Assembly: GCF_005871085.1 (NCBI RefSeq)
Contig: NZ_VAUP01000035.1
Coordinates: 62,001 to 126,000, forward strand
Origin: Xanthobacter autotrophicus
GTDB lineage: Bacteria; Pseudomonadota; Alphaproteobacteria; Rhizobiales; Xanthobacteraceae
Reading direction: 5' to 3'
DNA length: 64,000 nt
The notes below the pieces were generated by a model. It was not told where the DNA came from, ran no database searches, and saw nothing but the letters and a program-made list of their open reading frames with translations. Below, piece by piece: positions 1-64,000 of the stretch. A program made the translations under genes and the position numbers. Each line of letters starts with the position of its first letter. The stretch's first letter is position 1.

Positions 1-19
1 ACGCTTCCTGATGAACCAT
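1..19 (-). CDS. 5' end of a gene running off the left edge
   Basis: An ATG on the minus strand (17-19) is preceded, at the correct distance, by a GGAGAAA ribosome-binding site (about 26-32) and begins Met-Val-His-Gln-Glu-Ala before the window ends. Only six codons are visible, so no function can be assigned. It would be transcribed away from the GGDEF-EAL gene. Confidence 0.35.
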
Positions 20-382
20 CGTGCTTTCTCCGTCACCTCAGGCTCCCGTCCCAACGTTTTTGTATGATTAGCGACACTTTGATTTAGTTTCATTCTCATG
101 TCGTGCCCAAGGTAAGGGCAAAAGTTGCCGCCATTTTGAGCATGTTTTGATCAATGTCCGTTTTCGCGCCAAATGCCGCCGTCATCTGGCCCGATGCGAG
201 CCGACAATTGTTAGAATATGGACGTTTGAGCGCATATGTCGGCAAAAAGATTTCGCACTGCGAAAGGCGTCGCGTCGCTTTTGCCGCAACTTTCCGCACC
301 CTGCGACGCTGCAGCGCACCATTGATCGGCCGTCCCGCGAAGGCCTCCCGAGGCCGTGGGTCCTCATGCCGCCGGGTCGGCC
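20..382. other. intergenic region, no gene seen
   Basis: This stretch separates the left-edge gene start from the 3' end of the GGDEF-EAL gene. It is AT-richer than its surroundings around 55-110, which suits a promoter for the left-edge gene. The open frames crossing it on both strands lack ribosome-binding sites and have no family resemblance, so I treat them as chance. I see no RNA gene or clear terminator. Confidence 0.5.
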
Positions 383-2749
383 TCAACCGGCCTCGAACGC
401 GGCGAGGCGGGCAGCGGCGGCCTCCTCGCCTTCGTTGCGGAGCAGCTCGGTCATCTCCACCCCGTCGAGCGGACGGAAGAAGAAGAAGCCCTGGGCCAGC
501 TCGCAACGTTTCTCCTTGAGAAAGCGTGCCTGCCCGGCGGTCTCCAGCCCCTCGGCCACCACCCGCATGCCGAGGTTGCGGCCAAGATCGATCACCGCGC
601 AGACGATGGCGGTGTCGAAGGCGTCGCGCTCGATGTCCTTCACGAAGCTCTGGTCGATCTTGATGGTGTCGATGGGCAGCTGCTTCAGATGGATAAGGCC
701 CGCATAGCCGGTGCCGAAATCGTCGAGGGCGATGCGCACGCCGGCACGGTAAAGCTCATCGAGGATGGGCGCCACATGGTCGGAGCTGCGGCCGAGGAAG
801 ACGGTTTCGGTGATCTCCACGTCGAAGTGGATGGGCTCCACCCCCGCCGCGTGGAACTGGCGCAGCAGCGTGGCCGCCAGATCCCCGTCGGCGAACTGGG
901 CCGGCGACAGGTTGATGGCGATGCGTCCGCACGGATGGCCCGCCTCGATCCAGCCGCGCACGTCGGTGGACACCTTTCGCACCATGCGCTCGCCGATAAG
1001 GACGGCCAGCTCCGGATCGGTGAGGGCAGCCTCGAACGCCGCCGGCGACAGCACGCTGTGCGGCGAGCGGCGCCAGCGCACCAGCGCTTCCAGCCCTTCG
1101 ATGCGCCCGGTCACGAGCGAGACCTTGGGCTGGTAATAGGGAACGATCTCGTCCTCCGCGAGCGCGGCCCGCATGGCGCGATTGAGCGCCACCCGTTCCA
1201 GCACCGCCTGCCGCATGGCCGGGGCGTAGACCACCGCGCGGTTGCGACCCTGCTGCTTGGCCGCATAAAGGGCGAGGTCGGCGTCCTTCATCAGCTCGCC
1301 ATAGCTGCAGTCATGGTCCGGGCAGGCGGCCAGCCCGATGCTGGCGCGGGTCGCGAAATGGCGCCCGGCGTGCAGCACCGGCCGGCGCAGTTCGGCCAGG
1401 ATATTGTGGGCAAGCCGCTGGCCGGCGGCCACGGGCGCCGCGCCCTCCACCACCGCGACAAACTCGTCGCCCCCCAGCCGGGCGAGCAGGCCGTCCTGTT
1501 CCAGCAGGGCATCCAGCCGATGGGCGGTCTCCATCAGCGCGGCGTCTCCGGCGTCATGGCCGAGGGTGTCGTTGACGTCCTTCAGCCCGTCGAGATCGAT
1601 CAGCAGCAGGCAGATCCCGCGCCCCGGCCGGCGCGCCTCCAGGGCGGCGCCGAGACGGGCCTGGAAGGCCGCGCGATTGGGCAGGCCGGTCAGGGCGTCG
1701 TGGGTGGCGGCATAGCGCGCCTGTTCCTCGGCGGCGCGCCGCTCGGTCACGTCAACCAAAGCGGCCACCAGATGCGGCCCGGGATCCATGGGGATGACGG
1801 ACGCCGCCAGCACCACGCGCCGCTGCTCGCCCCCCTCCACCGAGACCGAGGTCTCGAACCCCCTCACCGCCCCCTCGGTGCGCAGGCGTTCCATGAACTC
1901 GGCGGCGGCGTCCGGCGCGAGGCAGCCGTCGCACAGGCTGCCGGTGACCGCGTCCAGCGACCCGCCATAGAGGCGTCGGGCTGCTGCGTTGGATTTGAGG
2001 TGCCGGCCGTCGTCGAGGCGCGCGACCACGAGGGGCAGCGGCACCGCCTGGAATGTCTTCTCCAGCGTGTCCTCGCTGACGCGCAACCGCTCGTTCTGCC
2101 GCTGCGCGGCCGCCGCCGAGGCCCAGAACTGCCGTTCCACGCGGTTGGCCCGCGCGACCACGATCATCAGCGCGATGTTCAGCGAAGCCACGGCAAGCGC
2201 CAGGCCCAGCCCCACCTGCCAGCCGACAGACATGTCGGCATAGCCGCAGAACAGCAGGACGCTGCTGCCGACGCCCCCGGCCAGCAACCAGCTGAAGGAT
2301 ATGGGCACCGCCAGATAGAAGACGGTGGGCAGCAGCAGCACCGCCAAAAGAGCCAGATGACTCTGCGCGGTTACCAGCACCGCCACCGCGGCCGCCGTGC
2401 CCCACTGCCACAGCGCGTAGATCAGGTCGGCCCGGCGGGGCGTATTCGCCAGATGGATGGCGCCGAGGCACAGCAGGGACAGTCCGATCACCACGAATCG
2501 CGCCGACACCGCCACCGCGAAGTGCGCCGTTCCGGCAAAGCGCCAGTCGCTCAGCAGAAACAGGGCATTGAGGATGACGGAGGCCGCAAACAGGATACGG
2601 GCCTGCCGTCGCGATTCGGCGAGGCGGCTCACGCGGAATGCCGCCTCCTGCGCGGGATCGACGAACTCACCGCCCATGGCGGTCAGCCCCGGATCGTCCG
2701 CGCTCGCAGTCGGCTCTGACCGTCCGTTCTGGCGAGATGTGCCCCTCAT
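383..2749 (-). CDS. membrane-anchored GGDEF-EAL cyclic-di-GMP enzyme with PAS domain
   Basis: A predicted 788-residue cyclic-di-GMP signalling protein. From the N-terminus it has about six hydrophobic helices (roughly residues 50-200), a PAS-like sensor (227-338), a GGDEF domain with intact GGDEF at 426-430, and an EAL domain with EAL at 554-556. The EAL metal and catalytic residues look complete: the Asn of NLSP, Glu of ITET, DDFGTG, KID, AEG and QGFFF, so phosphodiesterase activity is expected. The GGDEF motif is canonical, but the RxxD product-inhibition site upstream is LEQD, so feedback inhibition is probably absent. I chose the ATG at 2749 over an upstream in-frame ATG at 2860, which would add an unconserved, basic leader; an ATG at 2677 is also possible. 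The ligand or signal is unknown. Confidence 0.9.
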   Translation of the reverse strand: MRGTSRQNGRSEPTASADDPGLTAMGGEFVDPAQEAAFRVSRLAESRRQARILFAASVILNALFLLSDWRFAGTAHFAVAVSARFVVIGLSLLCLGAIHLANTPRRADLIYALWQWGTAAAVAVLVTAQSHLALLAVLLLPTVFYLAVPISFSWLLAGGVGSSVLLFCGYADMSVGWQVGLGLALAVASLNIALMIVVARANRVERQFWASAAAAQRQNERLRVSEDTLEKTFQAVPLPLVVARLDDGRHLKSNAAARRLYGGSLDAVTGSLCDGCLAPDAAAEFMERLRTEGAVRGFETSVSVEGGEQRRVVLAASVIPMDPGPHLVAALVDVTERRAAEEQARYAATHDALTGLPNRAAFQARLGAALEARRPGRGICLLLIDLDGLKDVNDTLGHDAGDAALMETAHRLDALLEQDGLLARLGGDEFVAVVEGAAPVAAGQRLAHNILAELRRPVLHAGRHFATRASIGLAACPDHDCSYGELMKDADLALYAAKQQGRNRAVVYAPAMRQAVLERVALNRAMRAALAEDEIVPYYQPKVSLVTGRIEGLEALVRWRRSPHSVLSPAAFEAALTDPELAVLIGERMVRKVSTDVRGWIEAGHPCGRIAINLSPAQFADGDLAATLLRQFHAAGVEPIHFDVEITETVFLGRSSDHVAPILDELYRAGVRIALDDFGTGYAGLIHLKQLPIDTIKIDQSFVKDIERDAFDTAIVCAVIDLGRNLGMRVVAEGLETAGQARFLKEKRCELAQGFFFFRPLDGVEMTELLRNEGEEAAAARLAAFEAG

Positions 2750-2972
2750 GGAGTTGATCCTAGAGTGCCGAAAACGCTTTCGCCACAATCCTGCCAACGT
2801 GGTCTCGCGATGAGCCCCCGAGCCGCACGGCAAGGTTGCGCAAATACCCAGCCACGCCATCTTGTGCCGCCTCGCCTCTCCCGGCGGAGCGGGCTATATG
2901 CGTTCAGGATGATCCAAGGTCCGCAGCGACGCCCGGCGCCGCTGCCGTGCCCGCAGGCCGAGGGAGCCGCCG

Positions 2973-4190
2973 ATGCTCAATGACAAACGCATCCTCCTCC
3001 TCATCGGCGGCGGGATCGCCGCCTACAAATGCCTGGAGCTGGTCCGCCGCCTGAAAGAACGCGGCGCCAAGGTGCGGGCGGTCATGACCCGGTCGGCGGG
3101 CCAGTTCGTCACGCCCTTGTCTGTGGGCGCCATTACCGGCGAGCGTGTCTTCACCGACCTGTTCGACCTCACCGCCGAGCACGACATCGGCCACATCCGC
3201 CTGTCGCGGGAGGCGGATCTGGTGGTGGTCGCGCCGGCGACGGCGGACCTGCTGGCGAAGATGGCCCACGGCGTCGCCGATGATCTCGCCACCACCGCTC
3301 TGCTCGCCACCGACAAGCCGGTGCTGGTGGCCCCCGCCATGAACCCGCGCATGTGGGCTCACCCCGCCACCCGGCGCAACGTGGCGCAGTTGCGCGCCGA
3401 CGGTATCGCCATGGTGGGGCCCAATGCGGGCGCCATGGCCGAACGCGACGAATTCGGGGAAGGCCGTATGGCCGAGCCCATGGAGATCCTCGCCGCCATC
3501 GAGGCCCATTTCGGCATCGCGGAGGCGCCCCTGCTCAAGGGGCGGCGCATCCTCGTCACCTCGGGTCCCACCCACGAGCCCATCGATCCGGTGCGCTACA
3601 TCGCCAACCGCTCCTCGGGCAAGCAGGGCCACGCCATCGCCGCGGCGGCCCGGGCGGCGGGCGCCGAGGTGATCCTGGTGTCCGGCCCCGCCGAGGTTGC
3701 CGATCCCAAGGGAGTCAGGGTGATCCATGTGGAGACGGCGCAACAGATGATGGCCGCCGTGGAGGAGAGCCTGCCGGTGGATGCCGCCGTGTTCGCCGCC
3801 GCGGTAGCCGACTGGCGCGTGGCCGATGCTTCCGACCAGAAGATCAAGAAGACCGGCGCCGGCGCCCCGGCCCTGACCCTGGTGGAGAATCCCGACATCC
3901 TCGCCGCCATCGCCCGCCACGGCGCGCTGCGACCGCGCCTGGTGGTGGGGTTCGCCGCCGAGACCCAGGAGGTGGTGGCCCACGCCAGCGACAAGCGCCT
4001 GCGCAAGGGCTGCGACTGGATCGTCGCCAACGACGTTTCGCCGGAAACCGGCATCATGGGAGGGGATGTGAACACCGTGCACCTCGTCACCGCCAGCGGA
4101 GTGGAGGACTGGCCGTCCGCCTCCAAGGCCGAAGTCGCCCGTCATCTGGTGGCGCGCATGGCCGCGGAACTTGCGGGAGAGGCCCGATGA
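2973..4190 (+). CDS. coaBC: bifunctional phosphopantothenoylcysteine decarboxylase / phosphopantothenate-cysteine ligase
   Basis: This enzyme carries two consecutive steps of coenzyme A synthesis in the cytoplasm. CTP-dependent ligation of cysteine to 4'-phosphopantothenate is done by the C-terminal CoaB half. FMN-dependent decarboxylation is done by the N-terminal CoaC half. The CoaC half (1-185) shows the GGGIAAYK flavin loop, His74 in DIGHIRLS and PAMNPRMW (121-128). The CoaB half shows [10 protein letters not shown] (196-205), ANRSSGKQG and the KIKK motif (290-293). At 405 residues it is of normal length. The substrate-clamp segment (156-166, [11 protein letters not shown]) has no Cys where E. 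coli Dfp has its active-site Cys. It overlaps dut by four bases (ATGA), so the two are probably co-transcribed and co-translated. Confidence 0.96.
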
Positions 4191-4678
4191 GCCACGCGCA
4201 GCCCCCCCGTCCTTCGGTGCGCATCCAGCGCCTGCCCCATGGCGAAGGCCTGCCCCTGCCCGCCTATGCCACCGAGGGCGCGGCCGGCCTCGACCTCTCC
4301 AGCGCGCTGCCGGAGGAGGCCCCCCTCATCCTCCTGCCGGGAGCGTTCGCCGCCGTTCCCACCGGCTTCGCCATCGCCTTGCCCGAGGGCTTCGAGGCCC
4401 AGGTGCGTCCCCGCTCGGGCCTCGCCCGCAAGCACGGGGTGAGCGTGCTCAACACGCCTGGCACCATCGACTGGGATTATCGCGGCGAGCTGCTGGTGCT
4501 CCTCATCAATCACGGCCCTGAGCCGTTCACGGTGACGCGGGGCATGCGCATCGCCCAGATGGTGGTTGCCCCGGTCACCCAAATAATGCTGGAAGAATCC
4601 GGAGATCTGAGTGAAACTGCACGTGGCTCCGGTGGTTTTGGTTCAACCGGCTTCGGAGCTACGTTTTTGAAGAAGTAG
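4187..4678 (+). CDS. dut: dUTP diphosphatase (trimeric dUTPase)
   Basis: Hydrolyses dUTP to dUMP and pyrophosphate, keeping uracil out of DNA and feeding thymidylate synthesis. All five trimeric dUTPase motifs are present in 163 residues: AGLDL (33-37), PRSGLA (75-80), [10 protein letters not shown] (92-101, containing the catalytic Asp), GMRIAQMV (119-126) and the glycine-rich C-terminal arm [10 protein letters not shown] (146-155) that closes over the active site. The ATG overlaps the coaBC stop codon. A longer open frame running upstream in this frame lies inside coaBC and is only an artefact of base composition. The coaBC-dut pairing is common in proteobacteria. Confidence 0.96.
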
Positions 4679-4688
4679 CTACAGACTG

Positions 4689-5129
4689 ATGCCGCGTTTA
4701 TCCGACAAAAGCCTCCTCGCCATTGCTGCCGTCGTGGATGTGGCCGTGCACGCGCGCGGCGCTCCGGTGGCAGCCAAGGCGCTCGCCGCCCGACACGGCC
4801 TCCCGCCCCGCCGGCTTGAGCCCGTGCTCCAGGCCCTGGTCCATGCCGGCGTGCTGAAGGGCGTGCGTGGGCCGCGCGGCGGCTACGAGCTGGCGCGGGA
4901 GCGCCGGCGCGTCTCCGTCGCCGAGATCGTCCGGGTCGTCGAGGGGGCCGAGGAGGAGAAGGAAATCATCCTGCCCCCGCTGGTGACCGAGGTGGTCCAG
5001 CCGGCTGTTGCCGCAGCCGAGGATACGTTCGACACTGCGCTCGACGCGGTGACGCTCGAGGACCTCTGCCGCAGTGCCGACGGCAAGGGCCACGGGTCGG
5101 AGCACGAGAAGATCGATTTCGCCATTTGA
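4689..5129 (+). CDS. Rrf2-family transcriptional regulator
   Basis: A 146-residue winged-helix protein of the Rrf2 family. The N-terminal 80 residues carry the family pattern: recognition helix [29 protein letters not shown], then wing [11 protein letters not shown]. The C-terminal part has only one Cys (in LEDLC), so the three-Cys iron-sulphur cluster of IscR/NsrR is absent. This fits the CymR/CysB-like subgroup that senses cysteine supply through cysteine synthase. It starts 10 bp after dut and ends 49 bp before cysK, so control of cysK or sulphur assimilation is a reasonable inference, unproven by any operator I can see. Confidence 0.85.
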
Positions 5130-5178
5130 CAGGCACGCTCCCCGCGTGCCGGCGACCAATTTCCCAAGGAGATCGCCC

Positions 5179-6165
5179 ATGGCAGGACCTGCCGCCAAGA
5201 TCGTGCCCGCCGCATCGCCCCGTCCTGGGCGCGGCCGGGTTTATGATTCCATCACCGAGACCATCGGCAACACGCCGCTGGTGCGGCTGAAGCGCCTCGC
5301 CGAACTGCGCGGGGCCAAGGCCGAGATTCTGGCCAAGCTCGAATTCTTCAATCCCATCGCCAGCGTGAAGGACCGCATCGGCGTCGCCATGATCGAGGCG
5401 ATGGAGGCGGCCGGCGTGCTGGACCAGGACACGGTGCTGGTGGAGCCCACGTCCGGCAATACAGGCATCGCGCTGGCCTTCGTGGCGGCGGCGCGCGGCT
5501 ACCGCCTGATACTGGTGATGCCCGAGAGCATGTCGGTGGAGCGCCGCAAGATGCTCGCCATCCTCGGCGCCGAGCTGGTACTGACCCCGGCGAACCTCGG
5601 CATGAAGGGCGCCGTCGCCCGCGCCGAGCAGCTCATCACCGAACTGCCCAAAGCGGTGATGCCGCAGCAGTTCAAGAACAAGGCGAACCCGGACATCCAC
5701 CGCCGCACCACGGCGGAAGAGATCTGGAACGACACCGACGGCAAGGTGGATGCGATCGTGGCCGGCGTCGGCACCGGCGGCACCATCACCGGCATCGGCC
5801 AGGTGCTGAAGCCACGCAAGGCCTCGCTCCGCATGATCGCCGTGGAGCCGGAGGATTCCCCGGTGCTGTCCGGCGGCTCTCCCGGCCCCCACAAGATCCA
5901 GGGCATCGGTGCCGGCTTTGTGCCGGACGTGCTCGACCGCGCCATCATCGACGAGGTGGTGACGGTGGGCAACCAGACCGCGTTCGACACCGCCCGGGCC
6001 ATGGCCCGCTATGAGGGCATACCCGGCGGCATCTCTTCCGGCGCGGCCGTGGCGGCGGCGCTTGAGATCGCGGTGCGCGACGACATGGCCGGCAAGTCCA
6101 TCGTGGTGATCGTGCCGTCTTTCGCCGAGCGCTACCTTTCCACGGCCCTGTTCGAAGGCCTGTAG
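5179..6165 (+). CDS. cysK: cysteine synthase A (O-acetylserine sulfhydrylase)
   Basis: A PLP enzyme that makes cysteine from O-acetylserine and sulphide. The 328-residue protein shows the PLP lysine in [11 protein letters not shown] (Lys64), the substrate loop TSGNTG (91-96), the phosphate-binding GTGGT (198-202) and the PLP-pyridine Ser in GGISSGAA. I chose the ATG at 5179 because AAGGAG lies 8-13 bases upstream; the upstream in-frame extension overlaps the Rrf2 gene. The N-terminal 20 residues form a short extension before the conserved fold. The adjacent Rrf2 regulator may monitor CysK, as CymR does in Firmicutes. A strong stem-loop follows the gene. Confidence 0.95.
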
Positions 6166-6261
6166 GGACGGCCCTTGCGCTGGAAAGGCGCCGGACCCGA
6201 AGCGGAGAACGAACGCGTCTCCGCGCCGGCCCGATAGCGATGCCTTTGCGTCTTCAGACCC

Positions 6262-6291
6262 CTGCGCCCCGGCCTCTCCGCCGGGGCGCAG
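6262..6291. terminator. stem-loop terminator between cysK and a convergent small gene
   Basis: A perfect 12-bp stem (CTGCGCCCCGGC paired with its complement) closes a 6-base loop, followed on the plus strand by CTTTAT. It lies 96 bp after cysK and 2 bp beyond the stop of the convergent 93-aa gene, so it may serve both. The T-run is weak on the plus strand and absent on the minus strand. Confidence 0.65.
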
Positions 6292-6293
6292 CT

Positions 6294-6575
6294 TTATGGC
6301 GCCTGATCTCTGAAGGCCCGATCTGTCTGCGCGCTGTCGCGCGGACGCGCCGGCCGGGACCGCGCGAGCCGGACCAGGGCCGCATGGCGGGCCGGATCGT
6401 AGCCAATCCCGCCCCGGAACGCTGCCTTGCGCGCCAGGCGCAACGCCCGCGCCAGAGCCGCCGGACCGCCATAGGCGATGGCGAGCCCCGCCATGTGGCG
6501 CCGGACCCGCGCCTCGGGATCCTCACACGTGAAGGCGTAAACCCGATACGACCGCACTCCCACCACCGCCTGCAT
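6294..6575 (-). CDS. hypothetical 93-aa basic protein
   Basis: I recognise no family. The 93-residue product is Arg/Ala-rich, begins MQAVVGVRSYRVYAFTCEDP and contains a single Cys. It has no signal peptide or membrane segment. The ATG at 6575 has a strong GGGGAGAG ribosome-binding site six bases upstream, which supports a real gene; upstream in-frame ATGs lack one. It diverges from the DnaA-domain gene across a 224-bp region full of TTGTAGG half-sites, so the two may share regulation. Function is unknown. Confidence 0.55.
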   Translation of the reverse strand: MQAVVGVRSYRVYAFTCEDPEARVRRHMAGLAIAYGGPAALARALRLARKAAFRGGIGYDPARHAALVRLARSRPARPRDSAQTDRAFRDQAP

Positions 6576-6631
6576 GATGCACTCTCCCCTTTGGGGCAGA
6601 ATGGTCACCCGGCGTGGCCAAAGGGGCATAA

Positions 6632-6789
6632 ATTCCTACAATTCGCGCAAAATGCGAAAATAGGAATACGCACATAATATATTGATATATATAAGTTAAA
6701 TTTGGAATTGCCTGAGGCCGCGATTGCAGGATCTCTCCCCCTCGACTTGCAATAGAAGAAGATCGTTGTAGGAATTTTTACCTACAACG
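6632..6789. promoter_or_regulatory. cluster of TTGTAGG half-sites (putative operator) in a divergent promoter region
   Basis: ATTCCTACAA at 6632-6641 is repeated exactly, inverted, as TTGTAGGAAT at 6766-6775. A further TAGGAAT sits at 6661-6667. At 6764-6789 there is a perfect inverted repeat: CGTTGTAGG, 8 bases, CCTACAACG. Between them is an AT-rich stretch (about 6675-6705) suited to a promoter. The rightmost palindrome ends 10 bases before the start codon of the DnaA-domain gene, overlapping its leader just before the GAGAGAG ribosome-binding site. This is the arrangement expected for an autoregulated divergent operator; the binding protein is not known. Confidence 0.55.
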
Positions 6790-6799
6790 AGAGAGTGCA

Positions 6800-7180
6800 A
6801 TGTCTGACCCGTCGGTTGAGCCCCCGTCCGCCTCCGTTCAGCCTTCAGCCCGCCTGCCGGTCGCCGCGACCGGATCGCCCCAGCCTTCTCCCTGTCGGCT
6901 GGCAATGGCCATCGTCGCAGCCATGACGGGGCTCGATGTGGATGCACTGGTGGACCTGCGCCGGTCCATCGCGCCGGTGGCGACAGCGCGGCAGATCGCC
7001 ATGTACCTCGCCCATGTGGGTCTCGGCCTGCCGCAGGCGGATGTGGCGCAGGCGTTCCGGCGCGACCGCTCCACCGTCGCTTATGCTTGCCGGCGCATCG
7101 AGGATCTGCGGGACGATCCCGCCTTCGACCATCGCGTGGCCCAGATGGAGGCCTGCCTGCGCTGGGCCACGGAGCGCTGA
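6800..7180 (+). CDS. small DnaA-domain-IV-like DNA-binding protein
   Basis: A 126-residue protein whose residues about 35-125 resemble DnaA domain IV, the helix-turn-helix that reads DnaA boxes. The diagnostic features are TARQIAMYLAH and the recognition segment RRDRSTVAYACRRIEDL, aligned with GRDHTTVLHACRKIEEL of DnaA. DnaA domains I and III (AAA+ ATPase) are absent, so it cannot act as an initiator itself. The first 35 residues are Pro/Ser-rich and probably disordered. It starts with ATG after a GAGAGAG ribosome-binding site and is followed 2 bp later by the DUF6456 gene. It could be a transcription regulator or a DnaA-box competitor. Confidence 0.8.
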   Translation: MSDPSVEPPSASVQPSARLPVAATGSPQPSPCRLAMAIVAAMTGLDVDALVDLRRSIAPVATARQIAMYLAHVGLGLPQADVAQAFRRDRSTVAYACRRIEDLRDDPAFDHRVAQMEACLRWATER

Positions 7181-7182
7181 GC

Positions 7183-7749
7183 ATGGCCCCCCGCAAGACG
7201 CCATCCCACAAGACCCCTACCGTCAAACCTTCCTCCGCCAAGACCCATCCCCGTCGAACCGCCCCGACCGCCGCCTCCGGGCCACAGATGAACCTGGCCG
7301 AAAGCCCCCTTGCCTGGCTCGCCCGGCGCACCGGAAAGGACGGTCGCGCCCTGGTGGACCCGACCCAGCTGGCCGCCGGCGAGCGGCTGCGGGCGGATTT
7401 CACCCGCGCCCAGCTCACCCCGCGCGTCACCAGCCGCTGGAGCGAGGTTTCGGGTGCGGGCACGCCGGAGGCCTTCACCGACATGGTGCTGGCAGCGAAG
7501 CTGCGGGTCAGCCGTGCCATGACGGCGGTGGGGCCTGAACTGTCCGGCGTGCTGCTGGATGTGTGCTGCTTCCTGAAGGGGCTGGAGGCGGTGGAGCGCG
7601 AGCGGCTTTGGCCGGCACGCACCGCCAAGGTGGTGCTGGGCCTCGCCCTCGACCGGCTCGCCGTTCACTACGGCCTCAGCGGAGTGACGCAGGGCCGCGC
7701 CCGCGCCCCGGTGCGCAGCTGGCACGCCCCGCCGGAGCCGCCGGCGTGA
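7183..7749 (+). CDS. DUF6456-family protein
   Basis: A 188-residue protein of unknown function. The N-terminal 35 residues are Lys/Thr/Pro-rich and probably disordered. The remainder (about 40-185) is alpha-helical with the pattern SPLAWLARR, RLRADFTRAQLTPRVTSRW, VLLDVCCFLKGLEAVERERLWPARTAKVVLGLALDRLAVHYGL, which I recognise as DUF6456, common in Hyphomicrobiales. The start at 7183 is two bases after the stop of the DnaA-domain gene, implying a translationally coupled pair. Family members often carry or neighbour a helix-turn-helix domain, so a shared role in DNA binding is likely but unproven. Confidence 0.75.
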   Translation: MAPRKTPSHKTPTVKPSSAKTHPRRTAPTAASGPQMNLAESPLAWLARRTGKDGRALVDPTQLAAGERLRADFTRAQLTPRVTSRWSEVSGAGTPEAFTDMVLAAKLRVSRAMTAVGPELSGVLLDVCCFLKGLEAVERERLWPARTAKVVLGLALDRLAVHYGLSGVTQGRARAPVRSWHAPPEPPA

Positions 7750-7752
7750 TAC

Positions 7753-7857
7753 CTTCGGCCTCGGCCTACGACCGATGCCAAATGGGTCCGCTCAAACGCC
7801 GCATGGGCTTGACCTATGGCCCATGAGCAAAGCTCACGGGCCGCAAGTATGAGCCCC
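7753..7857 (+). repeat. dispersed repeat, copy A (about 105 bp, internal hairpin)
   Basis: This interval matches, in inverted orientation, the region 50455-50565. Shared blocks in order are TCGGCC, GACCGATGCC, TGGGT, CGCTCA, GGGCTT, ACC, then a hairpin of GGCCCATGAGC, a 3-base loop and GCTCACGGGCC (one G-T pair), and GAGCCC. The match is roughly 75-80 percent by eye over the core. It fills the gap between the convergent DUF6456 and decarboxylase genes, so it may act as a bidirectional terminator or be a small non-autonomous element. Confidence 0.7.
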
Positions 7858-7859
7858 AC

Positions 7860-9272
7860 TCAGGACAAGGCGCGGGCGGTCTCGCGGATGATGTCGAAGG
7901 CGGCGTCCACGTCCGCTTCAGTAGCCTCCATGGACCCCGCCTGAAAGCGGATGGCGAGGCGGCCGTCCACCCGGGTCGGGGTGAGATAGAGCTGCCCGCC
8001 ATCATTGATGGCCTGGAGCAGGGCCAGCATGTGGGCATCACCGTCGCGTCCGTCGCCGGGATCGTGGCGGAAGGCGAACAGGGACAGCACCGGCGTCGAG
8101 GCCAGCGCGAAGCCTGGCTCCGCCGCGATGCGCGCGGCCAGCGCCTGCGACCAGCCCACATGGTTGCGGATCATCTGCCGCAGTCCCTCAAGCCCGTGGG
8201 CCCGCAGCACGAACCACAGCTTCAGCGCCCGGAAGCGGCGGCCCAGCTGGATGGTCCATTCGCTGAAATTGACGATGCCATCATGGGCATGGGTCTTCAG
8301 ATATTCCGGCTGGATGGCCAGCGTCGCCAGATGGTCGTCAGGGCTCCGGAGGAAATGGGCGGAGCAGTCGAACTGCACGCCGAGCCATTTGTGGGGGTTC
8401 AGCACGATGGAATCGGCCTGTTCCACCCCCGCCCACAGGGGACGGAATTCGGGACACACCATGGCCGAACCCGCCCAGGCCGCATCCACATGGACGAACA
8501 GGCCATAGCGGTGCGCCACCTCCACCACTGCCGCAACGTCATCCATGGCGCCGGTGCTGGTGCCACCCACGCAGGCGACGACGCCGGCCGGCACGAAGCC
8601 TGCCGCCTTGTCGGCCTGAATGGCCGCCTCCAGCGCCTCGGGCACCATGCTCCTGAGCGGGCCTTGCGTGGGGATGCGCACCAGATTGTCGTCGCCGATG
8701 CCGCAGAACCATGCCGCCCGGTCGATGGAGCTGTGCACCTCGCTGGAGGTGTAGACCCGCAGTTGCGGGCGGCCCGAAAGCCCGGTGCGATTGCCGGTGA
8801 AGCCCAGCGCCCGCTCGCGCATGGTGAGGAAGGCGCACAGGGTAGCCGAGGAGGCCGAATCCTGGATCACGCCGGAAAAGCCCTCCGGCAGGCCCACCGC
8901 CTGGCGCAGCCAGTCGAGGGCCACGATCTCCAGCTCCGTGGCGGCAGGGGAGGTCTGCCACAGCAGGCATTGGGCGCCCATGGCGGAGGAGAGAAATTCG
9001 CCGATCACGCTCGCCGGACTGGCATTGGCCGGAAAGTAAGCGAAGAAGCGCGGGTGCTGCCAATGGGTCATGCCCGGCACCAGGATGCGCTCGAAATCCG
9101 CGAAGATGTCGGCCATGGGCTCTGCCTCTTCCGGCGCGGAAGTCGGCAACTGGGCCGCGATCTCCCCCGGCTTGGTGCCGGCGCGCACCGGGCGGTTCTT
9201 CAGGCCCGCGCGATAGTCCGCCGCCCAGTTCGCCGCCACCAGCGCCCAATGGCGGAACGCCTCCCCCTTCAT
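7860..9272 (-). CDS. PLP-dependent group II amino-acid decarboxylase (aromatic-L-amino-acid decarboxylase-like)
   Basis: A 470-residue enzyme of the DOPA/tryptophan/tyrosine decarboxylase family. It shows the N-terminal THWQHPRFFAYFPAN block (69-83), EVHSSIDRAAW with the PLP-stacking His180, the PLP-binding Asp in HVDAAWAG (261-268) and the Schiff-base Lys295 in NPHKWLG. Length and domain order match the family. Substrate cannot be read from sequence: aromatic amino acids (giving tryptamine, tyramine or phenylethylamine) are most likely. The gene is divergent from ilvD, with 240 bp between, and ends against the dispersed repeat. No transporter or amine oxidase is adjacent, so its pathway is unclear. 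Confidence 0.88.
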   Translation of the reverse strand: MKGEAFRHWALVAANWAADYRAGLKNRPVRAGTKPGEIAAQLPTSAPEEAEPMADIFADFERILVPGMTHWQHPRFFAYFPANASPASVIGEFLSSAMGAQCLLWQTSPAATELEIVALDWLRQAVGLPEGFSGVIQDSASSATLCAFLTMRERALGFTGNRTGLSGRPQLRVYTSSEVHSSIDRAAWFCGIGDDNLVRIPTQGPLRSMVPEALEAAIQADKAAGFVPAGVVACVGGTSTGAMDDVAAVVEVAHRYGLFVHVDAAWAGSAMVCPEFRPLWAGVEQADSIVLNPHKWLGVQFDCSAHFLRSPDDHLATLAIQPEYLKTHAHDGIVNFSEWTIQLGRRFRALKLWFVLRAHGLEGLRQMIRNHVGWSQALAARIAAEPGFALASTPVLSLFAFRHDPGDGRDGDAHMLALLQAINDGGQLYLTPTRVDGRLAIRFQAGSMEATEADVDAAFDIIRETARALS

Positions 9273-9512
9273 GATATTGTCCTATCTTTCGACCTTGGGC
9301 CGGGACATAGCCGACTTCAGCCGGGCTGGAAAACCCGCGCCACGCCGCAGGCCGGTGCCCGCCCTCGTGATCACGGGCGCGGCGGAAGCCGTGATAGAGT
9401 GTCGCATCAAAGGCCTTTCACGCCGGCCCACATGGTTCTAAGACGGCCGGCAGCTGAACGCGCCAGGCCGAGGGCCATCGCGCACCACAACATATAAGAG
9501 GCAAGAGAGGAC

Positions 9513-11366
9513 ATGCCCCAGTACCGCTCCCGCACCTCCACCCACGGTCGCAACATGGCCGGCGCCCGCGGCCTGTGGCGCGCCACAGGCATGAAGGACG
9601 GGGATTTCGGCAAGCCCATCATCGCCGTGGTGAACTCCTTCACCCAGTTCGTGCCAGGCCATGTGCACCTGAAGGATCTTGGCCAGCTGGTGGCTCGCGA
9701 GATCGAGAAGGCTGGCGGCGTCGCCAAGGAATTCAACACCATCGCGGTGGATGACGGCATCGCCATGGGCCATGACGGCATGCTCTATTCCCTGCCGTCC
9801 CGCGAGATCATCGCCGACAGCGTGGAATATATGGTGAACGCGCACTGCGCCGACGCCATGGTGTGCATCTCCAATTGCGACAAGATCACCCCCGGCATGC
9901 TGATGGCCGCCATGCGCCTCAACATCCCGGCGGTGTTCGTCTCCGGCGGGCCCATGGAGGCCGGCAAGGTGCTGCTCTCCACCGGCGAGAAGAAGGTGGA
10001 CCTCATCGACGCCATGATCGCGGCGGCCGACGACAAGGTCACCGACGCCGACGTGCAGGTGATGGAGCGCTCCGCCTGCCCCACCTGCGGCTCGTGCTCC
10101 GGCATGTTCACCGCCAATTCCATGAACTGCCTCACCGAGGCGCTGGGCCTGGCGCTGCCGGGCAACGGCTCCACGCTCGCCACCCACGCCGACCGCGAGC
10201 GGCTGTTCGTGGAGGCCGGCCACCTCATCGTCGACCTCGCCCGCCGCTATTACGAGCAGGACGATGCCAGCGTGCTGCCGCGCTCGGTGGCCTCCTTCAA
10301 GGCGTTCGAGAACGCCATGACGCTGGACATCTCCATGGGCGGCTCCACCAACACGGTGCTGCATCTGCTCGCCGCCGCCAACGAGGGCGAGGTGCCCTTC
10401 ACCATGGCCGACATCGACCGGCTGTCGCGCAAGGTGCCGGTGCTGTGCAAGGTGGCGCCGGCGGTGGCCAACATCCACATGGAGGACGTGCACCGCGCCG
10501 GCGGCATCATGGCCATCCTCGGCGAGCTGGACCGCGGCGGCCTCATCCACACCGAGCTGCCCACCGTGCACGCCGCCACCATGGCCGACGCGCTGGACCG
10601 CTGGGACGTAAAGCGCACCAAGAGCGAGAGCGTCGCCACCTTCTTCCGCGCCGCGCCGGGCGGGGTGCCTACCCAGGTGGCCTTCAGCCAGTCCCGCCGC
10701 TGGGACGACCTCGACCTCGACCGTGAGACCGGCGTCATCCGCGACGTGGCCCATGCCTATTCCAAGGACGGTGGCCTCGCCGTGCTCTACGGCAACATCG
10801 CGCTGGACGGCTGCATCGTGAAGACGGCCGGCGTGGACGCCTCGATCCTGAAGTTCACCGGCAAGGCCCGCATCTTCGAGAGCCAGGACGCGGCGGTGGA
10901 AGCCATCCTGTCCACCGGGCGCATCCAGGCCGGCGACGTGGTGCTGATCCGCTACGAGGGACCGCGCGGCGGGCCGGGCATGCAGGAGATGCTCTATCCC
11001 ACGTCCTACCTGAAGTCGAAGGGCCTCGGAAAGGCGTGTGCGCTGGTCACCGACGGGCGCTTCTCGGGCGGCTCCTCGGGCCTGTCCATCGGCCATGTCT
11101 CGCCGGAAGCGGCGGAAGGCGGGGCCATCGGTCTGGTGGAGGAAGGCGACACCATCGAGATCGACATCCCGAACCGCATCATCCGCGTGGCGGTGTCCGA
11201 TGAGGTGCTGGCCGAGCGCCGCGCCGTGATGGAATCCAAGGGCGACAAGGCGTGGCAGCCGGAAAACCGCAAGCGCGTGGTTTCCCAGGCGCTGCAGGCC
11301 TATGCGGCGCTCACCACCTCCGCCGCCCGCGGCGCGGTGCGCGACGTGAGCCGCCTGCGGCGCTGA
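9513..11366 (+). CDS. ilvD: dihydroxy-acid dehydratase
   Basis: Dehydrates 2,3-dihydroxy-isovalerate and 2,3-dihydroxy-3-methylvalerate to the 2-oxo acids in valine, isoleucine and leucine synthesis. The 617-residue protein has the iron-sulphur ligands Cys122 ([12 protein letters not shown]) and Cys195 in [11 protein letters not shown] (189-199), and the C-terminal [15 protein letters not shown] block with the catalytic Ser region. Length is normal. A GAGAGG ribosome-binding site lies six bases before the ATG. The gene stands alone, with its own strong terminator. A CGTGATCACG palindrome at 9366-9375 in the divergent upstream region could be an operator. Confidence 0.97.
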
Positions 11367-11391
11367 TCACGACGAGACCCGCCAAAGGAAA

Positions 11392-11414
11392 GGGGCGCCT
11401 CGGCGCCCCTTTTT
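11392..11414 (+). terminator. Rho-independent terminator of ilvD
   Basis: An 8-bp perfect GC stem (GGGGCGCC with its complement), a 2-base loop and TTTTT follow the ilvD stop by 25 bases. This is a classical intrinsic terminator. Confidence 0.9.
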
Positions 11415-11445
11415 GCTTGGTGCAGGTGGTTCGGTCGCGTGCCAA

Positions 11446-11931
11446 TCAACGTGTGCAGGTCAGCTGCCCGTTGAAGTTGGCGATGTCCCGCGCGCCCCAG
11501 CAATAGCGCATGTTCACCGAGGAGTTCACGAACAGGTTGCCGCCCACGCGGCACTGCGCCCGCAGGACATTGTCCGGACCCACGAAGGCATTGCGGCAGG
11601 TGCGCTGATAGGAACCGGGAGGCGCCGGCATGGGGCCGGGGGGCGGGGGCGGCGGCATGGGCCGGCCACGGACACACCACAACTGGCCGTCTTGGTTGGA
11701 AATGTCACCCCGGCAGCTCGGGAAGTCGTTGAGCCGGGTCTGCACCCAATTGCCGCGACGGGTGGCGCAGAAGGCGGTAAGATCGCGCCCGCGACGCACC
11801 TGCACATTGTTGCAGCTGTTGAGATAACTGCCCCCCGGCACCGGCTGGGCCATGGCTTCGCCGGCTGAGACCATCCAGCCCAGCGCCAGCAGCAGACCGA
11901 ACAGGCCCGCGACGACGACATTTCGCTTCAT
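11446..11931 (-). CDS. secreted protein with two cyanovirin-N homology (CVNH) repeats
   Basis: A 161-residue exported protein. Residues 1-28 form a signal peptide (Lys-Arg, hydrophobic core, AMAQ end). Two copies of a CVNH-like repeat follow. Repeat 1 (about 33-87) runs GSYLNSCNNVQVRRGRDLTAFC, then TRLNDFPSC and ISNQDGQLWC. Repeat 2 (about 106-160) runs GSYQRTCRNAFV, LRAQC, MRYCWG and ANFNGQLTC. They are joined by a proline-rich linker of about 15 residues. The Cys, DGxL and GSY positions recur in both halves. Cyanovirin-type domains bind mannose-rich glycans; carbohydrate binding outside the cell is therefore inferred. The gene stands alone, convergent with ilvD. Confidence 0.8.
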   Translation of the reverse strand: MKRNVVVAGLFGLLLALGWMVSAGEAMAQPVPGGSYLNSCNNVQVRRGRDLTAFCATRRGNWVQTRLNDFPSCRGDISNQDGQLWCVRGRPMPPPPPPGPMPAPPGSYQRTCRNAFVGPDNVLRAQCRVGGNLFVNSSVNMRYCWGARDIANFNGQLTCTR

Positions 11932-12087
11932 GTTTTCCCCCCTGTGGAAAGGCGCGCCCTTCTACCACGGCGAATCAGCGGACGCACAGCCGTCGTGTCC
12001 GGTACGGCACGCGCGCAGCACGGCCATCGACAGCGCCCCCCCGCTTCGATAAAAGCCGTGGCGATCCAGAAAGATAAAGACGCACCG

Positions 12088-12708
12088 ATGACCATTCGCC
12101 TGCATCGCGGCGACCTGCCCGCGGACTTCGTCGCCGCACCCGTGGTGGCAATCGACACCGAGACCATGGGGCTCAACCCCTTCCGCGACCGGTTGTGCCT
12201 GGTCCAGCTGTCCAACGGCGACGGCAGCGCCGACCTGGTGCAGATCCCGCAGGGCGCTGACGCGACCACCGCGCCGAACCTGACGCGCCTTCTGGCCGAT
12301 CCCGCCATCACCAAGCTGTTCCATTTCGGCCGGTTCGACATCGCGGTGCTCCAGCACACCTTCCATGTGATGCCGCAGCCGGTGTGGTGCACCAAGATCG
12401 CCTCGCGGCTGGTGCGCACCTACACCGACCGTCACGGGCTGAAGGACCTGCTGCGCGAGACCATCAACGTGGACATCTCCAAGCAGCAGCAAAGCTCGGA
12501 CTGGGGCGCCAAGGACCTCTCCGACGCCCAGCTCACCTACGCCGCCTCCGACGTGCTGCACCTGCATGCGGTGAAGGCGAAGCTGGAGGAGATGCTGGCG
12601 CGGGAGAACCGCACCGGGCTCGCCGCCGCCTGCTTCGCCTTCCTGCCGGCGCGGGCGGCCCTGGACCTCTCGGGCTGGGCGGAAGACGATATCTTCGCGC
12701 ACTCCTGA
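12088..12708 (+). CDS. rnd: RNase D-like 3'-5' exonuclease (DEDDy, short form)
   Basis: A 206-residue DEDDy exonuclease. Metal-binding residues appear as DTET (Asp23, Glu25), GRFD (Asp84) and Y151AASD155. It lacks the C-terminal HRDC domains of E. coli RNase D, as is normal for the short alphaproteobacterial form found next to lptC. The likely role is 3'-end trimming of stable RNA. I chose the ATG at 12088 because the conserved fold starts there. It heads the conserved run rnd-like, lptC, lptA, lptB, rpoN, although a 233-bp gap before lptC suggests a separate promoter. Confidence 0.88.
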   Translation: MTIRLHRGDLPADFVAAPVVAIDTETMGLNPFRDRLCLVQLSNGDGSADLVQIPQGADATTAPNLTRLLADPAITKLFHFGRFDIAVLQHTFHVMPQPVWCTKIASRLVRTYTDRHGLKDLLRETINVDISKQQQSSDWGAKDLSDAQLTYAASDVLHLHAVKAKLEEMLARENRTGLAAACFAFLPARAALDLSGWAEDDIFAHS

Positions 12709-12941
12709 GCCGGCAATCTTTATCAAAAACGTGCGCTGACAACGCCTTAGCTCCGGGCCTTGCACCAGCGCGCCATTTCGGACACTTTGACCGCGTGCGT
12801 GGGGCGACGCGCCGGCCGGCCCTGTGGCTTGAGGCCTGTGAGAGCCCGTCCCGGTCAGCCAGAACGACCTGATCGGCGAAACGGTATCTCAGCTCAACAT
12901 GAAAGGCGCATGCGGGATTGGCCCGCCGCCGGAACAGGGCC

Positions 12942-13838
12942 ATGAACCGACACGTGTCGCCAAACGATTTCGACCGGCAAGGGACCGTGCCAGCGGCTGC
13001 GCATCAGGATGCGCGTCTGGAAGCGACCCCGACCTTCCGGGACTACACGGACCAGGACAGCGGTCTTGAGCAGCGCCCGAGCCCGGATTTTTCCAGCGCC
13101 CGCCGCCACAGCAAGCGCGTGCGCTGGATCAAGCGCCTGCTGCCGCTTTCCATCGTCGTGGCGGTGGTCGGCATCGGCGCCGTTTCCATCCTGTCGCAGC
13201 TGAAGCTGTCCATCGAGCTGCCGTTCGAGATCGGACACCTCACCCTCTCGGGCTCGCGCCTCACCATGGAGCTGCCCAAGCTCTCCGGCTTCACCGACGA
13301 CAATCGCGGCTACCGCGTGACCGCGCGCACCGCCACACAGGACCTGACCCATCCGGACCTCATCGACCTCACCGACATCGAGGCGCGGCTGGAGATGACC
13401 GACAAGGGCTGGGCCAAGGTTTCCGCCAAGGTGGGCACCTTCGATACCAAGAAGCAGTTCATCACCTTGGGCGACGGGGTGGACCTCGCCATGAACGGCG
13501 GTTATGGCGGCCAACTCCACGACGCCGAGGTGGACGTGAAGGCCGGTACCATCGCCACCGAGAAGCCGGTGGTCTTTACCTATCTCGACGGCAAGCTGGT
13601 GGCCGACCGCCTGCACGTGGGCGATCGTGGCACGCGGGCCCTGTTCGAAGGCAACGTGCAGTTGGATTTCCGCATGTCCAACCTGCCGGGCCAGAAGTCG
13701 GGCGAGGCGGCCCCGCCGGCAGGCTCGCCGGCCGGGACACCCGCCAAACCCCATGGCGACGCGGTGGGATCGGTTCCCGCCACGCCCGCCGCCCAGCCCA
13801 CTCCCCTTCCCCCGCGACGCCCGGTGTCCAACCCATGA
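12942..13838 (+). CDS. lptC: LPS export ABC transporter periplasmic protein LptC
   Basis: LptC is a bitopic inner-membrane protein that passes lipopolysaccharide from LptB2FG to the periplasmic LptA bridge. This 298-residue form has a long cytoplasmic N-terminus (1-60), one membrane helix (about 66-84) and a periplasmic beta-jellyroll region (90-250). The C-terminal tail (255-298) is Pro/Ala-rich and low-complexity. It is longer than the roughly 190-residue E. coli protein, which is usual in Hyphomicrobiales. The ATG at 12942 follows GGAACAGGG; an in-frame start 24 bases upstream is also possible. Its stop overlaps the lptA start (ATGA), indicating one operon. Confidence 0.85.
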   Translation: MNRHVSPNDFDRQGTVPAAAHQDARLEATPTFRDYTDQDSGLEQRPSPDFSSARRHSKRVRWIKRLLPLSIVVAVVGIGAVSILSQLKLSIELPFEIGHLTLSGSRLTMELPKLSGFTDDNRGYRVTARTATQDLTHPDLIDLTDIEARLEMTDKGWAKVSAKVGTFDTKKQFITLGDGVDLAMNGGYGGQLHDAEVDVKAGTIATEKPVVFTYLDGKLVADRLHVGDRGTRALFEGNVQLDFRMSNLPGQKSGEAAPPAGSPAGTPAKPHGDAVGSVPATPAAQPTPLPPRRPVSNP

Positions 13839-14521
13839 TCCGCCAGTCCCAGGACCGAACCGGCCTCGCCTTCCGCGCCGGGCGCCTCGCCCAGGCCGCG
13901 GCGGCGGCCATGCTCGTCGCGGCGCCCGGCGCCGCCCTTCTGGTTGTTGCAACGTCAAGCATCGCTGTGGCGCAGACCTCCAACGTGCCCAACGCGCTGC
14001 AGGGCTTTGCCAAGAACCGCGACCAGCCGGTACGCATCAACGCGGATTCCCTTGAGGTGCGCGACAAGGACAAGGTCGCGGTGTTTTCCGGCAATGTGCT
14101 GGTGACCCAGGGCGACACCACGCTGCGCTCCAAGGACCTCATGGTCTATTACGAGGGCTCCGTGGCCCAGCAGGCCGGCGGCCAGCCCGCCGGCGAGCAG
14201 GCAACCGGCGTCGATCCGTCCCAGAAGGGCCAGATCCGCAAGCTGGAAGCCGTGGGCGGCGTGGTGGTGAAGACCAAGGAGCAGACCGCCACCGGCGACA
14301 GCGGCGTGTTCGAGATGAAGACCAACACGGTGACCCTGGTGGGCAAGCCCGTGGTCCTCACCCAGGGCCCCAACGTGATCCGCGGCCAGAAGCTGGTGGT
14401 GGATCTCGTTTCCGGCGTGTCCAAGTTCGAGGGCGGGCGGGTGGAGAGCCTCATCGTTCCCGGCAGCCTGAAGCAGGATACCCCGCCCAAGCCCGACCAG
14501 GGACAGGCGCCCCGTCGCTGA
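13835..14521 (+). CDS. lptA: LPS transport periplasmic protein LptA (OstA-like)
   Basis: Periplasmic bridge protein for lipopolysaccharide transport to LptDE. The 228-residue product has an exported N-terminus (hydrophobic 15-48) and an OstA/LptA beta-jellyroll: QPVRINADSLEVRDKDKVAVFSGNV, TTLRSKDLMVYYEG, then repeated strands through IRGQKLVVDLVSGVSKFEGG. A Gln/Gly/Ala-rich insert (about 110-125) interrupts the fold. It overlaps lptC by four bases. A 240-bp gap follows before lptB. Confidence 0.88.
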   Translation: MIRQSQDRTGLAFRAGRLAQAAAAAMLVAAPGAALLVVATSSIAVAQTSNVPNALQGFAKNRDQPVRINADSLEVRDKDKVAVFSGNVLVTQGDTTLRSKDLMVYYEGSVAQQAGGQPAGEQATGVDPSQKGQIRKLEAVGGVVVKTKEQTATGDSGVFEMKTNTVTLVGKPVVLTQGPNVIRGQKLVVDLVSGVSKFEGGRVESLIVPGSLKQDTPPKPDQGQAPRR

Positions 14522-14761
14522 CGAAATCGAACGCGCGCTCCGGTTGAATTTCGCAAGCCGGTAACCAGAAGCTGGCAAAGACGCCACGCAATCCCTCAGT
14601 TTCTGCTGTTTTATCAATCGCCTACGCGATTTGCGCCGACCCGCGGCCCGCCACGCATCGGAGCGGAGCGCCCTGCGGCCCGTATTTTGCATGGAAACGT
14701 TGCATCCCTGGCGAGGACGTTCTAAACCTTCCAATCTGGGGGCCGGGGTGCGGAGGTCGCG

Positions 14762-15658
14762 TTGAACGTCCTGTCCATGTTCGGCAAGTCTAAGACGAGG
14801 TCCGGCGGTACGACCCACCGGAATGACAGCGGCGCGCCGCGCGACACGCGTCGGTGGGACGAGGACGACGGCTGGGACGAGTCCCGCTACGCCGGCCTTG
14901 ATGGTGACGGCCGCGACACCCAGCCCTTCGATTCCACCAGCGCGCTGGCGGCCTTCGGCATCGCCAAGTCTTACGGCGGCCGGCAGGTGGTGCGCGACGT
15001 GAGCCTCAACGTCCGCCGCGGCGAGGCGGTGGGCCTGCTCGGCCCCAACGGTGCCGGCAAGACCACCTGCTTCTACATGGTGACCGGGTTGGTGAAGGCC
15101 GATCGCGGCCGCATCGAGCTGGACGGCCACGACATCACCCCCATGCCCATGTATCGCCGCGCCCGTCTCGGCGTCGGCTACCTGCCGCAGGAGGCCTCCA
15201 TTTTCCGGGGCCTCTCGGTGGAGGACAACATCATGGGCGTGCTCGAGGTGACCGAGCCAAACCGCGCCCGCCGCCGCGAGGAGACCGAAGCCCTCCTTGA
15301 GGAATTCAAGATCACCCATGTGCGCAAGTCGCCCTCCATCGCGCTCTCGGGCGGCGAGCGACGGCGCCTCGAGATCGCCCGCGCACTGGCAAGCCAGCCC
15401 TCCTTCATGCTGCTGGACGAGCCCTTCGCCGGCATCGACCCCATCGCAGTGGGCGACATCCAGGCGCTGGTGCGCCACCTGACCTCACGCGGCATCGGCG
15501 TGCTCATCACCGACCACAATGTGCGCGAGACCCTGGGCCTCATCGACCGCGCCTACATCATCCATTCCGGCTCGGTTCTGATGGAGGGCGATCCCGAATC
15601 CATCGTCTCCAGCCCGGACGTGCGGCGGCTGTATCTCGGCGAGGAGTTCCGGCTATGA
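14762..15658 (+). CDS. lptB: LPS export ABC transporter ATP-binding protein LptB
   Basis: The cytoplasmic ATPase that powers lipopolysaccharide extraction with LptFG. Walker A GPNGAGKTT is at 94-102, followed by the Q-loop region YLPQEASIF, signature LSGGERRR, Walker B FMLLDEPFAGID and switch His in ITDHNVRE. At 298 residues it is longer than the usual 240: an acidic, Arg/Asp-rich N-terminal extension of about 60 residues precedes the ABC fold. The start is a TTG at 14762, chosen because GGAGG sits five bases upstream; the first internal ATG has no such site. The gene is followed 61 bp later by rpoN, as in many Hyphomicrobiales. Confidence 0.93.
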   Translation: MNVLSMFGKSKTRSGGTTHRNDSGAPRDTRRWDEDDGWDESRYAGLDGDGRDTQPFDSTSALAAFGIAKSYGGRQVVRDVSLNVRRGEAVGLLGPNGAGKTTCFYMVTGLVKADRGRIELDGHDITPMPMYRRARLGVGYLPQEASIFRGLSVEDNIMGVLEVTEPNRARRREETEALLEEFKITHVRKSPSIALSGGERRRLEIARALASQPSFMLLDEPFAGIDPIAVGDIQALVRHLTSRGIGVLITDHNVRETLGLIDRAYIIHSGSVLMEGDPESIVSSPDVRRLYLGEEFRL

Positions 15659-15719
15659 CTACGGCTTCGCCCCGGCCCGCGCTCGCCCGGCCCGGTCCCT
15701 GTCGGCAGAGGCTTCCGCC

Positions 15720-17282
15720 ATGGTGCTGAGCCCCAAGCTGGAATTCCGCCAGAGCCAGTCTTTGGTGATGACCCCGCAGCTGATGCAGGCCATCAAGCTG
15801 CTGCAGCTCTCCAACATGGAGCTGGTCGCGTACGTCGAGGCGGAGCTGGAGCGCAATCCGCTGCTGGAGCGCATCACCGAGGGCGACGGCCCGGCCGACG
15901 CCGCCAGCGGCGAGACCCCCTCCGAGACCGCCCAGCGCGACGACGCCCCCGCCCCCGAGCCCGAAGCCGCTGTTTCCGGCGACTGGATGCCCGGCGACAT
16001 GGAGCCCAGCCGGGCGGCCATGGAAACCCGCCTCGACACCGATCTCGGCAATGTTTTCCCCGACGACGCCCCCGCCGACCGCGGCGCCTCCGGCGGCGGC
16101 TCCACCGGCCAGAGCCCCTCCACCGGCGAGTGGGGCGGCGGCGAGCGCGGCGAGGACTACAATCCGGAAGCCTTCCTCACCGCCGAAATGACGCTGGCCG
16201 ATCATCTGGAGGCCCAGCTTGCGGTGGCGGTGAGCGATCCGGCCCGGCGGCTCATCGGCGTCAACGTCATCGGCCTCATCGACGAGACCGGCTATTTCAC
16301 CGGCGACCTCGACCAGCTGGCCGAGCAGCTCGGCGTGGCGCGCGCCGATGTGGAGGCCATGCTGAAGCTCATCCAGACCTTCGAGCCGTCTGGCGTGGGA
16401 GCGCGCAACCTTGCCGAATGCCTCGCCATCCAGCTCCGGGAGCGGGACCGCTTCGACCCCGCCATGCAGGCGCTGGTGGCGAACCTGGAGCTTCTGGCCC
16501 GGCACGACCGCAATGCGCTCAAGCGGGTCTGCGCCGTGGACAACGAGGACCTGGCCGACATGATCGGCGAGATCCGACGGCTCGATCCCAAGCCGGGCCT
16601 CGCCTTCGGCACCGGCGTGGTGCATCCGCTGGTGCCGGATGTCTATGTGCGCGCAGGCAAGGACGGCACCTGGCTGGTGGAGCTGAATTCCGAGACCCTG
16701 CCGCGGGTGCTGGTGAACCAGACCTATCATGCCACAGTGGCCAAGGTGGCGCGCTCGGCCGAGGACAAGAGCTTCCTTGCCGAATGCCTGCAAAGCGCCA
16801 GCTGGCTGACGCGCTCGCTGGACCAACGGGCGCGCACCATCCTGAAGGTGGCGAGCGAGATCGTGCGCCAGCAGGACGCCTTCCTGCTGCACGGCGTGCG
16901 CTATCTGCGGCCGCTGAACCTGCGCACGGTGGCGGACGCCATCGGCATGCACGAATCCACCGTGTCGCGGGTGACCTCCAACAAATACATCTCCACCCCG
17001 CGCGGCGTGGTGGAGATGAAATTCTTCTTCTCCTCGGCCATTTCCGCCTCCGGCGGCGGCGAGGCCCATTCGGCGGAGGCGGTGCGCCACCGCATCAAGC
17101 TGCTCATCGAGGCCGAGAGCGCGGACGACGTGCTCTCCGACGACACCCTGGTGCAGAAGCTGAAGGAAGCCGGCATCGACATCGCCCGGCGCACGGTGGC
17201 GAAGTATCGGGAGGGCATGAACATCCCCTCCTCGGTCCAGCGCCGCCGCGAGAAAATCGCCCTGCGCAGCGAGGCCAGCTGA
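15720..17282 (+). CDS. rpoN: RNA polymerase sigma-54 factor
   Basis: Sigma-54 directs RNA polymerase to -24/-12 promoters that need an enhancer-binding ATPase, typically for nitrogen metabolism and other alternative functions. The 520-residue protein has the Gln/Leu-rich activator region I (FRQSQSLVMTPQLMQAIKLLQLSNMEL, near residue 10), an acidic Pro-rich region II (about 60-140), a core-binding region, and the RpoN box ARRTVAKYRE at 489-498. Its position after lptB is typical. The hpf and ptsN genes that normally follow in this order of bacteria are missing here. Confidence 0.97.
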   Translation: MVLSPKLEFRQSQSLVMTPQLMQAIKLLQLSNMELVAYVEAELERNPLLERITEGDGPADAASGETPSETAQRDDAPAPEPEAAVSGDWMPGDMEPSRAAMETRLDTDLGNVFPDDAPADRGASGGGSTGQSPSTGEWGGGERGEDYNPEAFLTAEMTLADHLEAQLAVAVSDPARRLIGVNVIGLIDETGYFTGDLDQLAEQLGVARADVEAMLKLIQTFEPSGVGARNLAECLAIQLRERDRFDPAMQALVANLELLARHDRNALKRVCAVDNEDLADMIGEIRRLDPKPGLAFGTGVVHPLVPDVYVRAGKDGTWLVELNSETLPRVLVNQTYHATVAKVARSAEDKSFLAECLQSASWLTRSLDQRARTILKVASEIVRQQDAFLLHGVRYLRPLNLRTVADAIGMHESTVSRVTSNKYISTPRGVVEMKFFFSSAISASGGGEAHSAEAVRHRIKLLIEAESADDVLSDDTLVQKLKEAGIDIARRTVAKYREGMNIPSSVQRRREKIALRSEAS

Positions 17283-17327
17283 GGGACGCCAGCTGAAGCC
17301 CGCCAAGAGGTCCACAGACCCCTTGAA

Positions 17328-17346
17328 ACCGGGGAACAACCCCGGT
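17328..17346. terminator. stem-loop after rpoN
   Basis: A 7-bp perfect stem (ACCGGGG with its complement) closes an AACAA loop, 45 bp after rpoN and 46 bp beyond the convergent ohr stop. There is no T-run, so it is probably a weak or Rho-assisted bidirectional terminator. Confidence 0.45.
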
Positions 17347-17391
17347 CAGCCTCTCCCGCCGGGGAGGGGAACGTCCTCCCGGCCGCGCGGC

Positions 17392-17820
17392 TCAAGCCAG
17401 GCTGAGCTTCACGTCGATATTGTTACGGGTGGCGTTCGAATAGGGGCACACCTGATGCGCTTTGGCGATCAGCTCCTCGCCGGCCGCCCGGTCCACGCCC
17501 GGCAGCGACACCTCAAGCGCGATCTCCAGGCCGAAGCCGCCTTCCGAGCGCGGGCCGATGCCCACGGTGGAGGTGACGGTGGCATCCGCGGGCACCTTAG
17601 CGCTGCCGCCCTGGGAGGCCACGAACTTCATGGCACCGAGAAAACAGGCCGCATAGCCGGTGGCGAACAGCTGCTCGGGATTTACTCCATCGCCGCCGGC
17701 GCCGCCCAGTTCCTTGGGGGTGGAGAGTTTCACGTCCACCGCCCCGTCGAGGGTCGCGGAATGGCCGTCGCGGCCACCGGTGGCGCGGGCGGAGGTGCTG
17801 TAGAGAACATTCACGGGCAT
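17392..17820 (-). CDS. ohr: organic hydroperoxide resistance protein (OsmC/Ohr family)
   Basis: A homodimeric thiol peroxidase that reduces organic and fatty-acid hydroperoxides with lipoyl-protein electrons. The 142-residue protein has both redox cysteines: Cys59 in [10 protein letters not shown] and Cys125 in VCPYSNATR. Length and order match the Ohr subfamily rather than OsmC. It is divergent from an ohrR-type MarR regulator, 152 bp away, across a palindrome, which is the classical ohr/ohrR arrangement; induction by organic peroxides is expected. Confidence 0.95.
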
Positions 17821-17860
17821 GGGACGGCTCCTGCTGAGATGTCGCGGCTATAAATAGTCG

Positions 17861-17877
17861 ACACGATTAATTCGTGT
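17861..17877. promoter_or_regulatory. putative OhrR operator
   Basis: ACACGA, TTAAT, TCGTGT forms a 6-bp inverted repeat 41 bases upstream of the ohr start codon, in the AT-rich divergent promoter region. OhrR operators are palindromes of this size next to ohr. A second possible element is the direct repeat of ATTATAT at about 17922-17947, closer to ohrR. Confidence 0.5.
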
Positions 17878-17972
17878 ACGATCTTTATATCCGGACCTAT
17901 CCGACGCGTCAAGCGGTTGCGATTATATCGCGCACAAATTATATTTGCCGTCTGAGACCTAAGGTCACCGCC

Positions 17973-18473
17973 ATGCCCCAAGACAATGCCAAGCCAATAT
18001 CGAGCCCGCCCCTGACGGACGCACCGACGCCAGCCCTGATCCCCGTGGACCATCTCCTGTGCTTTTCCTTCTATGCGGCGAGTCACGCCTTCACCCGCGT
18101 GTACAAGCCGCTTCTGGACGCCATCGGCCTGACCTATCCGCAATATCTGGTCATGGTCGCGCTCTGGGAGAAGGAAGACCAGACGGTGGGCGGCATCGGC
18201 GAGAAACTGGGGCTGGAATCCAGCACCCTGACGCCGCTGCTGAAGCGGCTGGAGGCCCTTGGGTTCGTCACCCGCAGCCGCGATCCGGCGGACGAGCGGG
18301 TGGTGCGGGTACGCCTTTCCGCCCAGGGCGAAGCGCTGCGGGAACAGGCGCGCACCATCCCCGAATGCATCCTCAAAGCCACCGGCCTGGATCTGGCTGA
18401 CGCGGAGCGACTTCAGAAGGACGTCACCGCCCTGCGCGTTGCGCTGGAGAAGGCCGCCGCCGGCAAGGGCTGA
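17973..18473 (+). CDS. ohrR: MarR-family organic peroxide sensor OhrR
   Basis: A 166-residue winged-helix repressor. The peroxide-sensing Cys30 lies in HLLCFSFYAASHAFTR, the conserved OhrR position, and a second Cys132 (IPECILK) fits the two-Cys subclass that locks with an intersubunit disulphide. The DNA-binding part is TVGGIGEKLGLESSTLTPLLKRLEALGFVTRSRDPADERVVRVRLS (72-116). The family releases ohr when oxidised. I chose the ATG at 17973; the upstream in-frame extension runs through the promoter region. It diverges from ohr. Confidence 0.92.
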   Translation: MPQDNAKPISSPPLTDAPTPALIPVDHLLCFSFYAASHAFTRVYKPLLDAIGLTYPQYLVMVALWEKEDQTVGGIGEKLGLESSTLTPLLKRLEALGFVTRSRDPADERVVRVRLSAQGEALREQARTIPECILKATGLDLADAERLQKDVTALRVALEKAAAGKG

Positions 18474-18657
18474 AACCAATTGCGCGCAGCCGCGACATGG
18501 TGCCCATCCGCGAATCCGGCGCGACGGGAGAGCGAGCGACCTGGACTCCTTCGGCGGCAAAATGCCGATGGATCACGCTGCGCCCCATGAGATGGGGCTT
18601 CATCTGACGGCTGGCATACGGTAGACCAAATATAAGAAGCTCATTCAGGGCCTGGTC

Positions 18658-19350
18658 ATGCTCGATTCCAATCTCGTCGGACACATCGCCTTCGATCCCA
18701 CGCCGCCGGACTTGCCACCGCTGCCACCCGGCCGGCACGATCTGGGCATCGCCACCGAGCGCGACGCAGTGCTGGTGGTACCGGAGGGGCTGAGCGAGAC
18801 CACGGCAACCGGCGCGCCGGTGCCGCTGATGGTGCTGTTCCACGGCGGCGGGGGCAGCGCCGACAAGATCCTGCCCATGATGGAGGCCCACGCGCAGCGC
18901 CGTCGCTTCCTGCTGCTGGTGCCGCAATCGGCCTTTCCCACCTGGGACATCGTGATCGCCGGCAATGGACCGGATCGTGAGCGCGTCGAGATGGCCCTCG
19001 CGGCCGTGGCCGCGCGCTTCGCCGTCGATCCCGGACGCATCGCCTTCGCCGGCCATTCCGACGGCGGCAGCTATGCCCTGTCCCTCGGCCTCACCAACGG
19101 GCATTTCGTGACCCACGTCATCGCCTCGTCCGCCGGCTTCATGTCGGTGCACCGCCAACAGGGCGCGCCGCGCATTTTCATTTCCCACGGGGTCCACGAC
19201 GAGCAGATCCCCATCGAGCGGAGCGCGCGGATGCACACGGCCTTGCTGAAGGACGCCGGCTACGACGTGACCACCATGGAATACAACGGCCCCCACGCCT
19301 GGCAGCCCCCAGTGGTGGGGCTGGCGGTGGATTTCTTCCTGTCACCGTAG
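18658..19350 (+). CDS. alpha/beta hydrolase (phospholipase/carboxylesterase-like)
   Basis: A 230-residue cytoplasmic alpha/beta hydrolase with no signal peptide. The catalytic triad is readable: nucleophile Ser134 in GHSDGG, Asp181 in HGVHDEQIPIE and His213 in GPHAW. An oxyanion-hole motif LFHGGGGSAD (60-69) precedes it. This order and spacing resemble the carboxylesterase/PHB-depolymerase-like serine esterases. Substrate is unknown; esters of short or medium chain length are the usual guess for this group. It lies downstream of ohrR with a 184-bp gap and is convergent with the oxygenase gene. Confidence 0.8.
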   Translation: MLDSNLVGHIAFDPTPPDLPPLPPGRHDLGIATERDAVLVVPEGLSETTATGAPVPLMVLFHGGGGSADKILPMMEAHAQRRRFLLLVPQSAFPTWDIVIAGNGPDRERVEMALAAVAARFAVDPGRIAFAGHSDGGSYALSLGLTNGHFVTHVIASSAGFMSVHRQQGAPRIFISHGVHDEQIPIERSARMHTALLKDAGYDVTTMEYNGPHAWQPPVVGLAVDFFLSP

Positions 19351-19364
19351 ACCGGCCAAAGAGT

Positions 19365-19386
19365 GCGGGAGCGCGCGCGCTCCCGC
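19365..19386. terminator. palindromic stem-loop between convergent genes
   Basis: An 11-bp perfect inverted repeat without spacer, GCGGGAGCGCG followed by CGCGCTCCCGC, sits 15 bases after the hydrolase stop and before the convergent oxygenase stop. It is probably a shared transcription end, though there is no T-run. Confidence 0.5.
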
Positions 19387-19452
19387 CGGTGGAGTTCTGC
19401 GCCACGAGACCGGAGCGCCACACCAGATCTCAGGCGGGTACGGCCCGAGCCG

Positions 19453-20265
19453 CTACTTGATATACTTGTGCTTGTTTTCGACCGCGCCTTGCGGAAACAG
19501 CGCCCGCACGGCGGACCGCGCAGCAATATCGGCCTGCAACACAATGTCCCGCACCGGCTGCTCCGGACGACCGCGGAACGAGGTGACGTGGAATTCCTGC
19601 TCCGGATGCATGGGCGTGGGGCCGAAATAATAGTTCGACACGCAGCAGCGGCTCGCCGTGTTGGTGATCGGGCTGACCGAATGCCACGCCCGATGATGGG
19701 TTTCCATCACCGCCAGACGATTGAATTTGGAGTGGATCTTAATCTGCTTCTGCTTCGGACCATCCGGCCAAAGCTCGAGATTTCCGCCTTTGTCCTCGGG
19801 CCAGTCGGGCGACACATAGAAAAGCAGGTTGAGATTGCGCCAAAGCTTGCGATCTTTGTCGTGTGAATTATCGAGATGCGGATTGAGGAAATGTCCCGGA
19901 GCCATCAGCGAGATGCCACCGGCATAAAGATTGTCATCCGGCACCATATCGTGCTTGCCGACGATATCGCTGATGATTTGAACGACCTCCGGCTCCTGGA
20001 AGGCATAGATCGACTCCTCAAGAAGCCTGTCATGCTCATTCATCTGCGCAGAAATAAACTTCAGCTCCCGGAGAGATTTATTGAGCCGCATATTCTCCCC
20101 GGACGGAAATTTCCCGTGGATCGCAAGGGCCACATCCACCGGGAGAACATCGTCCACAACGAAATTTCGGATTGGCATACTGGATTCGTATTGCCGCTGA
20201 GCACGATCGAACTCTTCCCGCACGCGGGCGACGATAAACTTAGACAACGAAACACGATCATGCAT
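19453..20265 (-). CDS. 2-oxoglutarate/Fe(II)-dependent oxygenase
   Basis: A 270-residue cupin-fold dioxygenase of the prolyl-4-hydroxylase-like type. The iron facial triad is His130 and Asp132 (NPHLDNS) and His195 (HRAWHSVSP), with Arg206 in SRCCVSNYYF positioned to bind 2-oxoglutarate. The ATG at 20265 has AGGGGGAA upstream; a longer reading adds 20 unlikely residues. The DNA is visibly richer in A+T and uses more AT-ending codons than neighbouring genes, as is the 325-bp region upstream, which suggests later acquisition. No partner gene such as a glycosyltransferase is adjacent, so the substrate (protein, sugar or small molecule) is unknown. Confidence 0.85.
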   Translation of the reverse strand: MHDRVSLSKFIVARVREEFDRAQRQYESSMPIRNFVVDDVLPVDVALAIHGKFPSGENMRLNKSLRELKFISAQMNEHDRLLEESIYAFQEPEVVQIISDIVGKHDMVPDDNLYAGGISLMAPGHFLNPHLDNSHDKDRKLWRNLNLLFYVSPDWPEDKGGNLELWPDGPKQKQIKIHSKFNRLAVMETHHRAWHSVSPITNTASRCCVSNYYFGPTPMHPEQEFHVTSFRGRPEQPVRDIVLQADIAARSAVRALFPQGAVENKHKYIK

Positions 20266-20589
20266 TGGATTCCCCCTGACAGGCCCAATACCAGTTATGC
20301 CGAACGGCATTTCCCAAAATATCATATGACATCTCGGAATTAAATCCAGGATTGCAATTTTTATGAATGAACGCCTGAAAAATCTCGGCTTGAGCGATAT
20401 TTTGCAAACTGCTCAAGACCTTTAGGCGCCTGTTACAACCTTTGGCTAGAGCGCCGCCGCCTTCGATCTGTCCGGCGGTCGCTTCACCGGGAAATCCCGC
20501 GCTGGACAAGGCCGGCGGCGAGTGATGAGTTGGCTTCAATGAAAACAAGCAGACGGGCAGGCTTCTGATCGGGCCGCCGGACGGGAGAC
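20266..20589. other. intergenic region, AT-rich left half
   Basis: The first 130 bases share the AT-rich composition of the oxygenase gene and probably hold its promoter. The right half is GC-rich and leads into the histidine kinase, whose ribosome-binding site GGACGGGAG is at 20580-20588. I see no RNA gene, clear palindrome or coding frame with family resemblance. Confidence 0.5.
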
Positions 20590-23500
20590 ATGCTTCGGGC
20601 CTCGGTCGTCATCTTCGCAGCGCTGGCCTACATCGGCTTCCTGTTCGCCATCGCGAGCTATGGCGACCGGCTGCGGCCGAAGGCGGTGCGGCGCGCGCCA
20701 CGGCCCATGATCTATTCCCTGTCGCTGGCGGTCTATTGCACCTCCTGGACCTTCTTCGGCTCGGTGGGGCTCGCCACCACCCAGGGCTTTGACTTCCTCA
20801 CCATCTATCTCGGCCCCATCATCCTGATGACCGTGGGCGCCCCCGTCTTCATGCGGGTGGTGCGGCTCGCCAAAGCCAACAACATCACCTCCATCGCCGA
20901 CTTCATCGCGGCGCGCTACGGCAAGAACCAGGGCATCGCAGCGCTGGTGGCGCTCGTCGCCATCGTCGGCGCCATTCCCTACATCTCGCTGCAGCTCAAG
21001 GCGGTGTCGGCCTCCCTCGTGGCCATGCTCGGCCATTACGCAGGGGAGCACGGGCGCGGCACCGTGGTGGGCGACCTCGCCCTGTTCGTCGCCTGCGCCA
21101 TGGCCGCCTTCGCCATCCTGTTCGGCACCCGCCATACCGACGCCACCGAGCACCAGGACGGCCTGATGCTCGCCATCGCCACCGAGTCCCTGGTGAAGCT
21201 CGCGGCCTTCCTCGCCGTGGGCATCGTCGTCACCTTCCTGATCTTCGACGGCCCGGCGGAGCTGTGGTACGCGGCGCGGGAAGCCGGCGTCACCGCGCCG
21301 TTCGAACACGGCTTCCCGCTCGGCAACTGGCTGACCATGATGGTGCTCTCCGGCGGCGCCTTCATGCTGCTGCCGCGCCAGTTCCACGTGGCGGTCGTGG
21401 AGAACAAGGGCGAGGAGGAGATCCGCCGGGCGCGCTGGCTGTTCCCGCTCTACCTGGTGCTCATCAACCTGTTCGTAGTGCCGCTCGCCCTCGCCGGCAT
21501 GACGCTGTTTCCGCTGCAGATGGTGGACAGCGACGTCTATGTGCTGGCGGTGCCGCTGGCCGCCGGCTTCGACACCATCGCCCTGCTCGCCTTCGTGGGC
21601 GGGCTCTCGGCGGCCACCGCCATGGTGATCGTGGAATCGGTGGCCATCGCCATCATGGTCTCCAACGACCTGGTGATGCCCCTGCTGCTGCGCCACCGCG
21701 CCGCGAAGGCGGACAGCGGCCCGCCCGACGACATGACCAGCCTGCTGCTCATGGTGCGGCGGGTGGCCATCTTCGTCATCGTGCTGGCCGCCTATCTCTA
21801 CCACCGCATCACCGGCGACGCGCAACTGGCCCAGATCGGCCTTTTATCCTTCGCCGCCATCGCCCAGGTGGGTCCGGCCTTCGCCGCCGGCATCCTGTGG
21901 CAGCGGGCGACCGCCACTGGCGCCATCGCCGCCATCCTCAGCGGCAGCGCCCTGTGGGCCTATACGCTGCTGGTGCCCAGCCTCGCCGAGGCCGGCCTCA
22001 TCTCCTCCACCGTGGTGCAGAACGGCCCGTTCGGGCTGTGGCTGCTGAAGCCCACGGCGCTGCTCGGCCTCTCCGCCACGCCGCTGGCCCATGGGGTGGC
22101 CTGGAGCCTCGGCATCAACACGCTGGTGCTGGTGGTGGTATCCTTCCTCACCCAGCCGAGCCAGATCGAGCGGGTGCAGGCTCGCCTGTTCGCCGGCGGC
22201 GGCGATCGCGGGCAGATGCGCCCGGCCTTCCTGCGCTGGCGCTCCTCGGTAACGCTGGGCGAGGTGATGGCCACGGTGGAGCGCTATCTGGGCACCGAGC
22301 GGGCCCGCGCCGCCTTCGAGAACTATGCCCGCCAGCACGGCTTCATCCTCGATCCCCACCGGGAGGCGGACGCCGGCATGGTGCGCTACGCTGAGCATCT
22401 GCTCGCCTCGGCGGTGGGCGCGGCCTCCTCGCGCATCGTGCTGTCACTGCTTTTGCGCAAGCGCACCGTCTCCACCAAGGCGGCCCTCAAGCTGCTCGAC
22501 GATGCCTCCGCCGCCATCCAATACAATCGGGAGCTGTTGCAGAGCGCCATCGACCATGTGCGCCAGGGCATTGCCGTGTTCGACCGCGACCTGCGCCTGG
22601 TATGCTGGAACCGCCAATTCGGCCAGATGCTCGACCTGCCCGCCGAATGCTACGCCGTGGGCGTGCCGCTCACCGACATCCTCGCCTCCGCCCCAGGCGA
22701 CGACGAGGTGAAGGGGGTGGGCGCGCGCATCGCCCGCTATGCCCACCCCAGCCCCGATTTCTCCGAGCGCCTGCACCAGCGCGGCGCAGTGATCGAGGCC
22801 CGATCCGACGCCATGCCCGACGGCGGCCTCGCCGTCACCTTCACCGACATCACGGCCAGCGTGGAGGACGCGCTGGCGCTGGAGCGCGCCAACGAAAACC
22901 TGGAGCGCCGCGTCCGTGAGCGCACCGAGGAACTGGAGCGCCTCAACCAGGCGCTGGAGAAGGCCAAGGGCGAGGCCGAGGAAGCCAACATCTCCAAGAC
23001 GCGCTTCCTGGCCGCCGCGAGCCACGACATCCTCCAGCCGCTCAACGCCGCCCGCCTCTACGTGACCGCCATGGTGGAGCGCGCCAAGGGACCGGAGGAG
23101 GAGCGGCTCGCCGGCAACGTGGATGCCTCGCTGGAATCGGTGGAGGAGATCCTCTCCGCCTTGCTCGACATCTCCCGCCTCGACTCGGGCGTGATGCGGC
23201 CGGAGATCGCGCCGTTCCGCCTCGCCGACATCCTGAAGCCGCTGGAGATGGAATTCGCGCCGCTGGCGCGGGAAAAGAACCTGGAACTCACCTTCGTGCC
23301 GTGCTCGCTGGCCGTGCGCTCGGACCGGCGGCTGCTGCGGCGCCTGTTGCAGAACTTCATTTCCAACGCTGTGAAATACACCCCGCGCGGACGCGTTCTG
23401 GTGGGCTGCCGCCGCCACGCCGGCCGGTTGCGGGTGGAGGTGCATGACACCGGGGTGGGCATTCCGCGCTCCAAGCACAAGGTGGTGTTCCAGGAGTTCC

Positions 23501-24090
23501 AGCGCCTCGACCAGGGCGCCAAGGTGGCGCGCGGGCTGGGCCTCGGCCTGTCCATCGTGGAGCGCATCGCCCGGGTGCTGGAGCACAAGGTGACCGTCAC
23601 CTCCCAGCCGGGGCAGGGCTCCACCTTCAGCGTCGACCTGCCGGTGGCCGTCTCCATGCCGGAGGAGCCGCAGGCGACCCCCGCCCCCGCGCGCCGCGGC
23701 GCGCAGCTGGACGGCCTCACCATCCTCGCCATCGACAACGAGCCGGCCATCCTCGAAGGCATGGAAATGCTGCTCACCGGCTGGGGGTGCGAGGTCATCA
23801 CCGCGCCGAGCGCCGCCGGCGCCCTGGAAGCGGTGCGGCTCAAGCGCAAGAAGCCGGACGTGGCGCTGGTGGACTACCATCTCGATGGCGGACACGGCAT
23901 CGACGCCGTCATGTCCCTGAGGTGGAAACTGGGGAAACTGCCGGCCGTGCTCATCACCGCCGACCGCACCAAGAAGGTGCGCGACGCGGCCCGCGCGGCC
24001 GACATGGAAATCCTCAACAAGCCGTTGAAACCGGCGGCGCTACGCGCCCTGCTCGCCCATTGGCGGCTCGCCCGCTCGGCCGCCGAATAA
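20590..24090 (+). CDS. SSF-transporter/PAS hybrid histidine kinase with receiver domain
   Basis: A 1166-residue membrane sensor kinase. Residues 1-520 form about 13 transmembrane helices of the sodium:solute symporter fold (SIADFIAARYGKNQGIAALVA and GFLSAATAMVIVESVAIAIMVSND-like blocks). They are followed by a linker, a PAS domain (about 655-765), a coiled coil, a HisKA domain with phospho-His812 in AAASHDILQPLNAARLY, an ATPase domain (NAVKYTPRG, DTGVGIP, GLGLGLSI) and a C-terminal receiver with phosphoacceptor Asp1095 (VDYHLDGG) and the Lys of LNKPLKP. This is the CbrA/NahK-like architecture; some members sense or transport a solute such as proline or histidine. No response regulator is adjacent, so a phosphorelay partner elsewhere is implied. 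Confidence 0.93.
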   Translation: MLRASVVIFAALAYIGFLFAIASYGDRLRPKAVRRAPRPMIYSLSLAVYCTSWTFFGSVGLATTQGFDFLTIYLGPIILMTVGAPVFMRVVRLAKANNITSIADFIAARYGKNQGIAALVALVAIVGAIPYISLQLKAVSASLVAMLGHYAGEHGRGTVVGDLALFVACAMAAFAILFGTRHTDATEHQDGLMLAIATESLVKLAAFLAVGIVVTFLIFDGPAELWYAAREAGVTAPFEHGFPLGNWLTMMVLSGGAFMLLPRQFHVAVVENKGEEEIRRARWLFPLYLVLINLFVVPLALAGMTLFPLQMVDSDVYVLAVPLAAGFDTIALLAFVGGLSAATAMVIVESVAIAIMVSNDLVMPLLLRHRAAKADSGPPDDMTSLLLMVRRVAIFVIVLAAYLYHRITGDAQLAQIGLLSFAAIAQVGPAFAAGILWQRATATGAIAAILSGSALWAYTLLVPSLAEAGLISSTVVQNGPFGLWLLKPTALLGLSATPLAHGVAWSLGINTLVLVVVSFLTQPSQIERVQARLFAGGGDRGQMRPAFLRWRSSVTLGEVMATVERYLGTERARAAFENYARQHGFILDPHREADAGMVRYAEHLLASAVGAASSRIVLSLLLRKRTVSTKAALKLLDDASAAIQYNRELLQSAIDHVRQGIAVFDRDLRLVCWNRQFGQMLDLPAECYAVGVPLTDILASAPGDDEVKGVGARIARYAHPSPDFSERLHQRGAVIEARSDAMPDGGLAVTFTDITASVEDALALERANENLERRVRERTEELERLNQALEKAKGEAEEANISKTRFLAAASHDILQPLNAARLYVTAMVERAKGPEEERLAGNVDASLESVEEILSALLDISRLDSGVMRPEIAPFRLADILKPLEMEFAPLAREKNLELTFVPCSLAVRSDRRLLRRLLQNFISNAVKYTPRGRVLVGCRRHAGRLRVEVHDTGVGIPRSKHKVVFQEFQRLDQGAKVARGLGLGLSIVERIARVLEHKVTVTSQPGQGSTFSVDLPVAVSMPEEPQATPAPARRGAQLDGLTILAIDNEPAILEGMEMLLTGWGCEVITAPSAAGALEAVRLKRKKPDVALVDYHLDGGHGIDAVMSLRWKLGKLPAVLITADRTKKVRDAARAADMEILNKPLKPAALRALLAHWRLARSAAE

Positions 24091-24315
24091 GCCCTTACGG
24101 GCACTCCGCACGCGGCCGTTTTGCAACAGGTGCGGACCGTCCGGGTTAAGCCCTCGTTCATCCGCATGAACGCCCAATAAACGCCGCCTTCAGCCAGCGT
24201 TATGTGGCCGTGCCATAGAAGCACGCCCTCGGGGCATGGAAATGTTACTATTTTATTAAAGTTTGTAACTGATCCATGCTGACTTGAACGCGCGATATAC
24301 TTTTGGAGCGTGGCT

Positions 24316-24528
24316 ATGACGATCACGATTAACGTTCCCGTCTTCCCGCTGCGGAAAGAAATCGCCGCCCGCAAGCGGCGCATGGGTCTTGCCCTCGGCC
24401 TGCTGGGTCGTGGCACCAAAGGAGCCGCAAAAGGGGCGGGCACCGGCCCGGACCCGCGCTATACCGCCGACGGGCTGGAATTCGACGTGAGCGGCATCGG
24501 CAAGCCCGGACGGCGTGGCGAGGGCTGA
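24316..24528 (+). CDS. hypothetical 70-aa protein
   Basis: I do not recognise this family. The 70-residue product begins [20 protein letters not shown] and contains a Gly/Lys-rich middle ([16 protein letters not shown]). An ATG at 24316 has GGAG eight bases upstream, and an AT-rich stretch at 24241-24300 could carry a promoter. The basic middle might bind nucleic acid or membrane. It could also be a chance frame. Confidence 0.4.
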
Positions 24529-24776
24529 GGCGGCGACGGCCTGACCCACAGGACGCGCGCGCCGCCCGGCGCGCGACCCGGGCACAACCGGCGCGGCCCA
24601 CCCGGAAACACCGACCCGCCCGCGGCACACGCTCCGAGCCCGCGGCACCCCTGCCCCACCCGCGACACATTCCCCAAAGCCTGCGGCTGATTTGCCCACC
24701 TGCGGCGCCTTCGCTGTCGCATTGGGCCGCGGCTCTGATATATGCGCGTCACATAATCGAGCCACCGAGGGCCGCC

Positions 24777-25475
24777 ATGGCGAACGTCACTGCTTTTCCG
24801 GACAAGGCCACCATCGCCGAGCAGACCGCGCGGATGCTGCTGGAGGTGGAGGCCGTGCGCTTTTCCTCCGGCGAGCCGTTCATCTTCACCTCCGGCTGGG
24901 CGAGCCCGGTCTATATCGACTGCCGGCGCCTCATCTCCTTCCCCCGCGTACGCCAGACGCTGGTGGACTTCGGCATCTCCACCATCTTCCGCGAGATCGG
25001 CTACGAGCAGTTCGACACGGTCGCCGGCGGCGAGACGGCGGGCATCCCGTTCGCGGCGTGGGTGGCGGACCGGCTGATGCTGCCCATGCAGTATGTGCGC
25101 AAGAAGCCCAAGGGCTTCGGCCGCAACGCCCAGATCGAGGGACACCTGGCCCCCGGCCAGCGGGTGCTGCTGGTCGAGGATCTCACCACCGACGGCAAGA
25201 GCAAGGTGACCTTCGTCAACGCCCTGCGCGAGGCCGGTGCCGAGTGCTCGCACTGCTTCGTGTTCTTCTATTACGACATCTTCGCCGAGGCCTCGGGCAT
25301 CTTCGACCAGGCCGGGCTCAGTCTGCACCGCCTCGCCACCTGGTGGGACGTGCTGGCGGCGGTGAAGACCATGAACCGCTTCGAATCCGCCCAGATCGCC
25401 GAGATCGAATCCTTCCTCCACGATCCCCACTCCTGGTCGAAGGCCCACGGCGGCACCGCCGTCACTGGCGAGTGA
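24777..25475 (+). CDS. pyrE: orotate phosphoribosyltransferase
   Basis: Joins orotate to PRPP to form orotidine 5'-monophosphate, the fifth step of pyrimidine synthesis. The 232-residue protein shows the substrate loop [18 protein letters not shown] (about 34-51), the flexible-loop lysines [12 protein letters not shown] and the PRPP-binding signature [13 protein letters not shown] (about 131-143). Length is slightly above the E. coli enzyme, typical for alphaproteobacteria. pyrD follows 7 bp after the stop, so the two are co-transcribed. Confidence 0.95.
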
Positions 25476-25482
25476 CGCATTG

Positions 25483-26556
25483 ATGGACCTCTACGGCGTC
25501 CTCAAGCCCCTGTTCCGGTTCATCACGCCGGAGCAGGCGCACCACCTGTCCATCCGCGTGCTGAAGAGCGGCCTCGTGCCGGACCTGTCGGGAGGCCCTG
25601 ACGATCCGGTGCTGGCGACGCGGGTGTGGGGGCTGGATTTCCCCAATCCGGTGGGCCTGGCCGCCGGGTTCGACAAACATTGCGAGGTGGCGGACGCCCT
25701 GTTCAAGTTCGGCTTCGGCTTCGTGGAGGCGGGCACGGTGACCCCCCGCCCCCAGCCGGGCAATCCCCTGCCCCGCCTGTTCCGGCTGGACGAGGACGAG
25801 GCGGTCATCAACCGCTTCGGCTTCAACAGCGAGGGCCTTGCCCCCTTTATCTTCCGGCTGGGCCAACGCCGGGCGGGGGGCAAGGGCGGCATCGTCGGCG
25901 CTAACGTCGGGAAGAACAAGGAGAGCGAGGACGCGCTGGAGGACTACGGCGCCGGCGTCTCCGCCACCTGCCGCCTCGCCGACTACCTGGTGTGCAACAT
26001 CTCCTCGCCCAACACGCCGGGCCTGCGGGCGCTCCAGGCCCGGACGGAGATGGAAACCCTGCTTGCCCACGTCATCGGCGTGCGCAACGCCTCCATGCCC
26101 GATCCCGCCGCGCGCACCCCCCTTTTGGTGAAGGTCGCGCCCGACCTCGACGATGCGGCTTTGGCCGACGTGGCGGAAGCCTCGCTTTCCACCGGCGTGG
26201 ACGGCATCATCATGGGCAACACCACCCTGTCGCGCCCGCCGAGCCTGCAAAGCAAGTTCAAGGACGAGACCGGCGGCCTCTCCGGCAAGCCGCTGCTGAC
26301 CCTCTCCACCGAACGGCTCGGGGCGCTCTATCGCCTTGTGGGCGGCCGGCTGCCCATCATCGGCGTGGGCGGCATCGCTTCCGGGGCGGACGCCTATGCC
26401 AAGGTCCGGGCCGGGGCGAGCCTGGTGCAGATCTATTCCGCCTTGGTGTTCCACGGCCCCGGCCTCGTGGCCCGGATCAAGACGGACCTGGCCGCCCGCC
26501 TGAAGGCGGACGGCTTTTCATCCATCGCCGACGCGGTGGGCGTGGACGTGCGCTGA
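25483..26556 (+). CDS. pyrD: dihydroorotate dehydrogenase (quinone), class 2
   Basis: Membrane-associated FMN enzyme that oxidises dihydroorotate to orotate and passes electrons to ubiquinone. The 357-residue protein starts with the amphipathic quinone-tunnel helices (MDLYGVLKPLFRFITPEQAHHLSIRVLKSG), diagnostic of class 2. It shows NPVGLAAGFDKH, FVEAGTVTPRPQPGNP, the catalytic-base Ser in CNISSPNTPGLR and the C-terminal FMN-phosphate motif GVGGIASG. I chose the ATG at 25483 rather than the preceding TTG. It forms an operon with pyrE. Confidence 0.96.
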   Translation: MDLYGVLKPLFRFITPEQAHHLSIRVLKSGLVPDLSGGPDDPVLATRVWGLDFPNPVGLAAGFDKHCEVADALFKFGFGFVEAGTVTPRPQPGNPLPRLFRLDEDEAVINRFGFNSEGLAPFIFRLGQRRAGGKGGIVGANVGKNKESEDALEDYGAGVSATCRLADYLVCNISSPNTPGLRALQARTEMETLLAHVIGVRNASMPDPAARTPLLVKVAPDLDDAALADVAEASLSTGVDGIIMGNTTLSRPPSLQSKFKDETGGLSGKPLLTLSTERLGALYRLVGGRLPIIGVGGIASGADAYAKVRAGASLVQIYSALVFHGPGLVARIKTDLAARLKADGFSSIADAVGVDVR

Positions 26557-26574
26557 GGGCTCAGCCCGCGCGTG

Positions 26575-26997
26575 TCAGCCCGGGCGTTTGGCAAGCAGGT
26601 CGCGGATCTCGGTGAGCAGGACCTCGGAGCGGCTCGGCGCCGGTGCTGCCTTGTTCTCCTCCGCCCGGCGCAGGGTGTTGATGGTCCGCACCACCAGGAA
26701 CAGCACCCCCGCCACGATCAGGAAGTTGATGGCGATGGTGATGAAGGAACCATACGCCAGTACCGCGCCCTGCTTCTTGGCGTCCACCAGATTGTCGGCT
26801 GTGACCGCCGATGACAGGGGGATGAAGTGGTTCGAGAAATCCAGGCCGCCCGTCACCGCGCCGATGACCGGCATGAAGATGTCGCCGACCAGGGACGACA
26901 CGATGTTGCCGAAGGCCGCGCCGATGATCACGCCGATGGCGAGGTCCATCACATTGCCCTTGACCGCGAATTCCCTGAATTCCTTCAACACCGGCAT
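26575..26997 (-). CDS. mscL: large-conductance mechanosensitive channel
   Basis: Homopentameric inner-membrane emergency valve opened by membrane tension during osmotic downshock. The 140-residue protein has the amphipathic N-terminus ([22 protein letters not shown]), pore helix TM1 (about 17-45), a periplasmic loop ([23 protein letters not shown]), TM2 (about 73-98) and a C-terminal helical bundle. The ATG at 26997 is preceded by GGGAG; a longer reading adds 10 residues. It is convergent with pyrD. Confidence 0.95.
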
Positions 26998-27348
26998 GTC
27001 CGTCTCCCGAGCCGTTTCAGATCGCACCCTTGGGCGAATTCCTTACGCCACGCCATGGCGCGGCGCCAAGGGTACCGCAGGCAGGCAACGCGGCGGACCG
27101 GGCCGGGTTCACGCCCGGAGCGCAATTCCCCCTTCAGCCCCGAGTGCAACCACTTCCAGCCAAACGGATCGCGCGGTTGCGGCGCCGTTGCGTATGGCGT
27201 GACGCTTTCATGACTTTGAGTGCGCCCGTCCCTATGTTAGGGAGTGCCCGCCGCCGATGACGGGGGCGGGTCTTCGGGCTCTTCGGCAACACCCCAAGGG
27301 GCCCCTCACGGGTCAACCCCTCCGGGCAGAATGGCGACACGCTTGAGA

Positions 27349-27888
27349 ATGGCGGACCGGCAAACCAGCTTCGCATATGAAGATCTCCTCGCCTGCGGAC
27401 GTGGCGAGCTGTTCGGCGCCGGGAACGCGCAATTGCCGCTGCCGCCCATGCTGATGTTCGATCGCATCGCGGAAATTTCCGAGACCGGCGGCGAACATGG
27501 CAAGGGCTTCGTGCGCGCCGAGCTCGACGTGAACCCGGACCTGTGGTTCTTCGGCTGCCACTTCAAGGGCGACCCGGTGATGCCCGGCTGCCTGGGCCTG
27601 GACGCCATGTGGCAGATGGTGGGCTTCTTCCTCGGCTGGCTCGGCTCGCCCGGGCGCGGGCGGGCGCTGGGGCTCGGGGAGCTGAAATTCTCCGGCCAGG
27701 TGCTGCCCGACGTGAAGAAGGTGGTCTACGGCGTGGAGCTGAAGCGGGTGATGCGCTCCAAGCTGGTGCTCGGCATCGCCGACGGCTGGCTTTCGGCGGA
27801 CGACACCATCATCTATCGCGCCAAGGATCTGAAGGTGGGCCTGTTCCAGGCCGATGCGGCACCGGCAGCGGGACCCGTGGGCGCCTGA
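27349..27888 (+). CDS. fabA: 3-hydroxydecanoyl-ACP dehydratase/isomerase
   Basis: Dehydrates 3-hydroxydecanoyl-ACP and isomerises trans-2- to cis-3-decenoyl-ACP, the branch point of anaerobic unsaturated fatty acid synthesis. The 179-residue hot-dog protein has the active-site His71 ([12 protein letters not shown]) and Asp85 (GLDAMWQ). The start at 27349 ([23 protein letters not shown]) matches the family; an ATG six codons upstream (27331) is also in frame. It is followed 54 bp later by fabB and then fabI, forming a cluster. Confidence 0.95.
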
Positions 27889-27942
27889 CAAGGCGCCGCC
27901 ACGATCCGCAGCCATATTGCTGCTTTCCAATGGGGATTTGAC

Positions 27943-29166
27943 ATGCGGCGCGTCGTCGTCACCGGGATGGGCATCGTCTCGTCCATCGGCAACTCCACGC
28001 AAGAGGTGCTCGCCAGCCTGCGCGAGGCCAAGAGCGGCATATCCTTCGCCGAGGATCAGGCCAAGCTCGGCTTCCGCTGCCAGGTGCAGGGCGCGCCGAC
28101 GCTGAACGCCGAAGAGGTGGTGGACCGCCGCGCCATGCGCTTCCACGGCGGCGGCACCGCCTGGAACCACGTGGCCATGGACCAGGCCATCCGCGATTCG
28201 GGGCTGGAGCCGTCCGAGGTATCCAACCCGCGCACCGGCATCGTCATGGGCTCCGGCGGCCCGTCCACCCGCACCATCGTGGAAGCGGCGGACATCGCCC
28301 GCACCAAGGGGCCCAAGCGCATCGGCCCGTTCGCCGTGCCCAAGGCCATGAGCTCGACCGCATCGGCGACGCTGGCCACCTGGTTCAAGATCAAGGGCGT
28401 CAACTATTCCATCTCGTCGGCCTGCGCCACGTCGAACCACTGCATCGGCAACGCCTACGAGCAGATTCAGTATGGCAAGCAGGACGTGGTCTTCGCCGGC
28501 GGCTGCGAGGAGCTGGACTGGACCCTCTCCAGCCTGTTCGACGCCATGGGCGCCATGTCCTCCAAGTTCAACGCCACGCCCCACAAGGCGTCCCGCGCCT
28601 ATGACGTGAACCGCGACGGCTTCGTCATCGCCGGCGGCGCCGGCGTGCTGGTGCTGGAAGAGCTGGAGCACGCCAAGGCCCGCGGCGCCAAGATCTATGG
28701 CGAGGTCGCCGGCTATGGCGCCACCTCCGACGGCTACGACATGGTCGCTCCCTCGGGCGAGGGCGCCGAGCGCTGCATGCGCCTCGCCCTGTCCACCGTG
28801 AACCTGCCCATCGACTACATCAACCCTCACGCCACCTCGACCCCGGCCGGCGATCCGCCGGAAATCGAGGCCATCCGCAAGGTGTTCGGCGTCGGCGAGA
28901 AGTGTCCGCCCATCTCGGCGACCAAGTCGCTGACCGGCCACTCGCTGGGCGCCACCGGCGTGCAGGAAGCCATCTACTGCCTCCTCATGATGCAGAACGG
29001 CTTCATCTGCGAGAGCGCCAACATCGAGGAACTGGACCCGGTGTTCGCCGACATGCCCATCGTCCGCGCACGGCAGGACAATGTGAAGCTCGGCGCGGTG
29101 CTGTCCAATTCGTTCGGCTTCGGCGGCACCAATGCGTCGCTGGTCTTCAAGCACGTGGATGCGTGA
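27943..29166 (+). CDS. fabB: 3-oxoacyl-ACP synthase I
   Basis: Elongates cis-3-decenoyl-ACP, committing carbon to unsaturated fatty acids. The 407-residue thiolase-fold enzyme has the Cys-His-His triad: Cys161 (SSACATSNH), His296 ([11 protein letters not shown]) and His333 ([10 protein letters not shown]). The FabA partner immediately upstream supports the FabB rather than FabF assignment. A weak GGGGAT ribosome-binding site precedes the ATG. Confidence 0.95.
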
Positions 29167-29272
29167 CCGGACGACCGCCCTGGTCAGGGTCGGTCATGAA
29201 AGGTGAAGGGTCGTCCCGTGGTGCCGGCCCGCGCGGTCTGCTATCGGCGTCTCAGACGCGAGAGGGTTGGTG

Positions 29273-30121
29273 ATGCAGGACCTGATGAAGGGCAAGCGTG
29301 GCTTGGTGATGGGGGTCGCGAACGACCATTCCATCGCCTGGGGCATCGCCAGGGCCTTGGCCGGCCAGGGGGCGGAACTCGCCTTCACCTATCAGGGCGA
29401 CTCCGTGGCCAAGCGGGTGAAGCCGCTGGCCGAGAGCCTGGGCTCCTCCATCCTCCTGCCGTGCGACGTGGAAGACCTCGCCAGCGTGGACGCCGTGTTC
29501 ACGGCGCTCAAGGAGCGTTGGGGCGCCATCGACTTCCTGGTGCATGCGGTGGCCTTCTCCGACAAGTCGGAGCTGAAGGGCCGCTATGCCGACACCAGCC
29601 GGGAGAATTTCTCCCGCACCATGGTCATCTCCTGCTTCTCCTTCACGGAGATCGCCAAGCGTGCCGCCGCGCTGATGCCAAACGGCGGGTCGCTGGTCAC
29701 CCTGACCTATGGCGGCTCCACCCGGGTGATGCCCAATTACAACGTGATGGGCGTGGCCAAGGCGGCGCTGGAAGCTTCCGTGCGCTATCTCGCCGCCGAC
29801 TACGGGCCGGCCGGCATCCGGGTCAACGCCATTTCGGCGGGGCCGGTCCGCACGCTGGCCGGGGCCGGCATCGCCGATGCCCGCCTCATGTTCAATTACC
29901 AGAAGCGCCACGCGCCCCTGCGCCGCACCGTCTCCATCGAAGAGGTGGGTGGCTCGGCCCTCTACCTGCTGTCCGAGCTGTCGGGCGGCGTGACGGGCGA
30001 GATCCATTTCGTGGATTCCGGCTACAACATCATGTCCATGCCGCATCCCGACGTGCTGAAGCAGCAGGAAGACGCCGAGGCCAAGCTTGCCGCCGAAGCG
30101 CCGGTGAAGGCCGCGGAGTAG
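29273..30121 (+). CDS. fabI: enoyl-ACP reductase (NADH)
   Basis: Reduces trans-2-enoyl-ACP in the last step of each fatty-acid elongation cycle. The 282-residue SDR protein has Tyr146, Tyr156 and Lys163 (LTYGGSTRVMPNYNVMGVAK) at the same numbers as E. coli FabI, and the glycine-rich NADH site GVANDHSIAWGIA. The residue equivalent to E. coli Gly93, which contacts triclosan, is Ala94 (HAVAFSD). The ATG at 29273 follows GAGAGGG. It lies third in the fabA-fabB-fabI cluster, the arrangement of the second rhizobial FabI, so another FabI may exist elsewhere. Confidence 0.94.
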   Translation: MQDLMKGKRGLVMGVANDHSIAWGIARALAGQGAELAFTYQGDSVAKRVKPLAESLGSSILLPCDVEDLASVDAVFTALKERWGAIDFLVHAVAFSDKSELKGRYADTSRENFSRTMVISCFSFTEIAKRAAALMPNGGSLVTLTYGGSTRVMPNYNVMGVAKAALEASVRYLAADYGPAGIRVNAISAGPVRTLAGAGIADARLMFNYQKRHAPLRRTVSIEEVGGSALYLLSELSGGVTGEIHFVDSGYNIMSMPHPDVLKQQEDAEAKLAAEAPVKAAE

Positions 30122-30264
30122 CGCCGGCCGGCGCCGAGTTCCGCCTCGGCTGACGCTGCGTCCGGCGCAATTGACCCTTTACCTCTCGCGCCGGAGCGCT
30201 ACCTATCGGCGCGGACCGTTCCGACACCAGGAACGCCATCGCCACGTGCTGAGGTGGTAGGGGT

Positions 30265-31068
30265 ATGGATTCGCTGGTCATCGCCGGGCTCGTTTTTGTC
30301 TGTCTGTTCGGCGGTGCCATGGGCGGCATGTGGGCGTCGCGCCGGCTGAAAGAGCAGCACCTCTCCAAGGAGACCCAGGAGGCGGTGAAGCTCGGGGTCG
30401 GCATGGTGGCGGCCATGGCCTCGCTGATCCTCGGCCTCATGACCGCGTCGGTGAAGGGGAATTTCGATTCCACCAGCCGCGACGTGCAGCAATACGCCAC
30501 CTATCTCATTACCCTCGACGTGGCGCTCCGGCACTATGGGCCCGACGCCGATGCCGCCCGCGCGGCCCTGCGCGCCTATACAAGCCATGCCCTTGATGAA
30601 ACCTGGCCCGGGCAGATCGAACCCCTGCCGGCCGAACCCGGACAGGTCGGGACCGGGCCAGCCACCCAGGTGCGCGTCACCAGCGACGTTTCCGAGGCGC
30701 GACTGTCCCAGGTCGGGCGCCTGATCCGCGCCCTGGACCCGAAAACCCCGGAGCAGAACGATCTCAGGTCGGAGGCGGTCGAGCGCTACAAATCCCTGTC
30801 GGCACTGCGCTGGGTGCTGATCGAGGAGAGCGCCACCCAGGTGCCCTCCATCTTCACTGTCGTGCTGATTGTCTGGCTCACCTTCATCTTCATGAGCTTC
30901 GGGCTGTTCTCACCGATCAATGCGGTTTCGGTATCGGTGTTCCTGCTGTGCGCCCTCTCCCTGGGCGGCGCCATCTTCCTCATCCTGGAGATGAGCACCC
31001 CTTTCGAAGGAATTATAATAATACCTCCAGATGCCATGCAGAAGGCCTTGCAGCACATGGTGAAGTAA
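30265..31068 (+). CDS. DUF4239 membrane protein (bestrophin-like domain)
   Basis: A 267-residue integral membrane protein of the DUF4239 family. It has two N-terminal helices (about 3-22 and 45-62, the latter GMVAAMASLILGLMTASVKG), a soluble middle (65-190) with the pattern DVQQYATYLITLDVALRHYG, and two C-terminal helices (about 196-216 and 221-242), followed by PPDAMQKALQHM. The family is annotated as bestrophin-like, but ion-channel activity has not been shown to my knowledge. It starts after GAGGTGGTAGGGG, 143 bp from fabI, and may be an independent unit. Confidence 0.75.
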   Translation: MDSLVIAGLVFVCLFGGAMGGMWASRRLKEQHLSKETQEAVKLGVGMVAAMASLILGLMTASVKGNFDSTSRDVQQYATYLITLDVALRHYGPDADAARAALRAYTSHALDETWPGQIEPLPAEPGQVGTGPATQVRVTSDVSEARLSQVGRLIRALDPKTPEQNDLRSEAVERYKSLSALRWVLIEESATQVPSIFTVVLIVWLTFIFMSFGLFSPINAVSVSVFLLCALSLGGAIFLILEMSTPFEGIIIIPPDAMQKALQHMVK

Positions 31069-31403
31069 GGGGCCCGCAGCGGCCTCGGCGCCGGCCGGGC
31101 TGGCGAGCGGGGATGAGCGGTCCAGCGACCACATGGGCGTTGCACTGCACCCCCCCAAAGGCTAGAGCAATTCCAGCAAAAGCGCGCAGCGGTTTTGCTG
31201 CTGGATCGCTCCGGGCCGGGCATACGCCCAACTCATTGAATTTGCGCAGCTTCAAACTGGCGGGCAATCCGTCCCGGTCGGAAGGTGCTCCACAGGCACG
31301 CTTTCCGCACCCGCGGTGAAGGTCCTCGCGGACTGCGGGCGATGCGGACGGCGATGCGCGACGCATATCGGCGGCGCCGGCCTTTTACGGACAGGAGTCG
31401 GAC
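31069..31403. other. intergenic region containing a dispersed repeat
   Basis: No coding frame with family resemblance is visible. The right end carries the CDF gene's ribosome-binding site (AGGAG at about 31393). The interval holds the repeat listed at 31162-31212. Confidence 0.5.
31162..31212 (+). repeat. dispersed rhizobial-type palindromic repeat (TAGAGCAATTCCAGCAAAA type)
   Basis: The segment starts TAGAGCAATTCCAGCAAAA and contains CAGCAAAA paired with TTTTGCTG around a GC-rich loop. I recognise this from memory as a widely dispersed intergenic element of Hyphomicrobiales genomes. Only one copy is seen in this window. Confidence 0.6.
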
Positions 31404-32294
31404 ATGAGCCGCAAGACGCTGTGGGTGGCGGCGGCGAGCGTGCTCGTCGGCATCATCGTGCTGGGCCTCAAGACGCTGGCGTGGTGGGTGACGGGCTCGG
31501 TGGCTCTGTTGTCGGACGCGCTGGAGAGCATCATCAACGTGGCCGCCTCCGGCGCGGCGCTCATCGCGCTGCAGGTGTCCTCGCGGCCGGCCGACGACAA
31601 CCACCAGTTCGGCCACCACAAGGCGGAATACATCTCGGCGGTGATCGAAGGGGTGCTGGTGGTGATCGCCGCCCTCACCATCATGCGCGAGGCCTATAAC
31701 GGCTTCCAGAATCCCACCCTGCCCGACCAGCCGGTGAAGGGCATGCTGCTCAACGGCGCGGCCACCGTTGTCAACGTGGTGTGGTACGTCATCCTGATGC
31801 GCGTCGGCCGGGCCTATCGCTCGCCGGCCCTGATCGCCGACGCCAAGCACCTGATGTCGGATGTGGTCACCTCCGCCGCCGTGCTCGCCGGCTTTGTGCT
31901 GGTGCCGGTCACCGGCTGGCCGCAGTTGGACCCGCTGCTGGCCGGCCTCGTCGCCCTCAACGTGCTGTGGACCGGCTGGGGGATGATGAAGGAATCCGTC
32001 GGCGGCCTCATGGACGCCGCGCCGCCGCCGGATGTGGTGGCGCGCATCAAGGAGCTGGTCTCGACCCACGCCGCCGGAGCCATCGAGGCCCACGACCTGC
32101 GCACCCGCCATGCCGGGCGCATCACCTTCGTGGAGTTCCACCTGGTGGTGCCGGGAAACATGACGGTGGCTGCGGCCCACGAGATCTGCGACCGCATCGA
32201 GCATGCCTTCGAGCAGGACATGGACGACGCGGTCATCACCATCCATGTGGAGCCGGAAGACGAGGCCAAGCACCGCGGCGTGGTGGTGCTGTAA
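31404..32294 (+). CDS. cation diffusion facilitator family transporter
   Basis: A 296-residue proton-coupled divalent-metal exporter with about six membrane helices and a C-terminal cytoplasmic domain (about 205-290, metal-sensing alpha/beta fold). The TM5 metal site HxxxD is present in ADAKHLMSDVVTS; the TM2 site reads SDALESIIN, where the Zn-type members have HxxxD. This variant occurs in one CDF subgroup, so I do not assign Zn, Fe or Mn. A His pair, FGHHKAEY, follows TM2. The ATG follows AGGAG. Confidence 0.88.
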   Translation: MSRKTLWVAAASVLVGIIVLGLKTLAWWVTGSVALLSDALESIINVAASGAALIALQVSSRPADDNHQFGHHKAEYISAVIEGVLVVIAALTIMREAYNGFQNPTLPDQPVKGMLLNGAATVVNVVWYVILMRVGRAYRSPALIADAKHLMSDVVTSAAVLAGFVLVPVTGWPQLDPLLAGLVALNVLWTGWGMMKESVGGLMDAAPPPDVVARIKELVSTHAAGAIEAHDLRTRHAGRITFVEFHLVVPGNMTVAAAHEICDRIEHAFEQDMDDAVITIHVEPEDEAKHRGVVVL

Positions 32295-32338
32295 CCGAAA
32301 GCCCGCAACGGCGGGGCCCGGCTTCACGCCCCTTGCTT

Positions 32339-32872
32339 CTACGCGCCCTTGGGGCGGAAGGCGGCGCAAACCCGCGGGTCGGTCTCGATGCGCTTGGCGC
32401 CGATGAGGTCGAGACAATAGGGGATGGCCGGGAACACCGCCGCCAGGCACACCGCGATGGATGCCGGCTTGCCCGGCAGGTTCACGATGAGGGTCTTGCC
32501 GCGCACCCCCGCCTCCTGCCGCGACAGGATGGCGGTGGGCACCTCATTCAGGCTGATGCGCCGCATCTGCTCGCCGAAGCCCGGCAGCGGCTTCTCGATC
32601 ACCGCCGCCATGGCCTCGGGAGTCAGGTCGCGGGGGGCCGGGCCGGTGCCGCCGGTGGTGCAGATGAGGTCGAGGCCGGCGTGGTCGCACATGTCGATTA
32701 GGGTATCGCGCACGCTCTCAAAGCCGTCCGGGATGACGCGATAGTCGGCGCTCCAGGGGCTGGCGATGGCATGCCGGAGCCACGCCTCGATGGCCGGCCC
32801 CGAGAGGTCCGCATAGCCGCCGCAGCTGGCGCGGTCCGAGATGGTGACGATGCCGATGCGGGCTTGCGACAT
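32339..32872 (-). CDS. mog: molybdopterin adenylyltransferase
   Basis: Adenylates molybdopterin, preparing it for molybdenum insertion. The 177-residue MoaB/Mog-fold protein has the GTGPAPRD loop (TTGGTGPAPRDLTPEA, 72-87) and the substrate segment VNLPGKPASI. It lacks the N-terminal residues added by the longer open frame, which has no family match; the ATG at 32872 lacks a strong ribosome-binding site. It diverges from the HTH/PBP-like regulator, across 385 bp with a palindrome. Confidence 0.9.
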   Translation of the reverse strand: MSQARIGIVTISDRASCGGYADLSGPAIEAWLRHAIASPWSADYRVIPDGFESVRDTLIDMCDHAGLDLICTTGGTGPAPRDLTPEAMAAVIEKPLPGFGEQMRRISLNEVPTAILSRQEAGVRGKTLIVNLPGKPASIAVCLAAVFPAIPYCLDLIGAKRIETDPRVCAAFRPKGA

Positions 32873-33257
32873 GGGACAGATCCGGTTCGTGCGAGGGCAG
32901 GCGCTGGCCGCGCATCCCCGGCCTCGACGGGGAGAGCCGGATCGAACGATCCGGCTCCGGGGCGGCCCGCCTGTGCTGGCGTGACCTGGGCTCAAATGCA
33001 AGCCCCGGATCACATGGCGTGTCCAAGTTTGGGGGGCAGCTTCGGTGCGTGTCACCGCGATGGATATCAACGGTAGCCGTCCCTTGCCCCATGAGGGGGG
33101 ATCGCATCCCGGTGCGCCGGTGATTGGCACCCCGGCGGATGTATCCGGCGTGTCGGCCCCTGGCATGAGATTGAACTTCGCGCGAAACCGTATTCATGTG
33201 AATATAGGTGAAGCGTGTCTTTTTCTACGGATCTGTCCCGTGACGGTGCATCGGAGC
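32873..33257. promoter_or_regulatory. divergent mog/regulator region with TATTCA-TG-TGAATA palindrome
   Basis: This 385-bp gap separates mog from the divergent HTH/PBP-like gene. The inverted repeat TATTCA, TG, TGAATA at 33191-33204 lies 54 bases before the regulator's start, in a locally AT-rich stretch, a suitable place for autoregulation. Nothing else is coding; the frames extending both genes into this region lack family support. Confidence 0.5.
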
Positions 33258-34148
33258 ATGTCGGATTTCCTCACCACCCGCGAGTTGGCGGCGCTGCTGC
33301 GCGTGAAGGAGCGGAAGGTCTATGATCTGGTGGCGACGGGCACCCTTCCGGTCCGGCGGGTGACGGGCAAGCTCCTCTTCCCACGCAAGGAAATCGAAAC
33401 CTGGCTCGGCGCAACACCCGAGGCGCGCGAGGGGGACGAGGCCCCGGCACCGGGCGAGCATGCCCAATTGCCGCTCATTCTCGCCGGCGGACACGACCCC
33501 CTGCTGGAATGGGCGCTGCGCGAATCGCGCTCCGGCATCGCGGCCTTCCTCGACGGCGCGCTCGACGGGCTCGCCCGCGCCGAGCGGGGCGAATGCATCG
33601 CCGTAGGCCTGCACATCCCCGATGCCCAGGGCTGGAACGTAGGTACGGTGGAAGGCCGTTTCTGCCGCGAGCCATGGGTGCTGATCGAATGGGCCCGGCG
33701 GGTTCGCGGCCTTATCTACCGGCCCGATAACGCCCGCCCGCCGAAAAATCTGAAGGATGTCCGGGGCCTGCGCTTCCAGGCGCGGCAGCCGGAAGCCGGC
33801 AGCGAGCTGGTGCTGGACCGGCTGTTGTCCGCCGAGAAGATGACGCGCGCCGACCTCCGGGTGGTGGACACCATCGAGCGCTCGGAAACCGACCTGGCGC
33901 TGGCCATCGCCACCGGACGCGCCGATGTGGGCCTCGGCATCGCCGCTGCGGCGCGGCTGCACAATCTGGACTTCCTGCCTCTGCTGGAAGAGCGCTTCGA
34001 TCTCCTGGTCTGGCGAAAATCCTATTTCGATCCGCCGTTCCAGAAGCTGGTGGCCTTCTGCCGCGCGCCCCTCTTCGAGACCCGCGCCGCCGATCTCGGC
34101 GGCTACGACGTGTCGGGCTTCGGCACGGTCCATTTCAACTGCTGCTGA
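33258..34148 (+). CDS. HTH regulator with periplasmic-binding-protein-like (molybdate-type) sensor domain
   Basis: A 296-residue cytoplasmic regulator. Residues 1-53 form an excisionase/MerR-like winged HTH (LTTRELAALLRVKERKVYDLVATGTLPVRRVTGKLLFPRKEIETWL). Residues about 75-290 resemble a type-2 periplasmic binding protein without signal peptide (LILAGGHDPLLEWALRES, then ETDLALAIATGRADVGLGIAAAARLHNLDFLPLLEERFDLLVWRKSY), the domain found in molybdate/tungstate-responsive regulators. The neighbour mog supports oxyanion or cofactor sensing. The protein ends in vicinal Cys-Cys, which could bind metal. The start ATG at 33258 has GGAG only one base away, so the true start may be slightly different. 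Confidence 0.8.
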   Translation: MSDFLTTRELAALLRVKERKVYDLVATGTLPVRRVTGKLLFPRKEIETWLGATPEAREGDEAPAPGEHAQLPLILAGGHDPLLEWALRESRSGIAAFLDGALDGLARAERGECIAVGLHIPDAQGWNVGTVEGRFCREPWVLIEWARRVRGLIYRPDNARPPKNLKDVRGLRFQARQPEAGSELVLDRLLSAEKMTRADLRVVDTIERSETDLALAIATGRADVGLGIAAAARLHNLDFLPLLEERFDLLVWRKSYFDPPFQKLVAFCRAPLFETRAADLGGYDVSGFGTVHFNCC

Positions 34149-34178
34149 ACCGGCACTGAACCTCGCCGGACAAGAAAA

Positions 34179-34203
34179 CGCCCGCCCGGAGACCGGACGG
34201 GCG
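34179..34203 (-). terminator. Rho-independent terminator of the AAA ATPase gene
   Basis: An 11-bp stem with one mismatch (CGCCCGCCCGG against CCGGACGGGCG), a 3-base loop and, read on the minus strand, a following TTTTC tract. It lies 30 bases after the ATPase stop and may also stop the convergent regulator gene. Confidence 0.75.
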
Positions 34204-34233
34204 CAAGGTCGCGCGGGGGAACAGGTGTTGAGG

Positions 34234-35946
34234 TCAGGCCGCCTCCACCGGGGGCACGTCGAGGGCGCGGAAGATGGCGCAGCGGCGGAAGGCGTCGATG
34301 GTGGGCGGCTCGTTCTTCTGGGAGCAATATTTCGCCACCAGCTTGGCGAGGCCCTTGATGTCGCGACCGGAGGTTTCCGGAAACATCACCACCAGCTTGC
34401 CGATCAGCTCGTCCGACAGCGGCAGGCCGAACTGGTCCGCCATCACCCGCCAGATCTTGCGGCGGTCTTCCGGCCCCGGCGAATGGTATTTGATGAGCGC
34501 GATGCAGCGCGAGATGATGGCCTCGTCGATATCGTCCACCCGGTTGGTGGTGAGGAACAGCAGGCCGTTGAAGTATTCGAGCACGCGCAGGAACACGCCC
34601 ACCACCGCATTCATGGTGAGGTTGTCCTGCCGGCGCTTGATGTAGACGTCCGCCTCGTCGATGAGCATCACCGCGCCCCAGCGCTGGGCCCGGGTGAGCG
34701 CATCCTTCAGTGCCTGTTCCATGTGGGCTACATCGAGGCCGAGCTGGCCGGAATGCACCCGGTAGAGCGGGCGCTGGATGATCTCCGAATAGACCTCGGC
34801 GGTGAGGGTCTTGCCGACGCCGGGCGGGCCGGCGCACAGCACGGTGGTGCCGCCGGACTTGCCCGCCACCACGTCGTCCATGAGCGTGTTCATCTCGGCG
34901 GTGAGGATGTCGATGAGGTCGGTCTGCTCGGGGGGCAGCACCAGCTTCTGCTTCAGCTCGGGATGGTACTGGTAGGGCGCGATGTCATCCACATGCACCC
35001 ACACGTGATGGTGCAGCTCCAGATGGAACATGAGGATGAGCGGGTGCACCGGCATTTCGGTGAACGAGCCCTTGCGCACGTTCGCCTGCGCCGCCTTCAG
35101 CGCCTCGTCCACCGCCATGTGGAAGAGGTTCTGCTTGTCCGCCTTCTTCACGATCTTGTCGAGGAAGAAGCCAGAGGTCTCGTTGCCCAGGGTACGCTCG
35201 CCGAGCAGTTCCTCGTCGTTCACCAGGCGCGCCTCGGAACCCGAGGAGGACAGGACGATGACCGACTTGCGCGACCAGTCGGTGTCGCGGCGATTGGCGG
35301 TGGGGTCCTCGGCGAAGATGCCGGTGCCCTTGCCGGAGAACTGGTGGCCGTAGCGCGCGCGCCACTCGAAATAGCGCACCAGTTGGTCGTCGAAGGAGGC
35401 GAGCAGGCCCGCGTCCTCCATCAGCCAGCCCTTGGCCGCCAGCGTTCCGGGAATGGTGAGGCCGCGCAGATCCTTGGAGCGGATCAGCAGGTTCTCCATA
35501 TGGACCTTGCCGCGATTGTTGGCCTTCAGCTCGATGATGACGCGGCCCGCCTCCTCCTCGCCGGGGGGCGTGTAGTCGAGACGGGTGATGAGGTAGGGCT
35601 CGGGCTTGCCACCCGAATTCATGCGAAACAGCCAGCCGCGGATGGATGAATTTACGAAGTAGAGCGCGAGGGCGCCGGCCAAGTCTTCCAGTTCCTCAGG
35701 GGCAAAGCGCCGGCCTTCGTCCTTGAACACGCCGACGAGGTTGGCGAGTTGCTCTTCCTGCCCACGCACGGCCGTGCCGCCATTCTTCAGCACGAGATCA
35801 TGCAGGTGGGCCAGTTCGTCCGGCTTCAGCGTATCGAGCCCCAGCTCCATGCGGGTGGACAGGCGCGGCTGGGCCAGAAGGTGCGCCTGATCGGGAAAGG
35901 CCTCGACCAGGGATTCGACGACCAGACGTTCGACGATGAGCTTCAT
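34234..35946 (-). CDS. orphan AAA-family ATPase
   Basis: A 570-residue protein. The C-terminal 220 residues are an AAA module: Walker A GPPGVGKT (373-380), Walker B MLIDEAD (427-433), sensor-1 LFLTTNRVDDID and Arg finger region ISRCIALIKYHSPG. The 340-residue N-terminal part is unknown to me; it is acidic, has no membrane segment and includes VIIELKANNRGKVHMENLLIRSKDLRG and FEWRARYGHQFSGKGTG. The family occurs as a stand-alone gene in several alphaproteobacteria. The ATG at 35946 follows GAGGTGG. Role could be protein remodelling or defence-related; no partner gene is adjacent. Confidence 0.8.
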   Translation of the reverse strand: MKLIVERLVVESLVEAFPDQAHLLAQPRLSTRMELGLDTLKPDELAHLHDLVLKNGGTAVRGQEEQLANLVGVFKDEGRRFAPEELEDLAGALALYFVNSSIRGWLFRMNSGGKPEPYLITRLDYTPPGEEEAGRVIIELKANNRGKVHMENLLIRSKDLRGLTIPGTLAAKGWLMEDAGLLASFDDQLVRYFEWRARYGHQFSGKGTGIFAEDPTANRRDTDWSRKSVIVLSSSGSEARLVNDEELLGERTLGNETSGFFLDKIVKKADKQNLFHMAVDEALKAAQANVRKGSFTEMPVHPLILMFHLELHHHVWVHVDDIAPYQYHPELKQKLVLPPEQTDLIDILTAEMNTLMDDVVAGKSGGTTVLCAGPPGVGKTLTAEVYSEIIQRPLYRVHSGQLGLDVAHMEQALKDALTRAQRWGAVMLIDEADVYIKRRQDNLTMNAVVGVFLRVLEYFNGLLFLTTNRVDDIDEAIISRCIALIKYHSPGPEDRRKIWRVMADQFGLPLSDELIGKLVVMFPETSGRDIKGLAKLVAKYCSQKNEPPTIDAFRRCAIFRALDVPPVEAA

Positions 35947-36380
35947 GACCACCTCACGGTGACGACCAATGTCCGGGTTCCGACAAAAATAGTCGGGCTG
36001 TGACAACCCCTGGCATCGGACGATGGGTTGAAATGGCCATAGCAAGATCGAGGCCGGGCGCTTCCCGCCGGCGGTCCACCGCCATTGCGGATGCCAGGCC
36101 GGTGCAGCCACCCTGCCGCGCCCTTGGGCACCCCGCAGCTTACCACGGCGTCAGCGACCGGGGGCGCGTGCCCCTCCCTCATCATGGCAACCTATTGCAA
36201 AATCGATACGAATCTGGTGCGGCTCTATCGCGTTGAACGACAGCCAGAAATCTGAAATCCGCCTGAAATTTCAGCTTGCATGGGAAAGTAAGATAGCTTT
36301 GTATATTAGCTAATTCGCCTGTCGCGACTGCGGCCGGCGGGTGCTCCATCCCGGCGTTCCAGCGAGGTTGCCCCGTCGCC
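35947..36380. promoter_or_regulatory. divergent promoter region of the AAA ATPase gene and liv operon
   Basis: A 434-bp gap. The right third is AT-rich and contains the palindrome ATTAGCTAAT (36305-36314), 66 bases before livH and in a position suited to an operator; the GntR-family protein at 41651 is a possible ligand-sensing candidate. I see no coding frame or RNA gene; frames on both strands in the left half are chance. Confidence 0.45.
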
Positions 36381-37253
36381 ATGGTCGCGCAGCAGATCGT
36401 CAACGGCCTCATGCTCGGGGCCATCTACATGCTCGTGGCGGTGGCCTTCACCCTCGCCATCGGGGTGTTGAACTTCCTCAACTTCTCCCTCCCCGGCCTG
36501 TTCATGGCGGGCGGCATGCTCGCCTTCGGGCTGATGAAGGCCGGCTGGCCCTTCCTGCTCGCCGCCGCCGGGGCGCTGGCCGCCGCCGCCTTCATCTCCC
36601 TGCTGGTGGAGCGCTTCGCCTACCGGCCCATGCAGGGCGGCGATCCGGAGGTGCCGCTGGTGTCCTCCCTCGGCTTCCTGGTGCTTCTGGAAAACCTCAT
36701 GCTGGTTCAGTTCGGCTCGGACCAGCAGGCGTTCCCCGCGCTGCTGCCAGATCTCAATTTGCGCATCGGCGGTCTCGTCATCGGCTATGCCCAGCTCGCC
36801 TCGCTGGTGCTGTCGCTGGGCATCGTGGCCGCGCTGTCCTTCGTGCTGGCGAAGACCGCCGCCGGGCGGCGCATCCGCACCGTGGCGGAGAGCCGGGAAA
36901 CCGCGCTGCTCATGGGCATCGACATCGCCCGCCTGGTGCCGCAGCTCTTCGTCGCCTCGGCGGCGCTGGCGGCGCTCGCCGGCATCCTGTTCGCGGTGAA
37001 CTACCAGCAGGTGTCGCCCTTCATGGGCGAGGGCGTCGGCTTCAAGGGCGTCGCCGCCATGATCGTGGGCGGCATGGGCTCCATCTGGGGCGCGGTGCTG
37101 GGCGGCCTGCTCATCGGCCTTGCCGAGGTGGTCTCCATCTCCTTCATCGGCGCGGACGTGGTGAACATCACCGTCTACGGCCTGCTGCTCCTCATCCTCA
37201 TCGTGCGGCCGCAGGGCCTCATGGGCCGCGCCCCCAGCCGGGAGAAGCTGTGA
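36381..37253 (+). CDS. livH: branched-chain amino-acid-type ABC transporter permease (LivH)
   Basis: One of two inner-membrane permeases of an HAAT-family importer. The 290-residue protein has about eight hydrophobic helices and the family pattern NGLMLGAIYMLVAVAFTLAIGVLNFLNFSLPGLFMAGG at the N-terminus and MIVGGMGSIWGAVLGGLLIGLAE near residue 225. It overlaps livM by one base (TGATG). It is the first gene of an operon running to the binding-protein gene. The substrate need not be a branched-chain amino acid: urea, amides and aromatic compounds are imported by related systems. Confidence 0.93.
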   Translation: MVAQQIVNGLMLGAIYMLVAVAFTLAIGVLNFLNFSLPGLFMAGGMLAFGLMKAGWPFLLAAAGALAAAAFISLLVERFAYRPMQGGDPEVPLVSSLGFLVLLENLMLVQFGSDQQAFPALLPDLNLRIGGLVIGYAQLASLVLSLGIVAALSFVLAKTAAGRRIRTVAESRETALLMGIDIARLVPQLFVASAALAALAGILFAVNYQQVSPFMGEGVGFKGVAAMIVGGMGSIWGAVLGGLLIGLAEVVSISFIGADVVNITVYGLLLLILIVRPQGLMGRAPSREKL

Positions 37254-38095
37254 TGAGCGGCTATCTGACGGGCGTCCTCGTCGTCCTCGCCTTCAATGTC
37301 ATGGCGGCCTATGCGGTGTACCTGCCGCTCGCCGCCGGGCAGCTCAATCTCGGCATCGCCGGCTTCATGGCCATCGGCGCCTATGGCTCGGCCTTCCTGA
37401 CCAACGAATATATGTGGCCCATGTGGGCCGCCGTCCCCGTGGGCGCGCTGGCAGCGGGGCTCACCGGCCTCCTCATCGGCCTGCCGGTGCTGCGCACCCA
37501 CGGCATCTATTTCGCCATGGCCACTTTCGCCCTTGGGCAGGTGATCTCCGCCGTGTTCCTGAACCTGGAAGTCGTGGGCGGCGCGGCGGGCTATCCGGTC
37601 ACCGATTATGCCGGCCCCAACGTGGTGTTCGCGGCGGCGGCGGGCGTGGTGCTGCTGATGCTCTACATCTCCCGCACCCGCTTCGCCCTCGAACTGACGG
37701 CGGTGAAGAGCGACCCTACGGTGGCGGACCTGCTGGGCGTCCCGGTGCGCGGCATGAAGGTGGCCGCCTTCGCCCTGGGCGCCATGGTGGCCGGCTTCGG
37801 CGGCGCCCTCTACGCGCACCATTATAATTTCGTGGAGGCCCAGCACTTCAACGTGCTGCTCTCGGTCTTCACCGTGCTCTACGTGCTGTTCGGCGGCACC
37901 CAGACCGTGTGGGGCCCGCTGGTGGGCGCCGCCTTCTTCACTTTGGTGCCGGAGTTGCTTCGCGCCTCCGACCAGTGGCGCTACGCGGTGTTCGCCGTCT
38001 TCATCATCGTCTTCATGGCGATCCGCCCGCAGGGGCTGGTGACCGCCGCCCTGTTCCGCCAGTTCCGCCGCCGCGCGCCGGAGGCCTCCTCATGA
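37253..38095 (+). CDS. livM: branched-chain amino-acid-type ABC transporter permease (LivM)
   Basis: Second permease of the importer. The 280-residue protein contains LNLGIAGFMAIGAYGSAFL, the LivM signature RTHGIYFAMATFALGQVISAVFLN and the C-terminal LFGGTQTVWGPLVGAAFFTLVPELLR. About nine hydrophobic helices are visible. The ATG overlaps the livH stop codon and the stop overlaps the livG start (ATGA), so translation is coupled. The long frame spanning livH in another phase is an artefact. Confidence 0.93.
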   Translation: MSGYLTGVLVVLAFNVMAAYAVYLPLAAGQLNLGIAGFMAIGAYGSAFLTNEYMWPMWAAVPVGALAAGLTGLLIGLPVLRTHGIYFAMATFALGQVISAVFLNLEVVGGAAGYPVTDYAGPNVVFAAAAGVVLLMLYISRTRFALELTAVKSDPTVADLLGVPVRGMKVAAFALGAMVAGFGGALYAHHYNFVEAQHFNVLLSVFTVLYVLFGGTQTVWGPLVGAAFFTLVPELLRASDQWRYAVFAVFIIVFMAIRPQGLVTAALFRQFRRRAPEASS

Positions 38096-38853
38096 GCACG
38101 GCGCTGGAAATCTCCGCTTTGTCGAAGTCGTTCGCGGGCGTACAGGCCATCCGCGACCTGTCCTTCACCGTGCCGAAGGGCGTCTCCACGGCGCTCATCG
38201 GCCCCAATGGGGCGGGCAAGACCACGGTGTTCAACATGGTCAGCGGCGTCTACGGCGTGGATGCCGGCCGCATCACGGTGAACGGCGTGGACGTGACCCG
38301 CATGCCCTCGCGCAAGCGCATCGGCACCGGGGTGGCCCGCTCGTTCCAGAACGTCCGGCTGATGCCGCACCTGTCGGTGCTGGAAAACCTGCTGGTGGGC
38401 CAGCATGTGCGCGCCTCCTCGCTGGCCGCGCTGTTCACGCCCTACCGCCTCATCCCCAACCACCGCTGGAAGCGCGAGGCACGCGCCGCGCTGGAGGAAA
38501 GCGGCCTCGGCCGCTGGGCGGACGAGACGGTCTCCGCCCTGCCCTATGGGGTGAGGAAGCGCATCGACCTGGTGCGCGCGACGCTCGCCGGCGCCAGCCT
38601 CCTGATGCTGGACGAGCCCGCCGCCGGCCTCAACCCCTCCGAGACCAACGCGCTGAGGGATCACCTCAAGGATTTGATGGCCAAGGGCACCACCCTGCTG
38701 GTGGTGGAGCACGACATGCACTTCGTGGACTCCATCTGCCAGAACGTGGTGGTGCTGAATTTCGGCGAGAAGATCGCCGAGGGCCCGCTGTCCCGCGTGC
38801 GGCAGGATCCCAAGGTGCGCGAGGCCTATATCGGCTCGGACGGGGAGGCCTGA
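38092..38853 (+). CDS. livG: branched-chain amino-acid-type ABC transporter ATPase (LivG)
   Basis: A 253-residue ABC ATPase with Walker A GPNGAGKTT (40-48), Q-loop VARSFQNVRLM, degenerate signature LPYGVRKR typical of LivG, Walker B LLMLDEPAAGLNPSE and switch His in VVEHDMHFVDSIC. It couples to LivHM with LivF as the second ATPase. Confidence 0.94.
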   Translation: MSTALEISALSKSFAGVQAIRDLSFTVPKGVSTALIGPNGAGKTTVFNMVSGVYGVDAGRITVNGVDVTRMPSRKRIGTGVARSFQNVRLMPHLSVLENLLVGQHVRASSLAALFTPYRLIPNHRWKREARAALEESGLGRWADETVSALPYGVRKRIDLVRATLAGASLLMLDEPAAGLNPSETNALRDHLKDLMAKGTTLLVVEHDMHFVDSICQNVVVLNFGEKIAEGPLSRVRQDPKVREAYIGSDGEA

Positions 38854-38854
38854 C

Positions 38855-39577
<723 letters not shown>

Positions 39578-39584
39578 TCTTTCC

Positions 39585-39623
39585 AAGCGAAGCGAATACC
39601 GGTTCGCGTGATGAAAACACGCG
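39585..39623 (+). repeat. dispersed rhizobial-type repeat (GCGAAG...CCGGTTCGCGTGA), copy A
   Basis: The core ACCGGTTCGCGTGA, with GCGAAG before and AAAAC-CGCG after, recurs inverted at 57936-57984. It is a known type of intergenic repeat in Hyphomicrobiales genomes (recognised from memory). Here it sits inside the liv operon between livF and the binding-protein gene. Confidence 0.65.
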
Positions 39624-39666
39624 CGACACACAGAAAAACCAGACCAAATCCAGAGGAGAGTTGGAC

Positions 39667-40839
39667 ATGAAGAAAAGTCTGCTTCTTGGCGCCGGCCTTC
39701 TGGCCGCGCTGGTCGCCGCCGGCACCGCGCGGGCCGAGGAGGATCTCGTCCTCGGCTACATGATGGCCAAGAGCGGCCCCTATGTGAGCCTCGCCAACAC
39801 CAACGAGGTGGCGGTGGACCTGGCGGTTGAGGAAATCAACGCCAAGGGCGGCATCAACGGCAAGAAGATCCGCGTGGTGAAGTTCGACACCGCCGGCGAT
39901 CCCAAGCAGGCCACCACCGCCGTGCGCTCGTTCGCGCAGGATGCCGGGGCGCTGGCCATCATCGGGCCGTTCTCCTCCTCCGAGGTGCGCACCACCTTCC
40001 CGGTGGGCGAGCGCGAGGGCATCTCGCAGATGTCCATGGCCTCCTCGGCGCCGGGCCTCACCAAGGGCTTCACCTACGGCTTCCGCAACACCACCGACGA
40101 AGGCAAGGTGATCGACCAGGTGCTGGCGTCCATCAAGGACAAGAAGCTGCCCATGGCCTCGGGCGCGGCGGCCTATGCGACCGACGACGTGGTGTCGAAA
40201 TCCATCGGCACCGGCGTGGTGCCGAAGATGTTCGAGAAGTATTCGATCCCCTCCAAGGGCTCAGTTGACTTCCAGCTCGCCGCCTTCGACCTGTCGCCCC
40301 AGGTGGCGCAGCTGAAGCAGATGGCACCCGACGTGGTCGGCCTCGGCTCGCCGCCGGAAGGCGCCATCACCCTCGCCAAGGAGCTGAAGCGCCAGGGCGT
40401 CTCAACCCGCCTCATCGGCGGCACCACCATTGCCGATCCCGAACTGCCCAAGCGCATGGATGGCGCCGGCGAGATGCTCACCATCGGCACCACCTTCTTC
40501 CCCGAGGTGAACGACAAGACCCGCGCCTTCGCCACTGAATTCGCCAAGCGCACCAAGGCCGCCGGCCTCAACCGCACCGACCCCAACCAGATGGACGCCT
40601 CGGTCTACGACATCGTCTACCTCTATGCCGAGGCCATGAAGCGGGCCGGCACCACCGGCGACAAGGCCAAGCTCGCCGCCGAGCGCGCCGCCGTCCGCGA
40701 CCAGGTGGCCAAGCTGAAGGACGTGCCGGCGCTGGAAGGTGCCATCTCCTTCGCTGATGGCGACGCTGTGAAGCCCGTCTACATCCTCGAGGTGAAGGGC
40801 GGGAAGTGGACCCTTCTGGATACGCGGATGCCGAACTGA
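39667..40839 (+). CDS. branched-chain amino-acid-type ABC transporter substrate-binding protein
   Basis: A 390-residue periplasmic type I binding protein. Signal peptide 1-23 ends at TARA-EED. The mature part starts DLVLGYMMAKSGPYVSLANTNEVAVDLAVEEINAKGGINGKKI, the usual Leu/Ile/Val-family opening, and ends LEVKGGKWTLLD. Ligand pocket residues cannot be assigned to a substrate by eye. AGAGGAG precedes the ATG. The repeat upstream could allow differential expression of this protein relative to the permease and ATPase genes. Confidence 0.93.
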   Translation: MKKSLLLGAGLLAALVAAGTARAEEDLVLGYMMAKSGPYVSLANTNEVAVDLAVEEINAKGGINGKKIRVVKFDTAGDPKQATTAVRSFAQDAGALAIIGPFSSSEVRTTFPVGEREGISQMSMASSAPGLTKGFTYGFRNTTDEGKVIDQVLASIKDKKLPMASGAAAYATDDVVSKSIGTGVVPKMFEKYSIPSKGSVDFQLAAFDLSPQVAQLKQMAPDVVGLGSPPEGAITLAKELKRQGVSTRLIGGTTIADPELPKRMDGAGEMLTIGTTFFPEVNDKTRAFATEFAKRTKAAGLNRTDPNQMDASVYDIVYLYAEAMKRAGTTGDKAKLAAERAAVRDQVAKLKDVPALEGAISFADGDAVKPVYILEVKGGKWTLLDTRMPN

Positions 40840-40931
40840 CCTCGGCACAATCCGCGTACAGCCGGCGCCTTCCTCCTGCCCCTGACCGGAAGGCGCCGGC
40901 TCTTCCTCCCATCCCGTCGAAAGAGAACTCC

Positions 40932-41618
40932 ATGCCGGGCACGACGCTTGACTTCACCCTGCACGCCGACGGCGGCGCCACGCGCCTTGCGGTGGAAATC
41001 CATCACGCGGTGATCGCCGGCTGGACCGGTCGCGACAAGGCGGCGCTGGAAAGGCACATCGTGGAGCTGGAAGAGCTGGGCGTGCCGCGCCCCGCCTCCA
41101 CCCCCATCTATTATCGGGTGGCGGCCGCCCGCTTCACCACCGCGGACGCCATCGAGTGCACCGGCCCCGACTCCTCCGGCGAGGTGGAGTTCATGGTGGT
41201 TCAGAGCGGCGGGCGGCGCTTTCTCGGCGTCGGTTCGGACCACACCGACCGCACCGTGGAGACTTATGGCATCACCGTCTCCAAGCAGATGTGCGACAAG
41301 CCTGTCGCCCCCGAGCTGTGGGCTCTCGACGACGTGCTGCCCCATTGGGACAGCCTGATCATCCGCTCGTTCGCCACCATCGGCGGGGAACGGGTGCTGT
41401 ACCAGGAGGGCCCGGTGTCGGCCATGCTGCCGCCCGGCGAGATCATCGCCGGCTACGGGCCGGGGCTTTCCGAGGGCACCGCCATGTTCTGCGGCACCCT
41501 CGCGGCCAAGGGCGGCATCCGCCCCGCCGAGCGCTTCGCGTTCGAGCTGGAAGACCCGGTGCTGAAGCGCACCATCCGCCACGCCTATGACGTGCGCATC
41601 CTGCCGATCGCCGGCTAG
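40932..41618 (+). CDS. DUF2848 family protein
   Basis: A 228-residue protein of the uncharacterised DUF2848 family, no signal peptide or membrane segment. Features include PIYYRVAAARFTTADAIECTGPDSSGEVEFMV, FLGVGSDHTDRTVETYGITVSKQMCDKP, and ETGSAMFCGTL-like EGTAMFCGTLAAKGGI. Conserved Asp/His/Glu in GSDHTDR and EGTAMFCGT resemble a metal-binding or fumarylacetoacetase-like site, but I cannot establish this. It lies 92 bp after the binding protein and 32 bp before a GntR regulator, so it may process the imported compound. Confidence 0.8.
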   Translation: MPGTTLDFTLHADGGATRLAVEIHHAVIAGWTGRDKAALERHIVELEELGVPRPASTPIYYRVAAARFTTADAIECTGPDSSGEVEFMVVQSGGRRFLGVGSDHTDRTVETYGITVSKQMCDKPVAPELWALDDVLPHWDSLIIRSFATIGGERVLYQEGPVSAMLPPGEIIAGYGPGLSEGTAMFCGTLAAKGGIRPAERFAFELEDPVLKRTIRHAYDVRILPIAG

Positions 41619-41650
41619 AGTCGCAGAGAAGACACGTCCGGAGGGCGCCC

Positions 41651-42334
41651 ATGCAGATCGAGACAGAGCTGGGGGAAGAGGCGGCGGAAGCCGGCACCGC
41701 TCCGGTCCGCTCGCTCCGGGACACCGCCTATGAGGTGCTCAAGCAGCGCATCATCATGTGCGTGTTCCGCCCCGGCGAAGCGCTGAGCGAGGCGCAGGTG
41801 GCCTCCAGCCTCGGCCTCGGCCGCACCCCGGTGCGCCAGGCGTTCGACCGGCTCATGCGCGACGGCCTGGTGGAGGTGCTGCCGCGCAAGGGCATCATCG
41901 TGCGTCCCATCAGCGCCGACGAGGTCCGCCACATGGTGGAGGTGCGGCTGCTGAACGAAGGCTTCTGCGCCCGCCTCGCCGCCGAGCGCGCCGACGGCGC
42001 CACGCTCGCCGCGCTGGCGGAGAATGTGCGGCGCGGGGCCGAGGCCGCGGCGGAGCGCGACGTGGCGGCGGCCATGGCGCTCGACCGCGCCTTCCACGCC
42101 ACCATCTCGGCGGCGGCGGGCAACCCGGTGCTGGGCGACATCCTGAAGAATCTGCACGAGCGGGCGCAGCGGGTGTGGTTCGTCTCCCTGCGCGATGCCG
42201 GCCATCACGCCCGCGTGGTGGACGAGCACGCCGCCATCGCCGCCGCCCTCACCGCCCGCGACGGCGACGGCGCCGAGGAGGCGACGCGGGCGCATATCCT
42301 GTCGTTCGCGGCGAACCTGACACGGCAGCTGTGA
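41651..42334 (+). CDS. GntR-family transcriptional regulator (FadR/FCD subfamily)
   Basis: A 227-residue regulator. The N-terminal winged HTH (about 18-85: LRDTAYEVLKQRII, then EALSEAQVASSLGLGRTPVRQAFDRLMRDGLVEVLPRKGIIVRPI) is followed by an all-helical FCD ligand domain (90-220) with the likely metal-binding Asp/His pattern (ALDRAFHATISAAAGNPVL, HHARVVDEHAAIAAAL). FCD domains bind small carboxylates. It follows the transporter and DUF2848 genes on the same strand and probably controls them in response to the imported substrate. Confidence 0.9.
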   Translation: MQIETELGEEAAEAGTAPVRSLRDTAYEVLKQRIIMCVFRPGEALSEAQVASSLGLGRTPVRQAFDRLMRDGLVEVLPRKGIIVRPISADEVRHMVEVRLLNEGFCARLAAERADGATLAALAENVRRGAEAAAERDVAAAMALDRAFHATISAAAGNPVLGDILKNLHERAQRVWFVSLRDAGHHARVVDEHAAIAAALTARDGDGAEEATRAHILSFAANLTRQL

Positions 42335-42435
42335 GAGCCTTGAAGGACTAAGAGCACGGCCACGCGCTCCCCCGGACGCGGGAGAGGGTTCCGCGGAGCG
42401 CCCGATTCAAGCGACTTCCCGGAGCCTTGCCACCC

Positions 42436-44007
42436 CTACCCCAGCCAGATGCCCAGCAAGGCGGCCGCGATGACCCATAGGGCGAGGTTGCCCCAGAAGG
42501 CGCGCTTGGCCTCGGCGCGGCCGATGCCCTCCAGCGAGGCCGGCGACAGGCTCAGCCCGTCCCGCGTCGCCACGTCGAGCTGCTCCATCACCCGCGCGGT
42601 GCGCGTGAGGAGCCCCGGCAGGGTGGCGGCGAAATGCGCCATTTCGGACACCCCGCCGCCGGCACGCTTGAGCTGGCCGACGGGTCCAAGATTGCCGGCG
42701 ATCCAATCCTCCACCACGGGGCGGGCCGTCTTCCACATATCGAGCTGCGGGTCGAGGGAACGGGCGACGCCTTCCACCACCACCATGGTCTTCTGCAACA
42801 GCAGCAGCTCGGGCCGCGTCTGCATGTCGAACAAGGCGGTCACCTCCAGCAGCAGCGCCAGAAGGCGCGCCATGGAGATCTGGTCGGCGGTGCGCGAGTG
42901 GATGGGCTCGCCGATGGCACGGATGGCCAGGGCGAAATCATCCACCGAGTGATGAAGCGGCACGTAGCCGGCCTCGAAATGCACTTCCGCCGTGCGCCGC
43001 CAGTTGCGGGTGATGAAGCCGTACAGGATCTCGGCGAGGAAGCGCCGTTCCTTCAGGCCGAGCCGACCCATGATGCCGCAATCCACGATCACGAGGCGGC
43101 CCTGGGCGTCCACGAACAAATTGCCGGGGTGCATGTCGGCATGGAAGAAGCCGTCGCGCATGGCCTGCTTCAGGAACGACTGCATGACGACGCGGGCGAT
43201 CTCCTTCAGGTCGTGCCCGGCCGCGATCAGCGCCTCCTTGTCGGAGAGCTTGATGCCGTCGATCCATTCGGTGGTCAGCACCTCGCGGCCGGAGCGGTCC
43301 CAGTCCACGCGGGGGACATGGATTTCCTTGTCCGCTCCGATGTTCTCGGCCAGCTCCGCATAGGCGGCGGCCTCAAGGCGCAGGTCCATTTCCATGGATA
43401 CCGAGCGGGCCAGCGTATCCACCACGGTTTCCAGCCGCAGCCGCCGGGCCTCGGCGAAATTCGTCTCGGCGAAATGGGCGATGCGGCGGAACGAGCCCAT
43501 GTCGGAGGAGAAGCGCCGCTCCACGCCCGGCCGCAGGATCTTCACCGCCACCGTGTGGCGGGTGCCGTCCTTGTCCAACACCTCGGCCTTGTGGACCTCG
43601 GCGATGGAGGCGGCGGCCACCGCCGGGCCGAACTGCGCATAGATCTCGCGCACCGGCCGCTCAAAGGCCTCGGCGACAGTGGCCTCCGCCACCTCCTGCC
43701 CGATGATGGGCATGCGGTCCTGCAGCACCTCAAGGTCGCGGGCCACCGAGGCGCCCACCACGTCCGGCCTTGTGGCGAGGAACTGGCCGAGCTTCACATA
43801 GGATGGGCCGAGCCGGGACAGGGCCGCCGAGAAGCGCGCCGGCCGGCTGCCGGCATCCTTGCGGGCGATCAGCCGGGCGATGCGCAGCAGCGGGCGCGCC
43901 AAAGGCGGGGCCGCCACCGGCGACATGAGGGAGAGCACGCCCTCGCGGGCGAGCACGTAGCCGGCACGGGCGAGACGCGCCGCGTCGGCGGCGAGAAAGA
44001 AGATCAT
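42436..44007 (-). CDS. ubiB: ubiquinone biosynthesis regulatory protein kinase UbiB
   Basis: An atypical kinase/ATPase of the ADCK/UbiB family needed for ubiquinone synthesis. The 523-residue protein has the KxGQ motif (SYVKLGQFLATRPD, 72-75), an Ala-rich nucleotide loop (AAASIAEVH), the ExD segment, HADMHPGN and VDCGIMGRL, and two C-terminal membrane helices ending ALLGIWLG. I chose the ATG at 44007; a TTG two codons earlier is possible. It lies 19 bp after ubiE, so the two form an operon. Confidence 0.92.
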   Translation of the reverse strand: MIFFLAADAARLARAGYVLAREGVLSLMSPVAAPPLARPLLRIARLIARKDAGSRPARFSAALSRLGPSYVKLGQFLATRPDVVGASVARDLEVLQDRMPIIGQEVAEATVAEAFERPVREIYAQFGPAVAAASIAEVHKAEVLDKDGTRHTVAVKILRPGVERRFSSDMGSFRRIAHFAETNFAEARRLRLETVVDTLARSVSMEMDLRLEAAAYAELAENIGADKEIHVPRVDWDRSGREVLTTEWIDGIKLSDKEALIAAGHDLKEIARVVMQSFLKQAMRDGFFHADMHPGNLFVDAQGRLVIVDCGIMGRLGLKERRFLAEILYGFITRNWRRTAEVHFEAGYVPLHHSVDDFALAIRAIGEPIHSRTADQISMARLLALLLEVTALFDMQTRPELLLLQKTMVVVEGVARSLDPQLDMWKTARPVVEDWIAGNLGPVGQLKRAGGGVSEMAHFAATLPGLLTRTARVMEQLDVATRDGLSLSPASLEGIGRAEAKRAFWGNLALWVIAAALLGIWLG

Positions 44008-44026
44008 GGTCAAAGGCCGCGCGCCA

Positions 44027-44839
44027 TCAGATGCGCCAGCCCCAGTGCAGGGCCACCACGCCGCCGGTCATGCGCGTGAAGTCCACGCGGGAGAAGCCGG
44101 CCTCGCGCATCATGTTGGCGAACACTTCCGCGTTGGGGAAGCGACGGATGGATTCCACCAGATACTGGTAGGGCTCGGCATCGCCGGCGACCCGCTTTCC
44201 AAGCTCCGGGATGACCTTGAAGGAATAGGTCTCGTAGATCTTGTCCAGCAGCGGCACGTCGACCTTGGAGAATTCCAGCACGAAGGCGCGTCCGCCGGGC
44301 TTCAGCACCCGCCGCATCTCGGTGAGGGCCAGCGGGATGCGCGGCACGTTGCGGATGCCGAAGGCGATGGTAACTGCGTCGAACGAGTGGTCGGGGAAGG
44401 GCAGCGCCTCGGCATTGGCTTCGGTGAAGGTGACCTTGTCGCCCAGGCCGCGCTTTTCCGCCCGCTCGCGGCCCACCGCCAGCATCTCGGTATTGATGTC
44501 GGCCACGGTGGCGCGGGTGCCCGCGCCACCCGCCTTCACCACCCGGAACGACACGTCGCCGGTGCCGCCGGCCAGATCCAGCAGCTCGAACGGCCGCGCG
44601 CTTTGGGGCGGGCGCACCTTGGAGACCAGCGCATCCTTCCACACCCGGTGCAGGCCGCCGGACATGAAGTCGTTCATGATGTCGTAGCGGCGTGCCACCT
44701 TGTGGAACACGTCGTCCACCAACGACTGCTTCTCGGTGAGCGGAACCGTGCGGTAGCCGAAATGGGTCTCGGGCCCGGGCGCGCCGGCGCCGGGCTGGGA
44801 ATTTCGGTCCGTATTCTGGTCCGCACTCAGGTCCGTCAT
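44027..44839 (-). CDS. ubiE: bifunctional demethylmenaquinone / 2-methoxy-6-polyprenyl-1,4-benzoquinol methylase
   Basis: SAM-dependent C-methyltransferase of ubiquinone synthesis. The 270-residue protein has the SAM motif [16 protein letters not shown], the UbiE signature [18 protein letters not shown] (about 50-67) and [31 protein letters not shown]-like C-terminus. The first 28 residues are an unconserved Asp/Gly-rich extension. It lies upstream of ubiB on the same strand. Confidence 0.94.
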
Positions 44840-44960
44840 GGGTTCTGGCCGCGCGCTGTTGTTTCGGGCCGGGACCTTATCGGATGATCCGGGCTGGCGC
44901 CATAAAGGTCAGCGTCGCGCCCGTGGGGCAGTTTGAAACGGCGGGGCGCGCGAGGCGCCC

Positions 44961-47741
44961 TCAACCCTCCCGCCTGAGGCCCTTCAGCTTGTAGAGCGCA
45001 TCCAGCGCCTCGCGGGGGCTCAAGCTGTCAGGGTCGATGCCATCAAGGGCGACAAGGGCCGCCTCGGCCTTCGGGTCCGCGGACGCGGCGGCGGCCACAG
45101 GCTTCGGGCGCAACGCGAACAGGGGCAGATCGTCGATGAGCTTCTGGGCGGGAGAGGCGCGCTCGGCCGCCTCCAGCTCGGCGAGCACCGCCTTGGCGCG
45201 GATGATCACCGCTTCCGGCAGGCCGGCGAGCTTTGCCACCTGTATGCCATAGGAGCGATCCGCCGCCCCCGGCACCACCTCGTGCAGGAAGATCACGTCG
45301 CCATGCCATTCGGTGACCTTCACCGTGGCGTTGGAGAGCCGCTTGCAACGCTGGGACAGGGCGGTCAATTCGTGGAAATGGGTGGCGAACAGCGCCCGGC
45401 AGCGGTTCACCTCGTGCAGGTGCTCAAGGCTTGCCCAGGCGATGGACATGCCGTCGAAGGTGGCGGTGCCGCGCCCGATCTCGTCGAGGATGACAAGGGA
45501 CCGGGCGGTGGCCTGGTTCAGGATGGCGGCGGTCTCCACCATCTCCACCATGAAGGTGGAGCGTCCACGCGCGAGGTCATCCGCCGCGCCCACGCGGGAG
45601 AACAGGCGATCCACCACGCCGATGCGCGCGGACCGGGCGGGCACGAAGGCGCCGGCCTGCGCCAGTACGCAGATGAGCGCGTTCTGCCGCAGGAAGGTGG
45701 ACTTGCCGGCCATGTTCGGCCCGGTGACGAGCACGATGCGCCCGTCCTCGAACCCTTCCGGCGGGGAAAGGTCGCAATCGTTGGGCACGAAGGGTCCGCC
45801 CTCCCTGGCGAGGGCCTGCTCCACCACAGGATGGCGCCCGCCGGCGATGGCGAAGGCGACGCCGGGCTCCATGTGCGGGCGCACGTGGTTTTCCACTGCC
45901 GCGAGCTCCGCGAAGCCGGCCGTCACGTCGAGTTCCGCCAGCGCCTCGGCGGCGGCGCGGATGGTCTGCGTCTGCGCCACCACGGCGGCGGCGAGCCGGT
46001 CAAAAATGGCCTGCTCCAGCCCCAGCGCCCGCTCGCCGGCGCTGGCGATGCGACTTTCCAGATCGCCCAGTTCAACGGATGAAAAACGCACCGCCCCCGC
46101 CATGGTCTGGCGGTGGACGAAGATCGAGTCGTGCGGCGCCTCGCGCAGGCGGTCGGCGTTCTGGGCGGAGACTTCAACGAAATAGCCGAGCACCGCATTG
46201 TGCCGGATCTTCAGTGCGCGCACGCCGGTCTCGTCCACGTAGCGCCGCTCCAGCGCCGCCACCACGCGCCGGCTTTCGTCGCGCAGCGCCCGGGTGGCGT
46301 CCAGCTCGCTGTCGCAGCCCTCGCGGATGAAGCCGCCGTCGCGGCGGTGGGGCGGGAGGGCGTCGGCCAGCGCGGAGGCTAGGTCCAGCACCAGAGCGTG
46401 AGGCACCCGCGCCAGCGCCGCCACCGAGTGGGCAAGGTCCGCCGGCGGCGCGGCGCCGAACAGGCCGGCGATGGCGAGGGCACCGTCCAGCGCATCGCGC
46501 ACGGCGGCAAGGTCGCGCGGGCCGCCGCGCTGGAGGGCGAGGCGGGTGACGGCGCGGGCCATGTCGGGGGCGCGGGAGAGCCGGGCGCGCAGCTCGCGCC
46601 GCAATTCGCCCTCCTCCACCAGATGCGCCACCCCGTCGTGCCGGGCGCGGATGGCGGCAAGGTCGGTGAGCGGCTCGGCGATGCGCCGGGCGATGAGGCG
46701 CGCGCCGGCCGCCGTCACCGTGCGGTCCACGGCGGCGAGCAGGGAGCCGCGCCGCTCGCCGGAGGTGGTGCGCACCAGTTCCAGATTGGCCCGCGTGCCG
46801 GCATCGATGGCCATGATGCCGCCTTCCGCCTCCTTCACCGGACGGGAGAGCAGCGGCTTGGCGCCCAGCTGGGTGCGGTCCACGTAAGAGACGATGGCCG
46901 CCGCCGCGATCAGCTCGGCACGGGCGAAGGTGCCGAAGGCGTCCAGCGCCGCGACGCCGAAGAAATCGGCCAGGCGCTTTTCCGCTCCCGCCCCGTCGAA
47001 GGACTGGCGCGGCAGCGGCGTCACCGCCGGGAAGTCCCGCAGCAACGCGCGCAGTTCGCCATCGTCCAGCACCGCGTCGGAGACCAGGATCTCCGCCGGG
47101 TCCAGGCGGGCAAGGTCGCCGGAAAGATCGTCGCGGGTGGTTCCGGCGACCCGGAAACTGCCGGTGGACATGTCGGTGTAGGCAATCGCGTAGGCGAAAT
47201 CCTGCGGCCCCGAGCCGGCCCGCACGCGGGCGAGCGCGGCCAGCACGTTCTCGCGCCGGGCGTCCAGCAGCGCGTCCTCGGTGAGGGTGCCGGGGGTGAC
47301 GAGGCGCGTCACGGCCCGTCGCACCACCGATTTCGGCCCCCGCTTCTTCGCCTCTGCGGGGTCTTCGATCTGCTCGCACACCGCGACACGGAAACCCAGC
47401 GCGATGAGCTTGTGCAGATACTCCTCGGCGCGGTCGATGGGCACGCCGCACATGGGGATGTCCTCGCCCAGATGCTTGCCGCGCTTGGTGAGCACGATGC
47501 CCAGCGCCTGCGAGGCGGCTTCCGAGTCGGCGAAGAACAGCTCGTAGAAATCGCCCATGCGGTAGAACAGCAGGCTGTCCGGATTGGCCGCCTTGATCTC
47601 GAGGTACTGCGCCATCATGGGAGTGACGCGCGTGTCCTCCGCCCGCACGGAGGGGGCTGACGCGGGAGCATCCCCTACCGCAGGCGGATCCTGCGGGCGG
47701 TCGGCGGTCGGGGCATGGTCGGGGCTAGGGTCTGCGCTCAT
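44961..47741 (-). CDS. mutS: DNA mismatch repair protein MutS
   Basis: Recognises mismatches and small loops and recruits MutL. The 926-residue protein has the mismatch-contacting Phe-X-Glu in MGDFYELFF (Phe65, Glu67), Walker [11 protein letters not shown] (about residue 675) and Walker [12 protein letters not shown], plus the C-terminal helix-turn-helix region. The first 40 residues are a Pro/Ala-rich extension before [21 protein letters not shown]. The start at 47741 is the most likely ATG; MMAQ at codons 42-43 is possible. Operon continuity with ubiE (121 bp) is uncertain. Confidence 0.96.
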
Positions 47742-47902
47742 GGCCGCACGGTATCGGGCGGTCGGCGCCCTGTCAGCGCACGAGCGCCCGGCATCGACAG
47801 GAAATGCGGGGATGGCGCCGTTTTGCATGGCGGCCCCCTCCTGCCCCCGAAGCCGGACGGGTCAGGCTTCGGCGACCACGCCAAGGGACCTCCGCTTGCG
47901 CC

Positions 47903-48859
47903 TCACCCCCAAGGGCCGCGGCGCTGCCCGCCCCGGGGATCGCCACCCCAAGGATTGCCGCCCGGCGGCCGGGCCGCCGCGGTCGGGCCGGGTGCGAAAC
48001 CACCACCGCCGCCCATCTGCTGGGACAGGGCGCGCAGGGCGGCGATGCGGTTCTCCACTGCCGGATGGGTGGAGAAGAGATTGTCCATCCGCGCGCCCGA
48101 CAGGGGATTGATGATGAACATATGGGCCGTGGCGGGGTTAGATTCCGCCTCATAATTAGGCACTTCGTGGGCCGCGCCGGAAATCTTGGCCAGCGCCGAA
48201 GCGAGCACCATGGGCCGGCCCAGGATCTCGGCACCTCCGCGATCCGCCTCGTATTCCCGCGAGCGGGAGATGGCCATCTGCACCAGCATGGCGGCCAGCG
48301 GGGCGAGGATCACCATCAGGATGGTGCCGATGAAGCCGAAGGGGTTGTTGTTTTCACGATTGCCGCCGCCGAACAGCATGCCGAAGTTCGCCAGCATGGA
48401 GATGGCGCCGGCGATGGTGGCGGTCATGGTCATGGTGAGGGTGTCATAATGCTTGATGTGCGCCAGCTCGTGCGCCATCACCCCCGCCACTTCCTCCGGG
48501 CTCAGGGTTTGGAGCAGGCCAGTGGTGGCCGCCACGGCGGCATTCTGCGGGTTGCGGCCGGTGGCGAAGGCGTTGGGCTGCGGATTGTCCATGATGAACA
48601 CGCGCGGCATCGGCAGGTCGGCGCGGCGCGCCAGCTCATGAACCATGCGCACGAAGTCCGGCGCGGTGGTCTCATCCACCTCGCGGGCGCCGTACATGCG
48701 CAGCACCATCTTGTCCGAGTTCCAGTAGCTGAACAGGTTCATGCCTGCAGCCACCACGAACGCGATCATCATGCCGCCCCGCCCGCCGATGGCGAAGCCC
48801 ACCGCCATGAACAGGGCGGTGAGGCCAGCGAGCAGGATCGCCGTCTTCAGGTGGTTCAT
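47903..48859 (-). CDS. htpX: membrane-bound zinc metalloprotease HtpX
   Basis: Heat-shock-type inner-membrane M48 protease that helps remove misfolded membrane proteins. The 318-residue protein has two N-terminal helices (about 4-24 and 29-46), the zinc site HELAH (His130, Glu131, His134), two more helices, and the third ligand Glu in [12 protein letters not shown]. The C-terminal 40 residues are a low-complexity Gly/Pro/Arg-rich tail ([12 protein letters not shown] to RRGPWG), longer than in E. coli. GGGAGGAGAGGG precedes the ATG at 48859. Confidence 0.95.
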
Positions 48860-49029
48860 CCCTCTCCTCCCGGCGCATAGGCCGCGCCTCAACCTAGAGG
48901 ATGGGAAGGCGACGGGGCCGACGCAAGGGGAGCTGCAAGGGCCGGCCGGCGCGGAGGCCGGGCGCCCGGATTTCGCAGCACGGGTTCCGGATGCAAGCCC
49001 CGAGAGACGCTCCGGCGAACGCGCGGGCT

Positions 49030-49236
49030 TCAGATGTCGCGGGAGAGGCGGCTCGCGGGCACGCACTTCCAGCGGCCCACCTGCCACTGGGGATGCTCCT
49101 CGCTCCACTGGGCAATGGTGAACTGGGACGACATCATGCAGGCGGTGGGCGCGGCCGCCTCAACGGAGACGTTGATCCGCTCCTCCCGGCAGGTGGCCGG
49201 CGCGGTGATCAGGCAAGCATAGAGCACGACGAACAT
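49030..49236 (-). CDS. conserved small Cys-containing hypothetical protein
   Basis: A 68-residue protein, [21 protein letters not shown], ending [15 protein letters not shown]. It has four Cys at about residues 8, 16, 33 and 57 and a Met-Met-Ser core. I recognise the pattern from memory as a family of small proteins widespread in Hyphomicrobiales and without known function. The hydrophobic first 13 residues could be an uncleaved anchor or a short signal. GGGAAG lies eight bases upstream of the ATG at 49236. Confidence 0.65.
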
Positions 49237-49812
49237 GACGGTGACTTCCCATTTGGCTGCGCTGGGTCTGCCGCCCTTCCGTTTCCTGTCCGACTGCCTC
49301 GCACCGGCAGCCACCGATTGTCCGCGGTATTATCGTGATCTATCGCGGTTTTCTTATGAACTTCTCAGCCTTCAACACAAAGCAAATATGATGCCAACGA
49401 CGGCTCTCAACTGCCGGCCGAGCCACAGGGGGCGGCCTCTTCTCGCCTGACACCTGATCAATACCTCGGCTGCGGCGTCAAGCCACGCTCCGGGGGGCCA
49501 TCTTATCCCGACAATCTTGGCATGAAAGCCGGCGAGGGTCCCAATAACGTCTTCTAACCGATCATGACTGCACGCAAAATCAGCGGAACGCGCGGATCTG
49601 GGGAAGAGACGGACGCGCTGCAGCGCGTCATGGTTTCCCGTTTCGGCCGGCTTGCTGGCGAGGGCGGGCTCGGCTAGTGTCCCGCCCGCTATCTGGTGAA
49701 CCGGTTCGGCACTCCTGCCGGGCGCTGACAACAAGGGTAGGCGGCGTATGACCGCTTCCCGGAATGCCTTCGGGGCGGTCATCCCTAGTCGATCTACGAG
49801 GGAGGGCATAAG
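49237..49812. other. long intergenic region / fae leader
   Basis: A 576-bp region upstream of fae, with no coding frame that I can support. Noted elements are an AT-rich stretch at 49325-49395 suited to promoters, an 18-bp perfect palindrome with arms GACGCGCTG and CAGCGCGTC (49612-49629), and the stem-loop at 49748-49782 listed separately. The length is unusual for this compact DNA and suggests regulated transcription of fae. Confidence 0.5.
49748..49782 (+). promoter_or_regulatory. leader stem-loop of fae
   Basis: ATGACCGC and GCGGTCAT pair over eight bases, with an internal CCCG/CGGG stem after a TT bulge, closing a nine-base loop. The hairpin ends 18 bases before the ribosome-binding site GGAGGG (49801-49806). 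No T-run follows, so it is more likely an mRNA-stability or regulatory structure, or a protein-binding palindrome, than a terminator. Confidence 0.4.
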
Positions 49813-50322
49813 GTGGCTAAGATTAACAAGGTTCTGATCGGTGAAGCGCTTGTCGGCGACGGCAACGAGGTGGCTCACATTGATCTCATCATCGGCCCGC
49901 GTGGTAGCGCCGCCGAAACGGCGTTCTGCAACAGCCTGACCAACAACAAGGACGGCTTCACCTCGCTTCTCGCGGTGCTCGCCCCCAACATGCCCTGCAA
50001 GCCCAACACCCTGTTGTTCAACAAGGTGACCATCAAGGATGCGCGGCAGGCGGTGCAGATGTTCGGACCCGCGCAGCGCGGCGTCGCCAAGGCGGTGCAG
50101 GACGCGGTGGCCGAAGGCACCATCCCGCTGGACGAGGCCGACGACCTCTACATCTCCGTCGGCGTGTTCATCCACTGGGAAGCGGCGGACGACGCCAAGA
50201 TCCAGCAGTACAATTACGAGGCGACCAAGCTCTCCATCGAGCGCGCCGTGGCGGGTTTCCCCTCCGCCAAGGAAGCGACCGAGCAGCGCGATCTGGTGAA
50301 GCACCCCTTCGCGGCGGCCTAG
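49813..50322 (+). CDS. fae: formaldehyde-activating enzyme (tetrahydromethanopterin hydro-lyase)
   Basis: Catalyses condensation of formaldehyde with tetrahydromethanopterin to methylene-H4MPT in the cytoplasm, the entry to H4MPT-linked formaldehyde oxidation in methylotrophs. The 169-residue protein matches the Fae family along its length: [23 protein letters not shown] with the likely active-site His22, [45 protein letters not shown] and [28 protein letters not shown]. The start is a GTG at 49813, with GGAGGG six bases upstream. It has its own leader and terminator. Confidence 0.96.
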
Positions 50323-50420
50323 AGCGGAAACCACCCTGGGCAGAGCGGCGACCTTCCGGCGATGCCGAAAGGTCTGCTTCAGCGGTTGGCCGCCCTATTT
50401 TTCAACAAGTAAGTCTGAAG

Positions 50421-50454
50421 CGACCGGCGGCACTCCCGCCGGTCGTTTCTTTTT
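50421..50454 (+). terminator. Rho-independent terminator of fae
   Basis: A perfect 10-bp stem (CGACCGGCGG with its complement), a five-base loop and TTTCTTTTT, 98 bases after the fae stop. This is a classical strong terminator. Confidence 0.92.
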
Positions 50455-50565
50455 GGGCTCAGCTTATGCCGATGGCCTGTGAGCTTGGCTCATGGGCCGT
50501 CGGTTAAGCCCGCGCCGCGCGTGAGCGTACCCACTCGGCATCGGTCAACGAAGAAGGCCGATGGG
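50455..50565 (-). repeat. dispersed repeat, copy B (inverted relative to copy A)
   Basis: Read on the minus strand, this interval follows copy A (7753-7857) block by block: ATCGGCC, GACCGATGCC, TGGGT, CGCTCA, GGGCTT, ACC, the hairpin GGCCCATGAGC / GCTCACAGGCC, and GAGCCC. It starts immediately after the fae terminator and ends next to the stop of the convergent beta-propeller gene, so both copies lie between converging transcripts. Confidence 0.7.
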
Positions 50566-50566
50566 A

Positions 50567-51544
50567 TTACGGCGCCGGGTCGCGCCGGATGAAGGCGCCG
50601 AACGCGCGGGGGCCCTCCCCCACCGCCACGCTCGCCACCACCTTCAAGGTCTGGGCGTCGATGGTGGAGAGGGTATTGTCGAACCAGTTGGCCACATAGA
50701 CGTGCCGGCCATCGGCGCTGGCGGCGATGCCTTCGGGATAGTCTCCCACATGCACCAGGCCGCGCGGCTCCAGCGTCTCCACGTCGAACACGCTGACCGT
50801 GCCCGCATACTGGTTGGTGACGAAGGCGAGGCGCCCGGTCAGCGCCACCGCATAGGGCCGTGATCCCACCTTCACCGTGCCCACCACCGCACGGGCGGCC
50901 ACATCGATGACGCTCACGTCGTCCGAGCCCACATTGGCCGTATAGGCGCGCGTTCCATCCGTCGATAGGGTGATGCCGAACGGCCGCTTGCCCACAGGGA
51001 TCACCGCCACCCGCTCCAGCCGTGCCGCATCGATGAGCGAGACCGTGTCGTCGTCCCGGTCGGCGGAGAGCACGAAGGCGCCGTCGGGGGTCACCGCAAG
51101 GCCGGACGGGGAGGCGCCGGCAGGCCCCATGCGGATCTCCTCGGGGCGATCGGGGTCCACCACCAGCAGGCGCGCGCCGTACCAGTCGGCCACATAGACC
51201 GGGCGTCCGGCCGGGGCCACCGCCACGCCCAGCGGGCCGCCGGTGAGGGGAATGCTGGCAATGACCTTCCGCGCCACCGTATCGATGACGCTCAGGGCCT
51301 TGCCCTCGGGGCTGGTGACGAAGGCGCGCCGGCCATCCTGTGACACCGCCACGCCGGCCGGCTGGCCGGGCACGGGGATGCGGGCGACGAGGCGCGCCGG
51401 CGCCCCGTCGGTGCCGCCAAGATCCACCACTGCCACCTCATTGCCCGGCTGGTTGGTGACGAAGGCTTCTTCCGCACCGGCAGACGCGACAGCGCCCAGA
51501 AAAAGCGCGAGGGCGGCAGCCGCCCCCCTCGCCTTCAGCCCCAT
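50567..51544 (-). CDS. YVTN-family beta-propeller protein
   Basis: A 325-residue exported protein. Signal peptide is about 1-24 (ending SAGA-EEAF). The mature part is six or seven repeats of the pattern VAVVDLG, IPVPGQPAGVAVSQDGRRAFVTS of the YVTN/NHL-like propeller found beside PQQ dehydrogenases. It likely acts in the periplasm as a binding or assembly protein. The ATG overlaps the stop of the upstream MxaD-like gene (ATGA), so they are one operon. A second propeller of the same family lies at 54190. Confidence 0.88.
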   Translation of the reverse strand: MGLKARGAAAALALFLGAVASAGAEEAFVTNQPGNEVAVVDLGGTDGAPARLVARIPVPGQPAGVAVSQDGRRAFVTSPEGKALSVIDTVARKVIASIPLTGGPLGVAVAPAGRPVYVADWYGARLLVVDPDRPEEIRMGPAGASPSGLAVTPDGAFVLSADRDDDTVSLIDAARLERVAVIPVGKRPFGITLSTDGTRAYTANVGSDDVSVIDVAARAVVGTVKVGSRPYAVALTGRLAFVTNQYAGTVSVFDVETLEPRGLVHVGDYPEGIAASADGRHVYVANWFDNTLSTIDAQTLKVVASVAVGEGPRAFGAFIRRDPAP

Positions 51545-52080
51545 CAGGAGCCCTTTTCCAGCTTGGCCTTCAGGGCGTCGAGCCCACCGCGATAGACGCC
51601 GGTCACCGCGGCGATGGCGGCCTCGTCGCTCAGTTCCGGCGGCGGATCGTTGTTGGGATAGCCGCGATAGAAGGCGCCGCGCCACTCCACCTTGGAATGG
51701 GTGGCGTCGATGGGTGTGACGGTGATCGTGGAGGAATAATTGGTGACGGGCAGGACTTTCACGTCCACTTCCGCGATGCGGTAGGAATAGCTCTTCTGCT
51801 CGGGCTCGAACTTGTAGAGCACCTCGTCGATGGTGCCGCCGCCCTGCAGCGTGAGCTTGCGGGTGGCGTCGGCAGCATTGCCGCCCTGGCCGACGTTGGC
51901 GGTCACGGCCGGATGCCAGCTCATGTCCTGGAAATTGCCGATGGCGGCCCACACCTTTTCGGCAGGAGCGTTGATCTCGACGGTCTCCGTCACCTTCTTG
52001 CGAGTGGGGCCGTGCGCATCGGCCGCGACGGGCAGGAGCACCATGGAAAGCGCCGCGGCGGCGGCAAGCAACAGCTTCAT
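51544..52080 (-). CDS. MxaD-like SRPBCC family protein
   Basis: A 178-residue exported protein. Signal peptide 1-22 ends ADA-HGP. The mature domain (25-175) is an SRPBCC/START-like fold beginning HGPTRKKVTETVEINAPAEKVWAAIGNFQDMSWHPAV, which I recognise as the MxaD family that assists methanol dehydrogenase-cytochrome c interactions in methylotrophs. GGAGGAA lies 10 bases upstream of the ATG at 52080. It overlaps the beta-propeller gene and follows the DUF3280 gene by 76 bp. Confidence 0.85.
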   Translation of the reverse strand: MKLLLAAAAALSMVLLPVAADAHGPTRKKVTETVEINAPAEKVWAAIGNFQDMSWHPAVTANVGQGGNAADATRKLTLQGGGTIDEVLYKFEPEQKSYSYRIAEVDVKVLPVTNYSSTITVTPIDATHSKVEWRGAFYRGYPNNDPPPELSDEAAIAAVTGVYRGGLDALKAKLEKGS

Positions 52081-52156
52081 GAAACACGTTCCTCCGATGA
52101 TTCGGCCCGTTTCCCGGGCCGCAGTCTTGGGCAAAGGCGCACCCGCAATGGCGGTG

Positions 52157-52714
52157 CTATCTGGGGTCGAGGGGCGGCTGTCCGGGAGCCAGGATGCGGT
52201 TCTTCATCAGATAGCGCACCCCGCGCAGCCAAGTTTCGTCGGTATTGCCGCGCAGGTCCACCTGACCGGCCCGCACCAGCTTTTCCGACCCGCCCACCTC
52301 CTTCACCTCGAGCGACAGGGTGAGGATGAGGTTGGAAATCTTGCGCACCATGCCGATGACTTCGAGCCGGGCACCGGCGGCGCCGGCGATTTCCTCCTCG
52401 CAGCCATTGCACTTGTGCAGCGGCGCAAGCTCGGCGATGCGGGCGGCCTCGCCCTGAAGGTCCACGGGCGCCATCTCGCCGGATTCGGCGATGAGCCGGG
52501 CCAGTTCCGCATTCACCAGTTTCAGGCGCGCCGCCTGCTCGGCCCGCACCTCGGGGCGGGTGTCGAGGGTGTCGTCGAAGAATTCAAAGCCGAACACGGC
52601 CGTGGGCACGCCGGCCGCAGCCGCCGACCCGCAGGCGAGAGCGAAAGCCAACGCAACGGCAAGGCCCGCGCCGACACGCCGGGCGGATTGAAGAAGCTCG
52701 CAAGCACACCACAT
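52157..52714 (-). CDS. DUF3280 family protein
   Basis: A 185-residue protein of the DUF3280 family, known to me mainly beside methanol- or PQQ-dehydrogenase genes. The N-terminal 34 residues include a hydrophobic export-signal-like segment (VGAGLAVALAFALACGSAAA). The mature part has a CxxC motif in HKCNGCEEEI and ends LMKNRILAPGQPPLDPR. The start at 52714 gives a slightly long leader; a shorter start is possible. It is the first gene of the minus-strand group and diverges from the substrate-binding protein gene. Confidence 0.75.
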   Translation of the reverse strand: MWCACELLQSARRVGAGLAVALAFALACGSAAAAGVPTAVFGFEFFDDTLDTRPEVRAEQAARLKLVNAELARLIAESGEMAPVDLQGEAARIAELAPLHKCNGCEEEIAGAAGARLEVIGMVRKISNLILTLSLEVKEVGGSEKLVRAGQVDLRGNTDETWLRGVRYLMKNRILAPGQPPLDPR

Positions 52715-52892
52715 GGCGTCAACCTTTTCACCCTGAGGGTGTCACAGCCGCACCGCGCGTGGCAAGCCGGGAACATCTTATTGTTTTCTTAGATCTATTC
52801 GGTTGCGCCCCTCTGACGATGGTGTCTAGATCTTCGCGTCTTCGGATGGTGATCGCCCCGGCCCCTGCTGAACCGATGTTGATTTTGGCCCC

Positions 52893-54134
52893 ATGCTGAC
52901 GCGCGTTGTTCGCCTGCTGCTCCCGGCCGCGCTGCTCGCGGCGGCGCCGCCGTGCCTCGGTCTGGCGCAGGCGCAGCAGCCGGCCGCGGTTGCTGCCGAG
53001 ACCAATCCTCCCGCCGAGGCAAAGCCGCTGGAGGTCCGCATCGGCCTCATCACCCGCGCGGTGCCGCCGCCCCCGCTCTATGATCTCCTGGCGGTGCCGG
53101 AAGACGAGGCCGTGGCCGGCGCGGAACTCGCGGTGAAGGACAATACCACCACCGGTCTTTTCACCGGCCAGAGCTTCGCCCTTGAGACCACCACCCTCGG
53201 CGAGGACGAGGACCCGGCGCAAGCCGCGCGCACGCTGGCGGCGAACGGCACCCGCCTCCTCATCGTGAACCTGCCCGACGCCGAGCTTCTCAAGGTGGCC
53301 GACGCGGTGAAGGACAAGGATGCCGTGATCTTCAACGTGGGCGCGACCGACGATGCCCTGCGCGCGCAGGATTGCCGGGCCAACGTGTTCCATGTGGCGC
53401 CGAGCCGCGCCATGCTCACCGATGCCTTGGTGCAGTTCCTCGCCAGCAAGCGCTGGACCAAACTGTTCCTCATCACCGGCCCGCAGCCGGCGGACCTGCT
53501 CTATGCCGAGGCGCTGCGCCGCTCGGCCAAGAAGTTCGGCGTGAAGATCGTCGCCGACAAGCCCTGGACCTTCGGCCCGCTGGGGCGCGAGCGCTCCGAC
53601 AGCATCACCCGTTCCGACGCCCTCGTGTTCAGCCGGGGCGTGGACGCGGATGTGATCGTGGTGGCGGACGAGGCCAATGATTTCGGCACCTACATCGCGT
53701 TCCGCACCTACGAACCGCGTCTCGTGGTGGGCACGCAGGGCCTCACCGCCGCCACCTGGCATCCGGCGCAGGACGCCTACGGCTCGGCGCAATTGCAGAG
53801 CCGCTTCCTGCGCTCGGCCTCCCGCACCATGCGCCCGGTGGACTACCAGGCCTGGGTCGCCGCGCGCATGATCGGCGAGGCCACGACCCGCACCAAAAGC
53901 GCGGATCCGGCGACGCTTGCCAAATTCATGCGCACGCCCGATTTCAGCCTTGCCGCCTTCAAGGGCGTGCCAGTGAGCATCCGGCCGTGGGACCAGCAAT
54001 TGCGCCAGCCGCTGCTCATCGCCCAGCCCCTCGATATCGTCTCCATGGCGCCGGAAGACGGCTTCCTGCACCAGCGCACCCCCCTCGATACCCTCGGCAT
54101 CGACGAGGGCGAATCCAGATGCCGCCTGAAATGA
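52893..54134 (+). CDS. ABC transporter substrate-binding protein of the PQQ-dependent alcohol dehydrogenase system
   Basis: A 413-residue periplasmic type I binding protein. The signal peptide spans about 1-29 (ending AQAQQ). The mature part contains LEVRIGLITRAVPPPPLYDLLAVPEDEAVAGAELAVKDNTTTG, FVPSRAMLTDALVQFLASKRW-like HVAPSRAMLTDALVQFL, and HQRTPLDTLGIDEGESRC at the end, as in the family found with PQQ dehydrogenases (PedA/PedB-type clusters). The ligand is unknown. It heads the plus-strand operon and diverges from the DUF3280 gene. Confidence 0.88.
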   Translation: MLTRVVRLLLPAALLAAAPPCLGLAQAQQPAAVAAETNPPAEAKPLEVRIGLITRAVPPPPLYDLLAVPEDEAVAGAELAVKDNTTTGLFTGQSFALETTTLGEDEDPAQAARTLAANGTRLLIVNLPDAELLKVADAVKDKDAVIFNVGATDDALRAQDCRANVFHVAPSRAMLTDALVQFLASKRWTKLFLITGPQPADLLYAEALRRSAKKFGVKIVADKPWTFGPLGRERSDSITRSDALVFSRGVDADVIVVADEANDFGTYIAFRTYEPRLVVGTQGLTAATWHPAQDAYGSAQLQSRFLRSASRTMRPVDYQAWVAARMIGEATTRTKSADPATLAKFMRTPDFSLAAFKGVPVSIRPWDQQLRQPLLIAQPLDIVSMAPEDGFLHQRTPLDTLGIDEGESRCRLK

Positions 54135-54189
54135 CGCGGCCTGACATGACAAAGCGCGAAAAGCGCCATCGTCCGGGAGGACACGCTTG

Positions 54190-55176
54190 ATGACCCTTCT
54201 TCGTCCTCGCCGGCTCGCCGCGCTGCTGGCCGGCGCCGCCGCGCTGCTCGGCGCCGATGTCGCGTCCGCCTACACGGTCTATGTGTCCAACGAGAAGGGC
54301 AATTCCATCAGCGTGATCGATTCCACCACGCTGGAGGTGAAGCAGACGGTGAAGGTGGGCCGGCGCCCGCGCGGCATCACCATGAGCCCGGACGGCAAGG
54401 CGGTCTATGTCTGCGCCAGCGACGACCACGCGGTGCAGGTGATCGACCCCGCGACCCTGAAGATCCTGCGCAAGCTGAAGTCCGGCCCCGATCCCGAGCT
54501 GTTCGCCCTGCATCCCACCGGCAACCCGCTCTATATCGCCAACGAGGACGACAACCAGGTCACCGTGCTCGACGTGGAGGCCAACAAGGTGATCGCCCAG
54601 GTGCCGGTGGGCACCGAGCCGGAGGGCATGGCGGTGAGTCCGGACGGGAACACGCTGGTGGCCACCTCCGAAACCACCAACATGGCCCATTTCATCGACA
54701 CCAAGACCAACAAGATCATCGGCAACGTGCTGGTGGACGCGCGCCCGCGCTTCGCCGAATTCACCGCCGACGGCAAGCGCCTGTGGGTGTCGGCGGAAGT
54801 GGGCGGCACGGTCTCGGTGATCGATCCGCAGACCCGCCAGATCATCAGGAAGATCGATTTCAAGATCCCCGGCGTGTCCAGGGAATCCATCCAGCCGGTG
54901 GGCATCCGCATCACCAAGGACGGCAAGCGCGCCTTCGTGGCGCTCGGCCCGGCCAACCGGGTGGCGGTGGTGAATGCCGAGACCTTCGAGGTGGAGAAAT
55001 ATCTCCTGGTGGGCCAGCGGGTGTGGCAGCTCGCCTTCACCCCCGACGAGAAGCTGCTGTTCACCACCAACGGCAATTCCAACGACGTGTCCGTCGTCGA
55101 CGTGCCCGATCTGAAGGTGGTGAAATCCATCAAGGTCGGCGGTGCCCCGTGGGGCGTTGTGGTCTCGCCCCAATAG
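54190..55176 (+). CDS. PQQ-dependent catabolism-associated beta-propeller protein
   Basis: A 328-residue exported protein. Signal peptide 1-26 ends ADVASA-YTV. It has YVTN-type repeats such as VIDSTTLEVKQTVKVGRRPRGITMSPDGKAVYVCASDDHAVQVIDPATLKI, about seven in all. This closer match to the PQQ-associated propeller family distinguishes it from the propeller at 50567. I chose the ATG at 54190; a TTG one codon earlier is possible, with GGGAGGA upstream. It lies 55 bp after the binding-protein gene. Confidence 0.9.
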   Translation: MTLLRPRRLAALLAGAAALLGADVASAYTVYVSNEKGNSISVIDSTTLEVKQTVKVGRRPRGITMSPDGKAVYVCASDDHAVQVIDPATLKILRKLKSGPDPELFALHPTGNPLYIANEDDNQVTVLDVEANKVIAQVPVGTEPEGMAVSPDGNTLVATSETTNMAHFIDTKTNKIIGNVLVDARPRFAEFTADGKRLWVSAEVGGTVSVIDPQTRQIIRKIDFKIPGVSRESIQPVGIRITKDGKRAFVALGPANRVAVVNAETFEVEKYLLVGQRVWQLAFTPDEKLLFTTNGNSNDVSVVDVPDLKVVKSIKVGGAPWGVVVSPQ

Positions 55177-55493
55177 GTGGCAGTCTTGCATGACGGCCTC
55201 AGCATGGACGCGGCCAGCCGAATGGTCACCAGACAAACGATTCAAAGCCATCGTCATGGCCGGCCTTGTGCCGGCCATCCACGCGGATCGGCCAGGCGCG
55301 ACCTCCCGAAGCGCAGTACTGGCGGCTCGGCGTGGATGCCCGGAACTCGGGTGTTCCCGAGTTCCGGCTCACCGAAGCCGAAGTCGGCAACGCCGCCTTC
55401 GGGCACAAGGCCGGGCATGACGGCCGGATTGGGGATGCGGACGCTGGCATATGTTCAGGCGTTCCTGTCTTCGCATGGCCCCGGAGAGGCGGC
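55177..55493. other. intergenic region filled by a dispersed repeat
   Basis: A 317-bp gap between the propeller and ATPase genes. Most of it is the palindromic element at 55252-55422. No coding frame is supported; the ATPase ribosome-binding site GGAGAGG lies at 55482-55488. Confidence 0.55.
55252..55422. repeat. rhizobial-type palindromic dispersed element (about 171 bp)
   Basis: Outer arms of 22 bases at 55252-55273 and 55401-55422 are inverted copies with about two mismatches. Inside, CATCCACGC (55276-55284) pairs with GCGTGGATG (55330-55338), and GGAACTCGGG (55342-55351) pairs perfectly with CCCGAGTTCC (55356-55365) around TGTT. The CGTCATGGCCGG and GGCGTGGATGCCCGG signatures are those of an abundant intergenic repeat in Bradyrhizobium/Azorhizobium-type genomes, recognised from memory. 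It lies inside the PQQ operon. Confidence 0.7.
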
Positions 55494-56294
55494 ATGAACC
55501 ATCAGGAAGCGCCGGCGCTGGAAATCCGCGCGGTCAGCCACGCCTTCGGCCCGAGGCGCGCCCTCGACGACGTGTCCCTGACCGTCCCGGCGGGGCGCTT
55601 CGTGGCGCTGCTCGGACCCAATGGCGCGGGCAAGACGACCTTGTTCTCGCTGGCGACGCGGCTTTACAGCACCCGCGAAGGCGCCGTGCGCATCTTCGGC
55701 CGCGACATCGCCACCAGCCCCTCCGCCGCGCTGGCGGAGCTGGGGGTGGTGTTCCAGAACCGAACGCTGGACCTCGACCTCACTGTCAACCAGAACCTTG
55801 CCTATCACGGCGCCCTGCACGGCCTTTCCGGCCGGCCGCTGAAGGCGCGCATCTCGGCGCTGCTGCATCTGGTGAGCCTTGCCGACCGCCTGAACGAGAA
55901 GGTGCGCACCCTTTCCGGCGGGCAGGCGCGGCGGGTGGAGATCGCCCGCGCCCTCATCCACCGACCCCGGCTACTGCTGCTGGACGAGGCAACGGTGGGC
56001 CTCGACCTTGCTTCCCGCGCCGCCATCGTGGACATCGTGCGCCGGCTGGTGGCCGAGGAAGGCCTCGCGGTGCTGTGGGCCACCCACATCTTCGACGAGG
56101 TACGCCCGGAGGACGACATCTACGTGCTCGACAAGGGCCGCATCATCGCCCATGGCACCGCCGGAGAAGTGGCCGGCGGCCATCTCGCGCCTGTCCGCCC
56201 CAAGGAGGAGACGCCGGTCCCCGAAGGCGCCACGGCATCGCTGGAAGCCGCCTTCCGCGCCATGACCGCCGCCCGCGCCGAGGATGCCGCATGA
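55494..56294 (+). CDS. ABC transporter ATPase of the PQQ-dependent alcohol dehydrogenase system
   Basis: A 266-residue ABC ATPase: Walker A GPNGAGKTT (about 41-49), Q-loop VVFQNRTLDLDLT, signature LSGGQARRVEIARAL, Walker B LLLDEATVGLDLAS and switch His WATHIFDEV. This matches the ATPase of PedABC-type clusters. The function is probably an exporter or a membrane-associated assembly step, with the ABC-2 permease that follows. The ATG at 55494 has GGAGAGG upstream. Its stop lies 10 bp before the permease start. Confidence 0.92.
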   Translation: MNHQEAPALEIRAVSHAFGPRRALDDVSLTVPAGRFVALLGPNGAGKTTLFSLATRLYSTREGAVRIFGRDIATSPSAALAELGVVFQNRTLDLDLTVNQNLAYHGALHGLSGRPLKARISALLHLVSLADRLNEKVRTLSGGQARRVEIARALIHRPRLLLLDEATVGLDLASRAAIVDIVRRLVAEEGLAVLWATHIFDEVRPEDDIYVLDKGRIIAHGTAGEVAGGHLAPVRPKEETPVPEGATASLEAAFRAMTAARAEDAA

Positions 56295-56304
56295 GGACGG
56301 CAGC

Positions 56305-57177
56305 ATGAGCGACACCGTATTGCCGCCACGCGTCCTCGCCCCGCCCGTCGCCCGCCCGCTCGGCTTGGCTGGCCACGCGGTATGCCTTGGCGGCATCGTG
56401 AACCGCGAGCTGCTGCGCTTCGTGCAGCAGAAGGAGCGTTTCCTCTCCGCTCTGGTGCGGCCTTTGGTGTGGCTGTTCATCTTCGCCGCCGGCTTCCGCA
56501 GCGTGCTGGGCGTGTCCATCATCCCGCCCTACGAGACCTATGTGCTCTACGAGGTCTATGTGACGCCGGGCCTCGCGGTGATGATCCAGCTGTTCAACGG
56601 CATGCAATCCTCCCTCTCCATGGTCTACGACCGGGAGGTTGGCTCCATGCGGGTGCTGCTCACCAGCCCGTTCCCGCGCTGGTATCTGCTGCTGTCGAAG
56701 CTGGTGGCCGGCGTGGTGGTGTCGCTGGCGCAGGTCTATGTGTTCCTCGCCATCGCCCTTCTGTGGGAGGTGGAGATGCCGCCCATGGGGTACCTCGCGG
56801 CGCTGCCGGCCTTCATCCTCACCGGGCTGATGCTGGGCTCCATCGGGCTGGTGATCTCCTCGCTGATCCGGCAGCTGGAGAATTTCGCCAGCGTGATGAA
56901 CTTCGTCATCTTCCCCATGTTCTTCGCCTCCTCCGCCCTCTACCCCCTGTGGCGGATCCGCGATGCGAGCGAGACGCTCTACCTGGTCTGCCTCATCAAC
57001 CCCTTCACCCATGCGGTGGAGCTGGTGCGCAACGCGCTCTATGGCGTGTTCGAGCCGGTCTCCTTCGCCGTCGTGCTCGGCACCACCATCGTCTTCTTCG
57101 CCCTCGCCGTCGTCGCCTATGATCCCGGGCGCGGCATCATGGGGCGGCGTGGCGGTCCCAAAGGAGAAGCCGCGTGA
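56305..57177 (+). CDS. ABC-2-type permease of the PQQ-dependent alcohol dehydrogenase system (PedC-like)
   Basis: A 290-residue ABC-2 permease with six membrane helices. It starts with a cytoplasmic 40 residues and ends FEPVSFAVVLGTTIVFFALAVVAYDPGRGIM. Family pattern LFNGMQSSLSMVYDREVGSMRVLLTSPFPRWYLLLSKLVAG is the ABC-2 core. The ATG at 56305 is preceded by GAGGACGG; an ATG seven codons earlier is possible. Its stop overlaps the start of the next gene. Confidence 0.9.
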   Translation: MSDTVLPPRVLAPPVARPLGLAGHAVCLGGIVNRELLRFVQQKERFLSALVRPLVWLFIFAAGFRSVLGVSIIPPYETYVLYEVYVTPGLAVMIQLFNGMQSSLSMVYDREVGSMRVLLTSPFPRWYLLLSKLVAGVVVSLAQVYVFLAIALLWEVEMPPMGYLAALPAFILTGLMLGSIGLVISSLIRQLENFASVMNFVIFPMFFASSALYPLWRIRDASETLYLVCLINPFTHAVELVRNALYGVFEPVSFAVVLGTTIVFFALAVVAYDPGRGIMGRRGGPKGEAA

Positions 57178-57812
57178 TGCGCTCCATTTCGCTCCCCCTC
57201 ATCGCCGCCGGCCTGCTTCTGGCCGCCTCCCTGCCGGCGCTGGCCCAGCCCAAGGCCGATCCGGACTGGCCGTGCATCCAGCGCAAGGCGCCAGAGATCG
57301 ACCTGGCCCAGGTGTGGAACGGGCCGGACCCGGCCACCGCCGGCAAATGGACCGACGATCAGGAGGCTGCCACCGTCGCCCAGAGGATCGCCTCCCGCCG
57401 CACCCCGATGGACGAGGTGGACGTGGTGCTGGAGCTGTTCGCGCGGGAGGCGGGCCCCGAGGCCAACACAAGGCTGCTGCGGGTGATGGCGGGCACCTAC
57501 GAGATCATCAACACCGAGCGCGGCCGCATCATGCACGGCATTACGCGCTATGCCCGCGGCCAGCAGCGCCTCGCCGACCGCATCCGCGAGGAGGGCGAGA
57601 AGCTGAGCCAGGCGAGGGCAAATGCCGTAGTGACCAACGTCCCCGCCGAGAGCGCCGAGACCAAGACCCTGGACGAGCAATTGACCTGGGATGCCCGCAT
57701 CTTCGACGAGCGGGCGCGCTCCCTCACCTATGTGTGCGAGATGCCGGTGCTGCTGGAGCAACGGGCCTATGAGATCGGCCAGCGCATCGCCGCGCGCATG
57801 AAGGGCGGGTGA
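57177..57812 (+). CDS. exported protein of unknown function in the PQQ operon
   Basis: A 211-residue secreted protein. Signal peptide 1-24 ends LPALA-QPK. The mature part is mostly helical, with a charged middle (LRVMAGTYEIINTERGRIMHGITRYARGQQRLADRIREEGEKLSQARANAVV) that looks coiled-coil, and two Cys (WPCIQ near 33 and YVCEMP near 186) that could form a disulphide. I do not recognise a family name, but its place as the last gene of the PQQ ABC operon (overlapping the permease stop) suggests a periplasmic partner of that system. Confidence 0.75.
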   Translation: MRSISLPLIAAGLLLAASLPALAQPKADPDWPCIQRKAPEIDLAQVWNGPDPATAGKWTDDQEAATVAQRIASRRTPMDEVDVVLELFAREAGPEANTRLLRVMAGTYEIINTERGRIMHGITRYARGQQRLADRIREEGEKLSQARANAVVTNVPAESAETKTLDEQLTWDARIFDERARSLTYVCEMPVLLEQRAYEIGQRIAARMKGG

Positions 57813-57935
57813 GGGACGGCCCCGGTCCTTGACCGGCGCCGCCCGGGCTGAAACTTGGCACCGCTCAAGCGCCGGGCGGGCCAGAGCCTTTCCGCTCGCC
57901 TTGGCTCACGGAAATCGCTCCAGACCTGGCGTTAA

Positions 57936-57984
57936 CGCGTTTTTTTCACGCGAACCGGTGTCCACTTCGCTCGAAAACGCTCTA
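57936..57984 (-). repeat. dispersed rhizobial-type repeat, copy B
   Basis: On the minus strand it reads TAGAGCGTTTTCGAGCGAAG, then GGACACCGGTTCGCGTGA and a poly-A/CGCG end, matching copy A at 39585-39623. Its leftmost TAG (minus strand) at 57982-57984 is the stop codon of hpt. A CGCG/CGCG stem around a T-run gives it terminator-like character. Confidence 0.65.
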
Positions 57985-58518
57985 CCCCAGCCCCTTGATG
58001 TGCCCGATGAAGGGCAGTTGGCGGAAGGCGTGGGCCACGTCCATGCCGTAGCCGACCACGAACACGTCGGGGCAGGTGAAGCCCACGAAGTCGGGATCGA
58101 TCTGCACCGCGCGCTTGCCGGGCTTCTCCAGCAGCACGCACACCAGCACCCGCCGCGCGCCCCGCGCCATCAACAGGTCCTTGGCGAAGGCCAGGGTGCG
58201 GCCCGATTCGAGGATGTCGTCGATGAGCAGCACGTCGCGGTCGCGCACGTCGCTCTGCACGTCCCGCAGGATCTCCACCTGGCCGGAGGAGACCGTGGCC
58301 TCGCGGTAGGAGGACACGTGCATGAACTCCACCTCGGGTTCGAGGCCGGAGGTATGCAGCGCGCGCAGCAAATCGGCGGCGAACATGAAGGAGCCCTTCA
58401 GCACCGCGACGGCGAGCAGGCGCTCCGGATTGGTGGCGGCGATCTCGACCGCGAGGGAGTGGTTGCGGGCGGCGATGCGGTTCTCGTCGTAGAGAACGGT
58501 GACGTTGGGCAGGGTCAT
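57982..58518 (-). CDS. hpt: hypoxanthine phosphoribosyltransferase
   Basis: Salvages hypoxanthine (and often guanine) to IMP/GMP using PRPP. The 178-residue protein shows AVLKGSFMFAADLLRAL, the PRPP-binding loop VLLIDDILESGRTL (about 102-115), the flexible segment SSYREATVSSG and the C-terminal FVVGYGMDVAHAFRQLPFIGHI. The start at 58518 has GAGGAAC; a longer frame adds five residues. Its stop codon is provided by the dispersed repeat. It diverges from ftsE. Confidence 0.95.
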   Translation of the reverse strand: MTLPNVTVLYDENRIAARNHSLAVEIAATNPERLLAVAVLKGSFMFAADLLRALHTSGLEPEVEFMHVSSYREATVSSGQVEILRDVQSDVRDRDVLLIDDILESGRTLAFAKDLLMARGARRVLVCVLLEKPGKRAVQIDPDFVGFTCPDVFVVGYGMDVAHAFRQLPFIGHIKGLG

Positions 58519-58785
58519 GGTTCCTCGTCGCAAGATGCGCGAGCATGGGCCTTATGGACCGGGGCGTCCACCCGGACGATGGGGCGCGCCTTGGCGCGGG
58601 CTGTCGCGGACGGCAGGCCCGTACCTGGAAGCACTGGCAGCCCTCCTCCGCGCGCGGGAGTGGGGCGACGCTCGGATCATCGTCCGGGTCCCCAACACCC
58701 ACAGTCCCGGCCGGTGGCGGGGCGCCGCGCTTCGTTTATGTTGGGGCTTCATGCGTCACTGGCGATTCGCGGGAAGGAAGGGGCG

Positions 58786-59445
58786 TTGGTCCGGTTCGAG
58801 AATGTCGGCCTGAGATACGGGATGGGACAGGAAGTGCTGAAGGACGTGTCCTTCGGCATCCAGCCCAATTCGTTCCAGTTTCTCACCGGCCCCTCGGGCG
58901 CCGGCAAGACCACCCTCATGCGCCTCTTGTTCCTGTCGCTGAAGCCCACGCGCGGTCTCATCACCCTGTTCGGGCGGGACGTCTCCTCCCTCGATCCGGA
59001 CGAGGTGGCGGTGCTGCGCCGGCGCATCGGCATCGTGTTCCAGGATTTCCGCCTGCTGGATCACCTCACCACCTACGAGAATGTCTCGCTGCCCCTGCGT
59101 GTGCTGGGCAAAGAGGAGGCCAGCTACCGCGCCGAGGTGACCGAACTGCTCGGCTGGGTCGGCCTCGGCGACCGCATGCATGTGCTGCCGCCCATCCTCT
59201 CCGGCGGCGAGAAGCAGCGCGCCGCCATCGCCCGCGCCCTCATCGGCCGACCGGAATTCCTGCTCGCCGACGAGCCCACGGGCAATGTGGACCCCACCCT
59301 TGCCCGCCGGCTGCTGCGCCTGTTCATCGAACTCAACAAGTCCGGCACGTCGGTGCTGCTGGCCACCCATGACATCGCGCTCATGGACCAGTACGACGCC
59401 CGCCGCCTCGTGATCGCCGACGGGCGCCTCTATGTCTACGAATGA
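58786..59445 (+). CDS. ftsE: cell division ATP-binding protein FtsE
   Basis: ABC-type ATPase of the FtsEX complex, which activates periplasmic septal amidases during division. The 219-residue protein has Walker A GPSGAGKTT (about 34-42), signature LSGGEKQR, Walker B LLADEPTGNVD and switch His LATHD. The start is a TTG at 58786, preceded by GGAAGGAAGGGG; an ATG 16 codons upstream (58738) has no conserved extension. It overlaps ftsX by 14 bases. Confidence 0.94.
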   Translation: MVRFENVGLRYGMGQEVLKDVSFGIQPNSFQFLTGPSGAGKTTLMRLLFLSLKPTRGLITLFGRDVSSLDPDEVAVLRRRIGIVFQDFRLLDHLTTYENVSLPLRVLGKEEASYRAEVTELLGWVGLGDRMHVLPPILSGGEKQRAAIARALIGRPEFLLADEPTGNVDPTLARRLLRLFIELNKSGTSVLLATHDIALMDQYDARRLVIADGRLYVYE

Positions 59446-60445
59446 CGCCCACTCCGCCGGCAAGACGCCGGCCTCCGCCGTGCCGGGCGATACGGCACGG
59501 GAGGCCAAGGCAACCGCGGCAAAAACCGGCCCCAAGCCCCGGCCCGAAAAGGCGCGCCAGCCCACCTCCATCGTGCCGTCCTCCACCATTGCCGGGCGCG
59601 CGCTGGTGGCGGTGGTGGCCATCATGACCTTCCTCGCCGCCATCACCATCGGCTCGGCTGTCGCTGTGCGCGGCACCGCCAGCCAGTGGCGCTCGGATGT
59701 GACGCGGGAAGTCACCATCCAGGTCCGCGCCGGTGACAAGGCCACCACCGACGCCCAGGTGCAGGCCGCCGCCGACATCGCCCGCAAAACCCCCGGCATC
59801 GCCGACGCCCACATCCTCACCGGCGAGGAGACCGCCCGCCTCTTGGAGCCGTGGCTGGGCTCCGGCCTCGACCTCAACGACCTGCCGGTACCCCGCGTGG
59901 TGGTGCTGCGCCTCGACGGCGCGGGCACCGCCGACCTCGCCCGGCTGAAGCGCACCCTCACCGACAAGATCCCCACCGCCTCCCTGGACGATCATCGCGG
60001 CTGGTCGCGGCGTCTCGTGGCGGTGACCGACGCGGTGATGCTCATCGGCGTGGTGATGCTGGTGCTGGTGGGGCTTGCCACCGTGCTCTCGGTGGTGTTC
60101 GCCACCCGCGCGGCGGTGGCCACCAACCGGGCGGTGGTGGAGGTGCTGCATTTCGTCGGCGCGCGGGACGGCTTCATTGCCGCCCAGTTCCAGCGCCATT
60201 TCCTGAAGATCGGCACCCAGGGCGGGCTCATCGGCGGCCTCGCCGCGACGGCGCTGTTCGGCGCCATTGCGGCTCTGCCCCAGCTTGGCCTCGGCGGCGA
60301 TCCGGAATTGCCCACGGTGGTGAGCTGGCTCAATCCCGGCCCGTGGGGCTTCCTCGGCATCGCGGTGGCGGTGGCGGTGGTGGCGCTGGCAACCGCCCTT
60401 ACCTCCCGCGTCACCGTTTACCGGACATTGAGGACGATCCAGTGA
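59432..60445 (+). CDS. ftsX: cell division protein FtsX
   Basis: Membrane partner of FtsE. The 337-residue protein has a long Ala/Lys/Pro-rich cytoplasmic N-terminus (1-50), TM1 (about 55-78), a large periplasmic domain (80-198), and three further helices (about 203-227, 251-277 and 302-326). The N-terminal extension is typical of alphaproteobacterial FtsX. It overlaps ftsE by 14 bases. Confidence 0.92.
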   Translation: MSTNDAHSAGKTPASAVPGDTAREAKATAAKTGPKPRPEKARQPTSIVPSSTIAGRALVAVVAIMTFLAAITIGSAVAVRGTASQWRSDVTREVTIQVRAGDKATTDAQVQAAADIARKTPGIADAHILTGEETARLLEPWLGSGLDLNDLPVPRVVVLRLDGAGTADLARLKRTLTDKIPTASLDDHRGWSRRLVAVTDAVMLIGVVMLVLVGLATVLSVVFATRAAVATNRAVVEVLHFVGARDGFIAAQFQRHFLKIGTQGGLIGGLAATALFGAIAALPQLGLGGDPELPTVVSWLNPGPWGFLGIAVAVAVVALATALTSRVTVYRTLRTIQ

Positions 60446-60479
60446 AATCCGGCCGGCGGGAGCGGGGCGGACCGATGAA

Positions 60480-61349
60480 ATGCGGTTTTCCTCGCCTCCG
60501 CCGCATTCCACCGGCATTCTCGGTTCCATGACCATGTCCAACACCGAGCGCAGGACGGTGCGGCGGAGCAAGCCCGCGACAGGAAGGGCGAGCACGCGGG
60601 AGCGCCCCCCGGGCCGCCCGCACAGCCTTCTGCGCCGGCTCGTCGTCGCCCTGGTGCTGCTGACGGGCCTCGCCGGCGTGGCGGGCGCGGCTGGATTCCT
60701 GGCCTTCACCGCGCAGATCGCCGCCCGCGAGCCGGCGGCGGTGCGCTCCGCCGATGCCATCGTGGTGCTCACCGGCGGCCCGTCGCGCATCGTGGATGCG
60801 GTGGGCCTGCTGGCGGACGGACGCGGGCGCCGTCTCCTCATCACCGGCGTCAATCCCGCCACGACTTCCGACGAAATGCGCCGCGCCCTGCCGGATGTGG
60901 AGCACCTGCTCGGCTGCTGCATCGATCTCGGCCACAAGGCGCTGAACACCCGCGGCAACGCGCTGGAGGCGGCGGAATGGGCGCGCGAGAAGCGGTTCCG
61001 CTCGCTGGTGGTGGTCACCTCCTCCTGGCACATGCCCCGCGCCATGATGGAGTTGGGCCGCGCGCTGCCGGACGTGGATCTGGTGTCCTACCCCGTGGTC
61101 ACCACCCGCACCCAGCCGGAAAGCTGGTGGAGCGATCCCGGCACCCTCAAGCTGCTGGTGAAGGAATACCTGAAGTTCATCATGGCCACGGTGAAGATCC
61201 GTCCGGCCCAGGCGGTGGCCGGCGCTGGAGAGGCTCCGCGTCCCGCGCCGCCCGCCACGGTCGCCCCGGCCGCGCTCAAGCTGGACCCGAGGCCCCTGCC
61301 CACCACCGGCGCCGCCTTGCGGCCTGCGGAGGCCCGTCTTTCACCCTGA
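60480..61349 (+). CDS. DUF218 (YdcF/ElyC-like) membrane-anchored protein
   Basis: A 289-residue protein with one N-terminal membrane anchor (about 55-77) and a periplasmic DUF218 domain (90-235): ADAIVVLTGGPSRIVDAVGLLADGRGRRLLITGV, LGHKALNTRGNALEAAEWAREKRFRSLVVVTSSWHMPRAMMELGRALP. The domain is linked in E. coli (ElyC/SanA) to envelope integrity. The C-terminal tail (245-289) is Ala/Pro-rich. The start is uncertain; an internal ATG at 60528 (MTMSN) is an alternative. It follows ftsX by 34 bp, possibly in the same operon. Confidence 0.85.
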   Translation: MRFSSPPPHSTGILGSMTMSNTERRTVRRSKPATGRASTRERPPGRPHSLLRRLVVALVLLTGLAGVAGAAGFLAFTAQIAAREPAAVRSADAIVVLTGGPSRIVDAVGLLADGRGRRLLITGVNPATTSDEMRRALPDVEHLLGCCIDLGHKALNTRGNALEAAEWAREKRFRSLVVVTSSWHMPRAMMELGRALPDVDLVSYPVVTTRTQPESWWSDPGTLKLLVKEYLKFIMATVKIRPAQAVAGAGEAPRPAPPATVAPAALKLDPRPLPTTGAALRPAEARLSP

Positions 61350-61484
61350 CCGCTCGCTCCGCTCTTGAGTTTGGACGCGGGATCGCCGATCAGGTGGCCG
61401 CGCCCTGCAAGATCCGTCGCCGACATCCGTCGCCCGACGGCCCGCAGGCTCAGCTGAAACGGACCCAAGCGACTGGAGACCCTC

Positions 61485-62306
61485 GTGACCGGCGTCCTCA
61501 CGGCCTTCCGCTCGCTCCTCTTCCAGGTCGCGTTCTACGGGATAACGACCCTCTATCTTATCGTCCTGATGCCCCTGATCCCGCTTCTGCCGCGTCGGGT
61601 GCTCTGGCGGTTCGGCGCGTTGTTGTGGGTGGCCACCAATCGCGTGCTGCTGCGGGTGCTGGTGGGCATCCGCGCCGAGTTTCGAGGGCTGGAGCGCATC
61701 CCGCAGGGGCCATTGCTGATTGCCGCCAAGCACCAGTCGGCGTGGGAGACGTTCGCGCTGTTGCCGCTGTTCCGCGACCCCGCCTTCATCCTGAAGCAGG
61801 AACTGATGCGCATCCCCGTGTTCGGATGGCTCGCCGCGAAGCTGCGCATGATCCCCATCGACCGCCAGGGCGGCGCGGCCGCGCTCAAGGTCATGACGCG
61901 CCGGGCCCAGGCCGACATGGCCGCGGGCCGGCAGATCCTGATCTTTCCGGAAGGCACGCGGCGCCCACCCGGCGCGCCGCCGGACTACAAGCTCGGCGTC
62001 TCCTACCTCTATTCCACCCTGAAAGTGCCGTGCCTGCCCGTCGCCCTCAATTCCGGGCTCTGCTGGCCGCGCCGGGCCTTCATCCTGCGGCCCGGCACCA
62101 TCCTGGTGGAAGTGCTGGAGCCGATCCCCCCTGGCCTCAGCCGCGCCACCTTCATGGCGCGCCTGGAACACGACATCGAAACGGCCAGCGATCGCCTCCT
62201 GCTGGAAGGGTTGAATGACCTGGGTACGGCAGCTCCCGCCGACATCCGGCGACCCGCCGGAACCACCGCTGATCCCCGTTTTCCACCGCCTGTGGAAAAC
62301 TCTTGA
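61485..62306 (+). CDS. plsC: 1-acyl-sn-glycerol-3-phosphate acyltransferase
   Basis: Makes phosphatidic acid from lysophosphatidic acid in the inner membrane. The 273-residue protein has an N-terminal membrane helix (about 10-35), the acceptor/active site KHQSAWE (His83), glycerol-3-phosphate site FPEGTR (154-159), and KVPCLPVALNSGLCW. The catalytic motif is HX4E, not the canonical HX4D (Glu88), as seen in many Hyphomicrobiales as I recall. The start is a GTG at 61485 with GGAGAC upstream. Confidence 0.9.
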   Translation: MTGVLTAFRSLLFQVAFYGITTLYLIVLMPLIPLLPRRVLWRFGALLWVATNRVLLRVLVGIRAEFRGLERIPQGPLLIAAKHQSAWETFALLPLFRDPAFILKQELMRIPVFGWLAAKLRMIPIDRQGGAAALKVMTRRAQADMAAGRQILIFPEGTRRPPGAPPDYKLGVSYLYSTLKVPCLPVALNSGLCWPRRAFILRPGTILVEVLEPIPPGLSRATFMARLEHDIETASDRLLLEGLNDLGTAAPADIRRPAGTTADPRFPPPVENS

Positions 62307-62339
62307 TCGAGGCCCGGATATCGTTCTAGTTTCGTTCTC

Positions 62340-62741
62340 ATGAACGCAACTGATTCGCTCCTCGTCCCCCTTGTGGATGCCGGCAACCTCAACGGTTTGA
62401 AGCACGGCCTCGGCTCGCGCTACCGCTTTTGGCGCGACGAGAGCGGCGTGCGTCACGTGTTCTCCGTATATCCTGCCGACGCCGCGCCCGATTATCCCGA
62501 CGCCCTGGCGGTGGTCACCCGGCGCACGCCGGCGGGCGCCATTGCCATGTGGGCCGGCCCTGCCGGCGAGGCCGCGCGGAACGCCGCGTTGCGCACCCAT
62601 GGGGATGAGATCCACATCCACGTTTTCGGCGAGGAGGGCGCGCCCACCCTGCGCCGCCTCATGGACCGCGGCACCGTCCTTTCGGCCCCCCGCGCCACCG
62701 GCTTGCCCCGCTGCCGCAACGACCGCCGCCACGCCGCCTGA
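62340..62741 (+). CDS. hypothetical 133-aa protein downstream of plsC
   Basis: I do not recognise a named family. The protein begins MNATDSLLVPLVDAGNLNGLKHGLGSRYRFWRDESGVRHVFSVYPADAAPDYPDALAVVTRR and continues GDEIHIHVFGEEGAPTLRRLMDRGT, suggesting an alpha/beta soluble protein with no signal or membrane segment. The C-terminal 20 residues are Arg-rich. The gene lies 33 bp after plsC on the same strand. Codon usage looks native. Confidence 0.7.
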   Translation: MNATDSLLVPLVDAGNLNGLKHGLGSRYRFWRDESGVRHVFSVYPADAAPDYPDALAVVTRRTPAGAIAMWAGPAGEAARNAALRTHGDEIHIHVFGEEGAPTLRRLMDRGTVLSAPRATGLPRCRNDRRHAA

Positions 62742-62846
62742 GGACGAAAAGGGTGATCGCGTGGATCGGCCGTTCGTCAAGTAGGAATGGCGGCGGAAGG
62801 AGTCTTTCGGATTAAGTCTGCTATTGCGACCGGGCACGGTGCGAGC

Positions 62847-62870
62847 CCTCTCCCGCGCGCGCGGGAGAGG
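62847..62870. terminator. 24-bp perfect palindrome between convergent genes
   Basis: Arms CCTCTCCCGCGC and GCGCGGGAGAGG have no spacer. It lies 105 bases beyond the 133-aa gene and before the convergent ChaC-type gene. No T-run follows, so it may be a repeat-derived stem-loop rather than an intrinsic terminator. Confidence 0.45.
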
Positions 62871-63020
62871 CAGGGTCAGGCCGAGGGTCGTTCTGCGCGA
62901 CGCCACCAGCGAGGATTGGGGAGACGTTCCCCCCTCCCCGTCTGCGGGAGCGGGGCGACCGCCATCCGTTCAAGCTCGGCTGAACCCGGCAGCGCTTCAG
63001 CCGTCCGATGAAACCCGCCC

Positions 63021-63668
63021 TCAGGGCAGCGTGTCCTCTTCGTCGCCCGCCGGCAGCTCGGCCGGAGCGCCATGCCCACCCGCCAGATGGTGGACGATGA
63101 ACGACAGCGCCGCATCGCGAATGCCAAGGCCTTCCAGCGCCTTCACGGTGGCGACCACATAATCCGTGTTCGGCCCCGACTTGCCGTGGGAGCGCCGCAC
63201 CAGGTGGAGCTGGTCCTGCAACGTCAGCCCCCGCGCGTATTGGGGATGGGCGCGGTTCACCAGATAGGCCACGGCCGGCGCCTCGCGACCGGAGCCGTCC
63301 AGGAGGGAGACGCGGCGCGTCACCTCGCGATAGACGCCGGAAATCTGCTCCCGCTCGGTGAGATAGGCATGGGTCTGCGGCCAGTCCGCCGCCGCGACCC
63401 GATAGGCGATGCCACGGCAGGAGCCGCCCAGATCCAGCCCCAGCACGAGGCCCGGCTGTTCCGGTGTACCGCGATGGTGAAACGAATAGACACACAGGGT
63501 CCGGTGGGCGCCGGTGAGCCGAGCCTCGCACCGCTCGGCGAAGGCGAAGCCGGGATTCCACATGAGTGAGCCATAGGCGAACACCCAGACATCGCCAGAA
63601 TGGGGATCCAGCCCGCCCGCCGGCCGCGCCGCACTGCCGCCCCTGCCCGCCCCTTGCTCGTCCGCCAT
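63021..63668 (-). CDS. gamma-glutamylcyclotransferase (ChaC-type)
   Basis: Degrades gamma-glutamyl compounds, in this subfamily probably glutathione, to 5-oxoproline and Cys-Gly. The protein has the substrate-binding YGSLMW motif (near residue 32 from this start) at the beginning of the fold, FHHRGTPEQPGLVLGLDLGGSCRGIAYRV, and YREVTRR with the likely catalytic Glu. Start at 63668 gives 215 residues; an ATG 13 codons earlier (63707) is also plausible, and neither has a decisive ribosome-binding site. It is divergent from the right-edge gene. Confidence 0.88.
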   Translation of the reverse strand: MADEQGAGRGGSAARPAGGLDPHSGDVWVFAYGSLMWNPGFAFAERCEARLTGAHRTLCVYSFHHRGTPEQPGLVLGLDLGGSCRGIAYRVAAADWPQTHAYLTEREQISGVYREVTRRVSLLDGSGREAPAVAYLVNRAHPQYARGLTLQDQLHLVRRSHGKSGPNTDYVVATVKALEGLGIRDAALSFIVHHLAGGHGAPAELPAGDEEDTLP

Positions 63669-63937
63669 GGATGCGCCCGACGCTCCAGCCGTGTGGTTAA
63701 CGCGCATCCCGCGCGCGCCCGCCTGCGCTCCGCGCGACGCCCTCGGGCGTTGACAGAAGCGCCAGACCGTCGCCTAACAGCCAGCACCTGCCGCCGCAAG
63801 CATGCGCCCGGTCCGCCTTTGGGCGAAACCGGCAGAGCTCGCGGGCGTAAACCGAATTCCTGCCCACCCGTCGGAGCCTGTTCGCGCGGCCTGGACCCGC
63901 ACGACGGCCCCGGAGGCCGCCACTCCCAGGGACGTTC

Positions 63938-64000
63938 ATGACCGCCACCGACGCCCTTCCTCCTCGCCGCAAGCCATGGCTCGTCATCATTCCCCTGGCG
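63938..64000 (+). CDS. 5' end of a membrane-anchored protein (DUF2125-like?), cut by window edge
   Basis: An ATG with AGGGA upstream begins MTATDALPPRRKPWLVIIPLA, that is a short basic cytoplasmic start and the first residues of a hydrophobic segment. Proteins of the DUF2125 family in Hyphomicrobiales start this way and often neighbour a ChaC-type gene; this is an inference from memory. Only 21 codons are visible. Confidence 0.5.
   Translation, partial: MTATDALPPRRKPWLVIIPLA

Follow-up and report, generated by a model that had tools for sequence, protein, structure and literature searches.

The window analysed here, a stretch of 64,000 nucleotides from the genome of Xanthobacter autotrophicus, contains two similar noncoding sequences (copies A and B) in opposite orientation, which raises the question of what kind of element they represent. 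An earlier note on this DNA had matched the two sequences and had offered three options: a non-autonomous mobile element, a family of bidirectional terminators or a small RNA. The match is borne out by a blastn comparison of copy A with the window, in which copy B aligned without gaps at 76.2% identity over 101 bp (E 1.6e-16), and by the local alignment of the pair, which scored 55 against a maximum of 28 in just under 2000 random pairs from the window. The copies are thus real, but the bounds first given for them (7753-7857 and 50455-50565) were slightly off, the elements lying at 7750-7849 and 50467-50566. Both were correctly placed between convergent gene ends, copy A between the genes 7288-7749 (plus strand) and 7860-9272 (minus strand), and copy B between 49813-50322 (plus strand) and 50567-51544 (minus strand), where the gene starts are those of our own simple codon-score gene caller.

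Insertion at both window loci with duplication of a TNA triplet

Comparison with related genomes revealed sites at which the element is absent. At locus A it is missing from four relatives (L106-L109), two of which (L107 and L108) carry the junction GGCG-TGA-GCCCC where the present genome has GGCG-TGA-[100 bp]-TGA-GCCCC; the junctions of the other two carry further changes. Together with its duplications copy A occupies 7747-7852 on the plus strand. The left TGA (7747-7749) is the stop codon of the gene 7288-7749, the element itself, 100 bp that begin with TACC and end with AGTA, is bounded by the alignment and the empty sites to 7750-7849, and the right TGA follows at 7850-7852. Within the element lie a 5' hairpin arm, GGCCTCGGCC TAC GACCGATGCC, at 7757-7779 (the position of helix 1 of the covariance model described below), a linker, GCTCAAACGCCGCATGGGCTT, at 7790-7810, which is the counterpart of the core GCTCAAGCGCCGCRCGGGCTT, and a 3' hairpin arm at 7812-7849, in which the paired core GGCCCATGAGC AAA GCTCACGGGCC spans 7818-7842 and the outer part is largely unpaired.

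At locus B one relative (L138) has the empty junction CAGC-TTA-TGGCG, compared with CAGC-TTA-[100 bp]-TTA-CGGCG here; an orthologous copy is present in a second relative (L134), a partly deleted one in a third (L135), and at both window loci more distant relatives have diverged too far for the junction to be read. Copy B, which with its duplications spans 50464-50569 on the minus strand, comprises a TTA at 50464-50466 on the side of the gene 49813-50322, the 100-bp element at 50467-50566, again bounded by alignment and empty site, with the paired core of its 3' arm, GGCCCATGAGC CAA GCTCACAGGCC, at 50474-50498, and a second TTA at 50567-50569, which on the minus strand reads TAA and is the stop codon of the gene 50567-51544. 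At both window loci the element therefore inserted at a TNA triplet and duplicated its three bases (TGA at A, TTA at B).

A multi-copy, patchily distributed element and its anatomy

The earlier note had proposed searching the complete genome and its relatives with both a nucleotide search and a covariance model, and would have taken its idea as refuted had these been the only two copies. They are not. A nucleotide search of the 5.0-Mb genome with copy A gave 43 matches at E<=1, and a covariance model built from 18 copies (R1) gave 83 matches at E<=0.01, 63 of them at E<=1e-5, although the R1 E-values are rough and several of the weakest matches are the opposite strand of stronger copies. Within the genus, 12 of 14 genomes hold between 6 and 85 matches and two hold none; the present genome and its nearest relatives carry the element, by DNA, in 13 of 31 cases, one of them outside the genus; and it occurs in at least 9 of 397 genomes of the order, from seven genera, a lower bound given strict filters and nine candidates scored per genome. 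The element is thus multi-copy and patchy. Under strict filters R1 matched one of six named plasmid records and neither of two Methylobacterium plasmids with blastn relatives, and a plasmid search with the element of genome G020 found nothing.

Two further settings were observed in passing. In genome G424, near-identical copies (L256/L298, L264, L268, L276/L299, L280 and L297) occur at the ends of contigs as part of a longer repeat, with GGACTTACGCA next to the element. This repeat is perhaps an IS that picked up the element and amplifies it; it was rejected as a candidate mover because it looks like an IS carrying the element. The exact linker is also found on six contigs of a viral collection (L283-L288), five of which, by eye, have arms on both sides, and one of the contigs, L286, has two linkers and no clear 3' arm. 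Phages or phage flanks may carry copies.

Each copy is about 100 bp long, codes for no protein and consists of two hairpin arms flanking the linker. The consensus of full copies reads, in order, TNA, TACCATCGGCCTCGGTCTTCGACCGATGCC (the end and the 5' arm), AAGTGGGTAC, GCTCAAGCGCCGCGCGGGCTT (the linker), GACCAATGGCCCATGAGC CAA GCTCATGGGCCATTGGTA (the 3' arm) and TNA, and its ends are short, imperfect inverted repeats, TACCATCGGCC and TACCAATGGCC when read inward. All of the seven copies that were folded did so better than their shuffles (z -2.7 to -7.7). A three-stem structure for the 18 copies pairs 86.8% of cells, compared with 80.7 +- 0.6 in shuffles, with 29 two-sided changes against 7.8 +- 2.3, and pairing falls to 23-43% once the partner strand is slid. 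In an alignment of 96 matches (89 distinct), which was made with the covariance model and hence leans towards it, 87.8% of cells were paired and 229 were two-sided, compared with 65 +- 6 in shuffles. The covariation resides mainly in the stem pairs of the 3' arm, where at least one sequence had changed on both sides in 12 of 16 pairs among the 18 copies and in 15 of 16 among the 96 matches; the original view, in which compensation is confined to some loop and flank positions, is thus too weak for the family. In the 5' arm two-sided changes were evident in 4 of 10 pairs, including one pair in which 24 sequences had switched from T-A to C-G. The 3' arm is missing from some copies.

Two near-identical tandem copies (L101/L103, G000:C39:245042-245226) have a 3' arm that is shortened and palindromic, and extra palindromes occur at or beside the linker in L091 and L096 of the present genome, in L295 from a Methylobacterium plasmid and in L246 from G020, which suggests that entire hairpins can be acquired by the element.

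The insertion signature extends beyond the window. Triplet counts used 70 of the 96 matches, leaving out those below 69.8 bits and the same-place repeats L071, L073 and L177; L070, which has the location of L061, was removed ahead of the final counts, giving 69 copies, which are not all independent as some copies from other species are orthologues and some records may duplicate genomes. Of these 69, 21 have the same outer triplet on both sides (9 of 36 copies in the present genome and 12 of 33 in other Xanthobacter) and every one is TNA, whereas at each of 12 other offsets, taken as controls, identity occurred 0-2 times. When TNA is present on both sides the triplets are identical in 21 of 31 copies (9 of 13 and 12 of 18, respectively). 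The outer triplets differ in 48 of the 69, and TNA is lacking on the left in 15 and on the right in 11 of the 36 copies in this genome, features that we put down to decay. Of 30 listed copies from other lineages, 12 have identical TNA triplets at the ends defined by the model.

Position relative to genes is also skewed, most copies lying 3' of genes and many directly at a stop codon. By the simple codon-score gene caller, 17 of the 36 copies lie between convergent, 16 between tandem and 3 between divergent genes, the last compared with 269 of 641 noncoding TNA sites in flanking DNA and with 137 of 328 within the window. Each of the two window copies has a gene's stop codon among its duplicated triplets, and exact abutment of this kind was found in 18 of the 36 copies and in 17 of 33 from other Xanthobacter. 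By contrast, stop codons make up 89 of the 641 flank sites (binomial 3e-7 for 18 of 36), a control set that excludes the element and 15 bases around it and hence the stop codons abutting elements, and 39 of the 328 window sites. The annotated Pannonibacter plasmid p.p-1 has 14 model matches, of which 13 were examined in context. In five of the 13 the annotation places a neighbour's stop codon at the model-defined end triplet, in one a gene runs through the element and stops at the far triplet (TAG), and in four the triplets are identical (TTA twice, TAA and TGA); two weak matches overlap annotated coding sequence, which counts against a mobile element. The duplication given by the empty sites, a 3-bp TNA, goes some way towards explaining the position at stop codons. 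A gene stays intact when its stop codon is duplicated, and survival of such insertions accounts for much of the bias; the enrichment is most simply explained by the survival of harmless insertions, although it may reflect active targeting of gene ends.

A 21-nucleotide core and unrelated arms in other Alphaproteobacteria

A search of 385 genomes of the class that allowed the linker one mismatch located it in 7 of them, 32 times in the present genome, 25, 30 and 7 times in three others and once each in three; a backward control pattern gave no matches in any genome listed. When the multi-copy genomes were read out, the linker lay within elements that have other, self-complementary arms: TACCAAGGC... 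(Pannonibacter), TACGATTTTCG..., TACCGCCCGG..., TACCAACCGGC... and TACCTGTTGC..., the second of these resembling elements on Methylobacterium plasmids. Between lineages, the linkers of 11 representatives average 93% identity (53 pairs), a figure that partly reflects how the set was built, since the linker led to four of the 11 and its pattern was used to cut out all of them; this bias does not apply to the arm hairpins. The arms are 59-60% identical between lineages, close to the 56% of shuffled arms, although in a few pairs of lineages they resemble each other (up to 96%). Behind the linker, the sequence nevertheless folds into a hairpin in 10 of the 11 (z -3.0 to -8.7 against base shuffles), the exception having an extended linker.

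Several linker-like sequences were set aside by eye. The three single-match genomes (G674, G768 and G783) were not counted as having the element, nor were plasmid matches in S. meliloti, Bradyrhizobium, Microvirga, Novosphingobium and Sphingobium, two of which are coding by annotation (in Bradyrhizobium, and HTH genes in S. meliloti records) while no clear arm pair was seen in the remainder.

The window element thus appears to be part of a wider family whose arms change in sequence and keep their shape around a near-constant core of 21 bases. Tentatively, and with rather less than even confidence, we propose a mobile family extending across the Alphaproteobacteria, defined by the core GCTCAAGCGCCGCRCGGGCTT, by ends that in most lineages are TACC/GGTA and by a TNA duplication, in which the arms would be recognized by shape and would be rewritten but remain self-complementary.

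The candidate mover, rival readings and known relatives in kind

Copies A and B are, we consider with good confidence, members of an approximately 100-bp, non-autonomous, MITE-like mobile element that is probably moved in trans by a TNA-targeting transposase and whose arms are probably kept by shape. Like a MITE, the element duplicates its target (the TGA and TTA empty sites and the triplet statistics), has terminal inverted repeats, albeit short and imperfect, and is dispersed while being too short to encode a transposase (100 bp; 63 matches). It departs from the usual MITE, which keeps its ends and loses its middle, in that the middle is the part common between lineages, and this counts against the assignment. 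A TNA duplication would point to enzymes of the IS5/IS1031 type, the IS1031-type target being a 3-bp TNA, and TNA is present in all 21 identical triplet pairs. A DDE-type transposase of this TNA-targeting kind would be supplied in trans, the machinery would require the hairpin shape of the arms rather than their sequence, and probably also the linker and the outermost bases, and copies would decay after insertion. Consistent with arms needed for movement rather than for function in place, changes in the 3' arm after insertion were one-sided or absent in four orthologous pairs, a small sample.

It counts against the MITE reading that a transposase with matching ends did not turn up in 42 IS5-type loci, comprising 30 loci from 61 PF13340 matches in 14 genomes (31 PF13340 matches being left out) and 12 PF01609 loci from the present genome, some of which overlap. 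In a scan of IS5-type loci for TACCA-type ends even the best pairs had 4-5 mismatches to the 22-base motif, and the inverted repeats picked up by an unrestricted scan were the ends of other ISs. IS5-type elements with TTA or TAA duplications are present in these genomes, with ends that differ from those of the element, and in 112 kb of the copy-rich Pannonibacter plasmid there was no element of greater length that shares the ends of the 100-bp element.

It could be argued that the mobile sequence is retained because hairpins after a stop codon end or protect mRNA, making it a 3'-end cassette that works in both directions. The strong bias towards 3' ends and the stable folds (z -2.7 to -7.7 in seven copies) favour this view, and the element may affect RNA 3' ends, but as the reason for its retention we think it rather unlikely. 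No intrinsic terminator (a G+C-rich hairpin followed by a U-run) was called within either element, no terminator-like site was called at A, the one called at B (50417-50449) belongs to a distinct hairpin that adjoins the element, the orthologous pairs show one-sided or no 3'-arm changes, again in a small sample, and the 3' arm is missing from some copies. The terminator family proposed at the outset is therefore unsupported as the main explanation. The hairpin at 50417-50449, which has a T-run, lies 3' of the gene 49813-50322, whose translation reads as formaldehyde-activating-enzyme-like, and the unit occurs about three times in a row in the relative L137.

A small RNA or cis-regulatory RNA family would account for the conserved linker and the covarying stems, and of the original proposal the fold and the covariation stand, but nothing further. 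Such a family would not explain the empty sites and target duplications; Rfam 15 gave no match above gathering score in the window, a simple scan found no promoter-like site at either copy, the four orthologous pairs lack compensated 3'-arm changes, and the element follows the stop codons of genes on either strand. We regard this as highly improbable. A palindrome of the REP/BIME type moved by a RAYT (Y1) transposase would likewise be extragenic, present in many copies and apparently kept by shape, but target duplication is not expected of Y1 transposition or of REP spread, and the 3-bp duplication at the element makes this reading highly improbable. The terminator and small-RNA readings are thus weaker than the MITE-like mobile element, the one of the three initial options that is backed by empty sites with a 3-bp duplication, by the TNA rule over 69 copies and by patchy presence.

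Short palindromic intergenic repeats of Alphaproteobacteria, among them CIR, Bru-RS and RIME, have been known for decades. RIME are close to 106 bp and contain two palindromes. The three are kin in the kind of element, as compared by description from the available parts of the sources cited here. CIR (Caulobacter intergenic repeats; Chen and Shapiro 2003) are closest in anatomy by a review's description: approximately 110 bp, intergenic, with two long inverted-repeat arms, a linker and TA ends (PMC2229807, PMC10969869). They differ in carrying GANTC in the arm loop (PMC2229807, PMC10969869), whereas the present consensus has none and 7 of 36 copies contain any (8 sites in 3916 bp, about twice the 1.05 per kb of the window); the review marks the CIR target duplication as unknown and leaves mobility open (PMC2229807). 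The Bru-RS1/2 repeats of Brucella resemble the element in length (103-105 bp), in being palindromic and in their dozens of copies, and differ in being reported as hot spots for IS711, whose target duplication is TA, at YTAR (PMC2266754, PMC2267715). RIME share an intergenic location, a host range in Hyphomicrobiales and conserved sequence and secondary structure (PMC2573895); under strict filters R1 had no match in one Sinorhizobium meliloti megaplasmid, a record that may or may not hold RIME. RUP and the short Correia MITEs are likewise non-autonomous, approximately 107 bp long, with inverted ends and target duplication, but they have TA at the ends and RUP has a proposed IS630 partner (PMC2229807), whereas our element has a 3-bp TNA, short imperfect ends, a shared middle and no partner in the loci examined. 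QMITE2 of Coxiella, with partial relatives reported in Alphaproteobacteria, is similarly a MITE that lies chiefly 3' of genes and in intergenic regions, but is longer (150-190 bp), makes 7-11-nt duplications and contains a GTAG REP (PMC5896051).

No description of the element was found in the available text of the literature searched, including PMC2573895, PMC2229807, PMC5896051, PMC2680597, PMC2266754, PMC2267715, PMC10969869 and PMC12542641, a scope outside which the original CIR and RIME papers lie, and the linker fragment CTCAAGCGCCGC was not found as a string in the literature. Judged from its sequence, the element appears to work like a MITE; the more novel part would be the class-wide core combined with shape. 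The linker supplies a core that can serve to detect elements whose arms are unrelated, and the contrast between a shared middle and arms conserved in shape alone makes recognition by the mover directly testable. If the proposal of a class-wide family is true, the mobilization machinery would read core and shape, unlike that of the usual MITE, which is read through its terminal repeats.
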